Shown here: positions 1 to 64,000 of the stretch, piece by piece
Layout of the letters: every line of letters begins with the position of its first letter
Position numbering within the stretch: position 1 is the first letter of the stretch
From: Aurantiochytrium sp. KH105
Taxonomy: Eukaryota > Sar > Bigyra > Thraustochytrida > Thraustochytriidae
Assembly (NCBI GenBank): GCA_003116975.1
Contig: BGKB01000278.1
Span: 62,001-126,000, forward strand
Length of the DNA: 64,000 nt
Direction of reading: 5' to 3'
Made by a program: the position numbers and the translations under genes
The notes under the pieces: generated by a model
What the model saw: the letters and a program-made list of their open reading frames with translations, nothing else
What the model was told of the DNA's origin: nothing
Databases searched by the model: none

Positions 1-362
1 GCGGCTGAAGCTGCGTTCTCGCCGGCTAATGCCGGAGCGCTTGCCTCTGTATCCGTATCAAAAGGCGAATTTACTGTCGTATAGTGGTTGTTGGCGGCCA
101 CTTGCACGGCAGTCTCCGCAACTGCCAGAGCTGCCATCGACGGCGGTTTCCCATCGGGCCCAGTGAGGTCGAGTGGCGCATGAAAACCGATTTGTTGGCT
201 CAAAGGAGGAAGGCCGGAATGCTCTTTCGTCGCCACATCCTTTTCCTTTGATGGTGCTTCAAATGGTATTGACGCCACGGTGGTGGCGGCTGACTTCTTT
301 TCGTCTTCAACACCTTGATGCTCTTGCTGAGGATTCCAAGACGGCGCGGCGTCTTGCGACAT
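1..362 (-). CDS. Partial hypothetical protein, 3' end beyond left edge
   Basis: A minus-strand reading frame stays open from an ATG at 362 to the window edge, about 120 residues, with no stop. The encoded segment starts MSQDAAPSWNPQQEHQ and is rich in Ala, Glu, Ser and Pro with no recognisable domain, so it looks like a disordered N-terminal region. The frame is also open upstream to a stop near 501-503 (it reads ...GFEKGRKYGTRQVFGCSP before the ATG). Position 362 may therefore be an internal Met of a longer exon preceded by an intron. Codon choice resembles the other genes here. I do not recognise the family. Confidence 0.5.
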   Translation of the reverse strand, partial: MSQDAAPSWNPQQEHQGVEDEKKSAATTVASIPFEAPSKEKDVATKEHSGLPPLSQQIGFHAPLDLTGPDGKPPSMAALAVAETAVQVAANNHYTTVNSPFDTDTEASAPALAGENAASA

Positions 363-501
363 GGTTGCTCTTGTTTCGTGTGACGGGTCGACGCTTCGCT
401 CGCGCTCCTGTTCAACGGGAGAACAACCAAAGACTTGCCTCGTTCCGTATTTTCTTCCCTTTTCGAAACCTTCTTCTGTCTTGCGATAAAGCCCTTCTTA
501 G

Positions 502-2709
502 ATGAGCATAGCGAGCTTTTGTCAGCTGAAATTCGCGCGTAGAGCAGTGTCGACGATTCTGCAAAGAGCTAGAGCGGCAGCCGCCCAACCCCAAGAGGGG
601 TTGGCGCTAACCCGCAAAGGCCCAGAGATCAACGGTTTTGAACGTTGATGCGCCAGATGAGCCCCCTGCCGAAAGAAACTGCTTTCCTGTAGTCTTTGGG
701 TTCAATGAAGACCTCGCGTGTATCCACAAACAATCGAGCGCGCAAAAAAAGTAAAGGTGTAAACCCCTTTAGGACCCAGTAAAAGAGTTGCACCCTGTGC
801 AGGACGCAATGTGCGTTCAATCACACAATCGGCCGGAAAAACCGAGAGCTTGCGAGAATCACTTCCCAGCAAGCGATCCTCTGTCAATATGACGTCCAGA
901 TCTCAACGTCAGATGCGCCAACGGCCGTCGCAAAGAACGCTGAGGCGAAATAGGAGCTCCGCCACGAGCTGCAAGACGATTTCGCTTTCCAAGAGGCCTT
1001 TTCTCTCTCTCTCGGAGCGGCGGTGGGACAGCGGCTCCGCTCGTGAGATCGGGTCGTTGCAGGCCCGTGTCTCCGTGGCTCTGTACGCCGGGCGCAAGAA
1101 ACGTCGAGCCGAGTGTAGTGGAGTCGTGGCGTCGCGTCGGGTCAAGCCGTGTCGAGTCGACTTGCCTCGAGCACGCCAGGCGATGGAGGCGGAGAGACGC
1201 GTTCAAAACGGCCCCAATGCCTCTCTCGCGCGACCCTCGATCACGCCAGGCGCGGCAGGCGTGGCGGTGCGCTCGCCGGCGCGGCTCCGCGCGTCCTCCA
1301 AGCGGCTCTGCGCGTCCTCCAAGCGCGCTCGCTCGCTCGGGCGGCCGGGCGCGAAGCGGGCGGCCTCTCCTGGCGATCGACGATTGATCTCCCCTCTCTC
1401 TCCCCGTCGCCTCCTTCCGCGCCTAGCCGCGTCTAGGACCCGCTTACCGGATTCCGCCGCCCCTGCTCCGCCCCGCCTCGGCCGCCGGTTCTGAGCGTCG
1501 CTGGGGGGGCGCTGGTCCTAACGTGCCGGCCAACGCCCGATCCGGACGGGACCGATTGGGGGCCCCAGGAGCACCTCTTTGCCGGCGTGGCGAACGGCAA
1601 CCAAGCAGGAGGCGGAGGCAAGGAGGGGAAAAGTAAGGTGATTCGTTTGCCGGGCCAGGCTGGGAGCCGAGGAGCCGCGGTCCGGGACAGGAGGGCGCGA
1701 CCACGAGCATGATCATGATGGGTGGGTGGGTGGGTGGGTGGGGTGGCCTAGGCCCCGCTTTATTTTGGAAAGGACTCCTCCGAGGCTCGTCGCTACCGGT
1801 GTTGCGATGACGGATGGTCGATGGTTTTTCTGCTCTTTTTTTTTTTTTTTCTTTCTTTCTTTCTTTGTAAGGAAGCGAGGAAGTGCACAATGAGGTGAGC
1901 GAGCCTTTTGTTCATCAGGCAGGCCAACAGCCGCACCAACCAGCCAGTCAGCCATGGCCAGCCACTGCCAGTCATCATGATTGGCATGATGCTATGCACA
2001 AGTGGGCCATAGTATGGCAGAACTCGCGGTGACTGCCGTGTCATTCGCAGGCTGTAGCTGCAACTGCCGCTCAATATGGCTGGCCAGCCATCGTCGCTAA
2101 CCTTGTCAACCAATCGATCATTTCTGGCAGAGGCTCACCTCACTCAAAGTCGCCTCCATTGGATGACAAAAAACAAGAACATTCGGTTGATCGACTCATT
2201 TGAGAGAGAGAAGGACGGAAAGGAAAGGAAAGGTAGAAGCCCGTGAAGGCGACACGGTGGTGGGACAAGACGAAGCTCTCTGCCACAGGAATCTGCGAAA
2301 GATGCAATACAGCTTCTGCTGCTACGCCGCTGCCTGCTGCTGCTCCTCCTCCTGCTGCGGATGGTATTCATGATGACGGTGATGGTGGTCTTGGTGGTAG
2401 GCCTGGTGGCGAAGAAGGTGGACTTGTCGCGAAGCAAAGCAGAAAGTAGTCTTGTATAGATGGACAGCAGAAAGAGAAAAGAAAAGGAGAACCATTTTTC
2501 TTTGGCGAAACTGACCGGGATGGCTGGCGGTTGAGGTGGTGCGCCTACTTGAGAAAATAGGAGCCAAAGATGTTGAAGTACGTACAAACGCTGGAGACGA
2601 AAAAGAAAATAGAAACAGTGCAGCTCGAAGGAAGAGCGCAGCAAACAGCAGCGCAGAGATTCTTCAACAACAGAAGCAGGAGAGTGAAAACTTAGGATAG
2701 GCTCTTCTC
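502..2709. other. Intergenic / 5' region with low-complexity DNA
   Basis: This stretch lies upstream of the left-edge gene and downstream of the LRRC57-like gene. It has CpG-rich sequence around 900-1500, a G-run array (1720-1743) and a T15 run followed by CTTT repeats (1836-1866). Minus-strand frames at 629-887 (reading ...FPADCVIERTLRPAQGATL...) look partly coding and could be upstream exons of the left-edge gene, but I cannot fix splice sites. The other open frames have low-complexity Arg/Ser/Pro composition and are not credible genes. Confidence 0.5.
1720..1743 (+). repeat. (GGGT)n G-quadruplex-type array
   Basis: Six consecutive runs of at least three G, separated by single T, on the plus strand. 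This is the classical arrangement for a very stable intramolecular G-quadruplex with one-base loops. It lies in non-coding DNA between two minus-strand genes. Confidence 0.85.
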
Positions 2710-3994
2710 TCACTCGAGACCGCAAATGGAGCGATCCGTGTCGGTCATGCCACCAGCAATCTGTTTGCTGACGAGCGCTTTGCGCTTTTCATCAAACTTA
2801 GGCCAGCCCGGAGACGCCATCAGCTGCTCTTTCGTGATCTGATTGCCCTCAACGCGAAGTCTGCCAAGGGCGGCAGCCTCCAAGACAGGAACGGGGATGC
2901 TGTGAAGACGATTAGATGCGAGCAAAAGCGTCTGGAGACTCATACTGGCGCCGAGGCCATCCTCGATGGTGGTGATGCGATTATGAGAGAGGTTGACTGA
3001 AAGAAGTCGCGAAAGGTTCGCAAGCCAAGCAGGGACCGTAGTAATGGCGTTCTCGCTCATGTCGAGTTCCACAAGAGAGGTCACATTGCCTACACTTGCC
3101 GGCACCTCTTGCAGTCGGTTCTGAGACACAGTCAATTGTTTGATGGACGCAGGCAACGCCGGAAGCGTAGTCAGCTGGTTGGCATCGAGCTTGAGCTGAA
3201 CATTGTACATGATGAACGAGGATCAACGACCCGGAAAGGGGGCAATCAGGGGGGTGAGGACAGAGTTAAAAGAGAAATCGTGGCGAGAGATTCCGAACGT
3301 CAGTCAGTCAGTCAGTCAGTAAGTCAATCAAGGTCGATCGCAAAGGCTCGGCTCGCGAGGAGTCGACGAAAAGTAGGTAGAGGTTGTGGACACCATTTCT
3401 CGATTCTCGTCTGATTATGGATTGATTGCATGAAACGTACCGTCTGTAACGCAGCGAGCGCTTCAAGGCCGCTTGGCAACGAGGTGATTTTGTTGTGCGA
3501 CAAATTGAGAGTCTTCAGCTTGGTGAGACGGCTCAGATCGACTGGCACGAGCGTAATCTGGTTGCTGCGAAGGTCGAGGGTACGAAGCTACGTGTGCGTG
3601 TGTACGAGAGAAAGAAACGAGATTTTACCATTGATCTCGAGATGTTAGTCAGATGTCATTACGCTTGAGCTCAAATGCGAGATTGAGATTGAGATGCACG
3701 AGGAGGTCGAGGCTTTATCGATGTAGCATCAGCAGCACACCCCAAATTTGCAAGCCCCGACCCGACCGTCTGGAAACGTACCTTGTCGATGCCAAACACC
3801 CGGGCAGGGATTTCTTTGAGTCGTGCACCTTCGAGCCCGAGGACGCCGGATTGTGCCGCGCGTTCGATTTTCTCGCGCTGCGCAGCCTTGCTCGTCTGCC
3901 CGTGCTGGGTAGCCTTTGCTGCGGCACGCGCTCCTCGCGCCGTTTGCGCGGTGTCCATATTGTCGACCGTGCCCCCCGAGCAGCACGCGCCCAT
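2710..3994 (-). CDS. LRRC57-like leucine-rich repeat protein, three exons
   Basis: Spliced model: exon 1 3994-3782, exon 2 3587-3441, exon 3 3195-2710 (281 residues). All exons join in phase with GT-AG introns and GTACGT donors. The joins restore the repeat pattern: IDK|LRTLDL at the first and LQT|LKLDAN at the second. The N-terminus MGACCSGG is a strong N-myristoylation site with adjacent cysteines for palmitoylation, so membrane anchoring is likely. About eight LxxLxLxxNxL repeats follow, ending in a cap reading EGNQITKEQLM. Order, acylated start and C-terminal cap resemble LRRC57. Such proteins are adaptors, and the binding partner is unknown. Length is a little above the roughly 240 residues of animal LRRC57. 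Confidence 0.88.
3196..3440 (-). other. Intron 2 of LRRC57-like gene
   Basis: GT-AG intron of 245 nt. Donor GTACGTTTCATG follows LQT, and the acceptor ATGTTCAG precedes CTCAAGCTC. It contains a CAGT tetranucleotide repeat (about 3301-3320, plus orientation). Joining gives the repeat core LQTLKLDANQL. Confidence 0.88.
3588..3781 (-). other. Intron 1 of LRRC57-like gene
   Basis: GT-AG intron of 194 nt. Donor GTACGTTTCC follows the Lys codon of IDK, and the acceptor CACGTAG precedes CTTCGTACC (LRT). Removing it keeps phase 0 and completes a leucine-rich repeat. Confidence 0.88.
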
Positions 3995-4460
3995 GATGAC
4001 GAAAAACGCGTGCGCCGCGCCCTGCGGAGGACTAGAATACGCGCGAAGGATGAAGAAAAGGTGGGCGTAGAGGGCGGAAGCGGGGGCGCGTGCTCGGGGC
4101 CGCGGGAGCGAAGCTGATCGAGGTAACCTGGCAACCCAGCGTCTCAAGAGACACGCTTTTCGCTTTTCGCTTTTCATTGCCCTGGCTGGTCAAGCCCATT
4201 TTATAGTTGACAACAATAAATGACAGTGACTGACAACTCACTGTCAGCTTTCAAGTGAAAATCAGAAAGAACAAGGTGAACTTGATGAAAAATGATTTTT
4301 GTTGGTGTCATAAACAACCCCACAAGGCCTACAGAAGACAAGTCATCTCCTTTTAGTGCGCGATAAAAGTAAGCGTCAGCAGTTTCCTTCAGTTCGACAT
4401 AGCTCTACTCCTAAGTAAGCGAGTCTCCTTGACTTGTCTTGGGCCAACTATTGATGAGAA
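3995..4460. other. Intergenic spacer
   Basis: Region between the LRRC57-like start and the stop of the first sulfatase, both on the minus strand. An extension of the LRR frame to 4177 is open but low in complexity, and is probably 5' UTR. An AATAAA-like AT-rich patch lies near 4215. No gene is seen. Confidence 0.5.
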
Positions 4461-6032
4461 TCACTCCGGAATCTCGTCACTGCTGTTCTCTTCCAGCGTT
4501 CTAACTCTGTACGCAAAAGACTTGAAGGTTGGCAAGGAGGGACACTCGGTCTTGTCAGAGTGCCCGTCTTTCTTAATGTCATTGGCGAGCTTCTGCAACT
4601 TCTTGCCATACGACTTCCAGTCCTTCTTCTTTTTGTGGAAAATGTTCTCTGCCGGACTTTTGCCGAGATCAAAGATTTTGCGCTTTTGATCCGCGTTGTA
4701 CTTGAAGTCGTTGCACGTGATGGCCAGTTGGGCCCGGCTTCCCTCGATGACGAGCGGCTGGCCCTCGCGCACATTTGTAGCAGAGTCGATGTCGCACATG
4801 GTCTGCCACAGACTGAAGCTATCGCGGCCATCCTCGGCTCCAATTTCTGCACCGGTCATTTCTGCAAAAGTCGCAAAGAGATCAACCTGGCTCACAGCCT
4901 CGGACCACTTGGTGCCTGCCTGAATTCCATTGGGCCAGTGCATGATGAAGGGGACGCGATGGCCACCCTCCCACAGAGTCCTCTTGGCGCCAGCGAAGAT
5001 GGACGTGGATTCAAGACCAGTCGCGCGAAATTTGCCGGGCCCCTCGGGACCGTTGTCACTCGAGTAGATGATCAGCGTGTCATTGTAGACGCCAAGATCC
5101 TGAAGTTTCTGCATGATCTCGCCCAGACGAAAGTCAGTTTCTTCGAGGAAGTCGGCGTATGCACCGTAGTTGTTCGTGCCCGCAAAATCCGGATGCGGTA
5201 CGTGCGGAAGGTGGGGCGCAGTGACCGGGATGTAGATGAAAAAAGGTTGCTCTGGCCGGGTCGTAACGTGCGTCTCGATCATCTGCATCGCCTCTGTCGT
5301 GATGTTGGACATGCAGTATTCTGCGCGAAAGGTGCTGCCGACACTAGTCTTTCCATTGGTGGTGTAGGGAAAACGCAAGAGATAGGTCTTGCAGAAATTT
5401 CTTTCGTCAATGACGGGCGGGCAAGAGAGTTGCTTGTTGGAAACCTTTTTGGTGTACACGGAGGGTTTCTCCGTAAAGGTGCGGTTCCGAATGTACGCCA
5501 ATTTCCCGTAGTTCATTGAGGCGGGGATGCCAAAGAACTCGTCAAAGCCGACGTCTGCCGGCCCACCGTAGATCTCGCCTTCGAGGTCTTCGGGGATGTC
5601 CATGCCGAGATGCCATTTGCCAGACATGTAGGTCCGGTATCCGACGCTCTTGAGGAGAGAGGCCAGCGTTGCATAGCCAGGGACCATGGGCGTGGCTGAT
5701 GCGCCAATGGCGCCTCCGCCTCCCCTTTCCCGAAAGGCATATACGCCGGTGAGAATAGCGAAGCGCGACGGCGTGCACACGACTGCTGCCGAGTGGCCAT
5801 TGGTGTACTCGAGGCCTCCGTCTGCGAGCGCTTCGAGGTTGGGCATGCTGAGAATCTCCGGGTTATACTTTTGCCGGTCGCCATAGCCCTGATCGTCCGT
5901 GTAAAAGATGACTACGTTCGGCTTGGCAACCTCGTCGCAGGCTGCCTCTCCATGCGTTGCGTCGAGGGCCAGGGCCGCGACCACTAGCACAAGACCGCGC
6001 GCCAGCACTGCGCGCATGCTGGAGCTGCGCAT
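4461..6032 (-). CDS. Secreted sulfatase (arylsulfatase family), copy 1
   Basis: Type I sulfatase of 523 residues that hydrolyses sulfate esters. The sulfatase signature C-T-P-S-R-x-A-x-L-T-G starts at Cys86, which is predicted to become the catalytic formylglycine. The N-terminal metal-binding DD pair is in FYTDDQGYGD (about 46-47), and SGKWHLG (about 137-143) is the second signature. Residues 1-30 form a signal peptide ending HGEA, so the enzyme is secreted or lysosomal. In-frame Met at 6032 and 6017 both give a usable signal. The gene is intronless and has a close paralogue at 8889-10454 on the same strand, which implies tandem duplication. The substrate is unknown, though sulfated polysaccharides are likely for a marine osmotroph (inference). 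Confidence 0.94.
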   Translation of the reverse strand: MRSSSMRAVLARGLVLVVAALALDATHGEAACDEVAKPNVVIFYTDDQGYGDRQKYNPEILSMPNLEALADGGLEYTNGHSAAVVCTPSRFAILTGVYAFRERGGGGAIGASATPMVPGYATLASLLKSVGYRTYMSGKWHLGMDIPEDLEGEIYGGPADVGFDEFFGIPASMNYGKLAYIRNRTFTEKPSVYTKKVSNKQLSCPPVIDERNFCKTYLLRFPYTTNGKTSVGSTFRAEYCMSNITTEAMQMIETHVTTRPEQPFFIYIPVTAPHLPHVPHPDFAGTNNYGAYADFLEETDFRLGEIMQKLQDLGVYNDTLIIYSSDNGPEGPGKFRATGLESTSIFAGAKRTLWEGGHRVPFIMHWPNGIQAGTKWSEAVSQVDLFATFAEMTGAEIGAEDGRDSFSLWQTMCDIDSATNVREGQPLVIEGSRAQLAITCNDFKYNADQKRKIFDLGKSPAENIFHKKKKDWKSYGKKLQKLANDIKKDGHSDKTECPSLPTFKSFAYRVRTLEENSSDEIPE

Positions 6033-6249
6033 TCCTGCTGTTCTTGGCTTGCTCTGCGTCTCCGTCAGTCAGACGCTGGCGCTCCGCAGATTGTTTGTCC
6101 TCCTCCTCGGGTTGCTTGCTGCTTGTCTGCAGGGCCGGGCGCGCGCGCGCGCGTCACCACTCCTCCGAGGTCTCGCTCGAGTTTATGTTTTGCTCGTTGC
6201 GAAAGCAGCAGCAGCAGCTGCAGCGGCAGCAGCAGAGTTGGGCGCGGCT

Positions 6250-6295
6250 GATCGATCGATCGATCGATCAATCAATCAATCACTCACTCGACCAC
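6250..6295. repeat. GATC/AATC/ACTC tetranucleotide repeats
   Basis: (GATC)5 passes into (AATC)3 and then (ACTC) units, about 220 nt upstream of the first sulfatase start codon. Confidence 0.85.
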
Positions 6296-7502
6296 TCGAC
6301 GGACTGTGCTCCGCGCGCCATCATTGCACGCACGCACGCGCACGCGGTTTGCCGCACTTGCCGCGCGCCCTTTCCCCACTTGCCACGGCCGCGCGCAAGT
6401 GGCTTATATCTGAAACCGGCGGGGCCCGCCACCTCCCGAGACCGTCTCTTCGCGCAGGCTTCTTTTGGCCGCACACTCTCAACTCCTCTCTCTCTCTCTC
6501 TCCCCCTTCTTCCCTTCTTTTTTCCCTCTTTTTCTGTCCTCTTTCTTTCTTTTCTTCCCCCTCAGGCCCCCTCTCTGCCGCCTCCGAGCCGCACGCGCCC
6601 CGCGCCGGGGCGCCAGAGAGGGCCCGGGACCGCCGCCGCGGCGCGGCGCCGGGACCGGCTGCACCGGCGGCGCGGCACGGCCCGCGCGGGACGCGGCGCA
6701 CGCCCCGCCGCCGCTTGCTGTTGCTCGCTTGCTTTGCTTCCGCGCTCCCGCGCGCGGCTGAGCCGGCACGCAGGGCTTTGCTCGTTACTATGTTGCTTGT
6801 TTTCTTTTCTTGTTTTCTTTTTTTCTCCTTCTTTCTTATTTTCCTTCTTGCTCCGTGACCACCAACAGGCAGTCGCAGCCGCCGCAGAAGGCTAACGTGC
6901 ATGAAAATGGACCACCCATGAAAGCCTGGCAGGGTCGATCCGCGTCGCAGATTGTGCACGCAGACGGCGGCGCCTGGCTGCTCTGGCCGCCCGGCCGGCC
7001 TCGGAATCTCGAGCTGGCGAGGCGACTTGCGCTGGAAGTATACTTGCTCCGGAAGTAGAAGTAGCCTGGAGCGCACATGCGCTTGGTCAGTCGTGATCGA
7101 TTGATCGATCGATCGCTGCCGCTGCCGCTGCCGGCAGGAGCAGCGGAAGCTAATTCAACCGCCAGATGTACGGCAGGGTGCTGGCGCAGCTGTAGAGCTT
7201 GCGCGGAGGGGCAAATGGTGGATGGGTGGAAGGATGGCCGTGGATTGGCGACTGCGACTAGGATCACTGCGAGCGACAGCGAGGCGCTGGCGACCACGGC
7301 GCCAGTCCTCTGCGTGCTGACTGTGGGAGGGGTGTGTGCTTGTGGTGGATGGACGAGAGAAGAAGTGACAGTGAAACATGTAAAACAGCGGTGGCGGCTG
7401 CGGCGCGAATTGTCTGTCGAGACTGACTGGCTTGGCCGCTGCCGCTCGTCGCCTGCTCGCATTCGCTCGCTCGCTCGCTCGCTCGTAAACCGCTAGAATT
7501 AT

Positions 7503-7521
7503 CCCCCCCCCCCCCCCCCCC
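7503..7521. repeat. C19 homopolymer
   Basis: Nineteen consecutive C, flanked on the left by GCTC repeats. The length is likely to be error-prone in assembly. Confidence 0.9.
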
Positions 7522-8577
7522 GGGTAGCCGGACACCCATCTGACTAGCTCTTCAGCCGGCTCCAGGCCTCCGTCGCGTGGTTGCAGAAATGAAAGCATGT
7601 ACGGGGGGCGCATGCTGCCGCCCCCTCGCGCTATTCTCAGCTGCAGCTAGTGGAAACCCTAAGAGCTGGGCCGCGCTCGGAGGCGAATCGCTGCAGCTCT
7701 CCCTGCTGCAGCTTGCTACAATGCTACTTGCACGCGACACGGACCGGGGCTGTGCTCTGCTCTCGGAAGCCTCGGCGAAGGCTCGCGCGCCGTCGCGGAA
7801 AGCCGCCGCGCCAGCAAGGTGTCCAGTTGATCGGCAGCGATGCCCCTGCGAGCGATCAAGTGACCATCCTGCACACGGTTTTGCTGGCCACAGCGAGCCG
7901 TTACGGTGGACACGCGGAGTCCAAGAGGACCGGTCGGTCCGTCGGGCCTGTCGCGGCGCTTGCTGTTGACGCCGTCCATCGCGGGCGAACGAGTACTCTG
8001 CTCTGCAGCTGGCTGCTCTAGCGCAAGACCATCGCATCGACCGCCGCGAAGGCGAGCCTCAAGGAGGTCAATTTGCCGCTGCTTGCCTATGATGGACGCG
8101 ACCTGGCTTTTGCTTGCTTGCGGCTTGCTTGCGGCTTGCTTGACTCGAAGTGTCACTGGGACTCACACGAACCGGAGACACACGGCATTTGGTCTCGGAG
8201 AAGCGATGGCAACTGTCAACGTGGCAGTGGCGCGGTGGCGGCCAGCTGCCGGACAGGAGGGGAGGGGAAATGAAGGACAGACACGAGATTGCAGAGAGCG
8301 AGGGAGGGCGTCACGGGATCGGGACAGTCTCGAGATTGATCATCTATCTCGACGCAGGTAGTTGAGGCAGGGGCAGCAAAGGAGTGGCAGGGTCACCGGC
8401 CATGGTGGCAGCGGCTTGCTCGAGCGAAGTGAGGACAGGCACAAGGTTGGCTGTGGCGTCGTCGATTAGAAAATGCTGTCGGAGCTGAACTGCTCGGACG
8501 TGTCCCGGATCAGTTCAGATTTCCTCCGACGGAAGTTAGCTTTCTCCCAGCTCTAGGTAGCGCTTTGCTGTGTTTCA

Positions 8578-8600
8578 GCACGTCGGACGAATCGACGTGC
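8578..8600. other. Small inverted repeat
   Basis: GCACGTC (8578-8584) and GACGTGC (8594-8600) are perfectly complementary with a 9-nt loop. The function is not known. Confidence 0.5.
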
Positions 8601-8643
8601 CTGACCTCTATTTACAATGATTGATCACCGACGAGTTCTCTTA

Positions 8644-8758
8644 TTTCGCCACTTGAAGAACACTGTTTTTACGAACATTGACCACGCGACCGGTCTTCTA
8701 ATTTCGTCACTTGGAGAACACTTATTTTACGAACATTGATCGACCTACGACCCATCTT
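8644..8758. repeat. 58-nt imperfect direct repeat
   Basis: Two adjacent copies begin TTTCGCCACTTGAAGAACAC (8644) and TTTCGTCACTTGGAGAACAC (8702). Each continues into a T-rich run and TTTACGAACATTGA, then diverges. They lie about 130 nt beyond the stop codon of sulfatase copy 2. Confidence 0.8.
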
Positions 8759-8888
8759 GCCAAATGGAGGCGTCAAGGAAAATGAATTCGGGTACTGTGA
8801 ACTTGCGAAACCTCCAACTTCGGAACGACAAGCGACCGCCCCTGGAACAAAGAACATTTTCGTTTCTCGTCGTTTCTCATCATCATCA

Positions 8889-10454
8889 TCAGAGGTTTCT
8901 GTACGCATCCGTGTCAGGACAAAGCGTACTCTCGCTATGACCATTCCTCTGGACTTCCTTCCAAATGTTCTTCATGGCCTTGCCAAACTTGCGACGCTTG
9001 CCCCGGATTTTTGCGCTCTTGTTCTCCTCGGGATGCTCTTGCAAATCGTACAGGCGACTCTTCTTCTTGGAGTTGAACTTGATATCATCGCAGACCACCG
9101 CGAGCTTGGCCTTGTCATCCTCAATTACCAGAGGCTGGCCCTCCCTCACATTGCTTGCAGACGCAATGTCGCACATCGGCTGCCAAATGCTGAAACTGTC
9201 GCGACCATCCTCGTCCGATGCTAGCGTAGCGCCCGTCATTTCCGCAAGGGTTGCAAAGAGATCGACTTGGCTCACAGCCTCAGTCCAGGTCGTGCCCGCC
9301 TCAATGCCATCCGGCCATTGCATAATGAACGGGACGCGGTGTCCACCTTCCCAGAGGTCTCGTTTCTCGCCTTTGTAAATGGACGTCGACAAAAGTCCTG
9401 TCTTGACAAAGTCTTTCTTCTCCTCAGGCCCATTGTCGCTTGTGTATATCACAAGCGTCTCGTCCTGGATACCAAGGTCTTGGAGCGCTTGCAGAACCTG
9501 CCCAAGACGAAAGTCAATCTCTTCCAAAAAGTCTGCGTAGGCACCGTACTCGTTCTTGCCCGCAAAGTCCGGGTGTGGCGCATGCGGAAGGTGAGGCGCG
9601 GTCACCGACAGGTACATGAAAAATGGCTGATCGCTGTACGACGTCATGTGGCCTTGAATCATCCGGATGGCCTCATAGGTAAAGTTTGAAAGGCAATAGT
9701 CTGCCCGAAAAGAAGCCCCCACCGAAATCGGATGGTCTTTACTGCTGTCGGAATAAGGAAACTCCAAGCTAAACGTCTTGCAAAACTTGCCCCTCTTCTT
9801 CGTAGGGCACGAGCTTTGCGCATAGAGGTCTTTTGCCGTGTACACGTCGGGAGGCTCGGTGAAAGTACTGTCACGAATGTACGCCAGGTTTCCGTAGTTC
9901 ATCGAAGCTGGAATGCCAAAGAACTCGTCGAAACCAACGTCTACCGGTCCTCCATTTATCTCGCCGTTCTCCTTGTCCTCGGGGATATCCATGCCAAGAT
10001 GCCACTTGCCAGACATGTACGTGCGGTATCCCACGGTCTTGAGAAGAGAGGCCAATGTTGCGTGACCTGGGACCATGGGTGTCGCGTCAGACTCCACCGC
10101 TCCACCGCTCGGGTTTTGCCGGAAAGCGTAGACTCCCGTCAGAATCGCAAAACGCGAGGGCGTGCAGACGGTGGCTGCAGAGTGACCATTCGTGAACTCG
10201 AGGCCGTTTTCTGCCAGAGTCTCGAGGTTTGGCATACTCAGGATGTCTCCATTGTACTTTTCACGGTCACCGAAGCCTTGGTCGTCGGTGTAGAAGATGA
10301 GCACATTTGGCTTGACCGTCTCGCTGCACGCGACCGCCCCAGCAACATCGCAGGCGTGGTGGCAAAGGAGAAGCGCTGCAGTCAGGATTGCTGCGCGGCT
10401 GTGCCCGCCATGGGCGCGCCCTCGCCCGTCGTTCTTGCGCACGGAGCCTGTCAT
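8889..10454 (-). CDS. Secreted sulfatase (arylsulfatase family), copy 2
   Basis: Type I sulfatase of 521 residues and a close paralogue of the 4461-6032 gene. Cys97 lies in C-T-P-S-R-F-A-I-L-T-G and is the expected formylglycine position. The metal site FYTDDQGFGD and the segment MSGKWHLGMDIPED are conserved between the copies. The N-terminus is basic (MTGSVRKNDGRG...) followed by a hydrophobic stretch (AAILTAALLLCHH), consistent with a secretory signal or signal anchor. No intron is seen. The two copies differ most in the signal region and the lysine-rich C-terminus, so they may act on different substrates (inference). A TGC-repeat tract lies 55 nt upstream of the start. Confidence 0.94.
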   Translation of the reverse strand: MTGSVRKNDGRGRAHGGHSRAAILTAALLLCHHACDVAGAVACSETVKPNVLIFYTDDQGFGDREKYNGDILSMPNLETLAENGLEFTNGHSAATVCTPSRFAILTGVYAFRQNPSGGAVESDATPMVPGHATLASLLKTVGYRTYMSGKWHLGMDIPEDKENGEINGGPVDVGFDEFFGIPASMNYGNLAYIRDSTFTEPPDVYTAKDLYAQSSCPTKKRGKFCKTFSLEFPYSDSSKDHPISVGASFRADYCLSNFTYEAIRMIQGHMTSYSDQPFFMYLSVTAPHLPHAPHPDFAGKNEYGAYADFLEEIDFRLGQVLQALQDLGIQDETLVIYTSDNGPEEKKDFVKTGLLSTSIYKGEKRDLWEGGHRVPFIMQWPDGIEAGTTWTEAVSQVDLFATLAEMTGATLASDEDGRDSFSIWQPMCDIASASNVREGQPLVIEDDKAKLAVVCDDIKFNSKKKSRLYDLQEHPEENKSAKIRGKRRKFGKAMKNIWKEVQRNGHSESTLCPDTDAYRNL

Positions 10455-11399
10455 CCTTGCAGTTTGTCTGACTTCGTGACCCCCTCGCTGCCGGGAGTCA
10501 TCCGAGTTTGCTGCTGCTGCTGCTGCTGCTACTGGTCGGCACTCTCTCGCTCGCTCTGAACAGAAAAGTGGGGGGTGTCGCAGACACAGTCACCTCTGCT
10601 CTTGCTGACCACGCCTACACAGACAATGCTTCAACTTCATTGGTTGGCGCGTGCGCAGCTTCAAGAGATCTAAAATACACCCAATGTGGCCAATGTGGCG
10701 CGTGCACCTTCTGCATCGCCTCACTGCCGCACCGCACAGCTCAATGTACCAGCTGGCAGCACAGCCACCACCATCTGGCAGCACAGCCACCACCATCTGT
10801 CGTGACTGGCTGGCGGCAGCGACCCGCCACCGAAGCATACACACGCGACGGCGTGCAATGGCGCTGGAGAAGCCTGCGCGCGCTCGCTCGCTCTGTTCAT
10901 TCAATCGCAAAGGTCTTCCCTTTTACTTTTCTTGATGCTATAAAATGAATCATAATACTGTCTCTTAGGGGCCAAACTCGATGCTTGACCCGGCAACAAC
11001 GGTTGAAATCGGGACCTACTCTTTATCAAACAGCCCACCAGGCCTGCAGCAGCGCGGTCATCATGGCTGATCAAACCGATCACGACACAGATAGCAAGTA
11101 CTCCAGCCATGCGAGGTGAGCTTGCCTCCATCACGTGTCCTTCACTGTCAACCAGCATGCAGCACACGCGCCGCAGTCGCGCGTGCCGAAGTGTGGGCTT
11201 GATAGCCAACCATCTTGTTAGAAGTTCACAGTCAGGGAGAGACTTGGTCAGCGATGACGACAGAGCCGGAGACACGGAGACGGGACTCCGCCGCAGCACT
11301 CGGCCTGGCTGCATTGCAAAAAATAAATAAAAGAGGAAGGGCAGGGGGGGAGGGAGGAGATGAAGACAGCTAGCCCACTGCCACTGCCAAGTGCAGTCA
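10455..11399. other. Intergenic spacer
   Basis: A region between PSTK-like and sulfatase copy 2, both on the minus strand. It has a (CTG)7 tract (10509-10530), a repeated CAGCACAGCCACCACCATCTG unit near 10756-10798, and an AAATAAATAAA stretch (11320-11330). No credible gene is seen. Confidence 0.5.
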
Positions 11400-12311
11400 T
11401 CATTCGGATCCTCGAAGCTCTGGGTTGAATGATAAATACTCTTGATACCGACGCTGCAGAAGCGCCGCCATGGCTTCAACGTCAAATGTGTCGGACACAG
11501 CGATTTCGCTCTTGACCTGAGCGGCAAGCGCGGCCGCGCCACGCCTCGATGTTGCCGGGACCTTCTTTATGAATTCCCCTACAATACGGCGAAGCTGGAG
11601 TTCTCTTTGGTGCGTCGCGCTTGCAATAACAGAAGCACGAGATGCCGCAGCTTCTGCAGCGCGGGACGCTTCGTGGTTAACCTCTGGCTCTGCGCTTGCA
11701 GCACGCATGGCGCAAAACAAAGTCTCGAGGTCATCGTCGCTCTTAACATGAAGCGAACGACGGCCTGGCGTTGGCGGCTCAAGTCGACCCGCCATCCGAC
11801 GCAGGACATCGGCTGGCACACGATGCGGAGATTCTCTCAGAGCATTACGCCGCATTGCTTCCTCCAGCTCGCAGTCTACTGCAATCTCAAGATACCCTGC
11901 GCCCACGCGCTCGGCAAGTTGACGGAATGGAACTCGCATGCTCTGATAATACATGTTATCGTCAACAAGCAAGACTTGAATGGACTTGCTAGATTCATCG
12001 ATGGGATCATTTGTTGCTGAGAGCGCCTGCTTTGCCTTCTCAAGCGCGCGCTCGCGGGCCTTGTGCCAAATGTCGGTGTCAAAGTCTGTCGAGGTCTCTT
12101 TGTTGTTGCACTCACTCGACAAGTTCTGCTCTTCATCATCAAACGAGATGAGCACGACGCGGTCCTTGTGCCCAGACACTGTTGCATAGTTTTCGATGCG
12201 CTGACAGAGACTTGACTTTCCAGCTCCAGGAAGCCCAACGGTGACGGCAATCACCGCGGGCCTTTGCTTCGAGTTCATCTTGTTTATGATGATTGCGTTT
12301 TCCTGACGCAA
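11400..12311 (-). CDS. PSTK: L-seryl-tRNA(Sec) kinase homologue (PSTK)
   Basis: P-loop kinase of 303 residues. PSTK phosphorylates Ser-tRNA(Sec), the step before SepSecS makes selenocysteinyl-tRNA. The Walker A is GLPGAGKSS (26-34). A second conserved block, LLVDDNMYYQSMR (about 115-126), matches the D-D-x-x-Y-Y-x-S-M-R element of PSTK. It is followed by a DCELEEAMRRNALR helix and the GRLEPP segment characteristic of the family. The C-terminal part is helical and less conserved. The start could be Met1 or Met12 (MNSKQRP), and either leaves the P-loop intact. The related tRNA-modification factor KTI12 shares this fold, but the YYQSMR and RLEPP elements fit PSTK better. Intronless and divergent from the downstream kinase gene. 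Confidence 0.85.
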   Translation of the reverse strand: MRQENAIIINKMNSKQRPAVIAVTVGLPGAGKSSLCQRIENYATVSGHKDRVVLISFDDEEQNLSSECNNKETSTDFDTDIWHKARERALEKAKQALSATNDPIDESSKSIQVLLVDDNMYYQSMRVPFRQLAERVGAGYLEIAVDCELEEAMRRNALRESPHRVPADVLRRMAGRLEPPTPGRRSLHVKSDDDLETLFCAMRAASAEPEVNHEASRAAEAAASRASVIASATHQRELQLRRIVGEFIKKVPATSRRGAAALAAQVKSEIAVSDTFDVEAMAALLQRRYQEYLSFNPELRGSE

Positions 12312-13118
12312 CCTCGCTCAGAATCGAAATAAATCCTTTGACTAATGGGCTTTCACGCGTGCTAGCTGCATGCACGTACGCTGCTGCTGCTGCTCCTGCT
12401 GCTGCTGCTGCTACTGATGCATTCCTCGTCCGCCACGTAGAGCAGCACAGCTTGCCTCTCTACCACCCGGCCAGCGCGTTCGCACGCTCCATGACCACCA
12501 CCACCACCACCAGCGAGCGACCCGTTCAACTCGCTCTTGGTCGCGCTCGCTGTCTGTGCGAACCAGCACGCTCGCGAGCGGCTCCGACGAGGGTCTGCTC
12601 TCAGTACGTTGCACGGCGTCGCGGCGTGGCGTCGAGCTCGGCGCGCGTCTCCGCTCCCGGCAAGATTTTGGATTTGACAGTTGGTTGTCGCCTGCCTGCT
12701 GTTTGCCATCGCTCGCTTGTTGCCATCGCGTGTTGCTCTTCAAGTTGTTCTTGTTGTTGTTGTTGAGCGACGGTGAGTGCGCAGAACTCGTTTTGCCGTT
12801 TGCCAGGACGCGGCCGCCTCGGGCTCCGCGCGCGTCGGGGCGAGGCGCGCGGGCTTGAGGACGCGGAGCGCGCGGGCGAGACGCACGCGCGCCGCTCGCT
12901 GCCCTTCGTCTCCAGGCCCCGCGCGCGGCTGGCCCGGGAGCGGCGCGGCCGGGACGTGCGCGTGCTCGGATTAGAGCCAAAAGTGGGCTTGCCGGACCGC
13001 GAGCGCGCGCCGGCGACGCTGAGACGAGGACGGCGCGGCGCGACGCGGCACCAGTGCGGGCCGGACGAAGAAAGCGCGCGAAGGAGACGCACGCGAGCCG
13101 CACGGAGTAAGAAGACGG
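12312..13118. promoter_or_regulatory. Divergent intergenic region
   Basis: About 800 nt separate the PSTK-like gene (-) and the AGC kinase gene (+), so it must hold both promoters. It contains CTG repeats (12380-12416), a CAC-repeat (12494-12511), GTT repeats (12745-12763) and a strongly GC-rich second half. No TATA-type element can be assigned. Confidence 0.45.
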
Positions 13119-16100
13119 ATGCAGGCCGCACGTGGAGACAGGGATGGAGACCTCCCCGAACGACCGTTTCTTGCCGAGGTTAACCTCCCAGCGGCGCTGC
13201 GTACGCCCGAACCTCGCGCAAATGCCCGCGAGGGAAACTGCAGTACGCCAGATTCGCACGAGTTTGGCTTTTCTGAACAGGCGTCATGGTTTGGATCACC
13301 AGAGCCATCGATTTTGCGTCGCAGATCTCATTTTGGCGTGACACCCGGTAGCACGAGCAAGACGGGCGGACTCCACGGCGTGGAGCTCTCGCCCGCAGGA
13401 CGCGCCCTTCTTCGCGGAGCCACGCCCAAAATGAAGGTACACACAGTGAGGAGACGGCAGCAACGTTCCGACAGACTCTTTGTGACGGGCGATCCCGAAG
13501 ACCTTCGACACATCTTGCGCGATGCGCACATTCTCAACGATGCGCGCGAACGCGCCAAAAGACGAGCTGACCAAAGCCTTCGCAAGGTTCTCTGCGAATT
13601 ACGCGAGACCATGGCTTCCGGTGCCAGCGCCAAACCAAGCTCATACAGAACCACCACCGCGACCACCACACCGTCGCCCGTGGACCTCGAACAACGCCAT
13701 GAGGCGCGAGAGCGCATACTTGATCTAGGAGACCGCTTTCTTCATGCGAGCGTGCTTGAAGACGATGATCAACACCACGCCAAACTTGTTGATATTGTTG
13801 AGGAACTCTTACATCTTCGCACCTTTGAAAACAAGTTTTGCACGCTTGTTCTCTTTGCCATTTCGCCATATTCGCGGCGTGCGCTCGCAATTGAGGCGCT
13901 CAATGACGAGGATCATGCTCGAGCGCATGAAAGTCCACGCAATCTGTGCAGTACAAGTTGCAACTTTGAGCCTTTCACACCCTCCCGCGTATCGCTCGCA
14001 TCCCCGCCGTCGCCCATCAGTTCCCCCGGTAGCGCTCGCAAATATTTGTCACCAAACCTTGTGACGGAACGGCGCTCAGGAATGCTTCTTTCTGAAACCG
14101 AACTTTCGAATGGTGAGCCGGATGCTGGAATTGCAGAAGCATTTGAACGGGATCTTCTCGGCTTTCAAGATCGTTTGAGAACTCTCCAAAAACAAATTGA
14201 AGCGAAACAGGGCGGCTCGCTTGTCGTTGAAGACCCCTGCCTTAGTCAAGTGGCCTCGCCTTTGAGCCAAAACATCCCGACGACGCCCGCTCATGGCGAA
14301 CAAAGTCATACGACGAGCTCTCCCCTTCCTTTTACGCCATCCAAGGCCTCCGCAACTCCGAAGATGGTCATGACTACCCCTTCTGCGCATCGTCATCGCC
14401 ATCACGTGAAAGGGCAACGCCCCCATTCTACGAGAAAGTCCAAGACAAGTCGCGCGAGTCCTGGGCCAAGGGGCATTTGCTGTCGCATCTGTGAAGAAGT
14501 GATTCCTAAGGCCCAAGCAGCAAGGCATTTTGAGTCATGCCTCGAGAGCTACAAGAATATATACAGAGAATGTCGTCTTGAGAGCTTGGAAAGCTCTCTG
14601 CAACGCGCTAGAACGCGAGTGCGCTCGTCGCAAGAGCGCGAACATCTCAGTTCCGAGGCATATTTCGCGGCGCTGGATCAAATTGCAGAGGGTGTCGACC
14701 TCTTGCTTCGAGCGCGTGCCGATGACGCCGGAGACGAACTGGAAGCTGCCGATCGCCAGCGACTCTTGGCCCAAGCACAAGAGAGACTTGCCTCTATTCT
14801 CGACAGCCTCGGAAAGGCCCCGGCCTACGGGAGTCTGAAGGCTCTGGCCGTCGAGGCGCTTGACGCCGCGATTGCGCAGTCAGCGAGCGCACAAACTCCG
14901 CGAAGTCGCCAGCAACTGTCAAAGATCCCGAAGCGTCCAAAGAAACCCTCGCCCAAGGAGTTCGACTTTACAAAGGTGATTTCGCGTGGCTCCGTCGGTC
15001 GCGTCTTCCTCGCCATCAAAAGGGGCACCGGCGACGTCTACGCAGTCAAGGTCATGGACAAGGCCGAGGTCGTACGTAAGAATTTGGCGGCTCGAATTGT
15101 TGCAGAGCGTAATGTCATGGCGCGTGCAGACTGTCCCTTTGTCGTCAAGTTGTTCTTCTCTTTTGAGACGCGCACACGACTGTTTCTCGCCATGGAGTTC
15201 GTCCAGGGCGGAGACATTCTCGCTTTACTCAATACGTATGGCGTTATTCCAGAAGGTGCGGTGCGTTGGTATGCTTCAGAAATTGTCGTTGCGCTCAAAT
15301 ACCTTCATGAACGCCTCAACGTGTGCCATCGCGATCTAAAACCAGATAACATTCTGATTGGGCGCGATGGCCACGTCAAGCTCACTGACTTTGGCCTATC
15401 ACATATCGGCATTGTGCAAGGTCTCGATGCTAGTGTCGCGGACGTAGCTACGCCAAACCAAAGCGACTCGTCACTTTCGGTGACCTCTTCTTCAGCCCGC
15501 GACTTTGAAAACAAGGGAGTTGCGTCAGCTCAAACGCGCCATCGACTTGCTGCGTCGACACCAGCGCTGCTAAAATCGCGCGTAGGGGCTGAAGCCAGCG
15601 AGACAAGGTCACCTCTTGTCCAGCCTCCCTCGAACGTACCTCCGACCCCTCGTGACGATGCAGCAGCGTCCACGCGCCGTCGACTCATGCGCAGCCAGGT
15701 CGGCACTCCTGACTACATGGCTCCTGAGATCCTCTTGGGCACTGGTCATGGTTTTGCCTGTGATTGGTGGTCGCTCGGAATTATCATCTACGAGATGCTC
15801 TTTGGGATGCCGCCCTTCAATGACGAGACGCCTCAGCGTATCTTTCACAACATCCTTTCGGGCAAGCTTCCACCCGAAGAGGAACGCGCGCCTGCCACAG
15901 CTTCTGAAATTGCCTGGGATCTAATTTATGGCCTTCTTCAAACGTCTGCCGCTGACCGGCTCGGATCTCAAGGTGCTTGGGAGCTTCAGCAGCACCCCTT
16001 TTTCGAAGGCGTCTCATGGGCTTCTCTCGAGTCGGGCGACTTGCCCTCCACGGACGAAGCAGTTCCGTTCGTGCCGGCGGTCGTCTCCGAGATGGATACG

Positions 16101-16760
16101 AAATACTTTGAGTCTGCGTCCCCCGCTGCGCCCAGCATTCCCGCATCTCCTCAGACGCATTCCTTTTCGCAGCATTCTCCCGGCCAAAAGGGTCAACCCG
16201 CTGGTTTGCTTATGGAGGATGAGACTCTCGACATGTTGAATAGCGACGATATAGAAGAAGATCTCGGCCCCGAGACGGCAGAATTTGGGCGGAAGCCACC
16301 GCCGCTTTATTTTGATGACGATATAGAAGAAGAAAACGGCCTCGAGGGAGACGTTCCCCATGTCGACGATGACGATGACGATGTAAATGAGGACAACCGT
16401 GGCGACGCTACCTGTAGCAAAGTGCGAGAGGAAGATTTTCATCAGCACGAGAGCAGGTGCAAAAAGGTCAACGAGTCGAGCGAAGGTGGCTGTCGTGTGA
16501 ATAAAATGGGAGGCTTGGGTGCGAACAACCAACGTGAAACAGTCGAGAACCACGTGAAAAAGCTTCCTGAACACGAGTCCATCTTTCCTGAGATCGACTT
16601 CTCCTGCAGCCAGCTTTCCAATTTGCAAAAGCTCAACATGGCGGCAGTAGAAAACGACGGAGATGATGCGAGTGACATCGACGTTGACGACAGCGAGAAT
16701 GAAGACAAGGAACAGGACGAGGATGATGAGCGAAGTGGCAATGCAGAAGAATTCGAGTAA
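13119..16760 (+). CDS. IRE/Rim15-type AGC protein kinase
   Basis: Ser/Thr kinase of 1213 residues in one exon. The N-terminal half is mostly disordered. It contains a CCRIC...H-x3-C zinc-finger-like motif (from residue 454) like that of plant IRE and fungal Rim15. The kinase domain starts at about 615 with an ISRGSVGRVF loop, whose first Gly is replaced as in IRE/MAST kinases. HRDLKPDN has its catalytic Asp at 739, DFG is at about 757, and GTPDYMAPE starts at about 862. The roughly 100-residue insert between DFG and APE is diagnostic of the Rim15/Greatwall/IRE group. The C-terminus is very acidic with two IEE-containing repeats. In yeast Rim15 controls quiescence and in plants IRE controls tip growth, so a nutrient or growth role is inferred. 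Confidence 0.9.
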   Translation: MQAARGDRDGDLPERPFLAEVNLPAALRTPEPRANAREGNCSTPDSHEFGFSEQASWFGSPEPSILRRRSHFGVTPGSTSKTGGLHGVELSPAGRALLRGATPKMKVHTVRRRQQRSDRLFVTGDPEDLRHILRDAHILNDARERAKRRADQSLRKVLCELRETMASGASAKPSSYRTTTATTTPSPVDLEQRHEARERILDLGDRFLHASVLEDDDQHHAKLVDIVEELLHLRTFENKFCTLVLFAISPYSRRALAIEALNDEDHARAHESPRNLCSTSCNFEPFTPSRVSLASPPSPISSPGSARKYLSPNLVTERRSGMLLSETELSNGEPDAGIAEAFERDLLGFQDRLRTLQKQIEAKQGGSLVVEDPCLSQVASPLSQNIPTTPAHGEQSHTTSSPLPFTPSKASATPKMVMTTPSAHRHRHHVKGQRPHSTRKSKTSRASPGPRGICCRICEEVIPKAQAARHFESCLESYKNIYRECRLESLESSLQRARTRVRSSQEREHLSSEAYFAALDQIAEGVDLLLRARADDAGDELEAADRQRLLAQAQERLASILDSLGKAPAYGSLKALAVEALDAAIAQSASAQTPRSRQQLSKIPKRPKKPSPKEFDFTKVISRGSVGRVFLAIKRGTGDVYAVKVMDKAEVVRKNLAARIVAERNVMARADCPFVVKLFFSFETRTRLFLAMEFVQGGDILALLNTYGVIPEGAVRWYASEIVVALKYLHERLNVCHRDLKPDNILIGRDGHVKLTDFGLSHIGIVQGLDASVADVATPNQSDSSLSVTSSSARDFENKGVASAQTRHRLAASTPALLKSRVGAEASETRSPLVQPPSNVPPTPRDDAAASTRRRLMRSQVGTPDYMAPEILLGTGHGFACDWWSLGIIIYEMLFGMPPFNDETPQRIFHNILSGKLPPEEERAPATASEIAWDLIYGLLQTSAADRLGSQGAWELQQHPFFEGVSWASLESGDLPSTDEAVPFVPAVVSEMDTKYFESASPAAPSIPASPQTHSFSQHSPGQKGQPAGLLMEDETLDMLNSDDIEEDLGPETAEFGRKPPPLYFDDDIEEENGLEGDVPHVDDDDDDVNEDNRGDATCSKVREEDFHQHESRCKKVNESSEGGCRVNKMGGLGANNQRETVENHVKKLPEHESIFPEIDFSCSQLSNLQKLNMAAVENDGDDASDIDVDDSENEDKEQDEDDERSGNAEEFE

Positions 16761-17797
16761 GATGAGAATTAAACTTCTCTTCACTCCATCAAGACCATGC
16801 AGGTAATTCTCACAGGAGCAATCGAGTGCCTTCAGTGGGGCGATGGCAATACTTAAAAATGTATTAAGGTGGCCCTCGTAAATTTATAGACTTCAGGTTT
16901 GCGTTTCACACTTTGACGATCTCATTGTTGCCCTTTGTCAAATACGAAGTCGCGGTCGGTCGCTTACTGCCTTCTTCAAGCACCGTACTCGATGAAAATT
17001 TTAGAGACTGCTTGCCTATCTGTACAAAGCTCTTTCCGAACGATCGATCAAGAACGTAAGCTTCCGTTTGCGAGAGATGAGGACGTTCGCAGGTGCGCGA
17101 TGTGGGGCTAAGTCTTAATCTGAATTTTTTTCGCGAAATCAAGAATCGGGCTTCAAAAAATTGAAAAAAGAAAGTTTCTAGGTGAAGATGTGCTTGGCAT
17201 TTCTGCCGACACTCCCCACCAAGCTCCCCGCTTGCTGTATTTTAGACCCAACTATATTGTTGCAATGAAGAATGGTTGGTTGGCAAGTACATAGAAGGCT
17301 TCTAAAAATTGCATGTTGAGTCTCATCACTTTGGTGTTGCTGGCCACTTGCTACGCAACTCATCCATCCCAAGCTTTCCTTGCGCCCACTTTTGCGCTCT
17401 TCATTCTTGCAACGTCCGACGCGGAAGGACCTACATGTCTTAGCAGCAGATAGCAGATCTAACGATTGTTTTTATTGTTTTCATTTGTTTATTTTACCGT
17501 TGACAAAAAAAATAAGTCACGCTTTTCCAACTTGCAAACTTTCAAAGTTTGGGTTTGGAGATGAATCAAGTTGGACTCTCATAATCTGGTAAAATGAAAT
17601 TGTTAGTGCTTCACCACGCGCGTGGCGACTTCGAAGGAGAATATTTGCTCGCGCAAGTTTGTTCGCGCTGTCAACGTGGACGAAGGCGCAGATTGATACC
17701 TAAGTCGTAACAAGCTGCGTCTGACGTGAGGTCGAGACAAAGCTGCTTGAAGAGCTCGAACTTCTCGTGCGTGCGCAAGTGAGAAAGATCGACAGCG
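16761..17797. other. Intergenic region with possible small minus-strand exons
   Basis: AT-richer than its surroundings. Minus-strand frames at 16906-17142 (ending ...YLTKGNNEIVKV) and 17671-17856 (reading ...HEKFELFKQLCLDL...) have gene-like composition. They could be exons of a small spliced gene, but I cannot build a model that joins them. A good acceptor (CATTTTACCAG on the minus strand) is at about 17588-17598. Confidence 0.4.
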
Positions 17798-19534
17798 ATG
17801 TGGGCCAGCAACAACCATGAGCACGAGTACAAAATGAGCGAAAGTCTAGAGAACAAATTGGATGATGTAGCTGGGTTCGAAGAAAGCTACGAAGATGACG
17901 AAGACCATGGCCTCTTGATCACCGTACGTGTCGGCCCGTGCTTGTTCAAGATCGCCGTGGGCGAGGGTACCCAGTCCATCAAGTGGCTAGGTTTGGCCGC
18001 GGCTCAGCGGTATGCCACACACGTTCAAGCGCACGGCAAGCAGCGTCAGCGAGAAGAGGCCTTGCTCGACTTGGGCAACTACATCCCCGTGGCAGTGCGA
18101 TGTGATTCTGCACTAATCGAGTCCTCGCTGACCATTCAGGAAGCAGTCGCAAAACATTTTTCGGCGCAACATCGGGGCGAGTCCAAAACGGAGCCCGAAT
18201 TCGAGGTCGAACTTTGTCTTCAGGTGAATCTTGGCGAGGACGGGGCCCCCGAGTATCAAGCGTGGCAAGCTGAAGCCTTTTGTCATTCATCAGAAGGAAA
18301 GCAGCACATGCGTCGGCAGCGCGCCAAACTTGGCCTCGGCAACAGTATCGAGGATGCTCGTGCCGAAGACGAGCGCCCGTATGACGCAAGGGACAATCGC
18401 AGCGGCAAGTTTTTGCCGCCGGGCTTGCACACTCTTTTTGATGGTCCGGAGCGCATTGCATTCGAAATGGAACGCGACTGGCGGAACCTTCGTCGGTGCG
18501 TGGATTTCAAGTCGTGGTTCGCAAGTTCGCGCACAGGGGATGTTGACGAAGACAAGGAAGCCGACGCGCGGACTGCCGTCTTGAATGTGTTTGAGGACCT
18601 CTGCCACATGATTGATTACTACACGTGGACGTCTCGACGCAGTGATCCGTTTGCACTCACGTTGGAGGAGTGCAAGCATTTGGTACATCACAGCGGCCTC
18701 GCAAACCTCAAAGAAACCCCTAGCTTTGTCGAGGACTCCCTTCGGCGTGCGAGACTTGGAATCCGCGACACTGACGCAAAACAAGCCATGGTGCATCGAT
18801 ACGAGATCATTGCCATCATCCTAGCTGTGACGGCATCACAATTCTCCAAGTCGGCGGCAATCATGCTCTCCGAGCTGCAACGCATTCTTGACGAGCATGT
18901 GTCGACGCCAGCCGCTTCTCTTCGAGGCGCTGAGCGCGCGGATTCCACACGCACTCCCTTGTATCAACACGCGGTCGCCCAAATCTTTCGCAGCAAGAGA
19001 GGCCTCGATGCGGAACCTGCGAAATCGCTGGCTAACATGTTCAAGAGTGCTTGCATTCAGTCACAGGTGCGGGGAGCATCACCAAGTATGTCCTTGCAGG
19101 AGTTCATGCTTTGGTGCGATGATGCCCTACCGGAGCACGTTCTTCACGCATGGGCGTCGGCGAGTGGTGATTTACAGGGGCGACACTCGTCGAGTTCGGC
19201 TTCTTCTTCTTCTCTGGCGGCGGCGGCGGCGGCAGCAGCAGCAGCAGCTGCTGCAGCAGAGAACGAAAGTGAGGCCAAGCGACAGGAGAGCAAGTCTGGT
19301 GGTGTGATGGACCCAGTTGGCAGATTGAATCGTTGCAAGGCGGTCTTTGCTTCGGCGCAGCGATCGTTTCTTTGCCACACCGCGACGCCTTTGGCTGAGC
19401 TTGTTCTCTCGGACTTTTTGCTTGCTGTACTCACAATCCTGCACCATACTGAACCGGACGAGTCCATTTGGGTTGCAAGTGCTGGCAGCGAGATGCTGCT
19501 CAAACTGCTTGATGGGAATACCAGTCTCCAGTAG
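17798..19534 (+). CDS. Hypothetical protein with polyserine/polyalanine tract
   Basis: Protein of 578 residues in one exon, and I do not recognise its family. The N-terminus is acidic, followed by a globular region with a hydrophobic helix pattern (LGLAAAQRYATHV). A mostly helical central part follows, and a segment (MSLQEFMLWCDDALPEHV) has the feel of a degenerate EF-hand-like or helical repeat. Residues near 465-490 form a Ser run followed by about 13 consecutive Ala, encoded by GCG/GCA repeats (19217-19258). No signal peptide or membrane segment is seen. Two in-frame starts exist. The second, MSESLENK at 17834, has the better AAAATG context and may be the true one. Confidence 0.75.
   Translation: MWASNNHEHEYKMSESLENKLDDVAGFEESYEDDEDHGLLITVRVGPCLFKIAVGEGTQSIKWLGLAAAQRYATHVQAHGKQRQREEALLDLGNYIPVAVRCDSALIESSLTIQEAVAKHFSAQHRGESKTEPEFEVELCLQVNLGEDGAPEYQAWQAEAFCHSSEGKQHMRRQRAKLGLGNSIEDARAEDERPYDARDNRSGKFLPPGLHTLFDGPERIAFEMERDWRNLRRCVDFKSWFASSRTGDVDEDKEADARTAVLNVFEDLCHMIDYYTWTSRRSDPFALTLEECKHLVHHSGLANLKETPSFVEDSLRRARLGIRDTDAKQAMVHRYEIIAIILAVTASQFSKSAAIMLSELQRILDEHVSTPAASLRGAERADSTRTPLYQHAVAQIFRSKRGLDAEPAKSLANMFKSACIQSQVRGASPSMSLQEFMLWCDDALPEHVLHAWASASGDLQGRHSSSSASSSSLAAAAAAAAAAAAAAENESEAKRQESKSGGVMDPVGRLNRCKAVFASAQRSFLCHTATPLAELVLSDFLLAVLTILHHTEPDESIWVASAGSEMLLKLLDGNTSLQ
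19217..19258 (+). repeat. GCN repeat encoding polyalanine
   Basis: GCG/GCA/GCT triplets in frame with the 17798-19534 gene encode about 13 Ala. The opposite strand reads as CTG-type triplets. Confidence 0.9.
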
Positions 19535-19866
19535 GTTTCCCTCGCACGTGACAATCATAAAATTTTCCAACTTAGTAACCACTCTTCCACCCCTTCCACG
19601 CGAAGGAATTTTTGTTTCCTTTTGAATGATTGTTGAAACAACATCTGAGCTGCACTGGACGCTGACTTTTCGGAAGGTGTATGCGTCACTCTTCAAAATT
19701 CCGATGATTAACATTTTATCTTTTCCACTTTATCTCATTATCTTGGGTCCTCTGGCTGCGAGCGCCGCCACCCGCCAATCGAGATCAATTTGCTGTCAAA
19801 CATTCAATAACAGAAATGAAAGCGCATATAGAGATTTGCAGACCTTGCAAAAAGGTCTTTTGCTTT
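19535..19866. other. Convergent 3' region
   Basis: Short AT-rich region between the stop codons of two convergent genes. It may contain a last exon of the minus-strand membrane protein gene. No independent gene is seen. Confidence 0.4.
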
Positions 19867-20517
19867 TTAATTCATACTTACATAACCACTGCGCGGATCT
19901 TCGCGTACGACAATGACTTCGCGAACACGTGAGCGACGAGGTCTGCAATAGCAAAAGCAGCCGATTGAGAACACGATAAAGAGCACAATCGGCAATGCAA
20001 GAATCCACGAATAGATTTGGCACTTTCCCACGTGCATGCGAACGGGGGCAAGAAGCACAGAAAATTTCGTCTCGATAAGACCCCAATCGTGTTTGCAGTA
20101 CCGCTCTGGAGGGCAGCTGCAATTGCCAAACCGGTACTCGAGGTCCTCGCCAAGAATCTTTGACGAAAGAGCACAGTAATAGCCATGGCTGAAGCCATAT
20201 TCCTTGGGGCGAAAGCGCCACACCACTTCGCCAGAAACGGGAAGATCCAAGGTAGCGAGGTACTCATCGTACACAAAAGGACAAAGATCGTCGTCGTCGC
20301 CATTGTCGAGATTCTTCATACCGGCCGCGCGCAAACTTTTGGCGTGCGGGTCAACCGCGGTCTCGTTCATGCTGTGCAGCATCTTGTTGGCCCACGTGAC
20401 CGCATCAATGCGTTCGCCGCTCTCTGCTACCGCATCTCTCGCGCTCGTCGCGAGCACGAGAAGGAGTATCGCCAGCGCCCCGTTGGCGAAGGTCGTGGCC
20501 ACCCTCGATCGAGTCAT
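19867..20517 (-). CDS. Hypothetical single-pass membrane protein with signal peptide
   Basis: Protein of 216 residues that I do not recognise. The N-terminus (about 1-31) is a signal peptide with hydrophobic core ALAILLLVLATSA. The luminal part has several cysteines (CPF, CAL, CSCPPERYC), an NETA and an NCS sequon, and an Asp-rich patch. A single transmembrane helix (IYSWILALPIVLFIVFSIGCF) is followed by a short basic tail with CYC that could be palmitoylated. The overall topology is type I. The predicted end GYVSMN is suspicious because TAT|GTAAGT is a perfect splice donor. Splicing to an acceptor TTTGACAG near 19798-19805 would replace the last residues with about 20 others. Confidence 0.65.
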   Translation of the reverse strand: MTRSRVATTFANGALAILLLVLATSARDAVAESGERIDAVTWANKMLHSMNETAVDPHAKSLRAAGMKNLDNGDDDDLCPFVYDEYLATLDLPVSGEVVWRFRPKEYGFSHGYYCALSSKILGEDLEYRFGNCSCPPERYCKHDWGLIETKFSVLLAPVRMHVGKCQIYSWILALPIVLFIVFSIGCFCYCRPRRSRVREVIVVREDPRSGYVSMN

Positions 20518-21369
20518 TCTACGATCCCAGTCTTGCCCGCGGCCTCAAGCTGAGCTGCGCCGACCCGACCCGAGCGGAGCCGAGCAGGACCGAGCAGCGT
20601 CGAGCGGTCTGCAAGTCGGGGCGAGGGCGCTGCAGCGGAGCGTCCAAGACCTACTCGCTCCCGGGTCCGCAGCGCGCGTCGCTCGAAAGGGGTCTGCCCC
20701 GAGCGAGGCCCAGCGCTCGTCCAGTATCAAGAGAGACGAGATCCGACGCGAGGCCGCCTCGGCGCCCCGGTCCCGCCGCGCTCGCGCTCGATGGCGCCAA
20801 CGCCGCTCCTCGGGAGGGGCGGACCCCTTCCGCCGCGCCAGCGGGGCCGCGCGCAAGGAAGGGTCGAAGGAAGGGCGGGCGGGCGGGCGCGCAGGTCCGC
20901 GGCGTCGGGGTCGGGATGGAGACGGAACCGCGTTTTGAAATTGACTGACCTCGCCCTCGCCTCGCCTCGCGGCCCTGTACTACGTGCAGCATACGTTCAT
21001 GCCGGCCTCGTGCGCGAAGCCGCAAGCGCGCGCGCGGGAAAGGACCAGACCCCGGCGGCGTACGCGGCAGCGCGGCGCGGGCGGGCGCGGCGCGGCGCGG
21101 CGCGGAGCTCGCTTCTCGTTTGGCTTGCGGGCCGCGGCGGCAAGAGAAGGAGAAGGCCCGTTGATCGGTTGTCGGCGAGCGAGTGAGCGAGCGAGTGTAC
21201 GCACGCACGCACGGACGCGAGCTGCGAGGGCAGCTGAGAGGAGCGAGGAGAGCTGGCGTGTCGCGGGAGTGCGCGTGACCAAGCTCGATTCCTGTGCTGT
21301 GCTGTGCTGTGCTGTGCTGGGCTGTGCTGGGCTGGGCGAGTCATTGGAAACCAAGTCAAAAATAGGGCA
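20518..21369. other. GC-rich divergent region
   Basis: Upstream DNA shared by the membrane-protein gene (-) and the PEN-2 gene (+). It is highly GC-rich with CGGGCGGG and GCGCGG repeats, GAGC repeats (21175-21196), ACGC repeats (21200-21212) and a CTGTG pentanucleotide array (21292-21335) that ends 35 nt before the PEN-2 ATG. No coding frame is credible. Confidence 0.5.
21292..21335 (+). repeat. (CTGTG)n / CTGGG pentanucleotide array
   Basis: About nine tandem five-base units (CTGTG with some CTGGG) in the predicted 5' UTR of the PEN-2 gene. Confidence 0.88.
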
Positions 21370-21681
21370 ATGGCGACGCAAAGGCGAATCCTGACCGTCG
21401 AGGAAGAGGACCTGAAGACGGCGCGGAGATTCTTTTACGGTGGTTTTCTCGCCCTCCCGCTTCTGTGGCTTTTAAGCGCAACCTTCTTTTGGGGGAAACT
21501 CAGACGGGAACGTGTGCATCCTGATTTGAAGTTCTATGTTTATGGGTCTGCACTTGGTGCGGTCGTTGCAATCGCAGGAATTCTTGCGTGGGTGATTTAC
21601 TTTCAACTCAATGTGGCAGTTTCGGAGAGCCTTCAACGCCTGCTCGTCGTGACTGTGCCACTCAACGGCGATGACTGGTAA
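21370..21681 (+). CDS. PSENEN: Gamma-secretase subunit PEN-2
   Basis: Protein of 103 residues, close to the 101 of animal PEN-2. It starts at MATQRRIL. The pattern KxARRFFYGGFLALPLLWLL matches the first PEN-2 segment (R-K-Y-Y-L-G-G-F-x-x-L-P-x-L-W). A second helix (YGSALGAVVAIAGILAWVIYFQ) follows, and the end VTVPLNGDDW corresponds to the conserved F-x-x-P-x-G tail. PEN-2 activates presenilin endoproteolysis in the ER/Golgi gamma-secretase complex. The gene is intronless and convergent with the HCF101-type gene. A plus-strand AATAAA at about 21850 is a plausible polyadenylation signal. Confidence 0.87.
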   Translation: MATQRRILTVEEEDLKTARRFFYGGFLALPLLWLLSATFFWGKLRRERVHPDLKFYVYGSALGAVVAIAGILAWVIYFQLNVAVSESLQRLLVVTVPLNGDDW

Positions 21682-21728
21682 TAATGTTAGATGAGACGTC
21701 GTCGCTTGCGCGCGGGACGCTAAGATCC

Positions 21729-21776
21729 CCGACCCGACAAAGACGAAGTGCTTTGTCTGCACGTCTTCGGGGTCGG
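21729..21776 (+). other. Potential RNA hairpin in convergent 3' region
   Basis: CCGACCC (21729-21735) pairs perfectly with GGGTCGG (21770-21776). Inside, GACAAAG (21736-21742) can pair with CTTTGTC (21751-21757), or AAGACG with CGTCTT (21762-21767). It lies about 50 nt beyond the PEN-2 stop and may be a 3' UTR structure. Confidence 0.45.
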
Positions 21777-21865
21777 CCATATGCCCCATGCCAACCTGAA
21801 ACGAAGTGACGCGAGTCCTAGAACTACGGGACTATGTACCTATCTTTTATAATAAAGCACTGTGT

Positions 21866-23566
21866 TTAGGGGGTTTGTTCAAATTCCTTGCACGCCTCAC
21901 GGACGTCCTGAAAAGGGTAAATGGACGCGTCGTGGCCATCAGACCAAACAATAGAGGCAGCGTAATTGCCCATGTTCTCGATGGAGACCGGGTGAAGGTT
22001 CTCGTCGAGATCCTTGGCGTCCTTGCCAAGCATGTCGTCCACGCGGCGCAGTCGCCGGCGCAGCTCGAGCGGCGGAATTCGGTATTCTGCAGCCCCGTTC
22101 GACATGATAAATCGCGCCACTATCATGTTGTTATCTGCATTGTATTTGAGCGTGCTCGACTTGATGGCATCCGGCTGCGACCGCGCAGTAATCTCAGCCA
22201 TGACTCCTTCTGCGAGCTTGCGGTAGGTCTGCGCGACCTCAGAGTCGAGGTGAGCGCGCGTAAAGGGCGTGCCCGAGTCGGCGCAGGCAGAGGCGTTGGC
22301 AAGAATCGGCAACGTGACGGCATTTTGGATACCGAGACCCGCGACGAGCTCATCGCGATGGCCGGGTCCAAATGGCATGTAGCGCTTTCCATCGTCGCCG
22401 TCAAAGTAGGCCATGTTCTCCACCACGCCAATCGTGGGAACGTCGAGCTTTTGATACAATTCTAGACCCTTGATGACATCGACAAAACTGAGCAGTTGCG
22501 GGGTAGTGACAATGACGGTACCATCAATTTTAAGCTGCTGACCAAGCGTAATGTGGATGTCGCCCGTGCCAGGAGGCATGTCAATCACAAGAACGTCGAG
22601 GTCGCCCCAGTCGGTTTGCGTAGCGAGTTGAGTGATGACGTTGGAGACCATGGGCCCGCGCATGGCGGCCGCGCCCGTGCCAGAGCGCGCCGATGCGGCG
22701 AGCTGGGCAAATGCGTTCTTCGGGTCAACACCGCGGCCACGGCCGCCGGTCCCGGGCGCAACAAAACCGTACGACATGCACTTGATGCCGTGGAATTGTA
22801 CGGGCTCCATGAGGCGGCCATCGGGGGTCTGGCGCACGGCCCACTCGGCGCCAGGCTCGACCATCATCGTGGGCAGGCTGGGGCCGTAGACATCCGCATC
22901 CAAAAGACCTACAGCATGGTTCTCGCTGAGCGCAAAGGCAAGGTTGACCGCCACAGTGGACTTGCCAACGCCTCCCTTGCCACTCGACACGGCCACAATC
23001 CGCTTGACGCCCTCGATGCCACGGCCAGAAGACACGCGAGCGCTTCCTCTGCTGTTGGGACGCACTGTGATGACGGGCGCCCGACGGAGCCAGGCGGGTC
23101 GCTCTTGTTCACCCATGAGACGGTTTTCGCAAGCCGCGCGCACCTCATTGCTGTTGGTGGTCAACGAGAAGCGCAAAATGCCGGACTCCGGGTCGACCCT
23201 GAGGTCGCGCACCATGCCGGCGGTCACGACGTCCTGGTCGCCGTCCTCCACCTTGACTGCGCGCAGGAGCTCAAGCGCCTCGTCTTCGAAGGCCGCGGCA
23301 TCGCGCGGCGAGGAGGCGAGCCCGCGGCGTCCCGAGAGCGCAGCGAGCGGATTTTGCTGCGCCGCGGCCTGCAAGGCAGTTCTCGTCGCCTGCGCAGTCC
23401 ATCCGCCCAGCTGCAGGCCCTGCGCGCGTTGCCTCGTCAACACGTGCAGTTGCCTCGACGCGGCGGGTGCCAGCGGCATGGCGAGCGCGCCTCGAGCAGG
23501 CCCATGCTGGCCCAGCAGCAGACCCGCGCGACGCGTCGCCGCGGCTGCCCTCGCTCCCGCTGCCAT
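21866..23566 (-). CDS. HCF101-type Mrp/ParA Fe-S cluster carrier, probably mitochondrial
   Basis: Protein of 566 residues taking Met at 23566. Residues 1-86 are Arg/Ala-rich without acidic residues and end RRGLASS, a typical mitochondrial presequence. A MIP18/DUF59 domain (about 90-170) follows, then the P-loop ATPase with SSGKGGVGKST (194-204) and DVLVIDMPPGTGD. A C-terminal DUF971 domain (about 480-560, EYRIPPLELRRRLR) completes the protein. This three-domain order is that of HCF101, a [4Fe-4S] scaffold/transfer protein, and not of Ind1. Unlike Ind1/NBP35 there is no CPxC motif: the region reads ENMAYFDGDDGKRY. The frame extends to 23980, but that part is low in complexity and probably untranslated. 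Confidence 0.9.
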   Translation of the reverse strand: MAAGARAAAATRRAGLLLGQHGPARGALAMPLAPAASRQLHVLTRQRAQGLQLGGWTAQATRTALQAAAQQNPLAALSGRRGLASSPRDAAAFEDEALELLRAVKVEDGDQDVVTAGMVRDLRVDPESGILRFSLTTNSNEVRAACENRLMGEQERPAWLRRAPVITVRPNSRGSARVSSGRGIEGVKRIVAVSSGKGGVGKSTVAVNLAFALSENHAVGLLDADVYGPSLPTMMVEPGAEWAVRQTPDGRLMEPVQFHGIKCMSYGFVAPGTGGRGRGVDPKNAFAQLAASARSGTGAAAMRGPMVSNVITQLATQTDWGDLDVLVIDMPPGTGDIHITLGQQLKIDGTVIVTTPQLLSFVDVIKGLELYQKLDVPTIGVVENMAYFDGDDGKRYMPFGPGHRDELVAGLGIQNAVTLPILANASACADSGTPFTRAHLDSEVAQTYRKLAEGVMAEITARSQPDAIKSSTLKYNADNNMIVARFIMSNGAAEYRIPPLELRRRLRRVDDMLGKDAKDLDENLHPVSIENMGNYAASIVWSDGHDASIYPFQDVREACKEFEQTP

Positions 23567-24208
23567 CGTCCCTCCGCCGCGCGACGTGACTTCCGTTTCG
23601 TCTCTCGGCGCGGCGCGACTCCGTTCTGCCTGCAGCTGCTGCTGCTTCGGCTGCGGCTGCGGCTGCAGCTCTGCTTGTGCTCCTGCTGTTTTCGCAGCAG
23701 AGAACGCGAGCACCAAACCAACTTCACGGACTTCTTGGAAGGCGGCGAACAATGCCGACGAAGAGCCACTGCTGGGCACTGCCAGCATTGTGCCAGCATC
23801 GGAACTGGGAGGGAGGGAGAGAAGTGCAAGAAGGAGGAGAAGAGAGAAAAGGTCAATGAAAGCCGAAGCACGCTGACAGTGAGCTTGGTGCGCTACTTCT
23901 CTGGCTGATAAGTTGGCAGAGCAAAGAAAGCAAGTCGACACTGGGCATGCGAGCAAACAAGCGCCAAGACTGACATCCATGTGAAGATGAAGAGCATTTG
24001 GCCGACCAAGAAGAGATGAAGAGGAGGAAAGAGGAGAAAGAGCTCGCTTACGTTGTATTACGTGCTTGCTTGCTAACTTGCAAAAAGAGAGTAATGAGCC
24101 CGAAAGGGGGTGAGGGATGAGGGATCAGGGGGCGGGTTGGAAAAGAAGGGCTACTAGGCCTAGGTCAGTGCCGGGAGATGGCAAGAGGGAGAAATGTAAA
24201 GTCGAGCC
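23567..24208. other. Intergenic spacer
   Basis: Region between HCF101-type and transaldolase genes, both on the minus strand. An open extension of the HCF101 frame reaches 23980 (Gln/Pro-rich then hydrophobic), but an alternative start there would mask the mitochondrial presequence. The rest (23981-24208) is A/G-rich 3' flank of transaldolase. No further gene is seen. Confidence 0.5.
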
Positions 24209-25350
24209 TTACATGAGGGACTTGACGAGGTCCTCGAGCTTGACAATGTCGGCAGCAAAGTTCTTGATGCCCTCGGCAAGCTTCTCGGTGGCCATGCTGT
24301 CCTCGTTGAGCATCCAGCGAAAGGTCTTCTCGTCGAGCTCGAGCTTGGGGCCGACGTCGGCGTCCTTGGCCTGCTCGGGGCTCAGTTTGACTTTCATCTG
24401 CTCCTTGGTGTTTTCGAGATCCTCGAGCCAGTTGGGGCCAATGGTGAGCTTGTCGCAGCCGGCAAGCTCAATGATCTCCTCCTTGCTGCGGAAAGAGGCG
24501 CCCATCACGACAGTCTTGTAACCGTACTTCTTGTAGTAGTTGTAGATCTTCTGCACCGAAAGAACGCCCGGGTCCTCGGCGGCCTCGTAGACCTTGTCGT
24601 ACTTCTTTTGGTACCAGTCGCGGATGCGGCCGACAAAGGGGCTGATGAGCGCCACATCGGCCTCGGCACAGGCAACGGCCTGGCAAAAGGAGAACAAGAG
24701 GGTAAGGTTGCAGTTGATGCCCTCCTTGGCGAGCTCCTTGGCAGCCTGGATGCCCTCCCACGTCGAGGCGAGCTTGATGAGAATGCGGTCACGCTTGATG
24801 CCCTCGGCCTCATACATGTCAATGATACGCTTGGCACGCTTCACCGAGCCCTCGGCGTCAAAGCTCAGGCGCGCGTCGACCTCCGTGGACACGAGGCCTT
24901 CGACGACCTTGAGGATTTCGAGGCCGAACTCCACGCACACGCGGTCCAGAATGACGCCAAGGCGCTCGTCCTCGTCGTCACCCTTGTACTCCTTCTTGGC
25001 GTACTCGATGGCGTCAGTCACCTTGGCCTTGTACTCGGGCATCTTGGATGCCTTGAGGATCAGGCTCGGGTTGGTGGTTGCCTGTGCGATTCACGTTATT
25101 ATTCCCCACGTGGCAACAGCGTGAGTGAGGGAGCGTTTTTAGGTTAGACACGAACTTCGATTTCGCACGCAGCGCGATTGAATTTATTTCAAAAACGGGA
25201 TGTGTTTCAAGATTCAAAACTTACGTCAACGGGCTTGAACTTCTTGATCATCTGGAAGTCACCGGTGTCGGCAACGACCACGGTCATGTCCTTGAGCTGG
25301 TCGAGCTGTGTCTGCTCCGTCTTCTGCTTCTTTGCGGCGGGTTCCGACAT
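24209..25350 (-). CDS. TAL1: Transaldolase, two exons
   Basis: Pentose-phosphate transaldolase moving a dihydroxyacetone unit from sedoheptulose-7-P to glyceraldehyde-3-P, in the cytosol. Exon 1 is 25350-25225 ([10 protein letters not shown]...) and exon 2 is 25081-24209, giving 332 residues, the usual family length. The join V-D|A-T-T-N-P-S-L restores the invariant D-A-T-T-N-P-S motif. The Schiff-base Lys is Lys145 in [11 protein letters not shown]. Other family blocks are [18 protein letters not shown] and GASFRS. No targeting peptide is seen. The intron has a GTAAGT donor. Confidence 0.97.
25082..25224 (-). other. Intron of transaldolase gene
   Basis: GT-AG intron of 143 nt. Donor GTAAGTTTTG follows GTTGAC (V-D), and acceptor GCACAG precedes GCAACCACC (A-T-T). 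It is phase 0. Confidence 0.95.
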
Positions 25351-25660
25351 CTTTTCTGGTGGTTGTGTTTCGGCTTGGTTTCTGCGTCATTGGATAGAAA
25401 TATTTATTTTTTCCCAGGTCACATGTCAGTCAGTATCGCACAACAACACACATATACACATAGGTTGGCCTTCAGAATCCGCGCTTCCTGCCATCGCGAG
25501 ACCTTTCGCTTCTCCATTTCCCTCCCTCCTTGTCATCCTCGGCCGTGACACCATTGTCGTGCTTGTGGTCGCTCTCAGCAGAGCATCGCGGCTCACCACT
25601 ATAATTGCCCCGTCCCTCTTCTGTATCCTCCCCACATCTCGGACATTGTCGTCAACGTCA

Positions 25661-25663
25661 TTG

Positions 25664-25700
<37 letters not shown>
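25661..25700. repeat. (GTC)n trinucleotide repeat
   Basis: About 13 GTC units about 310 nt upstream of the transaldolase start. Confidence 0.88.
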
Positions 25701-25866
25701 TGCCGTTGGCGGCGGCAGCGCCCTTGTCGTCGCCCTTGTCGTCCTCATCCTCATCCTCGTCTTCGTCGACGTCTTGTGCCCGACATCGTCCATCCGCTCA
25801 TCCTCAGACGTTCCTCGTCATCACCCTCCTCCTCCTCTTCCTCGCTAACCCCATCACGCTTGTCCG

Positions 25867-25970
25867 CCACGCACACGCACACGCACACGCACAAGCACAC
25901 GCACGCGACATGCAGATCCTCTCGCGCCGTCCGCTCGCGCTCGCGCTCGCGCTCGCGCTCGCGCTCGCAC
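25867..25970. repeat. CACACG and GCTCGC hexanucleotide repeats
   Basis: Two neighbouring arrays: about six CACACG/CACAAG units (25867-25905) and about six GCTCGC units (25935-25970). Confidence 0.85.
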
Positions 25971-26609
25971 CTACCTGGCGACGGTCTTGAAGCTTTCGGG
26001 TTGTGAGTTTGTTTCTGCTTTCTGCTCTGCGCTGCTTTCTCGCCTGCAGCTGCTTGCTCTCCGCGTTCTTGGCCGCTTCTTCTCTTTTCTAGTATCCTTC
26101 CTGCCTTCTGTGCGGGCTGGGGGCGATTTGTATCTTTTTTCGCCCGAGACCCGGCCGACCGCGAGCCGCGAAGCCCTACCGCCGGCCGACCGACCGAGGG
26201 AGGCCGCGCACGCGAGCCGGCGACGCGACCGCCCGGCGCGGCGCGCCGTCGGCCAGCGCGCGGGCAGCAAGCGCTGGCCTGCCCGCCCCGCCTCGCCAGC
26301 CTGCCTGCCTGCCTGCCTGCCTGCGATGCGGGCGGACACGGCGCGGCAAGCAATCGGCGACGTTATACCAAAAAAAAGAGAGAGAGAAAAAAGAAAAAAA
26401 AAGAAAAAGAGGGAGAGCTTTTCGAGAGCGGAACCAAAAGAGAACAGATGCGGAACGAACGCATAAACCTAACCAGAACCTGGGCGGGCCGGTCGGGAGC
26501 GCAACGCGTTTTGAGGTCGGGAGAAGTGGCTGGTTCTGGCTGGTGGTGGAGGGGCCATGGCAGGCAGTGCAGAGCGTGGCAGAGCAGAATTGCGCGGGGA
26601 GGAGAGGAA

Positions 26610-26651
26610 CTCGCTCGCTCGCTCGCTCGCTTGCTTGCTTGCTTGCTTGCT
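26610..26651 (+). repeat. (CTCG)5(CTTG)5 tract before DDX56 start
   Basis: Tetranucleotide tract ending 29 nt before the chosen ATG at 26680. If the upstream ATG at 26557 were used, it would encode SLARSLACLLACLL. Confidence 0.88.
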
Positions 26652-26679
26652 TTGCGGCGCGGAGACCGAGGAGGCCAGC

Positions 26680-28632
26680 ATGGCGGCAGAAGGGCAGGAT
26701 GCCGTGGAGGACGAGACGTTCGCGTCTCTGCGCACGCCGCTGGACAAGCGCATCACCAAGGCGGTCATGAAATGCGGGTTCGTGCGGCCGACGCTGGTGC
26801 AGAAACGTACGCTTCCGCTCGCGCTCGAAGGCAAGGACCTGCTCGTCAGGGCTCGCACTGGATCTGGCAAGACCCTAGCGTACCTGATTCCGGTGCTGCA
26901 GAAAATTCTTTCCGCCAAGCAGCAGGGTGATGCCCGCGATGCCATTCGGGCCATCATCCTCGTGCCAACGCGAGAGCTGGTGGCCCAGGTGCAAAACCAG
27001 CTGAACGACCTCATGTACTTTTGCCGCGATGTTGTGCGTGCCGTGGCTCTCTCTGCAGAAAAGACGAGCGTACAGGAAACCTGGCTTCGCGCACTCCCGG
27101 ACATTGTCATTGCCACGCCCGGTCGCCTCTCTGCGCACCTCACCAAGTCAAAGAAGGATGGCGCCTTCAACCTGCGCACTACGGTAGAGACTGTCGTTGT
27201 CGATGAGGCGGATCTCATCTTTTCATTCGGCTATGCCGACGACGTTGGCATCATCGTTGGCCAGCTGCCCAACACGTGCCAGTCGTTTCTCATGTCCGCC
27301 ACCCTCAACGCGGACGTCCAGGCTTTGAAGAAGCTTGTTCTGCACAATGCGGTCACGGTCAAGCTCAATGAGGCCTCGACCGACGGCAAGTTGGCGCAAT
27401 GGTTTGTTGAAAGCAAGCAGAGCGATCGCGACGTTCTTCTTTTCGCACTCTTGCGCCTCGAGCTCATTTCTGGTAAGAAGCTCTTTTTCGTAAACTCTCT
27501 CCACAACTGTTACCACCTCAAGCTTTTGCTGGAGCAATTCCATGTCAAGGCTGCTGTGCTCAACGCTGAGCTGCCCATGAACACACGTCTTCACATTCTC
27601 GAGCAGTTCAATCGCGGTGTTTTCGACAATCTCATCTGTACCGACAACTCCATGCAGATCGTTGCGCCTCAAGATAACGAGCAAGACAGTGAGGACGAGG
27701 AAGACAGCGAGGACAACGATGATAGCGAGGAAGACGACGACATCGAAAACGACGAAGAGAGCGAGGACGAAGACGAGGGCAAACAGTCGAAAGCCAAGGC
27801 CGCGGCCACGTCCGACAGTGATAACGAGCAAGAGACATCAAAGCGACGCAAACGCAAGCGTGCCGAAGTCGAAGTTGAAGCCGACGATGAATTTGGTGTG
27901 GCACGTGGTGTCGACTTTCAAGGCGTGTCTGTTGTGGTCAACATTGATATGCCCCCCAGCCTTCAGGCATACACGCATCGCATCGGCCGCACGGCACGCG
28001 GAGGTGCTGGTGGCATGGCGTTGACGATTGTCGATGCCGAAGATCCCTCGCAGATGGCGCTTCTGGAAGAGATTCAGGCAAGTCAGCCCAAGGTCGACGA
28101 CCAGCTGCAGCCCGCGCCTCTGGCGCTCGACGTGAGCGAGATTAACGGTTTTCGCTATCGTGTCGAAGATGTCTCCCGCGCTGTGACAAAGCAAGCAATC
28201 CAAGAGGCTCGTGTGCGCGAGGTCAAGCGCGAGATGCTCAACTCTGAAAAGCTCAAGGCACACTTTGAGGATAACCCAACAGAACGCGCGCTACTTCAGC
28301 ATGATGCGTTTCGGGCGAGCAAGGTGCATAAGCACCTCAAGCACATTCCCGACTATCTGATTCCTGGTATGGGGGCATCAGGGTCTCAACCTGCGCGGAG
28401 CACGCGCGCAGCGATCAAGCTGGTTCCGGGCCAAGCCCCACTCTCGGAGGACCGCACAGTGTTGCAACAGTTCGGCAAGTCGACGTCGGGGCGTCAGCGC
28501 TGGAAGGAGAAGAACCGTGTCGGCGAACATCGCTCCAAAAACAGCAAGCTTGCACGCCAGGCGAGAGCCAAGCGGGCGAAGATTAGTTCAGGACGTGGCC
28601 GCAACAAGTTCGCCAACAACCCTTTGTTTTGA
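26680..28632 (+). CDS. DBP9: DEAD-box RNA helicase DDX56/Dbp9
   Basis: ATP-dependent RNA helicase of 650 residues that acts in the nucleolus on large-subunit pre-rRNA. The Q-motif region is GFVRPTLVQKRTLP. Walker A is ARTGSGKT (58-65), DEAD is VVDEADL (about 175-178), then SAT in LMSATL and HRIGRTARGG as motif VI. Between motifs IV and V there is an acidic, Lys-rich insertion (EDEEDSEDNDD...) followed by EFGVARGVDF. An insertion at this point is characteristic of DDX56/Dbp9 and separates it from other DEAD-box families. The C-terminus (KHLKHIPDYLIP; basic KRAKISSGRGRNK end) also fits. The start MAAEGQDAVEDE was preferred over the in-frame ATG at 26557, which would add repeat-derived residues. 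Confidence 0.93.
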   Translation: MAAEGQDAVEDETFASLRTPLDKRITKAVMKCGFVRPTLVQKRTLPLALEGKDLLVRARTGSGKTLAYLIPVLQKILSAKQQGDARDAIRAIILVPTRELVAQVQNQLNDLMYFCRDVVRAVALSAEKTSVQETWLRALPDIVIATPGRLSAHLTKSKKDGAFNLRTTVETVVVDEADLIFSFGYADDVGIIVGQLPNTCQSFLMSATLNADVQALKKLVLHNAVTVKLNEASTDGKLAQWFVESKQSDRDVLLFALLRLELISGKKLFFVNSLHNCYHLKLLLEQFHVKAAVLNAELPMNTRLHILEQFNRGVFDNLICTDNSMQIVAPQDNEQDSEDEEDSEDNDDSEEDDDIENDEESEDEDEGKQSKAKAAATSDSDNEQETSKRRKRKRAEVEVEADDEFGVARGVDFQGVSVVVNIDMPPSLQAYTHRIGRTARGGAGGMALTIVDAEDPSQMALLEEIQASQPKVDDQLQPAPLALDVSEINGFRYRVEDVSRAVTKQAIQEARVREVKREMLNSEKLKAHFEDNPTERALLQHDAFRASKVHKHLKHIPDYLIPGMGASGSQPARSTRAAIKLVPGQAPLSEDRTVLQQFGKSTSGRQRWKEKNRVGEHRSKNSKLARQARAKRAKISSGRGRNKFANNPLF

Positions 28633-28889
28633 TCTTTTCGTCAATAATATCTAAAAACGACGTTTATATCCAATTTGCACTTCTTTTCTCCTTGTAAGTA
28701 CCACCAGCGTAGCCTCGAGGAGACAACCTTGGTTCGCAAACGAAAGGTATGTGGACCAACGAACTCGTGCGCCCGCGCACGGTTGAAAATCCAGTCGAGA
28801 CAAGCAGAGTAAACGGAGCGAAGATGATGATGAAGAAGAAGAAAGAAGAAACAAGAAGAAGAAAAGCCACATGCAAAGGGCGCTCCAGC

Positions 28890-30032
28890 CTACTTTCCTT
28901 TTTTCTCAGGAACTCCAATATCGAGATCCAAGCTTGTTGACCTGCGACGTGCCGGCCATTGACCACAAATACGGCAAAAGTCTGACGTCGGCCGAGAAAG
29001 TTTATAGTGGCAAGCGAGACAGCAGGTGTCGTCGCCGTGTGGCCCGCGCGCAGGAAGGCGAGAATCCTCGAGAGAGGTAAACGCCTGGCGGAAAACCCGA
29101 TAATAGTAGAGATGCTCCGGGTTGCGAATGACCACCTTGTCCTCGCGCAGCAGCCGTTGCTTTTCCTGCAAAAGCTCCTCTGCATTAATAAGATCCGAAA
29201 AGTACCGACCCTCTTCTTTGCCAAGCACAGTGGCGCCGGAGCCAACCTCGATTGGATCTTTGCGTCGCCAAGCCGAGATTGCCTCGGGGAACGCCTCACG
29301 AAGAGGCAGCTTGCCCGTCTGTCGGTGCTGACGAGCCTTGCCCGGCGCAGCCTCCAAATCGCGCTTCCCAATGCAGAGCGCCTTGTCAAGCGATGAAAGC
29401 GCCCAATCTGCAAAAATCGGCGCTGTGAACGGGCTCGTCACCTTGAGACCGAGCGCCTCGCCAAGTACGGGCGCGGAGAAGAACCAGTCAGAGCACATTT
29501 CCCCTCGCTTTTGCGTCCATAGCGGGTCTTCGGTGGCCCAGGAAAAAGAGTACCCGCCCATGAGCTCATCGGACCCATCACCCGTCAGCACGTACCGCAT
29601 CCCACGCTCCTTGGCCTCCATTAATGCGCGAGCGACCACCATGCTGTTGCGAATTTGCATGGGATCAAAGGAGCGTAGCGCTTCAACGCAAAGCTGAAGT
29701 GGCCCCTGCAGCAGCTCATCCTTGCCGCATTCAATTTCAACGTGATCCACGCCATAACTTTTCGCAATGAGCGGCGCGTAAGGCCGATCCGTGGCGCTGG
29801 GGTCGCAGTAAACGGTGAGGGCGAGATCTACGACGAAGCCATTTTCACGAAGAGCTTCCACGACAGCGCAGGTGTCGACACCTCCGCTCAAGACGATGGC
29901 GACTCGCTCCCCCTTCGCTCTCGGCGTCTTTGCGTTTGGCGCGAGGCCCCACTGCTCTGTCCAGATTGACTGCACGCTCGCAATCAGCTTGGCACGACAC
30001 GTCTTGGCCGCCTCAGCCGCGGAGAGCGCCAT
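28890..30032 (-). CDS. Stand-alone asparagine-synthase-like PP-loop enzyme with Cys-pair tail
   Basis: Protein of 380 residues with the ATP-pyrophosphatase (synthase) domain of asparagine synthetase. The PP-loop is LSGGVDTCAV (48-57) and GDGSDELMGGY (151-161) is the second signature. The normal N-terminal glutamine amidotransferase domain (Cys2 nucleophile) is absent: the protein starts MALSAAEAAKTC and reaches the PP-loop within 50 residues. It would need free ammonia, a partner glutaminase or a different substrate. The C-terminus has CCLAC...FCRICGQW, two C-x2-C pairs spaced like a zinc ribbon. Homologues that adenylate other carboxylates (beta-lactam or peptide chemistry) are an alternative. 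The gene is intronless and divergent from the lipase gene. Confidence 0.85.
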   Translation of the reverse strand: MALSAAEAAKTCRAKLIASVQSIWTEQWGLAPNAKTPRAKGERVAIVLSGGVDTCAVVEALRENGFVVDLALTVYCDPSATDRPYAPLIAKSYGVDHVEIECGKDELLQGPLQLCVEALRSFDPMQIRNSMVVARALMEAKERGMRYVLTGDGSDELMGGYSFSWATEDPLWTQKRGEMCSDWFFSAPVLGEALGLKVTSPFTAPIFADWALSSLDKALCIGKRDLEAAPGKARQHRQTGKLPLREAFPEAISAWRRKDPIEVGSGATVLGKEEGRYFSDLINAEELLQEKQRLLREDKVVIRNPEHLYYYRVFRQAFTSLEDSRLPARGPHGDDTCCLACHYKLSRPTSDFCRICGQWPARRRSTSLDLDIGVPEKKGK

Positions 30033-30777
30033 GTCGCGTCGCGCGTGGTTGCTATCCGTGTGCGAGGCGGTCTGGCCGTCTTCTGACTTCGCTCGCTCGC
30101 AGGAAGTCGTCCGTGCGCTCTCTCGCTCCCGCGCAACCTGGCTGGCGGTGAGCAGATTTGCTGTTTATCTTGGACCATCGGACAATACATGTTGTTCGTA
30201 GAAGTGGTTCGCTGGCATCGATGCACTGCAATGATCACCATCTGTTTCTGGGCTACGAAGGACCACCCTTATCACGAATCTATCAATCACAAACAAGCAC
30301 ATGAGCAAGTTCTGTTCAATGTTAGTCCACGAACAATCAGCTGTCTCGTCAAGAAATCGCGTGAACAAGCTCCTTTCAAATAACGCTCGAGCAAACAAGT
30401 CTGGGCGGGACCACCTCTCTCGCCCACCCACCCATCACCGGTCATCTCGTCACATGTCACCAGCTGCAGACTTTTCGACGGAAAGTCGAGCCTCGAAGCA
30501 GACCCGGATCGTTCACGGATGTGCCGGTCACCCCGGTTATACCTTGCCCGGGGTCTTTTCCCCCCAGGGGTAGGGCCTATCAGCTGCAGATGTTAGCGGC
30601 TTTGTACGTCACCGGCGGCGCAACCAATCACCGGACAAGTGCCATTTGACGACTTTCACTTCATCAGACAACTATTCCGAGGCCTGCACAAGGTAATACT
30701 CGAGCGCTCGCCCGCCTGGGGCGGTGGGCGCGCGCGCGCGAGCGAACGTGGGTCTGTGCGAGCGAGCTGCGGCAAGC
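30033..30777. promoter_or_regulatory. Divergent intergenic region
   Basis: Region of 745 nt between the asparagine-synthase-like (-) and lipase (+) genes. It includes C/G-rich short palindromic stretches around 30535-30575 (CCCGGGG, CCCCAGGGG) and alternating GCGCGCGC before the lipase start. No gene is seen. Confidence 0.45.
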
Positions 30778-33700
30778 ATGCTCCCGGCAGTAGACAACCA
30801 AAAGGCGCCCTCCGCGCCTGTGGAGACAAGCAACAGCAGTGCAGGTGTCGTCAACGGGGCAGAAAATGGGCGCGCGGCGCCGGAGCAAACGTCTCCAAGG
30901 TCGGCAGTGGCTCTGGGGACCGGGCAGACAGACCGGGGGACGCGCGCAAGATACGACAAGGCAGATGATGCAGTGTTCAAGCCCAACGAAGATGTAATAC
31001 ATCCTCCAACTCGGTTCCCAAGCGCAGCGACAATCACTTCAGCAGAGAGTGGAGTGGGTACTGATGATCTCGAAATGGGAAACGGGGCGGGCAGCATGGC
31101 CCTTCAAGGCCTGTCTACCTCGATGACAAGACCAAGTCAAACATCTTCTCTCGCTCCGAAAGCCGAGCCTGCCAATGATGCTCCGGGGTCTCCAACCCGA
31201 ACTGATATGCTCATCGGAGAGCAAAACGAACACGCAGGTCGGGGTACGAAATTGCAGAGAGTAGAGCATCCGGACGGGTCTACGCGCACCGAGACAGCAG
31301 TCGCAAAAGAAGATCGGGCCTACATTGCCGACTCGGCGCTTCCACAAACCAAACTCGAGGTCCTCAGCAATCAAGGAGTGCAATTCATCATAATTCTCGT
31401 GATTTCAGTCTTCATTCTCGCGATAACGGTTGCCACTTACATTCTCGAAAACACCAAATTTGCCGATCGCATCCCTGAAGTGCTTGCCATTGAAGGGGCG
31501 ATGATGGTTCTCGCCTCTGCAATCCTCCTCTTCCTTCTCATTTCATTTCCGCAGCGCATCATTGCACGCAGGTGCAGAAAGGAGCGTGTTCTTCCGCAGC
31601 AAGTCCTCATCATCATTCTCATCATCTATCAGGCCTTGGTGCCAAATTACGGTCTCGTCAACACTGCATTATACTGGGCAGATTACAAGCGCGCCATTTC
31701 TCGAGCCCAAAACGTGACGCTCTTTGGTGATCAGGTCTACATCTACATGATGATTGAAAATGACGACAATAGCAACACATCGGGACAAATTTCCATCGCG
31801 CTTCTCTTCTTTTTTTGGGCAAGCATGCTGCGCATCGCAGGCTATTACAGCCTTAGCATCGAGCTGCGCTTGAAGACGCTCAGTTCTCGCGCAGGCAAGA
31901 AGCCGCGACCCCGCACTCTCATCATTGACGCCTCCGGCAAGCGACGGGCAAAATCGGGTGATCCAACGGATGAAGACGAAGACGAGATCTTGAGCTCAGA
32001 CTCGGACGACGATATGTTCGACGAGAGTGGAAGTGACACAGACGATAAAGAGGAGGACGACGATGAAGATGATGCAGACGGGGACACCTTTTTTCTCCTG
32101 GAAAGGAGTCGCAATTCCCGAATGGATGCCCACATGTTGGGCACGACGAGGATGCCTGAGCGCCACCAGTCGCAAACGAATCCCGAAAAAGATGTTGAAA
32201 ACGAGGCAGGGGCAGCAGTCATGGAAAAGGAAAAGCGACTCTCTCCTTTGCGGTTCAGAATGCAGAGGCTTTGGTCCGTCGTGTCCGGCTCAATTTCCCG
32301 CTTCTGGAAAAGCGTGGAAACTCGTTCGAAACAAATGAGCCTTTGCTCTTGCTACTATGTTTTCTGCTGCTTTATGTGCTGCAGCTGCGCTCGCTGTGCG
32401 AGCAGAACGTCCATTCGCGGTGTCCTCCGTCTCGGCATGGCGTGGAAATTTCTCGTCGGTCTCCTCATCTACACCATCTTCTTTGCCCTACTCGAGGAGG
32501 TCTTCAACTTCAACTGTAGCCTTGTGCCGTTTGTCGGCATGTTGAGCGTACTTCGCGTCTGCACTACTTCCGATGAGAACGGCGATCTCTACTGCTCCAT
32601 GGATGTGTATCCTACCGCCTTTCGTCGTGCAATCGGCGTTACCGTCCTCTTTGCCCTCGAGATTTCAATCTTTTGGTACATTGGTCGCACTTCGAAAAGG
32701 GTTCATCAGCGAATTGCAGCAATTCCGTATGCCCTTAATCGGTCCAATTACCTCAGTGTGACCTTTACTCAAGCTACCATCTCGCTTTTCTGGACACTTA
32801 TTTTTCTCCTTGGTGTCCTTGAAACATGCGTTCCAAGTGTTTCTGTCAACATTCAACGTCCGATGGTGAATCTCACCGCGGATGGTTTGCTCGATAGCGT
32901 GTATCTCGAGGCGGACCCCCTTTACATGGTAGGCATTACTTCGTCGGCAGTCACCTTTTCATGCCTAGGCGTTTGCTTTACAGCCTGGGTTCTCATCATG
33001 GCGTATGCATGGCTCCCTGCAGACTCGACCCGGATCCGGGGATGGTTCCTTGGTCTTCCTTCGAGCTCGGGCCCAATGACCGGGATCGCAACACAGGAAG
33101 CGCACAATCCATCGCATCAGCATGTGCTCAATCCATTTGACATGATCAAAAGCGAGAGCCTCGAAATTATTCTCGAGCGTTACTTTGACGAGAATCCAGT
33201 TCTCATTTCTAGAGAGCGCCGCTTCCGCAAAGTATTCATGCAGCAGATCAGCTCTGCTCCGAAACCAAAGCTCCGGAAGAGCCAAATGATGCTTTTGCAG
33301 GCCACGGGCATCTCCTCGCGCATTCTCTTTGAGAACCCAGTCCCTGAGCCTCCCACGCCAATGACTGCTGGCACAGTAAATGAGGCCGATGGCGAAGAGA
33401 ATCGCCTCGAGAGTTCTGAGACGCGTCAGGTCTACGCTGACTCGGCCGTGTCACTCGCGAGCAACCGCTCTAGCCGCCTTCGCACGATCCAGCGTCAGCT
33501 TTTAAGCCACGTCTGCGTCATTGAGACAGAGATTGCCCTTTTTAACTTTGCTGCGCTCGCTTACAAGGTTGGAACCGAAGCATGGGCGACCCCGCCCCCG
33601 GAGCAATCTGAGCTGGTTGCCTCCGCTCCAGAGTACAAGCTTCTGCGGCACATTGTTGACGAAAAGCTTGATACTCACGTCATCGTCGCCAAGAGCGCAG

Positions 33701-34797
33701 ACCGCATCATCATCTCCTTTCGCGGCACCGTTTCTTCGCTCAATGTGGACACCGACTTTGACTGGAAGCTCGAACGATATGATCAGGCCTGCGAAGTCGA
33801 GCCATTGCCGAGCGCGACCCCTCGTGAGCGCTTCTGGAGCGAAAAGGAACCCACAGTGCATCGCGGTTTCCAAATTGCATATGCCGGAGTGAGAGAGACA
33901 TTGCACGAACTCATTGACCCACTCATTTCCCCGCGAATTGGACCTGACGGAAGGCTTCGTCAGCGTCGCGCAGTTCTCTGCTCGGGTCACTCCCTGGGTG
34001 GTGCACTTGCTGTTATCTGTGCATTTGACTTTGCCTGCTATCTCGACTCGGTCCTCTCTGATTCTGAAAGACCTGCGGTAGGTTGCACTACATTTGGCTG
34101 TCCACGCATCGGCTCGTACTCCTTCCTCATGCGCTATCGTCGCATGGTGCCCTCCACGAAGCGCTTCGTTCTCGCAAGCGATATCATTCCCAAAACGCCC
34201 CCACGCTTATTCAAGGGCAAATACGGTGGCTACCATCACATTGGGACTGAATTTTTGCTGGACCTCAATGGCAACCTTCTCATTTCTCCGCACATGGTTG
34301 AGCGCGCTATATTGCATGGCCTTCGAAGCGTCAAGTCGCGTATGCACTTTGCCTCTCTGTACACTCTTGCCCTCGCACTGTGGTGCTCACGCATGAAGAT
34401 TGAACCTGATCTCTGGGTGGTGCACATTACAGACACGTTGAAATACGCCAAGGCAGACATTCTTAGCCGACACGAAGAGCTTTTTCGCGCCTCCTATAAC
34501 ATCTTTAACAGAGAAGGTGTAATTTACGACCTCAATGTGGCGCCACGACGCAACATTGGGATCCAAGTCGACCCCGAAGAAGTTTCCGAGCATGACGAGG
34601 AACTCAAGCCTTTTATGCCGCGACATCGCTCGGCTCCCGTTCGTCTTTCGTCCACGGAAGCGACACGACTCGATCAGGCTCTCACCTTTGCAATTAGCAC
34701 CCACGGGGAGCGCGACCCGAGCACCCTCACGCTGGACCAGCTTCGCTCGCTGCGTATCCTCGTCAAGGCGACGGCCGAGCGCCGGCCGCACCTATAA
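30778..34797 (+). CDS. Multi-pass membrane class-3 lipase (diacylglycerol lipase-like)
   Basis: Protein of 1339 residues in one exon. The N-terminus is a disordered region of about 200 residues, followed by about eight hydrophobic segments in two groups (roughly 203-363 and 556-750). The groups are separated by an acidic, Ser/Asp-rich loop (DEDEDEILSSDSDDD). The C-terminal third is a lipase class 3 alpha/beta hydrolase. FRGTVSSLNVDTDFDW is the oxyanion/strand region, GHSLGGALA has its nucleophile at about Ser1072, and DIIPKTPP supplies the likely catalytic Asp. An HHIGTEF segment near the end probably contributes the catalytic His. The plan resembles sn-1 diacylglycerol lipase, but DAGL has four TM helices. 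The start is ATG at 30778. Confidence 0.86.
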   Translation: MLPAVDNQKAPSAPVETSNSSAGVVNGAENGRAAPEQTSPRSAVALGTGQTDRGTRARYDKADDAVFKPNEDVIHPPTRFPSAATITSAESGVGTDDLEMGNGAGSMALQGLSTSMTRPSQTSSLAPKAEPANDAPGSPTRTDMLIGEQNEHAGRGTKLQRVEHPDGSTRTETAVAKEDRAYIADSALPQTKLEVLSNQGVQFIIILVISVFILAITVATYILENTKFADRIPEVLAIEGAMMVLASAILLFLLISFPQRIIARRCRKERVLPQQVLIIILIIYQALVPNYGLVNTALYWADYKRAISRAQNVTLFGDQVYIYMMIENDDNSNTSGQISIALLFFFWASMLRIAGYYSLSIELRLKTLSSRAGKKPRPRTLIIDASGKRRAKSGDPTDEDEDEILSSDSDDDMFDESGSDTDDKEEDDDEDDADGDTFFLLERSRNSRMDAHMLGTTRMPERHQSQTNPEKDVENEAGAAVMEKEKRLSPLRFRMQRLWSVVSGSISRFWKSVETRSKQMSLCSCYYVFCCFMCCSCARCASRTSIRGVLRLGMAWKFLVGLLIYTIFFALLEEVFNFNCSLVPFVGMLSVLRVCTTSDENGDLYCSMDVYPTAFRRAIGVTVLFALEISIFWYIGRTSKRVHQRIAAIPYALNRSNYLSVTFTQATISLFWTLIFLLGVLETCVPSVSVNIQRPMVNLTADGLLDSVYLEADPLYMVGITSSAVTFSCLGVCFTAWVLIMAYAWLPADSTRIRGWFLGLPSSSGPMTGIATQEAHNPSHQHVLNPFDMIKSESLEIILERYFDENPVLISRERRFRKVFMQQISSAPKPKLRKSQMMLLQATGISSRILFENPVPEPPTPMTAGTVNEADGEENRLESSETRQVYADSAVSLASNRSSRLRTIQRQLLSHVCVIETEIALFNFAALAYKVGTEAWATPPPEQSELVASAPEYKLLRHIVDEKLDTHVIVAKSADRIIISFRGTVSSLNVDTDFDWKLERYDQACEVEPLPSATPRERFWSEKEPTVHRGFQIAYAGVRETLHELIDPLISPRIGPDGRLRQRRAVLCSGHSLGGALAVICAFDFACYLDSVLSDSERPAVGCTTFGCPRIGSYSFLMRYRRMVPSTKRFVLASDIIPKTPPRLFKGKYGGYHHIGTEFLLDLNGNLLISPHMVERAILHGLRSVKSRMHFASLYTLALALWCSRMKIEPDLWVVHITDTLKYAKADILSRHEELFRASYNIFNREGVIYDLNVAPRRNIGIQVDPEEVSEHDEELKPFMPRHRSAPVRLSSTEATRLDQALTFAISTHGERDPSTLTLDQLRSLRILVKATAERRPHL

Positions 34798-35905
34798 CTT
34801 ATCAACCACATTTCACATCCAACGACTGAATTGAACGATTTCGACGAAAGCAGACTTGCTGCGCGATTGACGAAAGCTTGTGGCCGCTGTATAGATTTGT
34901 ACGCCCAAGGACGAACGCATTCCCCTTTCGCGGTGCATGCCATACTGACGACTTGTGCCTCCACGTAGATTTTCGGGTCGCGAAAAGGGCTTTTTTCTTT
35001 CACTTTTTTCCTTTTATGGTTTTTCGCTTCTCGTAGACACCAAATACCAACCGTAGTTTTTCTTACTTGTAATTCAAATGGAGTCTTGGCGACTTTCGGG
35101 AACAGCAAAGAGGAGAATGCCTACCTGCCATCCGGCGAAAAATAGATACTGCGAGAAGCGCCGCTACCGCTGCACCGCGCGCCAGCGAGGGTGCAGAATC
35201 CAGAAACGAGTAATGTTCGTCATTGCAAGCTAGGACTGACTCTGGCGACGAGGCAAAGCAATTCCATCGACACCAGATCCAAAGCTCTCTTGTTAATTAT
35301 CCAGCGTAACCCAGTATTCATATTTACCCTCCAGTAGAACTCAAAAAGGTGTATGAAAACGTTCGCAGTCACAAGCGAAGCTTGACAGGTGAATGGCGAC
35401 ATCTATTTATGGACTGACTTGCACCAGTATAGATAGTCCAGGCCCAGGCGTTCGTGATGACTGCGTAAAGACACTCTGTTGCTCTGCTTTGACAGGCAGC
35501 ATCACCATGGTTGCTGGGCCTAGACCATAGTTGGGCCTAATTTACGAGTAATCGCTCGTCGACCATTAATGTTGTAGTGGCCATTGCTGTCGCTCGGACT
35601 CAAGTGTGGCTGCTCTTAGCGCTATAAGAACTGACAGCTCAGCTCCGAGCAGGGCCAAGCCACTCACTGCAATCACCTTGCGACAGTCACGCACTTCACG
35701 CGTTGGGCGCCCTCGCCCCGCAGGATACCTCGTCTCTTCAAATTTGCAGTGCCTATAGTCATGCAGGAGAAGACCAAACAGGTGCACGCCTTTCGTCAGT
35801 GCAGTGCGTGATTGTTGCCACCCGGCAGAAGCACATATCCTGCGAGGAGCACCGCTGCCGCTGCGCCGCGCGCGAGCGAGGGCGCGGAGTCCAGAAACGA
35901 GGAAG
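34798..35905. other. Intergenic spacer with 5'-gene relic
   Basis: Region of 1.1 kb between the lipase and FG-GAP genes. It contains a decayed copy (35121-35250) of the 5' end of the following gene. No other gene is seen. Confidence 0.6.
35121..35250 (+). pseudogene. Decayed duplicate of the 5' end of the FG-GAP receptor gene
   Basis: This stretch aligns at an offset of 690 nt with 35811-35940, the 5' UTR and start of the FG-GAP gene. Shared words include CCAGAAACGAG, CGTCATTGCAAGCT, CTGGCGACG and the CCGCTGC/CCGCGCG block. The equivalent ATG exists, but an extra T shifts the frame and TAG follows after six codons. The signal peptide is not encoded, so it is non-functional as a gene start. 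It could be left from tandem gene duplication or recombination. Confidence 0.75.
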
Positions 35906-38900
35906 ATGCGTCATTGCAAGCTGGGTCTGGTGCTGGCGACGCTGGTCAGCTTGGCTGCGGTAGCTCTGATGGAAGCAGCCACGAGCTCGTGCGCAAGGCT
36001 CAACCGCTTCGACGGCGGCGAGGACGACGCGCAGTGCGGATCGTGCTTCCCGGAGCACGTGAGCGGGTCCGACGCCGGGCCATGCCGCTTCAGAGACTTT
36101 GGCCTCGTCCCGCGGATGGCGGAAGGGCCTGCGGTCGCGGAAGATGACATTTTCAGCACTCGCTCCATCGCTCGCTTCGTCGACCTCAACAACGACGGCC
36201 TTCTCGACATGGTCGCTGCCACTTATTCCTCATCAAAGTTTTCCTATTATGAAAACGTCGGCACAGCCTCCATGCCCTCATTTGAGAAGACGACCAGCAA
36301 CTCGCCCGTGCAAGACTTCCCGAGTAACATCAATTTCGACGCTCAGGTTGCCTTCGGAGACTTCACCGCCGATGGCTTCCCTGACGCCATCGTCTTCAGT
36401 GCATTTACAGTCTCAGATTCCTCAAGCGCAGACGATCAGAAGAAGGTCTCTCTCTTTGTCTGGAGCGAAACCGAAAATAAGCTCGTCGAGGCGCCGAGTG
36501 CGGACATTCACCCTCTTCAGGATCTCGACGGGTACAATATTCGCGCCATGCACTTGGTGGATCTCAACGGAGATGGGAAACTCGACGTTCTCGCGGCGAC
36601 CGGCGGAAACGAAGTCCTTTTTCTCGAGAATACTGGCTCCAGCGAGTCCCCCACGTGGACCAAATCGACGCTTCAATTCGACGTCTCCGCGTTCAGCTCC
36701 AAAATCCAAGACATTGGCACAAGACCTCGGCAGCTTCCCACCGGAGACCGTGTTCAAGACATTTTTGTCACAGATTATTCCAACAACCTGTACGTACTCA
36801 TGAACGAGGGCACTGCGGACGCCCCAGCCTTTGCCAAAGCAAGGACCGCGGATAGTGAAGTCTTTTCGCTCGTCGACGACTGGCTTGAAAACCCGAACGT
36901 GAACCGCAATCTCCTCGTGACATCGATTGCATCCGTCAACCTCTTTGGTAAAGACACGGAGGATTTCGTGGTGGTGCAGGCCCAGACAACACCTCTGATT
37001 CGAGTTCTTTCGCAAGTCCCGAGAGAGGTATCGTGGACACTTGTGAACGGCGACGCTGACCCCTTTGCCAACCTCTCTGGTCTTGTCTACGTGGCACCTA
37101 CTTTCTTCGACATGGATGGCGATGGTGATCTTGACCTTATTGCGGGTCAGGTAACTCGTGCCTCCACCGGAGACATCTTTACGTTCAAGTACTTCCGCAA
37201 CGACTGGCCGTCCGGGTTTGTGGAGCAAAGCAATGAGGCTAGAAACCCAATTGCCAACTTGACACTCGGTGAAGACGTCTTCTACGAAGAAGGCGCACAA
37301 GCAAGCTTCTTCGTCAGCGAGACGTCCAACGAAACATACATGGTTCTTTCCGACACAAACGCAAGATCCTCGCTCCTGTATAAGCGACAGGGCGAGACAT
37401 TTGTGAAGCTCGAGCAAATGGCGTTCCCTAAATTGGGGATCAGCACTGCGCGGAGTATCCAGTTCGTCAAGTTCAACGCATCCGGACCGCTGCAGGCCTA
37501 TACCATCGGGACAGGAAATACGCAGCACAATAACCTTCAGGTCAAAGCATACGAGTTCGTTAGCGAGGACGCCGATCCTATGTTCCGTGAGCTGGACGCG
37601 CCGGCTTTCGAGTTCACAGATGATATCATGGACCAACTCGAGCCGCTTGTACGTGATGGCGGATCTTGGAACGTCAATATTGGTCTTTACCCGACGCTGT
37701 CATTGGGTGACATGGACAACGATGGCGACGTCGACGTGTTTTTCTCCGTCAACCCCAACTCGATCTTCATGTGGGAGAACCGAGGTACTCCTGAAACCCC
37801 CGACTTCGGCGATAGCTCATACCTCACGGAGATGAGCCTTCCCAAAGAAGACGGGACGGATTGGTCAAGTGACGAACCCATGGTCGCTGTGGCCGACGTG
37901 GATGGTGATGGCGATCTGGACCTTGTCACTGTCGACCAAGGAGGATCTTATCTCTACTATGTCAGCACGCAGAGCGACTGCGCTTCTCAGACACCCGCTT
38001 CGCTGAACCGCGGCGAATGCGCCCAAGGCAGAGTCACCACGGAGGACATCTTCACGGACGTCACAAACCAGAAGGAACTGGAGGATGCATCGTATTCCCC
38101 GGGTCTCTGGTCTTGCACTTCTAATTTTATTGGCAACTCCTGCGAACGCTGCGCTGTAGGCATGTACGGACCGGACTGCAGCCAGAGGTGCCCCACTGGA
38201 AGCACCACCAACGTTACACTTGGCTGGGGCGTGTATCCGAACTTCGCCACCATCGAGGACTGCCAATGTTCAGGCGCATTGGTGCGCCAGGGGGACGAGT
38301 GCACCTGCCCGCCAGGCTATGAGTTTAGCAATGCGAGTGGTACCGATACCTGTGTCAAGTGCGGGCGTGGAACGTACAAGAGCGGATATGGTTTGGAGCC
38401 GTGCGAAGAATGTCCTTATAGTGACTACTCTGACACCATGGAAATGCAGAATGGCATCAATAAAACGATCACGGGCGCCGACAATGTTTCTCTCTGCTCG
38501 TGCCGTGAAAGCTTCGACCTGGACAACGAGACCAACACATGTTTATGTATGCCTGGTCAGTCACTTGATGTTGATAGTCAACTTTGCCTCCCGTGCGCTC
38601 TGGGGTCATATACGAACGGACTGAACCTTGCAGAGTCATGCGAGCTCTGTGCCGAGGGCCTTGATACGTTTCAAGAGGGGAGCACCGAATGTGAAGACCC
38701 ATTGTGCGATCTTGGCCAAGAACGAATCAACAGTACCTGTCAAAGATGCGAGACGGGAACCTATCGCGGCGAGACAGAACGCTACTGCATCCCCTGTCCC
38801 TCGCAAAGATCTAACACGAATGGTGAAGGTAGCACTTCTATCAACGACTGTCTCGCTAATGTAGGGTCTTTCTCTCTCGACGAGAACACTGTAGTATCAT

Positions 38901-39808
38901 GCACGGCGACCGACAAGCTCTTCGCTGGTGCTGACTGCACCGCGAAAGGCCTGACCGTGGAGACCTTGGTGATCAGGGAGCACTTTTGGCGCATCGCTGC
39001 GACAAGCATCGACCTTCGCGAGTGTCCCTCCAAGGCATACTGCGTGCCCATGAATGAGACCGAAGATCATAGAAGATTGCAGAGTCTAGACTTTGGTGAC
39101 CAGTACTGCTCAGAGCATCATACGGGCACGCTCTGCGCGAGCTGTGTGGAGGGCTATGCCAAGAACGAGGCTCTACAATGTGCAGCATGCGATGGTCCGC
39201 GCGAAGCGGCTGACAAAGCAAGATTGGCATTATGGATTCTCCTGGCCGTTTTCATCACTATGGCGCCGGCTTTTCTCGTTGTCCTTTCGACTGCCTCTGC
39301 GACAAAGAACAAGCAAAGGAGGAGAAGAAAGAAGGGCAAGTTCAACACCAATCTGACAACGTGCTTTCTGCAGATTTCGGAGTCCTTCACTCAAGCATTC
39401 AGCTCATGCCCTGGTTCGAAGTTCGTCAGATGCTGGTGGGACGCGATGAACCACAAAACGTCCATTTTTCTCAAGTTTGCACAGATCGTGGTTGAAGTGA
39501 GCGCGATCGTGGGCATCATAGGCGCCGGCGGATCGACGGCAGACTTCCTGACAAACATGAATCTCGGCCAGCTACTTAAGGTCTTCCCATTGGGCTGTGT
39601 CATCACGGTAGATTTGTACACAACCATGCTCGTCTCCCCCATGTGGCCGTTCGCGATGGCTTTGCTCGTCGGTCTTACCGTGGCTCTGCGTCGATATTGC
39701 GGCGTCAACCAAGAGAGTCGCAATTGGTGTATCCACAGAGATTCTGGCCTTTATCTATCCTGGTGTCTCGTCCACAATCCTCTCTGTCTTTGTGATGGAC
39801 AATGTTAA
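35906..39808 (+). CDS. FG-GAP repeat, cysteine-rich, multi-TM receptor-like protein (N-terminal part)
   Basis: The frame codes 1300 residues from ATG 35906. A signal peptide (MRHCKLGLVLATLVSLAAVALMEA) is followed by at least six FG-GAP/VCBS units with Ca-binding Asp runs (DLNNDGLLD, DLNGDGKLD, DMDGDGDLD, DMDNDGDVD, DVDGDGDLD). A large cysteine-rich GCC2/GCC3-like region (about 690-1095, e.g. CVKCGRGTYKSG) and several TM segments start at LALWILLAVFITMAPAFL. The tail RNWCIHRDSG...CDGQC is aberrant. The continuation of the family's TM domain is found one frame over from about 39705, so this gene is broken by a 1-nt shift. The architecture is common in stramenopiles and the channel or receptor role is unproven. 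Confidence 0.82.
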   Translation: MRHCKLGLVLATLVSLAAVALMEAATSSCARLNRFDGGEDDAQCGSCFPEHVSGSDAGPCRFRDFGLVPRMAEGPAVAEDDIFSTRSIARFVDLNNDGLLDMVAATYSSSKFSYYENVGTASMPSFEKTTSNSPVQDFPSNINFDAQVAFGDFTADGFPDAIVFSAFTVSDSSSADDQKKVSLFVWSETENKLVEAPSADIHPLQDLDGYNIRAMHLVDLNGDGKLDVLAATGGNEVLFLENTGSSESPTWTKSTLQFDVSAFSSKIQDIGTRPRQLPTGDRVQDIFVTDYSNNLYVLMNEGTADAPAFAKARTADSEVFSLVDDWLENPNVNRNLLVTSIASVNLFGKDTEDFVVVQAQTTPLIRVLSQVPREVSWTLVNGDADPFANLSGLVYVAPTFFDMDGDGDLDLIAGQVTRASTGDIFTFKYFRNDWPSGFVEQSNEARNPIANLTLGEDVFYEEGAQASFFVSETSNETYMVLSDTNARSSLLYKRQGETFVKLEQMAFPKLGISTARSIQFVKFNASGPLQAYTIGTGNTQHNNLQVKAYEFVSEDADPMFRELDAPAFEFTDDIMDQLEPLVRDGGSWNVNIGLYPTLSLGDMDNDGDVDVFFSVNPNSIFMWENRGTPETPDFGDSSYLTEMSLPKEDGTDWSSDEPMVAVADVDGDGDLDLVTVDQGGSYLYYVSTQSDCASQTPASLNRGECAQGRVTTEDIFTDVTNQKELEDASYSPGLWSCTSNFIGNSCERCAVGMYGPDCSQRCPTGSTTNVTLGWGVYPNFATIEDCQCSGALVRQGDECTCPPGYEFSNASGTDTCVKCGRGTYKSGYGLEPCEECPYSDYSDTMEMQNGINKTITGADNVSLCSCRESFDLDNETNTCLCMPGQSLDVDSQLCLPCALGSYTNGLNLAESCELCAEGLDTFQEGSTECEDPLCDLGQERINSTCQRCETGTYRGETERYCIPCPSQRSNTNGEGSTSINDCLANVGSFSLDENTVVSCTATDKLFAGADCTAKGLTVETLVIREHFWRIAATSIDLRECPSKAYCVPMNETEDHRRLQSLDFGDQYCSEHHTGTLCASCVEGYAKNEALQCAACDGPREAADKARLALWILLAVFITMAPAFLVVLSTASATKNKQRRRRKKGKFNTNLTTCFLQISESFTQAFSSCPGSKFVRCWWDAMNHKTSIFLKFAQIVVEVSAIVGIIGAGGSTADFLTNMNLGQLLKVFPLGCVITVDLYTTMLVSPMWPFAMALLVGLTVALRRYCGVNQESRNWCIHRDSGLYLSWCLVHNPLCLCDGQC

Positions 39809-40850
39809 TCGCGAGCAGGGTGATGAGAATCCGTTTCGACCTTTGTTTCGGGACCCGACGATTGATTTTGACGATCCCAAAAGCAAGTATTGGCGTATTT
39901 ATGCAGGTGTCATGGTCGCGGTGTATCCGATTGGTGTCCTGTTGCTCTTTATCATTGGCTTTTTCTTCAAGCACAGACACAGCGTTGAATGTCATGGCGC
40001 GAAGTCGGTTCTGGTTCAAGCTGTTGCGCATCTTGAACGCCCGTACAGGGACGGCTATGGATGGTATGCCTGTCTGGAGCTGGTCCGACGTTTGGCTTTG
40101 ACGTCGGGCTTTCTTCTCGTGCAGATGATCAGCTTTGAGGATGCTGCGAGTTTCTTCATAGCGTGCAACATCGTATTTATCACTGCTATCGCGTCAATCT
40201 TTCCGTACCGTGTTCGAAATGACAACCTTTTTGCAATACTCTCACAGCTTCTCCTGTGCATGTTTGCTTTGGGCGTTCAGCGCGTGGGTCAAATTCGTGT
40301 TGTGGACAAAAGCACTGCGCCATTTGTAGCCCGTGCAATCGGGCTCGAGGTATTCTTCTTTTTTGGCACTTCCTTGCATCAAGCCATTTACATGGATGTG
40401 GAAACCTTTTCTCCTCGAGACGACAACGACGACTTTCTTGCGAATGGAAGTGACAATAATAGGGAAGAAGAGGAGCAGGCCTCGAGAGGATATGGCGGAT
40501 TTGGGTTTCCAACCAGCCTAATCTCCGAGGAACTCGAGCTCACGCGTACTGACGATGCTTTTCGCACACCGCCAAATAGCCCGCGCAACAAGTCTTCTGT
40601 TGACGATGTCGATGGCGCTGTCATCAACATTGACGTCGAGCCTGCCAATCCTGAGCGCACCAGCCGTCTGCCTGCGACGTTGTCGATAACGAAAGCTTCC
40701 GAACTCACAGGGAGTGAGGAAACTGATAGCTCAGGGAATCAACCACTGTCGCGCTTTACTAGTTTTGTCGCCGCTGCGAACAGCTCGGGCGGGAACGGCG
40801 ACTCTGCCTCCAAAGTCAATGGCGAAGTTTTCAAGATGACTCGTACTTGA
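39705..40850 (+). CDS. C-terminal part of the same receptor-like protein in a shifted frame
   Basis: From about 39705 the reading frame one base ahead codes IGVSTEILAFIYPGVSSTI and then DNVNREQGDENPFRPLF. YWRIYAGVMVAVYPIG, RPYRDGYGWYACLELVRR and three more hydrophobic helices follow. These are conserved blocks of the TRP-like TM domain that ends such FG-GAP/GCC2-GCC3 proteins. The part ends with a Ser/Asp-rich cytosolic tail. There is no reasonable start codon for a separate gene: the first ATG lies inside a TM segment at about 39795. No GT-AG intron of realistic length (1 mod 3) can join the parts. Confidence 0.8.
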   Translation, partial: STKRVAIGVSTEILAFIYPGVSSTILSVFVMDNVNREQGDENPFRPLFRDPTIDFDDPKSKYWRIYAGVMVAVYPIGVLLLFIIGFFFKHRHSVECHGAKSVLVQAVAHLERPYRDGYGWYACLELVRRLALTSGFLLVQMISFEDAASFFIACNIVFITAIASIFPYRVRNDNLFAILSQLLLCMFALGVQRVGQIRVVDKSTAPFVARAIGLEVFFFFGTSLHQAIYMDVETFSPRDDNDDFLANGSDNNREEEEQASRGYGGFGFPTSLISEELELTRTDDAFRTPPNSPRNKSSVDDVDGAVINIDVEPANPERTSRLPATLSITKASELTGSEETDSSGNQPLSRFTSFVAAANSSGGNGDSASKVNGEVFKMTRT

Positions 40851-41390
40851 TTGTTGCGCATGACACCTGTTCAAGTGTTCCTGCCGCAAGAACAGCTTGT
40901 GTCCGATTTGTTCTTTGTGGCGAGTTTGACCCTCGAAAAGAAATTTCGTCTTTCATCACCAGAATAGGTTTGACACAGAATTGCTCCTTCATTTTCCTTC
41001 TCTCTCTCTCTCTCTCTCTCTTTGGCCTGCATATAGACAATTGTATTGCATTGTCCCACAACAAGTCAGAAGACAGGTACATACTTGATATAAAATTTCG
41101 AATGCCCCTTTTCCAGGTGCTGCAACATGAAGAAGATCTATCGACCACCACGGTGAGTGTCCCGCCAGCGAGTCACCAAGCTGACTATTCGCGAAGCCGG
41201 GGCGTGGGGACTCGAACGACCATTGCAAAAGTCTTCAGCTCAGTGACTATGACAGGAGAGTCCCAATTTGATCTCAACGGCAAAATCGTCCCAAGAATAA
41301 GTCAGCAAGGGAGCCCACTCTCACTCTACCTTCACGCTGGCAGAGCTGCCTAGCGGGCGTGGGAGCGCGCGCGCGCGTGTGCCAGGGCTC
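40851..41390. other. Intergenic spacer
   Basis: Contains a (TC)n run (about 40999-41021) and alternating GCGCGC before the next start. A donor-like GGTGAGT (41152-41158) and acceptor TGCCAG (41380-41385) suggest a 5' UTR intron for the following gene, but joining them does not give an in-frame extension. No separate gene is seen. Confidence 0.45.
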
Positions 41391-44300
41391 ATGGGTCACG
41401 ATATATCGCGCGTGCACATCTGCAGTCTGCGTGCGAGGCCAGCAGCCGCAGAGTTCGAGCGGTGGCCGCTCGAAAGGGTTCGCAAGACGCTCCAACGATG
41501 GCGACGGGATCACGATGAGACGGCACTGCGCACCAACGCGCTCACAGAGGAAGAGGTCGTGGACCTGTTGATGGATGATCACGGACAAGATCGGTGGAAT
41601 TCGGGCCAAGGCATCCAATTATGCGACAGCAATAACTCCATAGGCCCTGCGGCAAGCTCCAACGAGAGCGAACGTAAAGGTCATGACGATGACGATGAGC
41701 TCTCAAGCGCCTACACGAGTAGTACCTTCGAAGGATGGCAAGGAAATAATACGAAGCGTAATAAAAAGCCGCGTATCAAGCATGAAACTCTGACCAAGTT
41801 CCAGGCGCAGGTTCGGGGGCGAATGTCGCGTCGCAAAGTCAAGACCTGGCGAAATCTCCGGGAAGAGACATATTTTGAAGGCCCGTCCGGATCGCGTCGC
41901 ATACTCGACTTTTTTGAGCTCTTTTGCAGCGCTCACGACACCGCAAATCCGTTTGATGGTCGCAAGACCATCGATGTTCTGCGCTTCTTCGCTGGACTGG
42001 CACTTCTTTGTCAAGGGAAAAGTAGTGAAAAGGCTGATCTTCTTCTCGAGATCTTTGCCGGACTTGCACCGCTTCACGAGGCCGAACTCACAATCATGCT
42101 CATCATCATCTCCCATGCTATTGTTCACGTCTACACAGACCCAACCCTGGCCAATGAGCTCTCTATGGGAACGGACGAGGATGTCCTCGAAGGACTTGCG
42201 CAGCGCATCTTTCGAGCCACCCGCATGGCCTCAGCGAATGCCTTTTGCACCTGGGCGATTGCCAACCGTCCTCTCGCCGAATGGGCAGCACGTACATGCG
42301 AGGATGTGAAAATCTTCGAGTTTGTTCTCAATGCTGACAGATGGGCCGTGGTTACGGTTGAAGACTCGCCACACGACTCGCAACATCAATGGCCTCTTGG
42401 GAGCCCAGCTATCGCGTTGTTTGGGAAACTCCCGAATGCGAGTCCAATCTCATATGTTTCACCAGCAAGCCCTCTTCATTGCCTCGTTGTCCACGCGAAG
42501 CAAGTGCAAGAGGCCGAGGAGATCTGGATTGGCCTGCTTGACGACAATGGTCGCACAACGGTAGCAAGTGCCCGAACGAGTAGCCGCGCACGACCTAACG
42601 CCTCTGTGGCCGTGCACAATGAAGAGTTCCCGCGAGGCATGGCCCAGGCATTCCCCTTTGAGGTTGCTGCAGAGCATTGGACTCCTCAGGATACAATAGG
42701 AATATTCGACCGTGCGTGTCCCATGGGCTCATACGGGGCCTTTTTTGAACAGAGCTTGCATCGAGCCCTCTTCCAGCAGCAGGTCGTAAGCTTCGAAAAC
42801 TTTCCTCGACCGGAATCGAAGCTGGTGTGGTTTGACGATAGCGCACAAGAAGCCCCACGGTATCTTCATTTTGGATTTGGAAAGGACTTGGTGCAAGTTC
42901 CCTACGCGCAGCTCGTCACATCAAGATCGCAAACAAGTTTCATTGCAGGTGACGCTGTCTTAGCGCGCGTCAACGTGCAGCGTCAGGTGCCCTGCGCGTG
43001 TAAAGGCTCTTGTGGACCAACGTGCGCGTGGGTAAAAGGAAGCGTCGTTGAAACAGCGAGCGAGTCCAAACTCAAGGTGCGCTTCGTACGCAAAGAAGAT
43101 TCAGATTCAAGTGTTGAGGAGTACGACTTTAGTTCCTTTTTGACTCCTTCACGCATCTTTCCACTTGCGCAAGCGGGCAAAGTTCCGGTGAACGGAGATC
43201 GACTTCTGTGTCAACGACCAAGTTCGACATGGGAGTTCTTTCCTTGCGTCGTGATCGACAGCGGATGGCTGGAACTTCGCTACATCAAAGGGACCGAGAG
43301 CGCAGCTGCGACATCAAAGCAGGGACGCCTTTGTGTGGCTCGAAGTCGCTCTTTCCGTCTCAATCTCGCGCCTTTTGAGCTTGGTGATCTCATCGGAACG
43401 CGTGTGGACGAGCACATTCACTGCAAGTTGGAATTTATTCGACCTGAGTACGTCGACGCTTCTCACGATGGCGACTATGTTGGTCTCTTTTCAAAGCACG
43501 AGCCTTTGAGTCAGCTTGTTCCCGCAAACAGCGACCTGGCCGTCAAGGTGGAAAAGAGGCATCTGGAGCAAGCCAGTCTCACGTTTGATGCGTACTTCTT
43601 CAAGTCCTCGCGAGGCGGAGTCTTCGAGGCGCGCTTTTTTCACAAGGGAGCCGTCGCCTCAGTCTCACGTCCCTTGTTCTTGCGGCCTCTCGTCATTCTG
43701 CGAGACGTATATCAGGAGGGCCATGGGTTCGTGATTGGTCAGGCGCCACGGATGACTTGCCAGCTCGAAGTCATCGACGAGTCCGCATGGACATGCTGGG
43801 ATCGTGTAGAGCTCGTGGCAGTGAATGCGCAGGACGGCACGGAGTCCGAACCGCTCGGCTGGGCCTATGTTAGCGCGCAGCGAAGAGATGCCCAGAGGGC
43901 TGGTATTGATGTTCCCGAGACTCTCGTGCCCGGTTGCTACAGATGGAGATACTCTGGATTCTATCCGGAGACTTGCGAGCTTGGGAAAACCTTCGAGGTA
44001 TGCATTCTTACGGAGGAGGACCGACTCGCAGACTTGCCGCCTGATGAGCGCGAAGAGAAAATCGCAGCTGACAGGAAGCAAAGACTCAATCTTCTTCGTC
44101 AGGCCTCGTCCATCAGGTTACAAAGCTGGACCCGGGGTCATCGAGTGAGAAAGAATGTTCAAGCCGAGCTCAACAGCAAGCGGGAACAGAAGGCAACGCT
44201 CGAGGCAAATCTAACTGAAGCGCGGGCTGTACTGGCGGATATTGAAAAGTCCAACAAGCGCCGAAGTAGCAATCTTGTCAGTCGTCGCGATCGTGAGCGC

Positions 44301-46868
44301 CAGGAAGATGCAAAGTCAACGGTGGACTACCTGGAGGACCAACTTGCCCAGCTCACCGCAGGTGTGTCCGCGGAGCAGCTCGAGGACGAACGTGCTCGAA
44401 TCGATGAACTGCGCGAGATCTCTGCTCAAGAACGTCAGGAGCAAGAGGAAAACAATGCACATGAGCGTGAAATGGATCGTCGGCGCAATCTTCGCAGCGC
44501 TCGCGAAGTGCGCACTTGGCCGTTCGCCTTTCCTTCCGAAAATGGTCTTTGTCTCGACACTACGAGTTCGCTTGCCGCCGCCGAACTCGCGCAGTGGGTC
44601 GAGACAGAAGGTAGCCTATTTTCGGACGAAGAGTTTCGTCCAACGCTTGCAAGCATTAAAGACCCTGGCAACGCCTGGATGACATACGTGATTGGTAGCA
44701 CGGGACGCGATGGCAGCGATGGCCAGGCGGACGCACAAGAATGCGGTCTTGTCGACAGTCTTGTGTGGCTCCGGCCCTCCACTCTGTTTGCTGGAATGGG
44801 CGGGAGGAACGAAGCGGTGCCTTTGGTTCCAGAAAAACTATATTGGCGCAAGATTCCTGAGCCCTCGCGCCACATGGCACCCGAGGCGCTCGCAAGGCTC
44901 GAGCCCTTCCAAATGGCCCTCATGACGCTTGCAGAGCACTCTCCTCACATCGTGAGCAACATTATCGACGCCACATATGCGCACCTTGGCATGTACACAG
45001 TGAAGCTCTTTCTCAAAGATTCATGGAAGGCGATATCACTCGACGACCAGCTTCCCGCTCTTGCAAGAGAGCGGGGCACAACGCCCTTGTTGACCTCTGC
45101 CAATCCTTTTGAGGTCGGACTCTGGGTCTTTCTTTTGGAAAAGGCCGTTGCCAAAGCCTTTGGGAGCTATGAATCTGCCTTCGCGAATATCGAGTCTGTT
45201 CCCGCGGCACTTGCTCTACTCACAGGAGGTTTTGCGTGCACCTTTGACCTTGCGTCAAAGGATCTCTTTCCGGGCGCCGAATTTGATGCCTGGGAAGAGA
45301 CACGGCCGGCAGTGCATGCATCTCGCCCGCAAGGAGTGACGATGCCCCTTTTTGCGGCTCCTAATCGAGTTTCCGACGATGACATGGGCGTAATTGGGAT
45401 GTTGAAAAGTCTTGAAAACCGCTTGCCTAATCTCGATTGCTTTTCTTTCGCGCGCACTGGTGGCGTCGATTGCTTTCATGTTCAGATTGTGGGGATTCAT
45501 GCGCCCAGCGACGAGTCTGAGAGCTTCATCAGACTGCGTAAACTACTGGGTCAGGACGAGGAGCCTTTGGGAAGGAGATGGCGCTGGCACGGCAAATGGG
45601 CCGACGATGACGAAGAACACTGGACCGAGGAAATGAGAGCCCAGGTTTCGGAATTTGATCCCATTGGAGATGGAAGTATATGGATGACCATATCTGACTT
45701 TTCCAACACGTTTGCATCTTGGGGCTTTTGCGCAACTGCGAAAGCAGGTGCGATGTGTGCCAGTGGTACAGCTGTTGTCGAGTGGAAATGCTCATTACGC
45801 ACGTGCGGTGGACCAAGGTACCCTCGAGCATTCGAAAACCCAGTCGTGGACATTGAAGCTGATGCAGAAACCCTCTTCGTGCAGCTCGTCTCGGACCATG
45901 CTCTCACCGAGGTTCGTGTCGTCCAAATGCATCTTTCAGATGAACGGCCGCACATTGACGTTCTTCGCCCAGAAGCCATGGGTGCTGCGATATGGCTCCG
46001 TCCCAACGCATCAATGGCTTCGACGTACCGCTTGCAACTACAGCTCTGGGCACCAGGTCTCGAAACCCTTTGCTCTCTTCGCGTATGCGCAATTGGGGCA
46101 ACCGGAAAACGCATTGCCGTCGTTGCCGAGGACCAGCATCTCACCTTGTGCAAATCTGAAAAGGAGGCCATCCTCGCAACTCCTGATGTCCTGATGCTGC
46201 GAGGCTTCCCAAACCCCCGCCCAGGCAACTTGCATTGCGCTGCCTGCGGTCTTTTCATGGGACCTGCCGAAGACACTGTGGTTCTCAAGGGCGGAGCACG
46301 ATGGCATATTGCGTGTGCCACCAATTGCAGTTCGTGTGGCCAGGTTGCAGACGTTATGTTTCTTGACCGTGCTTCACAGGATATGCGGCCCACGTGCAAG
46401 AAATGTTGGGACGACAATTACGCAGACGCATGTTTGGAGTGCCAGGAAAAGGATCCGCCCGCTCTTGTGAGCCCCGAAGTTCTCAAGGATCCTGAGCATG
46501 TCGCCCTTCCGGCTTGTGAAGCGCTCTTGAACCTTGTTGATATCCCCAAGTCTGTGCAAAGTCTGCATGGCGACTGCGAGGGGTGCGCGTTCCGTGAGAG
46601 GCTTGCGGCAGCCGACAAATGCCGGCATTGCGGAATTGCTATGCTTCCGGACTGTATGGAACTCGTCCCCAAGGACAAGCCAAAGCTTCACGCTGTATGT
46701 CAACAGGCCCATATCGAGGCCAAGTCCCCAACTTGTGCGTTCTGCGAAGCTCCCATCTGTGCAATTGAGGGCAAGTTTTCTGGTGTTCCTAAGAAGTGTC
46801 GTCTTGGCATTGTCCATGAGGAGTGTCATGTCCAAGCTCTTGCGGCGGCTGGCCGCCGTAAATCCTAG
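41391..46868 (+). CDS. Giant calpain-like pseudoprotease with IQ motifs and LIM-like zinc fingers
   Basis: Protein of 1825 residues in one exon. IQ motif 1 is near 136-150 (FQAQVRGRMSRRK). A helical EF-hand-pair-like region (about 165-300) has no clear Ca loops. IQ motif 2 and a coiled coil lie at about 905-1040. A calpain core-like domain (about 1090-1430) includes DSWKAISLDDQLP, NPFEVGLWVFLLEKAVAKAFGS and SIWMTISDFSNTF. Cys-rich LIM-like fingers (about 1613-1800, CAACGLF...WHIAC, CSSCG) end the protein. Aligning with calpains, the catalytic Cys of GDCW falls on Glu1171, the Asn of NPWG falls on Lys1384 (IRLRKLLG), and the His site reads DCFHV. It is probably proteolytically inactive, like androglobin-type calpains. 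A calmodulin-regulated scaffold role is inferred. The start is the first ATG. Confidence 0.75.
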   Translation: MGHDISRVHICSLRARPAAAEFERWPLERVRKTLQRWRRDHDETALRTNALTEEEVVDLLMDDHGQDRWNSGQGIQLCDSNNSIGPAASSNESERKGHDDDDELSSAYTSSTFEGWQGNNTKRNKKPRIKHETLTKFQAQVRGRMSRRKVKTWRNLREETYFEGPSGSRRILDFFELFCSAHDTANPFDGRKTIDVLRFFAGLALLCQGKSSEKADLLLEIFAGLAPLHEAELTIMLIIISHAIVHVYTDPTLANELSMGTDEDVLEGLAQRIFRATRMASANAFCTWAIANRPLAEWAARTCEDVKIFEFVLNADRWAVVTVEDSPHDSQHQWPLGSPAIALFGKLPNASPISYVSPASPLHCLVVHAKQVQEAEEIWIGLLDDNGRTTVASARTSSRARPNASVAVHNEEFPRGMAQAFPFEVAAEHWTPQDTIGIFDRACPMGSYGAFFEQSLHRALFQQQVVSFENFPRPESKLVWFDDSAQEAPRYLHFGFGKDLVQVPYAQLVTSRSQTSFIAGDAVLARVNVQRQVPCACKGSCGPTCAWVKGSVVETASESKLKVRFVRKEDSDSSVEEYDFSSFLTPSRIFPLAQAGKVPVNGDRLLCQRPSSTWEFFPCVVIDSGWLELRYIKGTESAAATSKQGRLCVARSRSFRLNLAPFELGDLIGTRVDEHIHCKLEFIRPEYVDASHDGDYVGLFSKHEPLSQLVPANSDLAVKVEKRHLEQASLTFDAYFFKSSRGGVFEARFFHKGAVASVSRPLFLRPLVILRDVYQEGHGFVIGQAPRMTCQLEVIDESAWTCWDRVELVAVNAQDGTESEPLGWAYVSAQRRDAQRAGIDVPETLVPGCYRWRYSGFYPETCELGKTFEVCILTEEDRLADLPPDEREEKIAADRKQRLNLLRQASSIRLQSWTRGHRVRKNVQAELNSKREQKATLEANLTEARAVLADIEKSNKRRSSNLVSRRDRERQEDAKSTVDYLEDQLAQLTAGVSAEQLEDERARIDELREISAQERQEQEENNAHEREMDRRRNLRSAREVRTWPFAFPSENGLCLDTTSSLAAAELAQWVETEGSLFSDEEFRPTLASIKDPGNAWMTYVIGSTGRDGSDGQADAQECGLVDSLVWLRPSTLFAGMGGRNEAVPLVPEKLYWRKIPEPSRHMAPEALARLEPFQMALMTLAEHSPHIVSNIIDATYAHLGMYTVKLFLKDSWKAISLDDQLPALARERGTTPLLTSANPFEVGLWVFLLEKAVAKAFGSYESAFANIESVPAALALLTGGFACTFDLASKDLFPGAEFDAWEETRPAVHASRPQGVTMPLFAAPNRVSDDDMGVIGMLKSLENRLPNLDCFSFARTGGVDCFHVQIVGIHAPSDESESFIRLRKLLGQDEEPLGRRWRWHGKWADDDEEHWTEEMRAQVSEFDPIGDGSIWMTISDFSNTFASWGFCATAKAGAMCASGTAVVEWKCSLRTCGGPRYPRAFENPVVDIEADAETLFVQLVSDHALTEVRVVQMHLSDERPHIDVLRPEAMGAAIWLRPNASMASTYRLQLQLWAPGLETLCSLRVCAIGATGKRIAVVAEDQHLTLCKSEKEAILATPDVLMLRGFPNPRPGNLHCAACGLFMGPAEDTVVLKGGARWHIACATNCSSCGQVADVMFLDRASQDMRPTCKKCWDDNYADACLECQEKDPPALVSPEVLKDPEHVALPACEALLNLVDIPKSVQSLHGDCEGCAFRERLAAADKCRHCGIAMLPDCMELVPKDKPKLHAVCQQAHIEAKSPTCAFCEAPICAIEGKFSGVPKKCRLGIVHEECHVQALAAAGRRKS

Positions 46869-47477
46869 GCTCCTAGGCCTAGCTAGGCCTACCTCCCTAC
46901 TCTGTGATCTTTAGTGGCTTTTTTTTTTCGGTCTTACTTACGAAGCTTTACAATTCCACCACCATTCTGCCTATTTCCCCTCGGGGGTATACATACAGTG
47001 CAGCCTTACTCGCAAACTACATTGGAATGAATGAATGAATGAAGGAATGAATAAAGACCCGTTACCCGCTATTTTCGAAGCGCAGCTGCATGCTGGCTTG
47101 CGTCCTGCGTCCTGTGTGTCCTGCGCCTTGCGAGCTTATCCCGTCCATCAATGTCATTGCAATGCGGTCCGAAGGAAGAATGCCCCCTTCGTCTTATTTA
47201 GGCGCTGTTCCATTGGAAAATAAGTGCATCGTCTAAGAAACGATCCGTTACGATTTTTGCGGCGGCGTGACGGCGGAGGATTGCAGAGGAGGAGGGGAGC
47301 CACAGTGCGCGCGGCGGGAGGCGTTTGTAGGCAAGCGCTGCGGAATCCGTGCAAGAATGAAGAAGTAAAAGGAAAGGTGGCCGCGCGTGCACGATGGTTA
47401 GAACATAGATATCTGTCTCGTGGCTGGAAAGCGAGCGTCAAAGCAGGATCTGGGAAAAAGCCTGAGAGGCACGGTGG

Positions 47478-47529
<52 letters not shown>

Positions 47530-47653
47530 CGCTCCGAGGCAGGAGACGTCTTGGTCTCGCGAGTACGCACGTACCCACGCCCGTACGCGCGCAAGATCTC
47601 GCGGATCTAGCAGAGCAGACGAGGTTGACGCAAAGGCTAAGCGACGAGGAAAG
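46869..47653. other. Intergenic spacer with tetranucleotide repeats
   Basis: After the calpain-like stop there is an 18-nt perfect palindrome (46874-46891), a GAAT repeat with AATAAA (47025-47054), and then the long GGCA array (47476-47530) in the 5' region of the EFHC gene. No gene is seen. Confidence 0.55.
47476..47530. repeat. (GGCA)n tetranucleotide microsatellite
   Basis: About 14 perfect GGCA units, 123 nt upstream of the EFHC/Rib72 ATG. Read as protein it gives only GRQA or LPAC repeats. Confidence 0.92.
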
Positions 47654-50037
47654 ATGTCGTCGCCGCGATGGCATGATGGCGCAGGAAAGGTGCCGCCCTT
47701 GAACCTGGGGTCGGTGCCGCTGTTGCCCGGTTTCCGGACGCATCGCGATGTGGACAGACTCAAGCCGTGGCATGGAAAACCCACCATGGTGTGCACGGAA
47801 CGCAAGGAGCGCGAAAATGTCCCCGAGACGGACATTGTTGCGCACGTGCACGGAACGTATTACGCAGCGCCACCCAGCGACGCTTCCAGCAACCAAGCTC
47901 AGGATGCAGCGGCTCGTTTCCAGACTTCGCAGCGTCTCGCACATGCAAGGCCGACAACGCCCAAGGTCAACAAGCGTATTCCGCATGGCGCGCGGACGAA
48001 ATGGCTCGTGTACGACCGCGAAGTTCTTCGGTTCTTCATGTTTTTCCAGGAGGACCTCCCGGAAGTCGACGAAGGACATCGTATCCGTCGCGTTACGCTC
48101 TTGTATCATCGTTCCAATGATGCAATTGAGATGTTCGAGCCAAAGGTAGAAAACTCAGGTCTTCAGCAGGGCGCCTTTCTTGCCAAGACACCGATCAGCA
48201 AACTTGCGGGAGGGCGGGGCAAAACGCACTTGGAGCTCAAGGATTTTGTGGTCGGTCAGACCGTGTCTCTCTTCGGACGTGCGTACACCATCACGGATTG
48301 CGATCCCAAGACACGACGTTTCTTTCGCGATGAGCTTTCTTTCGAACAGCCCGAAGCTATTCCGGTCCCAGAGGACCCCGTCGTCACGCGGTCGCAGGCC
48401 CTTGCGAACAAGGCCGCAGAGGCTGCTGCCGACGCTAGTGCCGCGGCGCAGTTGAACCACACCAAGGATCTGCGTCAATTCCTCAAGTGGGGCAACAAGG
48501 CACTGCTCTTTGATGTGCTCTGGGACGATAGTCACCGGGAGGGCGGCGACAAGCGCCGGTTCCAGCTTGCCGTCTTCTTGGCGGATTTGACGATTGAAAT
48601 CCGGGAGGTCTTCAAGCCGAATAGCGGACGCGAGGGCTTTTCCAAGTTTCTTTCCCGAGCCAAGGTCTTCAATCCGCTCACAAAGAAACCATATACGCTC
48701 GAGGACTTTCGTTGCGGGCAGACGCTGGAGATCAACAAGCGCGACTTTCTTCTCGTCTCGTGCGACGCATACACGCACAAGTTTTACAAGACGAGGCTAG
48801 GAATCGATCAAGTGACTGTGGAGATCCCTGAGGAGGTCCGTGTTTTGCCCAAGATGCCCTTGCCCCCGTACAATGGCTATGGTACCGAGGAGGACTCCTT
48901 GCAGTCTTTTTACCATCTTGTGCCACGCCAAATCAGCAAGAACATGGCGCGCGTGTACAAGTACGGCGATTCATGCTTCCACATTCGGTGCTGTCTCGTG
49001 ACACAGATTCCTCAGGAGCTCGGTCGCATCTTTGATCTCAAGTTCCAACTTGCTGAGCGTACGATGAGCCTCTATGAGCCCGTGCAGCGGAACTCGGGTA
49101 TCATCGGGGGCCAATTTCTGGAGAATGGAACGTACACCAACGCTGCGACGGGCAAGCCCTTTCATGAGGATGATCTTGGCGCAGCGCTTGACGTGGCCAT
49201 GCAAAAGCGCAGAGGCGAGCTTCCTGCGAGCGAGCGGGGCGATGTTCTGGAAATCATGTCGCGCCAATATCAGGTTCTAAGCGCGGATGACACGACGCAT
49301 CAGTTTTTTGGAATCCCATCGCCTCTTCCGCCAAAGAAGAGCTCCGTGGATCCGGCGGAGCACATCTTCCGCATGATTGTCCATCAGCTGCTGAGCCGCA
49401 AGCTCAACATTCGTGCCATGTTCGAGCGCGCGGACAAAGATGGATCCAAGAGTATCGCTGCACACGAGTTTAAGGATATGCTTGAAGATGCTGGCGTGCA
49501 AATCAATCCCGGTGATCTCGCTGTTGTCATGTCCAAATTTTCTTCTGGCGCGGTTATCTTTTACCAAGACTGGTGTGACGCACTTTCGCAGCACTGGCAG
49601 CCGCCTCCTCGCGAGTCAAAGTCTCGCGTGGAGGAACTGCAAATGCGTCTGCTCGAAAAGTTTCGTCATTCCAAGACGAACCTGCGTTCGCTCTTTCGGC
49701 AGTGCGACAAGGACTCGAACGGTACGCTGTCTTTTGACGAGTTCCAGAAACTCGTCAACAATTTCCTACTCATGGATGTCTCGGACACGGAGCTTGCAGC
49801 GATCATGCGGCTCTACGATACGGAGCAGACGGGCGTTATCGACTATCATAGCTTTTGCAACACCGTGTACGAGCTTGACTTTAGCGGTGACCTGGACAAG
49901 GACAGGCACACTGTTGACCTGTGCGACCAGGAGCTCTCCAACGATGAATACTTGGCCATTGCACGCCAGCGTGCGGCCGTTGATAAGCAAACTGCGTCGG
50001 GCAAGGGGCAGCAATTGCAAGAGCAGCAACAAGATCA

Positions 50038-50074
<37 letters not shown>

Positions 50075-50107
50075 GAGGGTGCGTCGCAAGTGTATGAAGA
50101 CAAGTAG
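47654..50107 (+). CDS. EFHC/Rib72-type axonemal protein (three DM10 domains, EF-hands)
   Basis: Protein of 817 residues. It begins with the family's PPLNLGSVPLLPGF motif. Three DM10 domains follow (about 112-225, 272-375, 429-555; e.g. KWLVYDREVLRFFMFFQED, NKALLFDVLWDDS, ARVYKYGDSCFHIRC). EF-hands lie at about 590-745 with loops DKDGSKSIAAHEF, DKDSNGTLSFDEF and DTEQTGVIDYHSF. This is the EFHC1/EFHC2 plan, known in cilia as Rib72, a microtubule inner protein of doublet A-tubules. The C-terminus ends in polyglutamine (about 795-808) from CAG repeats. It implies a flagellated life stage. The start MSSPRWHDG was chosen because the upstream frame is made only of the GGCA repeat. Confidence 0.93.
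50039..50071 (+). repeat. CAG repeat encoding polyglutamine
   Basis: About eleven CAG units in frame at the C-terminus of the EFHC/Rib72 gene. Confidence 0.9.
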
Positions 50108-50265
50108 TTTGCGCAAGAACTGAATTCAGACTAGAAAGAAGGAGAAGAAAGAAACAGGCTCAGTCGAGGCTAAAAAGTAGAATAGGACAAAGAGTGGGTC
50201 AGCCAGTCATATCTTTTGCGTAAAATCAAAACAGCTTGAAAGTGATTTTAATTTTAACCGCTCTT

Positions 50266-52803
50266 TTATTCTACAGTCTGGATAGGTGTCAGCGCGCGAT
50301 CGCGGCCTTGAATAAAGCACAAAAGCGTGAGCTGGACATCCTTTTCGCCTTCATTGTTCCACTCGAGCTCGTACCATCCAGGATGGGGCAAAGCAGGTGT
50401 GTCAAGAATGACATCATTGGACGTTGTTGCCACAGTGGCGAATAACAGGCGACCCTCTTCGCCCTCACTTGGCTCGTGAGGGGCTCTCGGGTCATCGTCA
50501 TCAAGCAACAAGTTGGAGTCCGAGGGAAGAGGTCCGCGAAGGACAAAGTCGACCTTGGTGTTGGCGCCATACTCTTCGTTTCCGCGAAATGAAGAGCCAG
50601 ACGGCGGGGCAATCGTAAAGTTGATATTGAGCCAGGCAGCCTGCGCAGCGCAGACATACTGAAGGTGAGTTGAGCCCTCGCTCAAAGTAAGGTCCTCGGA
50701 CACGTAGTCGCTCGCCACACCATTGCCATCGTCTGACAAGTCGGACCAGGCCGCTCCGGCGCTCGGTGTCGACTCGGGTAGCGCATCTGCAACTTGTGCT
50801 TTGGACGCATTAGGTACTGACGACAAGGATGCCGATGACGACGAATTAGCCACGGGGCGATTGTCCCGTTGGTCGGCGATCCACGAGGGCCCAGCCTCGC
50901 GTTCACCGCTTTGCGGGTTCTTGTGTTCTGCTTCTTCCGGCTCTTCCCGATCACCATCTTCTGGTTCCTTGCCAGGCTCGATGTCGTATCCAGATATGAT
51001 GATGTCACGTTTGTCAACCTTACGGTCTGAAAGATTGGCTTCGCTTGACTCTTTCCTCGAGAGCGCGAGGCCTTCAACAGGAGCGTTGGTTTCCCGCGAA
51101 ATATCGGTGGACTTCTTTTCGCCATCGTCTTGGCTCGTGGATTGACAAAGAGGAGGTTTGGACGCCATCCTAGGCTGATCGGCTTTGGCAAGCTCCTCAA
51201 CGATGGCGGAAGCATTCAGGTCCTCGAGACGAATCGGCGCGTCACCCTCGCGCACAGACGTTCCACGAGCGAGAGACAGGCGTCTTGCGGCGTGTTTCTC
51301 GTGCTTGAGTCTCTCGAGCACCATGATTTTACGGAACTGGTCTGGCTTCAGAGGCTCTTGTACTCCGTTCTTTGTTTCTTCAGCATCTTTGATGGCCGAA
51401 GATCCTTCGGATTCCAGACGGACCATCCGCTTCGAGGAGGACAGCAACCCAGAGCCGCCGCGAGGCGACCGCGAGACGTGCGGTCTGTCATCGAGCGAGC
51501 TCGGACCAAGTACTTCTAGCAACTTTTGTTCGATCGCCGCGGCCGTCGCAGTGCGATCCTGGGCGAGCGGATGCTGGGCCAACGATGCGGATAATGATGA
51601 TGATGATGATGATGATCCCGCTGCCAGCAGTCCAGAGAGGGCCAAGGAGGATCCATTCGAAGGTAAGGACGTGTTCGCTGGAGCAGATGCCGCATCATTT
51701 GCATGACTGGACGACTCTGGCGGAGCAGAAATGGTGGAAAGAATTTTCGACGCGGGCTCCGCAGACGCCACCCGCATGTTGCTCGTGTTGAGTATCTTCT
51801 CGCAGGACAGAGTGGCGCCGGACACGAGTTTGACGGCACGCGCTTGGCCGGCATTCTTGGACGCAAAATCGCCCGGAATGTAGGCGTTGCTCGGACGCTG
51901 ATGTGGCTTTTCGAGCAGACCCATGCGATTGTAGGCGGCAGCAACGAGTTCGGAGCAAAAAACAGACGTGAGGTCCTCTTCATTGTTGTGGCCAAAAAGG
52001 TTGGCAGCCCGAAGCATCTGAAAGATGTTTTGCTCGTACGGTCGGCCCTTCATTTCGGCCACAAACGCATTGAGCGTCTGTGCCATTTCCTTGAGTCGAT
52101 CTGGTGGGAAAACATCCTCGTCGAGATGCAAGTGCCGCACGGCAACAATCCCTTTGTAAGCACCGAGACAGTGGGGCGTGAAACGAAATACCGAGACACC
52201 GGCTGAGTCCGCTTCGAGCGTATGCCATGGTGGCACGCCCGCGGCTGCGCGCGCCTGTTTGAGCTCTGGCGAACAGCACGTTCGATCGTCGCAATCGTCG
52301 CAGAGGACGACGATGCCTAGGTGATCAAAGCCTCCTGATTTGACAAATGCGCGCTGGATCCGGCTCGTGATGCGTTTCGTGCGAAAGAGTACAATATCGC
52401 CTTCCCCCAGATTCTCCAAAGTCTCAAAAAATCCGACTTGCTCGTAGCGTCCAGGGTCGAAAGAGCGCAGAAATCGGAAGAACTTGGTACTTCGAATCCC
52501 GTCGGTTCCCCCTGATCCATGCGTGCGCACGCTCGAGGCGTCCGTGGCGCTCCCGTCCGGCCCGGATGACGACCTTTCCTGTGAGCTCCGGTCCGAGAGA
52601 GACTGCGAACTCGTCCTCCTGTGCAGCAGCTTGGCCTCCTTTTTTGAATCTGCACGCAGGTGCCGCGACGACAATGGCGGCGGCACGGCGGCATCGTCCT
52701 CCGACGCCGTTTCTCCCTCCACCGCCGCCGGCGCCGGCGCGTTGGCGGCCTTCGGGAGGACCAGGACGCGCGTGCCGATGGTGGACCGCCTCGCGCGAAT
52801 CAT
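50266..52803 (-). CDS. Permuted papain-like (YiiX/C92 family) domain protein
   Basis: Protein of 845 residues from ATG at 52803 (MIRARRSTIGTRV). Residues about 130-300 form a NlpC/P60-related, circularly permuted papain fold. GDIVLFRTKRITSRIQRAF leads to the catalytic His in GGFDHLGIVV (about His161), and the nucleophile is Cys283 in SVFCSELVAAAYNRMGL. Both positions and the CSELV motif match the YaeF/YiiX (C92) amidases. The rest is long and disordered (Ser, Glu, Pro), with a C-terminal compact part (GWYELEWNNEGEKDVQLTLLCF) that looks like a beta-sandwich. Substrates of eukaryotic members are unknown: lipid or peptide amides are possible. The frame runs on to 53247 but through a KKER repeat and an unknown base (52917), so it is not used. 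Confidence 0.8.
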   Translation of the reverse strand: MIRARRSTIGTRVLVLPKAANAPAPAAVEGETASEDDAAVPPPLSSRHLRADSKKEAKLLHRRTSSQSLSDRSSQERSSSGPDGSATDASSVRTHGSGGTDGIRSTKFFRFLRSFDPGRYEQVGFFETLENLGEGDIVLFRTKRITSRIQRAFVKSGGFDHLGIVVLCDDCDDRTCCSPELKQARAAAGVPPWHTLEADSAGVSVFRFTPHCLGAYKGIVAVRHLHLDEDVFPPDRLKEMAQTLNAFVAEMKGRPYEQNIFQMLRAANLFGHNNEEDLTSVFCSELVAAAYNRMGLLEKPHQRPSNAYIPGDFASKNAGQARAVKLVSGATLSCEKILNTSNMRVASAEPASKILSTISAPPESSSHANDAASAPANTSLPSNGSSLALSGLLAAGSSSSSSSLSASLAQHPLAQDRTATAAAIEQKLLEVLGPSSLDDRPHVSRSPRGGSGLLSSSKRMVRLESEGSSAIKDAEETKNGVQEPLKPDQFRKIMVLERLKHEKHAARRLSLARGTSVREGDAPIRLEDLNASAIVEELAKADQPRMASKPPLCQSTSQDDGEKKSTDISRETNAPVEGLALSRKESSEANLSDRKVDKRDIIISGYDIEPGKEPEDGDREEPEEAEHKNPQSGEREAGPSWIADQRDNRPVANSSSSASLSSVPNASKAQVADALPESTPSAGAAWSDLSDDGNGVASDYVSEDLTLSEGSTHLQYVCAAQAAWLNINFTIAPPSGSSFRGNEEYGANTKVDFVLRGPLPSDSNLLLDDDDPRAPHEPSEGEEGRLLFATVATTSNDVILDTPALPHPGWYELEWNNEGEKDVQLTLLCFIQGRDRALTPIQTVE

Positions 52804-53098
52804 CTTCTTCGGCCGCGGCGCCTCCTCGTCCGCCTTCTGCGTCTCCGCCGGGCTCTCCGCCGGGCCCCCTGCCTCCCGCTCGCCGCCGGGCGGGCGCGCC
52901 CCGCCGCCGCGGCCCCNCGCCTCGCCGCCTCGCCTCGCCGCCTCGCCTCGCGCGCCCCGCCTCGCGCCGCCTCGCACGCCTCGCCTCGCCTCGCGCGCAG
53001 GCGCGGCCCCTCCGCGCGAGAAGGCTTTTGGCTTTTGGCTTTTGGCCTTTTGCGACTTGTCGTTCGTGCGGCCGGTCGTCGCTCGTCCTCGCTTTCCC

Positions 53099-53158
<60 letters not shown>

Positions 53159-53776
53159 TTGCGCCTTCTATCTTCGCCGAAGGCCTTTCTTTGCCCACCA
53201 TGGCCACTTGCGCCGCGGCGCCGCAAGTGGGCAAAGAAAGGTCGCAAGTGCGCGTTGGCGGCGCCCGCACTCGCTTCGCAAGTCGCCTCACAGGTCGCCT
53301 GTCGGAGGAGGTGCGGGGCGCGCCACTGCGCGCTACGGCGCCCGCTCGACGGCGAACGGGCGCTCGACGCGCGCTCGGGGGCGGCCAGTGGCGACCGGCA
53401 TCATTGACGCGAAGAGCGACCGCAGACCGCGAGCGCGAGGGCGGCATCGAGGGCGGGCGCGGGGAGGAGAGGAGAAGGGAAGAGGCCGACGGCGAGAGAG
53501 AGGTTGTGAGTCTTTCCGTTGGAGGCTAGCAAAAGACGAGAGGCTGCAAGGTGAACGAGTGAGTGAGTGAGTGATTGGGCTGGCGAAAAGAAAAGCGAGA
53601 GCCTCGACTTGCTTACTTGCTCGCTCGCTTGCTCGCTTCTTCGAAGCGAGGTGAAGTCTACGCGCCACGTTGCCTGCTTGCGAGACGAGCTATACATTTA
53701 TCTGAAACGGCAACGTGCTGTGGTTGCCATTTCTTCTTTCTGAACGCAAGGGCAAGGGAAGAAAAAGAAGAAGAAG
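52804..53776. promoter_or_regulatory. Divergent GC-rich region with CTTT array and one N
   Basis: Upstream region of the YiiX-like (-) and EIF1AD-HAD (+) genes. It has GCCTCGCC-rich repeats (52917-52995), an ambiguous base at 52917, a (CTTT)n array (53099-53158), and GCTTGCTCGC repeats (53608-53650). Open frames on both strands are repeat artefacts. Confidence 0.5.
53099..53158. repeat. (CTTT)n microsatellite
   Basis: About 15 CTTT units, ending about 620 nt before the EIF1AD-HAD start and lying about 300 nt upstream of the YiiX-like start. Confidence 0.92.
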
Positions 53777-55237
53777 ATGTCGGGCGCCAAGCGCAGAACC
53801 AAGTACAGGAAACATGTGGAGACCGACATGCTGGAGGGCCTCCCGGAACCTGGAGAAGGCGAGGAAATCGTGCGCGTCGAGGCACTTTGTGGCGGCAACA
53901 TGCTCGAGGTCTTGTCTCCCGACGGGGAGAAGGCACTTTGTCTGCTCCCGGCCAAATTTCGCAAGCTTGTGTGGATCAAGCGCGGAAACTTTCTTATTGC
54001 GAGCAAATCGGACGAAGACTACCTGACAGCGACCGGCGCCAAAGGTAGAGTCAAGTACACAGTCGTGCATATCCTCTTCAAGGACCAGATCAAGCACCTG
54101 CGGCAGGCAGACCTCTGGCCTGTATCCTTCGAAGAGGGCGGCGAAGGAGAGGACGAGGAAGATGAAGAAGAAGGAGATGAAGAAGATGGCGAAGACAACC
54201 ATGGGGACAACGGCGGGGAAGAGGAAGACAGCGATATCGACAGTATGGATGGCATGTTTGTGAACCCGAACCATCGCGCTGCAGCCATGATGGCAGAAAG
54301 CGATTCCGAGTCCGAGACCGAGTCCGAAGACGAAGACGAAGGCGAAGGCGAAGGCAACGAAGACGCGAACGAGGTTGATGGCAATGGCAGCTGCATTGAT
54401 GGTAGAGAGACTGGTGCGACGGCCACGAAAGACAACGCTACCGCGAATGAAGCCCGCAGCGCAGATGCGCGACCCATTAAGGTCCTTTCGTTCGATCTCG
54501 ATGACACCATCTTTGAGTGCGCCCCGGTCCTCACTCGCGCGGCACAAGTCCAGCACGAGTTCTTGGAAGAAAACTTTCCCGAGCTTGCAAAAGCCGTGCC
54601 TCTCGAACATTTCAAGACCCTTTTTCGCGAGGCCCTAGACACGCATGCAGAGAACGCGCACAATCTGACATTTATTCGCAAGCAAGCACTTCGGCGTGCA
54701 GCCGAGATGACGGAGCACGACCCAGAGGAAGTCGTGGAACCCGCCTTTCGCGCTTTCATCGACGCTCGAAATGACGTTGGAAAGCATATTTTCCCGGGAG
54801 TCTTGGAAGCTCTCCGCCGTCTCAAAGAGAAAGGTTACCAAATTGTCTCCCTCACCAATGGAAATTGCGACGTCACCACTGTGCAGGCCTTCATGGAACC
54901 CGAAGCTGTTTTCGAACACTCTGTCACCGCGGAGAGCGCCGGGGCTGCCAAGCCAGAAGCGGCACCGTTTCAAAAGATCATGGAATTGACTGGTGTTTCG
55001 CATCCGTCCGAGGTGCTGCATATTGGTGATAATCTCAACAGCGACGTTGCTGGCGCTCGCGCTTTCGGTATGCGGACGCTCTGGGTCAATCGCCAAGAGG
55101 TCGACAAGGAACACGGCGCTGACGCGGTCTTGCGATGCGTCTCGGATCTCGACGATGCTGTCATTGATGCCTTGCATGCCGGGCTCGAGGATGTTCTTCG
55201 TTCTACCGATCCCCGCAAAGACGCCGCCACGGCGTAA
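53777..55237 (+). CDS. EIF1AD-like protein fused to HAD phosphatase (YigB-like)
   Basis: Protein of 486 residues in one uninterrupted frame. Residues 1-120 are an OB-fold eIF1A-like domain (MSGAKRRTKYRKHV, LPAKFRKLVWIKRGNFLI). An acidic region with the conserved EIF1AD motif MFVNPNHR (160-167) and an S/E-rich tail follows. Such proteins bind ribosomal precursors in pre-40S biogenesis. Residues about 233-475 are a complete HAD hydrolase. The DxD nucleophile is in LSFDLDDTIFE (D240, D242), the Ser/Thr motif is LTNGN, the Lys is in AAKPEAAPF, and GDNLNSDVAGA is the acidic motif. The cap is most like YigB-type FMN/riboflavin-precursor phosphatases. No Met precedes the HAD part closely and no splice sites separate the halves, so a natural fusion is likely. 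Confidence 0.87.
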   Translation: MSGAKRRTKYRKHVETDMLEGLPEPGEGEEIVRVEALCGGNMLEVLSPDGEKALCLLPAKFRKLVWIKRGNFLIASKSDEDYLTATGAKGRVKYTVVHILFKDQIKHLRQADLWPVSFEEGGEGEDEEDEEEGDEEDGEDNHGDNGGEEEDSDIDSMDGMFVNPNHRAAAMMAESDSESETESEDEDEGEGEGNEDANEVDGNGSCIDGRETGATATKDNATANEARSADARPIKVLSFDLDDTIFECAPVLTRAAQVQHEFLEENFPELAKAVPLEHFKTLFREALDTHAENAHNLTFIRKQALRRAAEMTEHDPEEVVEPAFRAFIDARNDVGKHIFPGVLEALRRLKEKGYQIVSLTNGNCDVTTVQAFMEPEAVFEHSVTAESAGAAKPEAAPFQKIMELTGVSHPSEVLHIGDNLNSDVAGARAFGMRTLWVNRQEVDKEHGADAVLRCVSDLDDAVIDALHAGLEDVLRSTDPRKDAATA

Positions 55238-55427
55238 ATGTTGTGTTGTACTACAAAGGCAGCAAAATGATGAATGAAAAAAATCACACGAGTCGGAAAG
55301 GGTCAAGACCGTTTATTCTCATTCTCTCATTCGTGCTCGTTTTCTACATTACTACTGCATTGGAAAATACAGGCCCACCGCGTATTCTTTTATTTCCTCT
55401 TTTTTGATTTGTTTTGTTTTTCTCACT

Positions 55428-58400
55428 CTAGAGATGGAAAAGCTTGAGGGTCCCTGCGAGCTCATTGGGCGTCATCGCCCCGAGCAAAGACTCCGAGGTG
55501 AATTTGAGAATCTGCTCCAGCTCGGCGCTATCGGGAGGGTTCTCGAAACAAAGCAGGAAACGCCGCGCGCCATCAAAGGCGGCAAGCTGGTCACGCGCAG
55601 CTTGAAATTGTCGCGTCTTTGACTGCTGCCCGTGCCCCGTAAGAGCATCATCGTATGAATTGAGAAGAATAGTCCACATTGTCTGTTGCAGCACCACGAG
55701 GGACTCCATGAGCGCCTGGATCTGCTCCTTGTCCGAACTCACGACATCAAGTGTGCCCGCCTCGCCGCGTTCTGTGACGCTCGACGTGCGACTCGGCCGC
55801 CGTAAGGTGCGGGAGAGAAGTCGCGAGCGGCTTCGCTTCTCGGATCCAAGACCCACCTGGGGCGGCGCAGCCGTTCCACTCACGTATATGTCGTGAAATC
55901 GTCGAAGACTACGCAGCACTAACTCCGCGAGCAATACGCAAAGCGAACGCACAACGTACGAGTGATGCGTCGCACTAAGGGTGTTCCCAATGGCCCGCGC
56001 GCAACGCACCAAGTCCTGTGCAAGCGCCGCCCCTGCGGTGCCCGAAGCAGACTCTACTGCTGAAGTAGAAGTAGAAGCAGAAGCAGAAGTGGACGTCTTG
56101 GTGCTCGTTGATTGCGACGGGCCCGCGGTGGCATCTTTTGCGCCGTGACGTGCCATTTCCGTGGGTAGACTTTGCAAAGAGAGAATACAGCGCACGCGAA
56201 GCTCCGTGCGAAGTGAAAAGAGACAGCGTTCAGCGATCTCGTCGAGCTTGTTGAGGAGGGCGAGAATGCCAGGGCGCTCAAGGACATTTGACATGTGCTC
56301 CCGATGCATGTATTGCAGAAAGAGTGGATGCATACCACCTTCGCGATCTTGCACATCTGCCATTGCCAGCGAGCGAAAGACAAGATCGCAGGTGCCATGA
56401 ATCGACGCAAGACGCGTCATTTGAGATACGAGCAGAAGTTGATCAGAAGCGTCCGAAGAAACGCGCGGAAGCAAGGAATCGGCCAGCTTTTGTTCTGCAG
56501 AACGTTCGTGCAAGGTGAAGCTTTCCACAGCCTGGCGAAATTTCGACTCGCTCGCCAGGTCCTGCGAGCTTGCGGCAATAACGCGCAGATAATTCGGGTC
56601 TTCCTTGAGAAGTCCGCGCATCTTGAGCATCCATGATTGGCAGAGACGGCCCTGCAAGATGCGCTTCGTCTCTTCGCCACAATACTCGATGAAAAAGGTG
56701 AGCATGTCTGCCACGACGGAAGTCAGATCGCAACGAACGGGAGCCAGTGCCTCGACGCAGTCAGAGATGCGTAAAAGCTCACGGCACAAGGTAGTGCCCA
56801 AATTGGTGCGACACGCGCAGATTTCCGCCGCCGTTGGTGCCCTTGTCTCGGCTCGGCGCAAACCAACCGCCATGGAGTCCGCCTCAACACCAAAGCCGGC
56901 ATCGGCACCCTCCCCATGCCCACTTCCAGCATCGCGAGCACGTTGCAAGGCAAAGTCTCCGTGGAGCGTGCGCTGCAGATTGTTGAGTCCGTCGAGCTGG
57001 AGCTGCGGCGTCAAGACTGAAGTGCAAAAGTCTTGCACATAGCTGAGTAGTTGTGACTTGCCATGCATTTTGGCAATCCCGTCGCCATAATTGGCAAAGT
57101 CCACAAGAGAGGCCACGAGACCAAGCATGCGGTACGAGGACGGACGACAAATCGGCTCGCGGCCAACGTTTGCGCCCGCGCTCGACTGCCCGGGACGAGT
57201 TTGTTCAATAGTCATGCTTCGCAATTTACCCAGTGAAAAACGCTTGTTGGCAATTGTCTCCCCGCTTGCGACTGCAGGAGCCTTGGACTCGTGTGCGGAA
57301 CTGGGACTCTGATTCTCTCCAAAACTCGAAGACGCGGCGAGGTGGAGTTCCAAGAGCTGCTGCAACTCCACCTGAATCAAACTCCAGGTGTCCTGCACCG
57401 CGTATTCGCGATCCGCGAGATCCGGATCCTCACGGCGAAGAATTTGCGCAAATTGCACGTGTCGATTGAAAATTGCCGTAAAATCAGAGAGCACCTCGCG
57501 AAAGAGGTTCTGCAGACGGACATCGTCAATCGAGTGCATTGAGATCGATAAGCCAATGGGTGTCTTAAAGCGACGCGCGGCCTCCATGTGCGCATCGATT
57601 CGGGTCTCGAGCTGCTCGTGCAGACTCACTTTGACATCATGAAGGGCAGACTGCAAGCGACCGAGCTTATTAAGCGCAACCACGATGGCGTCCAGACTTA
57701 TGACAGCGCGACTAGAGAGCTTGCGGGATGCGTCCACAACGCCAAATTTGCGCCCTCGACCTGCGCTCGAACCGGCGCCAATTGCTCTTGAGCCCACGGA
57801 GCTGTCTTCATGCGCGAGATAGCCGAGCAGGGAATCGATGAGCGCGCTGTGTATGCGCTCGCGGTACGTTACGAGCTCGCCCTGTATCTCATCGAGAGCT
57901 TTGATGGAGCTGATGTCGGAGCCAAAGACGAGGCCATAGACGCGTTGGAACTTTTCGACGCATTCCACGTATCGTTCTTCGCGCAGGAGCAGATCGAGCG
58001 TGCGAGGGGCGGCTTTGATTTCTTCAAGCTGGGAAAGGAGTTCGAGAACGCGCTCCTGCTGTATTTTTTGGAACCAAAGGTCTTTGAGATTACGCTTGCG
58101 GTGCACCAAGGTGGCCTTGCTTTGCTCGACGTAGTCTTTAAGGAGCCGAACCTTGCGCTGGGCCTCGGTGAACTCCTGAAAGATGGAGCTAAAGCTCCTC
58201 ACGGAGCTGGTAAATCCAGCGTAATTTTCATCAACGATTCGATCAAGCTCGGCCTCAATCTTGGTCAGGTCTTCTCTGTATGCTTTCTTTTCTGCCTCGT
58301 CGACGCCTCCGGCTCCTAGCTGGTGCAGATGCGTTGCCTTTGTCGCAGACTTGTGTCGTGACCGCTCGAGCGTGTCTACAATGTACGGGATTGCGGAGAA

Positions 58401-58442
58401 CTCTTTTTCGTCTCGAAAGTATTCGGGATCGATGTCGTCCAT
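55428..58442 (-). CDS. SEC8: Exocyst subunit Sec8 (EXOC4)
   Basis: Protein of 1004 residues from ATG at 58442 (MDDIDPEYFRDEK). The N-terminus FSAIPYIVDTLERS, the EELD/DENYAGFTSSVRSF-type helical segment and the run ILQ.F-E.. match the Sec8 exocyst N-terminal domain. The rest is all-helical (EXOC rod), with low-complexity Ser/Thr inserts (STKTSTSASAST). Sec8 tethers secretory vesicles at the plasma membrane with Sec3/5/6/10/15 and Exo70/84. The frame is open upstream to another ATG at 58526, whose hydrophobic start (MVLLVYLVLAIS) would be odd for this cytosolic protein, so the later Met was preferred. The gene is intronless, 190 nt from the convergent EIF1AD-HAD stop. Confidence 0.85.
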   Translation of the reverse strand: MDDIDPEYFRDEKEFSAIPYIVDTLERSRHKSATKATHLHQLGAGGVDEAEKKAYREDLTKIEAELDRIVDENYAGFTSSVRSFSSIFQEFTEAQRKVRLLKDYVEQSKATLVHRKRNLKDLWFQKIQQERVLELLSQLEEIKAAPRTLDLLLREERYVECVEKFQRVYGLVFGSDISSIKALDEIQGELVTYRERIHSALIDSLLGYLAHEDSSVGSRAIGAGSSAGRGRKFGVVDASRKLSSRAVISLDAIVVALNKLGRLQSALHDVKVSLHEQLETRIDAHMEAARRFKTPIGLSISMHSIDDVRLQNLFREVLSDFTAIFNRHVQFAQILRREDPDLADREYAVQDTWSLIQVELQQLLELHLAASSSFGENQSPSSAHESKAPAVASGETIANKRFSLGKLRSMTIEQTRPGQSSAGANVGREPICRPSSYRMLGLVASLVDFANYGDGIAKMHGKSQLLSYVQDFCTSVLTPQLQLDGLNNLQRTLHGDFALQRARDAGSGHGEGADAGFGVEADSMAVGLRRAETRAPTAAEICACRTNLGTTLCRELLRISDCVEALAPVRCDLTSVVADMLTFFIEYCGEETKRILQGRLCQSWMLKMRGLLKEDPNYLRVIAASSQDLASESKFRQAVESFTLHERSAEQKLADSLLPRVSSDASDQLLLVSQMTRLASIHGTCDLVFRSLAMADVQDREGGMHPLFLQYMHREHMSNVLERPGILALLNKLDEIAERCLFSLRTELRVRCILSLQSLPTEMARHGAKDATAGPSQSTSTKTSTSASASTSTSAVESASGTAGAALAQDLVRCARAIGNTLSATHHSYVVRSLCVLLAELVLRSLRRFHDIYVSGTAAPPQVGLGSEKRSRSRLLSRTLRRPSRTSSVTERGEAGTLDVVSSDKEQIQALMESLVVLQQTMWTILLNSYDDALTGHGQQSKTRQFQAARDQLAAFDGARRFLLCFENPPDSAELEQILKFTSESLLGAMTPNELAGTLKLFHL

Positions 58443-59090
58443 CTTTGTTGACGTGCCGCTGCCTGCAAGCCTCGCGCTGGTCGGCTCGACGCTGATAGCC
58501 AAGACGAGATAAACCAACAAGACCAATGGTCTTGTTTATTACTCGGAAGACGCTCGCTCGTGATCGAGCGACGACCTCGACAAGCCAGACGGTGGTAGCA
58601 CTAGTTTGCAGGCCCGACTCGAGCCCTCGCAGGGGGGATGGCGCACGCGCACGCAAGCGTGCGCAAATAGGTTGTTTCGTCTTTTTGTTGCTTGGTCGAT
58701 CCTGTCGGTCAACTCACCTCTTCAGATCAGGTTAAGAACTTTCATAATTTTCATAACTTTTAGATTGTTGAGAGAAGTTAGAGCTTGCGCAACGCATTTC
58801 GCGCGAAAAAAACGGAGTTGGCAAAATAATGAACCGACACCTGCGATGAAGCGGAGAAGCCAAGGTCTTCTTGGGGACGACTCGATCGAGAGCGCCGCGA
58901 GGGGATATCTCTCGCTTCTCCCATCGACCTCGAGTGGTGCATGCCAAATTTGAAACTTGTGAATGCCTCGAGACTAATCGTTCGTTCGTTCGTTCGTTGG
59001 TTGACTGGCTCGCTCGCTCGCTCGCTCGCTCGCGTTTGTTTGTTTGTTTGTTGGTCATCGACGGACCTCCTTGTTCGCAGCACTGGCAGG
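58443..59090. promoter_or_regulatory. Divergent region with three tetranucleotide tracts
   Basis: Upstream of the Sec8 (-) and SDR (+) genes. TTCG, CTCG and TTTG tracts (58981-59052) end about 38 nt before the SDR ATG. A short palindromic TCGCTCG...CGAGCGA pair lies at about 58554-58571. No gene is seen. Confidence 0.5.
58981..59052 (+). repeat. (TTCG)n, (CTCG)n and (TTTG)n tracts
   Basis: Three different tetranucleotide arrays in series, within the 5' region of the SDR gene. Confidence 0.9.
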
Positions 59091-59858
59091 ATGGAGCCCT
59101 TTCGTCGCGCCTGGATCTCGGGAGGCACGCGAGGTATCGGTCTAGGTCTTGCGCGCGCGCTCTTGCAACGCGAACCTGGGAGCAAGGTCTGGGTTAGTTC
59201 ACGTAGCGGGGGAAAGGCTGAGGGCGCTCGAGCACTCGTTGCCGAATTCGGAGACGAACGCGTCGTCTGCAAGAACATGGACATTACCGACATCAAGTCC
59301 GTAGATGCAACCACTGCGGCCGTCGCGAGCGAAAGTGACAAGAAACTTGATCTTGTTATCAACACCGTGGGTTTGTTGCACCGCGACGACAAAGGTCCCG
59401 AACGTCGACTCCGAGATGTGGATCCAGAGTGGTCTGTGGAGAACTATCGTGTCAACGCCTTGGGTCCATTGTTGCTCGCACGCGCGCTCGTGGAAGAGCA
59501 TGCCTTTGATCGGGAGCGTCTCTGCTGCCTTGCCAACGTTTCGGCCAAGGTCGGTAGCATTGGGGACAATCGCATTGGTTCTTGGTACAGCTATCGCGGC
59601 AGCAAGGCCGCTCAAAATCAGTTTAACAAGAGTGTGGCAATCGAGCTGACTCGATTGCGACGTGCCGTCGTTTGTGTTGGCCTGCACCCTGGCACCGTGG
59701 ACACGCAGCTTTCGCAGCCCTTTTCTGGCGGTGTTTCCCATGAAATCTTTTCAGTCGAAAAGGCAGCAGGTCAGCTTCTCGACGTTTTGCTTGGGATTGA
59801 CAAGAATCGCGATCATGGCCAGCTCTTGAACTGGGATGGCTCAATTCTGCCACCCTGA
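59091..59858 (+). CDS. Short-chain dehydrogenase/reductase
   Basis: NAD(P)-dependent SDR of 255 residues, the classical length. The cofactor motif is GGTRGIG (11-17), in a variant of TGxxxGIG. Asp64 in MDIT follows the usual nucleotide-binding strand, and NTVGLL stands in for the NNAG motif. The catalytic set is Ser151, Tyr168 and Lys172 (YSYRGSK). It resembles the bacterial C-signal/CsgA-like and related SDRs (GDNRIGSWYSYRGSKAA). The substrate cannot be read from the sequence. The ATG at 59091 was chosen because the upstream frame lies in tandem repeats. Intronless. It is followed by the convergent polyQ protein gene. Confidence 0.92.
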   Translation: MEPFRRAWISGGTRGIGLGLARALLQREPGSKVWVSSRSGGKAEGARALVAEFGDERVVCKNMDITDIKSVDATTAAVASESDKKLDLVINTVGLLHRDDKGPERRLRDVDPEWSVENYRVNALGPLLLARALVEEHAFDRERLCCLANVSAKVGSIGDNRIGSWYSYRGSKAAQNQFNKSVAIELTRLRRAVVCVGLHPGTVDTQLSQPFSGGVSHEIFSVEKAAGQLLDVLLGIDKNRDHGQLLNWDGSILPP

Positions 59859-60071
59859 AAAGCCCCTTTGTAGGCCCTTTGTCTTTGCTTTGGTAGGTAT
59901 AGTTTCTGGTCACTTGAGCTCAAAATTCATCACAATCACGTGATATGTTCTTTGCTTTCGTACGGGCTTTGGGCGGCCCCATCCATGAAAAAGAAAAAGG
60001 GTGTGCTACCCAGTATCAGGGAAATACTGCAAATAATATGAATAGTTTCTAGCTCTGGCTATGTCTCGAGG

Positions 60072-61922
60072 TCAACGTTTGCGAGATTTGCGCGCAGATT
60101 CTCCGTGAAGAACCCCCTCGGGCACCTCATGAAAGACGGCTGTGCGCTTTGTAGAGGTTTTGTTGCTCATTTTTGTCTTGACAGAGGCCTCCCAGGCCTC
60201 GCGCTCCTTGATGCGGTCCGTGAGCTCGGCAATTTCCTGCGCCTCCTTCTCCGTGGGTCCATTGCGAGGCGCCTTGCGGTAGCGCGCGTTCTCTTTGACC
60301 TTGTTGATTCGTTTTTTCCACGCCGATTTGCCCGAATTCTTCCAGACTTCGGCGATGGACGCAAAAAGCTCAAAGAGCTCGCTGCGCGTGTAAAGTGTGA
60401 GTGGTTCGAGGGCGTGTTGGCGCGCTTCTTGCAATAGCCCGGTTGCGTCGATCAGTTTCTGTGTTTTGAGCTGGTCCAATTCAGAGCCACCTTCTTGAAG
60501 GCAGTCGACCAGGTCTGTTTCGAGTGTTTTGGGAAAAGATTGGTCCTGTGGCCACTTGACAGCTCGCGTCGCTCGAGGATTGAACATGGAGTATCGTTTC
60601 CTCGCCCTCGGCTTCATCGTATTCGCCTCGAGCTCGCCAGGGATGATCTTCATCGACTCGGCCTCTGCAAGGAGCTGTCTGCGTCTCTCGTTCACGCGCA
60701 TATACCCTTGGGCGAAGCCCATGGCGTTCGCATGAAGGCCGTTTGTGTCTGTGGATGCGCCCGCACCGAACCCGCCATTGTAGCCATCTTGCGCCAGGGC
60801 GTGCATCGGAGCTCCCGTGGCGCCTGCTGTTGCAGCAGACGGCGGTGCTCGGAGGTGGGCCATAAAGTGTGCTGGGACTTGGCCGCCTGCTGAAGAGAAT
60901 AGTCGTTGGTGCAGGTCTGATGCTGCGAGCGGTTGGTGCGCTTGATGGTGTTGCTGTTGTTGTTGTTGCTGCTGCTGTTGTTGCTGTTGTTGATGATGCT
61001 GTTGTTGTTGGTGCTGCTGCTGCTGTTGGTGTTGCTGATACTGGTGCTGTTGCACGGTGTTTGCTTGGTGATCCCCGAAAAACATGGGCAGAGATGACGT
61101 CAGCGACAACGAAGGATGTTGCTGATGCTGGTTTTGCTGTTGGACACCAAATTGCGACGACATTTCGTGTTGCGCATTGTTCTGCGCGCCGGGGAATCGA
61201 TGTGTTCCGGCGAGAGAAGCTGATCGCCCCGCGGCGTTCCCCGGGTGGGACAAGGTCGACGACGAGGACGAGGATGACGCGTTGCCGTGTGCGAGGGATG
61301 CCGAGGCATTCGACCCCGCAAACGAGGACACAAGCCCGTTCGTCTCGGTCTGCATGGAGGCACGTCGTTTGCGCTCCCGCTCCGTGACTTCGGGGATTTG
61401 CATGAGGACCTTGGCGATCATGTCCGGGGTGACCTCCTCGCTGTTTGCAAATGCGTCGAAATTGGCGGCAGAAAGGAACGAGGAGGCCTGGCCTGCGCTC
61501 ATGGTCGGCATTCTCGCGGGCGACGCCTCCTCGCCGCCGCTCGTCATCCGCGTGGCGCTCTGCACGCCGGTGGACCGCCTCCTCTTGAGGCCGTTGTTCG
61601 CGCGGGCGCCGCCCTCGTCGCGCAGGGCGTCTGCCGCCTGCAGAAGGCCACTCCGGAACGCGGCGGCGTCGTGCACCGCAAACCGCGGTTCGCCCTGGCC
61701 GCCCGCCGCCGCTGCTGCGCCCTGGCCTGGGCCGCCGCCTCCTCCTCCTGCTGCTGCTGCTGCTGCCGCGCCTCCTCCGCGCGCCGCGGCGTGCGCGGCG
61801 TGCGCGGCAGCGCCAGCGGCGCCGCCGCCGCGGAGGCCTCCGGACCGCGCGGAATCCTGCGGCATGCCCTGCAGCGTCATGCGCAGCACGTCCATCGACA
61901 CCTCGTCGTCCTGGCGCGACAT
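60072..61922 (-). CDS. PolyQ/polyA nuclear-type hypothetical protein
   Basis: Protein of 616 residues of unknown family. The N-terminus carries polyAla and polyGly runs, then a basic stretch (GLKRRRSTG). A segment with VTPDMIAKVLMQIPEVTERERKRRAS follows. The middle has His/Gln-rich polyQ (about 285-345) from CAA/CAG repeats. The C-terminal 200 residues are well formed and basic (KRYSMFNPRATRAVKWPQDQSF, RSELFELFASIAEVWKNSGKSAWKKR) and may be a conserved functional domain of DNA- or chromatin-related type. The KRK/RKR clusters suggest nuclear location. Start ATG at 61922. The promoter lies in the CpG-rich DNA toward 62000. Confidence 0.7.
   Translation of the reverse strand: MSRQDDEVSMDVLRMTLQGMPQDSARSGGLRGGGAAGAAAHAAHAAARGGGAAAAAAAGGGGGGPGQGAAAAAGGQGEPRFAVHDAAAFRSGLLQAADALRDEGGARANNGLKRRRSTGVQSATRMTSGGEEASPARMPTMSAGQASSFLSAANFDAFANSEEVTPDMIAKVLMQIPEVTERERKRRASMQTETNGLVSSFAGSNASASLAHGNASSSSSSSTLSHPGNAAGRSASLAGTHRFPGAQNNAQHEMSSQFGVQQQNQHQQHPSLSLTSSLPMFFGDHQANTVQQHQYQQHQQQQQHQQQQHHQQQQQQQQQQQQQQHHQAHQPLAASDLHQRLFSSAGGQVPAHFMAHLRAPPSAATAGATGAPMHALAQDGYNGGFGAGASTDTNGLHANAMGFAQGYMRVNERRRQLLAEAESMKIIPGELEANTMKPRARKRYSMFNPRATRAVKWPQDQSFPKTLETDLVDCLQEGGSELDQLKTQKLIDATGLLQEARQHALEPLTLYTRSELFELFASIAEVWKNSGKSAWKKRINKVKENARYRKAPRNGPTEKEAQEIAELTDRIKEREAWEASVKTKMSNKTSTKRTAVFHEVPEGVLHGESARKSRKR
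60942..61054. repeat. CAA/CAG triplet region encoding polyQ
   Basis: TTG/CTG triplets on the plus strand (CAA/CAG on the coding strand) encode the Gln/His-rich region of the 60072-61922 gene. Confidence 0.85.
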
Positions 61923-62935
61923 CGCGCCGCGCCCGCGCGCCCGCGCGCCCGCCCTCCGCGCGCCGCGCCGACGCTCCCCGCGCGCTCCTCGCGCACGCGC
62001 TCGCGCTCGCCGCTCGCCGCTCGCCGCCTCGCCGCTTTCCGCTTCTACCTCTCTCTGCCTCTGCCGTCTCTCGCGCGCTGTGTTTTCTCTCCCGGCGAGA
62101 AAGGAAAACTTTCTCGTCCCGCCCGGCTCGCTCCCCTATAGACTATACTATAGGCCTCTACGCATTTCCGGCTTCTTGACTCTCGTGGTCGCGGTGGGCG
62201 CCGCGCTCTCCCTCTTTCCGCCACTTCCGCGCGGGGCCCCGCAAGTGCCCATCGCGCATTCCGCACTTGCGGCCGCCGCATTCCCCACTGTGCGCGGCGC
62301 CGCTACCTCCCTCCCTCCCCCCCTCCCTCCCTGGCCCTTCCTCGCAGCCGTGAGGAGCGCCGCTGACCTCTGTGTTTTTCTTTTCGTCTCCGACTGTGAG
62401 TGACTCCGCGGAGGCGGCCGCAGCGGGCGCCGCCCGCCGCGCAGCAAGCTAGCTCGCGAGCTAGCTGGCCACGTCGGCTGCAGCTGCGGCTTCTGCGGGC
62501 GCGAGCGCTGCTGCGGCGAGTGCTGGGACGAACGAACCGGCGAGGCGAGGCGAGGCAGATGAGCATCGCAAGCAGCAGCAGCAGCAGCAGCAGCTTTATG
62601 TTGGTGAGCAGCTTGGACGAGACTGCACCCGTGGGAAGAAAAAGACAGAGGCGGGCTAGTGGCAGTCAGTGGTGGCGCGCAGGGCAGCAGGGCGCTGCAG
62701 AACAGAACAGAACAGAACAGAGCGCGTAAGAACGCACGGGAACAGAACAGAACAGACCCGTTCGGAAAGGAACGGGTGTTTGGAACGTTCTATCTATAGT
62801 GCAAGAGACGTTGGGACTCGAAGAAGTTTTTGGGCTCGAGGACCTCGAGGAGGAGCAGGAGGAGCAGGTCGGCCAGCGTCGCCATTGCTAGGCTTGCGGC
62901 GGACCCATAGCGCCCGTAGCGGTGGCGGAGAGAAA
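61923..62935. other. CpG-rich divergent region
   Basis: Upstream of the polyQ gene (-) and the tectonin-like gene (+). It is very GC-rich to about 62550. An AGC repeat (62570-62593) and AACAG repeats (62698-62755) follow. A perfect hairpin ACCCGTTC...GAACGGGT lies at 62756-62777. No credible gene is seen. Confidence 0.5.
62698..62755. repeat. AACAG repeats upstream of tectonin-like gene
   Basis: Interrupted (AACAG)n units in two blocks in the 5' region, just before a perfect 8-bp hairpin at 62756-62777. Confidence 0.8.
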
Positions 62936-64000
62936 ATGAAGAGGCCGGCTCCGGGCGGCGCGAAGAACGGCAAGCCCCTTCGGCGAGCCCTTTGCGCAGG
63001 AGGGAGACGCAACGCCGTCCCAGCACGCAAGAAGTCGAAAAAGATGACGGTGCTGGCCGTGACGCTGGCCATCGTGCTTGCGCTGACAGCAGATCGGGCA
63101 GACGGCGTGACGCCGCTGGGCGCTGCCGTCGAGTCCGACTCTGGATACACCTTTTTGATTGCAGAGAGCAATAGCGCCGTGCTGCAAAGCCTCCACGAAA
63201 CCGGAGACGATGTGCGCAAAGGGAGCTACAACTTCCTCACCTACACCATGGGAATGCTCATTGATCCATGTAAAGGTCACTCGGCAGACTGCTGCACAGA
63301 CATTTTCGGCGAACCCGAGTATCTCCGTCGGTCTGTTGTCATCCCCAAAGGCTGGGTATGGGCTCTTGGCGCCGCCGACGACAGCATCTACAACTGTCGC
63401 ATGCCATGCATCGGAAACTGGACGCTCATAAACGACACCAAAACGATTCACGATTTCGATCTCGACGTGATTGATGCTGACGCCGATGCCGTGTGGGGCC
63501 TCAGTCTAAGTGAGGACAAGTTGTTTACACGGAATCTGGACGGGTCCACGGACTGGACCTTTATCAGTGGTAGCTTTACAACCGTGAGTGCCAGTGGGAG
63601 CTACGCTGTGTATGCGGTCAACAGAAACGACCCACTCGAGATCCTTGCGTGTCTAAAGCCCTGCGATGGCCAATGGAACCCGCCCGTCGAGGTCAGCGGA
63701 CACCCATCTGAGGGAACAGAGTGGACCGGACCGGACTTGAATAATACCGTGAGCAGCTACAAGGCCATCAACGCAGATGACACCCATATTTGGCTTATTG
63801 TTGACGACGGCCGTATCTTTTCCCGCCGCGTCTTGCTTCCATCGACGGGAGTTTCGGTGCGCTGGAAAGACGTATGGATCGAAGACAGCGCCTATGGACA
63901 ATGGATCGACGTTTCGCCTCCTGGCGTTGGACTTGAAAAGGTCGCCACGTGCATCCAAACCGACACGATCTGGGCGCTCACAGACACGGGGGCCCTTATG
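62936..64000 (+). CDS. Secreted tectonin-like repeat protein (partial, runs off right edge)
   Basis: Frame open from ATG 62936 to the window end (355 codons) with no stop, so this is the N-terminal part of a longer protein. From the in-frame ATG at 63044 it begins with a clear signal peptide (MTVLAVTLAIVLALTADRADG). The ATG at 62936 would add a basic 36-residue extension. Repeated units with VWALG/VWGL, a small acidic loop (DDSIYNC, EDKLFTRN) and W-x-x-I/V follow. This resembles tectonin (TECPR) beta-propeller repeats of secreted lectins such as fish-egg lectin and tachylectin. Cysteines appear in pairs (CCTDIF, CRMPC, CLKPC), suggesting disulfides. A carbohydrate-binding secreted role is inferred. 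Confidence 0.72.
   Translation, partial: MKRPAPGGAKNGKPLRRALCAGGRRNAVPARKKSKKMTVLAVTLAIVLALTADRADGVTPLGAAVESDSGYTFLIAESNSAVLQSLHETGDDVRKGSYNFLTYTMGMLIDPCKGHSADCCTDIFGEPEYLRRSVVIPKGWVWALGAADDSIYNCRMPCIGNWTLINDTKTIHDFDLDVIDADADAVWGLSLSEDKLFTRNLDGSTDWTFISGSFTTVSASGSYAVYAVNRNDPLEILACLKPCDGQWNPPVEVSGHPSEGTEWTGPDLNNTVSSYKAINADDTHIWLIVDDGRIFSRRVLLPSTGVSVRWKDVWIEDSAYGQWIDVSPPGVGLEKVATCIQTDTIWALTDTGALM

Follow-up and report, generated by a model that had tools for sequence, protein, structure and literature searches.

The window, by which is meant the whole stretch of 64,000 nucleotides analysed here, is rich in long uninterrupted reading frames. At 53777-55237 on the forward strand, translation gives one uninterrupted frame of 486 codons, with the stop codon inside these coordinates, in which an EIF1AD-like half is followed by a HAD phosphatase. 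When 300 random sequences of 3 kb were generated with the dinucleotide frequencies of the region, none reached a frame of this length, and the longest random ATG frame had 334 codons. The features of the frame are as follows:

53777..55237, +, EIF1AD-HAD fusion open reading frame, 486 aa (translation; same frame in a second copy, 98% protein identity)
53804..54322, +, EIF1AD-like half, aa 10-182, folded domain and acidic tail (phmmer against 6zxf_j)
53858..54058, +, eIF1A-type OB domain, aa 28-94 (Pfam PF01176, 53.2 bits)
54257..54277, +, FVNPNHR, NTNR-type tail motif, aa 161-167 (alignment to FVNTNRR of human EIF1AD)
54323..54475, +, linker, aa 183-233, initially acidic (span between the human EIF1AD match and the HAD)
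54476..55210, +, HAD subfamily IA phosphatase with helical cap, aa 234 to about 470-478 (PF00702, TIGR01549, TIGR01509, fold model, 3vay)
54494..54508, +, HAD motif I, DLDDT, residues 240-244 (sequence and alignment)
54848..54865, +, HAD motif II, SLTNGN, residues 358-363, with T360 (sequence and alignment)
54950..54952, +, HAD motif III lysine, K392 (invariant in a 22-row alignment)
55025..55045, +, HAD motif IV, GDNLNSD, residues 417-423 (G417, D418 and D423 unchanged in all 22 aligned rows)

The initial annotation had placed both domains in a single 486-codon frame, joined by an acidic, stop-free linker. This was confirmed by translation without a stop and by Pfam matches to both halves; the frame is open throughout the linker, and the acidic tail aligns with that of human EIF1AD.

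Several other genes were recognised in the window. Upstream of the fusion on the reverse strand, an 845-aa frame (50266-52803) had no Pfam match at E <= 1e-5, and its N-terminal part (GDIVLFRTKR...DHLGIVV) presumably resembles papain-like NlpC/P60 or YiiX proteins. An EFHC-like gene with three DM10 domains and EF-hands (47654-50107, +) suggests, we assume, that the life cycle includes a flagellated stage. The overlapping frames at 35906-39808 and 39795-40850 (+) appear by eye to be one gene for a repeat-rich membrane protein that an intron or frameshift divides, and two similar sulfatase-like genes close to each other on the reverse strand (4461-6032 and 8889-10454) appear, also by eye, to be duplicated.

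The EIF1AD half and other eIF1A-type genes

EIF1AD is an ancient eukaryotic factor which binds in the eIF1A site and has been known as a 40S assembly factor only since about 2020. It is described as a late pre-40S component that touches RIO1 (PMC8112863; PMC8354635). In the fusion, the eIF-1a Pfam match at aa 28-94 scores 53.2 bits against a cut-off of 30.2, and the best N-terminal match among PDB sequences is human EIF1AD (6zxf_j, E 1.4e-18). This match extends over aa 10-182 of the query and covers residues 6-162 of the 165 of the human chain, the acidic tail included. EIF1AD is nearer than canonical eIF1A, for which the best chain so named (2oqk) gave an E of only 5.6e-6. The conserved surface tryptophan of the OB domain is W66, within KLVWIKRG, and the FVNPNHR of the fusion (FVN-x-N-x-R) aligns with FVNTNRR of human EIF1AD. 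Both the conservation of this tryptophan in the EIF1AD OB domain and the NTNR motif, defined for EIF1AD of most eukaryotes, are described in PMC6122471. The earlier description of a full eIF1A-like OB fold with an EIF1AD-specific FVNPNHR is therefore upheld by the PF01176 match and the alignment to the human motif. An OB domain, an acidic C-terminal tail that contains an NTNR-type motif and a similarity to EIF1AD greater than that to eIF1A were all found, and the N-terminal half is taken to be this organism's EIF1AD as part of the bifunctional-protein explanation set out below, with the confidence given to that explanation as a whole. The fusion shares its OB domain with tryptophan, its acidic tail and its NTNR-type motif with human EIF1AD (6zxf_j, 2dgy), whereas the human chain terminates where the fusion runs on into linker and HAD. 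Since the human match ends at aa 182, the HAD starts about 50 residues past the human C-terminus.

A search of the 76 Mb genome with PF01176 (E up to 10, 5/5 candidates scored) gave four matches, one pair being eIF1A (C17 and C36) and the other pair the fusion; the C17/C36 gene begins, as we take it, like canonical eIF1A. No stand-alone EIF1AD was found with this profile in six unspliced frames of the 76 Mb, a type of genome search that a badly split gene could escape, and a query with the whole fusion protein returned the two fusion copies only. If the PF01176 search is complete, the organism would depend on the fusion for EIF1AD function.

A description of an EIF1AD-HAD fusion was not found in the literature at the level of titles and the opening of abstracts, and the main text of a comparative EIF1AD study (PMC6122471) never mentions a fusion, phosphatase, hydrolase or dehalogenase. 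Both domains are already known, so that their order in this protein is, as far as these literature searches reach, a new domain architecture.

The HAD half and its bacterial relatives

The C-terminal half matches the Hydrolase/HAD profile (PF00702) over aa 234-431 with 82.2 bits against a cut-off of 26.4, and it passes the subfamily profiles TIGR01549 (41.2 against 23.3) and TIGR01509 (33.9 against 29.4). With the HAD motifs as generally defined, the catalytic set is complete (D240, D242, T360, K392, D418, D423), where D240 is presumably the nucleophile and D242 the acid/base. The complete HAD domain with four motifs claimed at the outset is thus present, with DLDDT, T360, K392 and GDNLNSD all located. 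In an alignment of the fusion with 21 bacterial relatives (22 rows; 21 of 26 loci aligned), D240, D242, K392, D418 and D423 are invariant and the motif II residue is Thr or Ser. Two positions that are near-invariant in the bacterial relatives are altered in the fusion (F replaces W at 246, and A replaces E at 256), and there is an insert of four residues at about aa 372-375 relative to the aligned relatives.

The AlphaFold2 model gives a confident HAD fold for about aa 231-470, with 19 of 24 ten-residue blocks at a mean pLDDT above 85 and a helical cap following motif I (helices at aa 249-336). The pLDDT of the OB half is mostly below 50 and that of the linker is also low, as is to be expected because the input alignment contained HAD relatives only. 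The top Foldseek match of the model is 3vay (E 9.1e-16, TM 0.84 by target length), a HAD of Pseudomonas syringae which is also the best C-terminal match among PDB sequences (E 8e-27, aa 234-459); further Foldseek matches include archaeal HADs, human NANP/HDHD4 and YfnB. The HAD half is full-length and shares its cap and catalytic residues with the YigB-like gammaproteobacterial HAD IA proteins represented by 3vay, but the aligned relatives are single-domain proteins, and the fusion differs from them in F246, A256 and the four-residue insert.

The label YigB-like proposed in the initial annotation holds as a statement of resemblance, but not at the YigB equivalog cut-off (NF008018), where 225 bits are needed and the HAD half scores 83.1. 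None of the 25 families listed reached its equivalog cut-off with the HAD half. Six bacterial relatives that were tested also fall under the YigB cut-off, with 110-134 bits, and the HAD half is for these reasons named YigB-like and not YigB. The xerC gene, we assume, adjoins yigB in E. coli; no xerC partner was recognised by eye in the two longest frames upstream of each of 16 bacterial relatives, so that the YigB label gains no added support from gene order. Phosphatase activity of the HAD half is predicted from the complete catalytic set, with W246F, E256A and the missed equivalogs counting against it.

The best 25 matches among gammaproteobacterial YigB-like proteins are 34-40% identical to the HAD half. 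At E <= 1e-15, matches were present in 81 of 274 sampled genomes of Gammaproteobacteria (best 4.8e-36) and in none of 149 genomes of Bacteroidia (best 2.2e-14), 151 of Chloroflexota (best 1.2e-15) or 142 of Alphaproteobacteria (best 7.5e-15). Three non-gammaproteobacterial genomes in one set of six gave a best E of 1.2e-11, and in a further set of six, matches at E <= 1e-5 were present in two genomes (best 1.9e-10). This concentration of relatives makes a gammaproteobacterial source of the HAD half likely relative to the Bacteroidia, Chloroflexota and Alphaproteobacteria sampled. A scan of genome contigs gave 31 loci, of which only the best three, gammaproteobacterial by their titles, align well with the greater part of the HAD half (E 1e-26 or better), the remaining 28 being weaker. 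In a tree of 37 rows of more than 200 aa (the fusion, 26 gammaproteobacterial rows and 10 other loci picked by hand), the HAD half fell into a weakly supported group (84/61), unresolved inside, that also took in the gammaproteobacterial rows and three rows of Chloroflexota on long branches; the tree is weak evidence because the fusion is long-branched and the rows were chosen by their similarity to the query.

Among the loci collected, one set (L041-L043 and L047-L069) belongs to a common gammaproteobacterial HAD IA group. YigB was the best-scoring family for six tested members, all of which lie far under the YigB cut-off, and no equivalog was reached at E <= 1e-12; NCBIfam seems to offer no curated family for this group specifically. 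Searches of viral contigs with the HAD half returned no relative. Phage records gave three matches, all weak and confined to the HAD, of which two came from Salmonella records (27% identity). With the EIF1AD half, the viral contigs yielded a single locus (L040), rejected as a chance match: the match falls in a frame of 198 aa on a phage-looking contig, and no eIF1A-like protein was recognised in its first 1,500 bases and frames.

The second copy and the linker

The organism's own assembly (76.0 Mb, 367 contigs) carries a second copy of the fusion at G000:C95:263918-265369, with a protein identity of 98%. The flanks are collinear, upstream at 96% identity over 8.9 kb to window position 52939 and then in two shorter pieces at 88-89%, and downstream at 94% over 8.8 kb, as far as the window end. 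From this collinearity of about 9 kb on each side, the two copies are probably alleles or haplotigs. Paired occurrence was also observed for eIF1A, lumazine synthase and several HAD genes. A single ambiguous base (window position 52917) and a CTTT repeat (about 53100-53160) both lie upstream of the fusion gene, and large indels separate the two copies around these positions.

Between the copies there are 7 synonymous and no amino-acid changes in aa 1-125, and 17 synonymous and no amino-acid changes in aa 229-486. That 24 of 24 changes in the two domains are synonymous has, by site proportions, a chance of about 7e-16 without constraint, and supports purifying selection on both domains. The stretch between them (aa 126-228) has 1 synonymous and 10 amino-acid changes and one in-frame indel of 6 nt; this excess of amino-acid changes (10/11) is not significant, with a chance of 0.36.

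The methionines of the window copy are at codons 1, 18, 42, 157, 160, 171, 172, 311 and beyond, and the second copy has the same set with positions moved by two past the indel. Between Met172 and Met311 the frame contains no ATG, which makes an ATG-started separate HAD protein impossible from the linker; Met311, the next after Met172, falls past catalytic motif I. The interval 54131-54475 yielded no GTRAG-type intron start. A single transcript would thus span both halves, and a fusion in which an EIF1AD relative and a HAD phosphatase share one frame is supported at both copies.

Proposed function and alternative readings

The reading preferred here, to which we give a probability of about two in three, is one gene for a bifunctional protein in which a pre-40S factor, EIF1AD, and a bacterial-type HAD IA phosphatase sit on a flexible acidic linker. 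The EIF1AD half would act as a late cytoplasmic pre-40S assembly factor in contact with RIO1, and the HAD would be attached at the natural C-terminus of EIF1AD. The length and variability of the acidic linker suggest a loose tether, on which the two domains would fold and work largely independently. The HAD gene would have been captured from bacteria and would now be co-expressed with the assembly factor. Its product would carry out the Mg2+-dependent hydrolysis of a small phosphate ester, with ARAPDP/FMN or a nucleotide-like compound as the leading substrate candidates.

According to PMC12051542, the ARAPDP phosphatases known before 2025 were low-fidelity HAD enzymes that include E. coli YigB, which dephosphorylates ARAPDP and FMN; about 30% of HAD phosphatases accept FMN, and Aquifex has two non-HAD ARAPDP phosphatases. 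A lumazine synthase gene in the genome indicates a riboflavin pathway, so that an ARAPDP phosphatase should be needed. The genome also holds further HAD genes (at least 16 matches, 16 of 65 candidates having been scored, both fusion copies included), and an FMN/riboflavin-type substrate is for that reason only compatible with the HAD half, not indicated for it.

The strongest alternative, though an unlikely one, is that one primary product is split into two proteins, either by proteolysis of the linker or by internal initiation at Met171/172. The long acidic linker, with its low model confidence, is probably disordered, and in both copies Met171/172 lie upstream of the HAD; a reading of the linker by eye revealed no cleavage module, which speaks against processing. 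A precedent for a processed 40S-linked fusion is FUBI-eS30 (FAU), a protein of the 40S maturation pathway likewise made as a natural fusion (PMC8354635). It differs in that a ubiquitin-like domain and a ribosomal protein are joined and cleaved, with no enzyme attached.

Still less likely is that the HAD acts on the pre-40S particle itself as a regulatory phosphatase, whether on a phosphorylated assembly factor, on the phospho-aspartate of RIO1 or on a bound nucleotide. To our knowledge, no phosphatase has been described in late 40S maturation. The direct contact of EIF1AD with RIO1 in the late pre-40S particle (PMC8112863) makes it possible that the phosphatase takes part directly in maturing the 40S subunit, as the tether would position the enzyme at RIO1, and neither domain has a single amino-acid change between the copies. 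Against this, the best HAD profile matches are bacterial small-metabolite enzymes, E. coli YigB uses ARAPDP and FMN (PMC12051542), and a long linker that varies between copies speaks against a fixed geometry. A more specific version, in which a horizontally acquired bacterial HAD was welded to the only EIF1AD found and now dephosphorylates a factor, the RIO1 phospho-aspartate or a nucleotide on the pre-40S particle, is given slighter odds again; if it were true, a phosphatase step would have been added to late 40S maturation. The fusion would offer a genetic handle on such questions, since one point change of the HAD nucleophile would separate the role in assembly from that of the phosphatase. 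Should the enzyme matter on the particle, there would be an enzymatic step at the last 40S checkpoint; if not, the fusion would be a clear case of a bacterial-type metabolic enzyme riding on a housekeeping ribosome factor.

The least probable reading, that two neighbouring genes (EIF1AD, then HAD) were joined in frame by accident or assembly error, could appeal to a purine-rich, low-complexity linker in which an open frame is weak evidence alone (2 and 6 stops occur there in the two remaining forward frames), but it is opposed by the identical join on two contigs of diverged sequence, by a linker indel that keeps the frame, by a distance of only about 50 codons from where the match to human EIF1AD stops to the HAD, and by the start within the EIF1AD tail that an independent, ATG-started HAD would need. 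Assembly error in particular is unlikely because a second contig carries a collinear, diverged copy with that same frame.

Elsewhere in the genome, strong matches to PfaA of the omega-3 PUFA synthase family were observed in two copies (930 bits, model positions 6-1035), in a search in which none of 22 matches reached the full-length cut-off of 1010 bits and which also gives matches below the cut-off in 10 of 14 control genomes. PUFA synthases of this kind are generally a mark of thraustochytrids among eukaryotes, and the PfaA matches, taken with the long uninterrupted frames of the window, point to a thraustochytrid (Labyrinthulomycetes, stramenopiles) as the likely source. The PUFA-synthase-like matches lie head to head in both copies, at G000:C72:305786-314912 and C155:166452-175544, and the thraustochytrid link of PUFA synthases is in agreement with PMC13311796.
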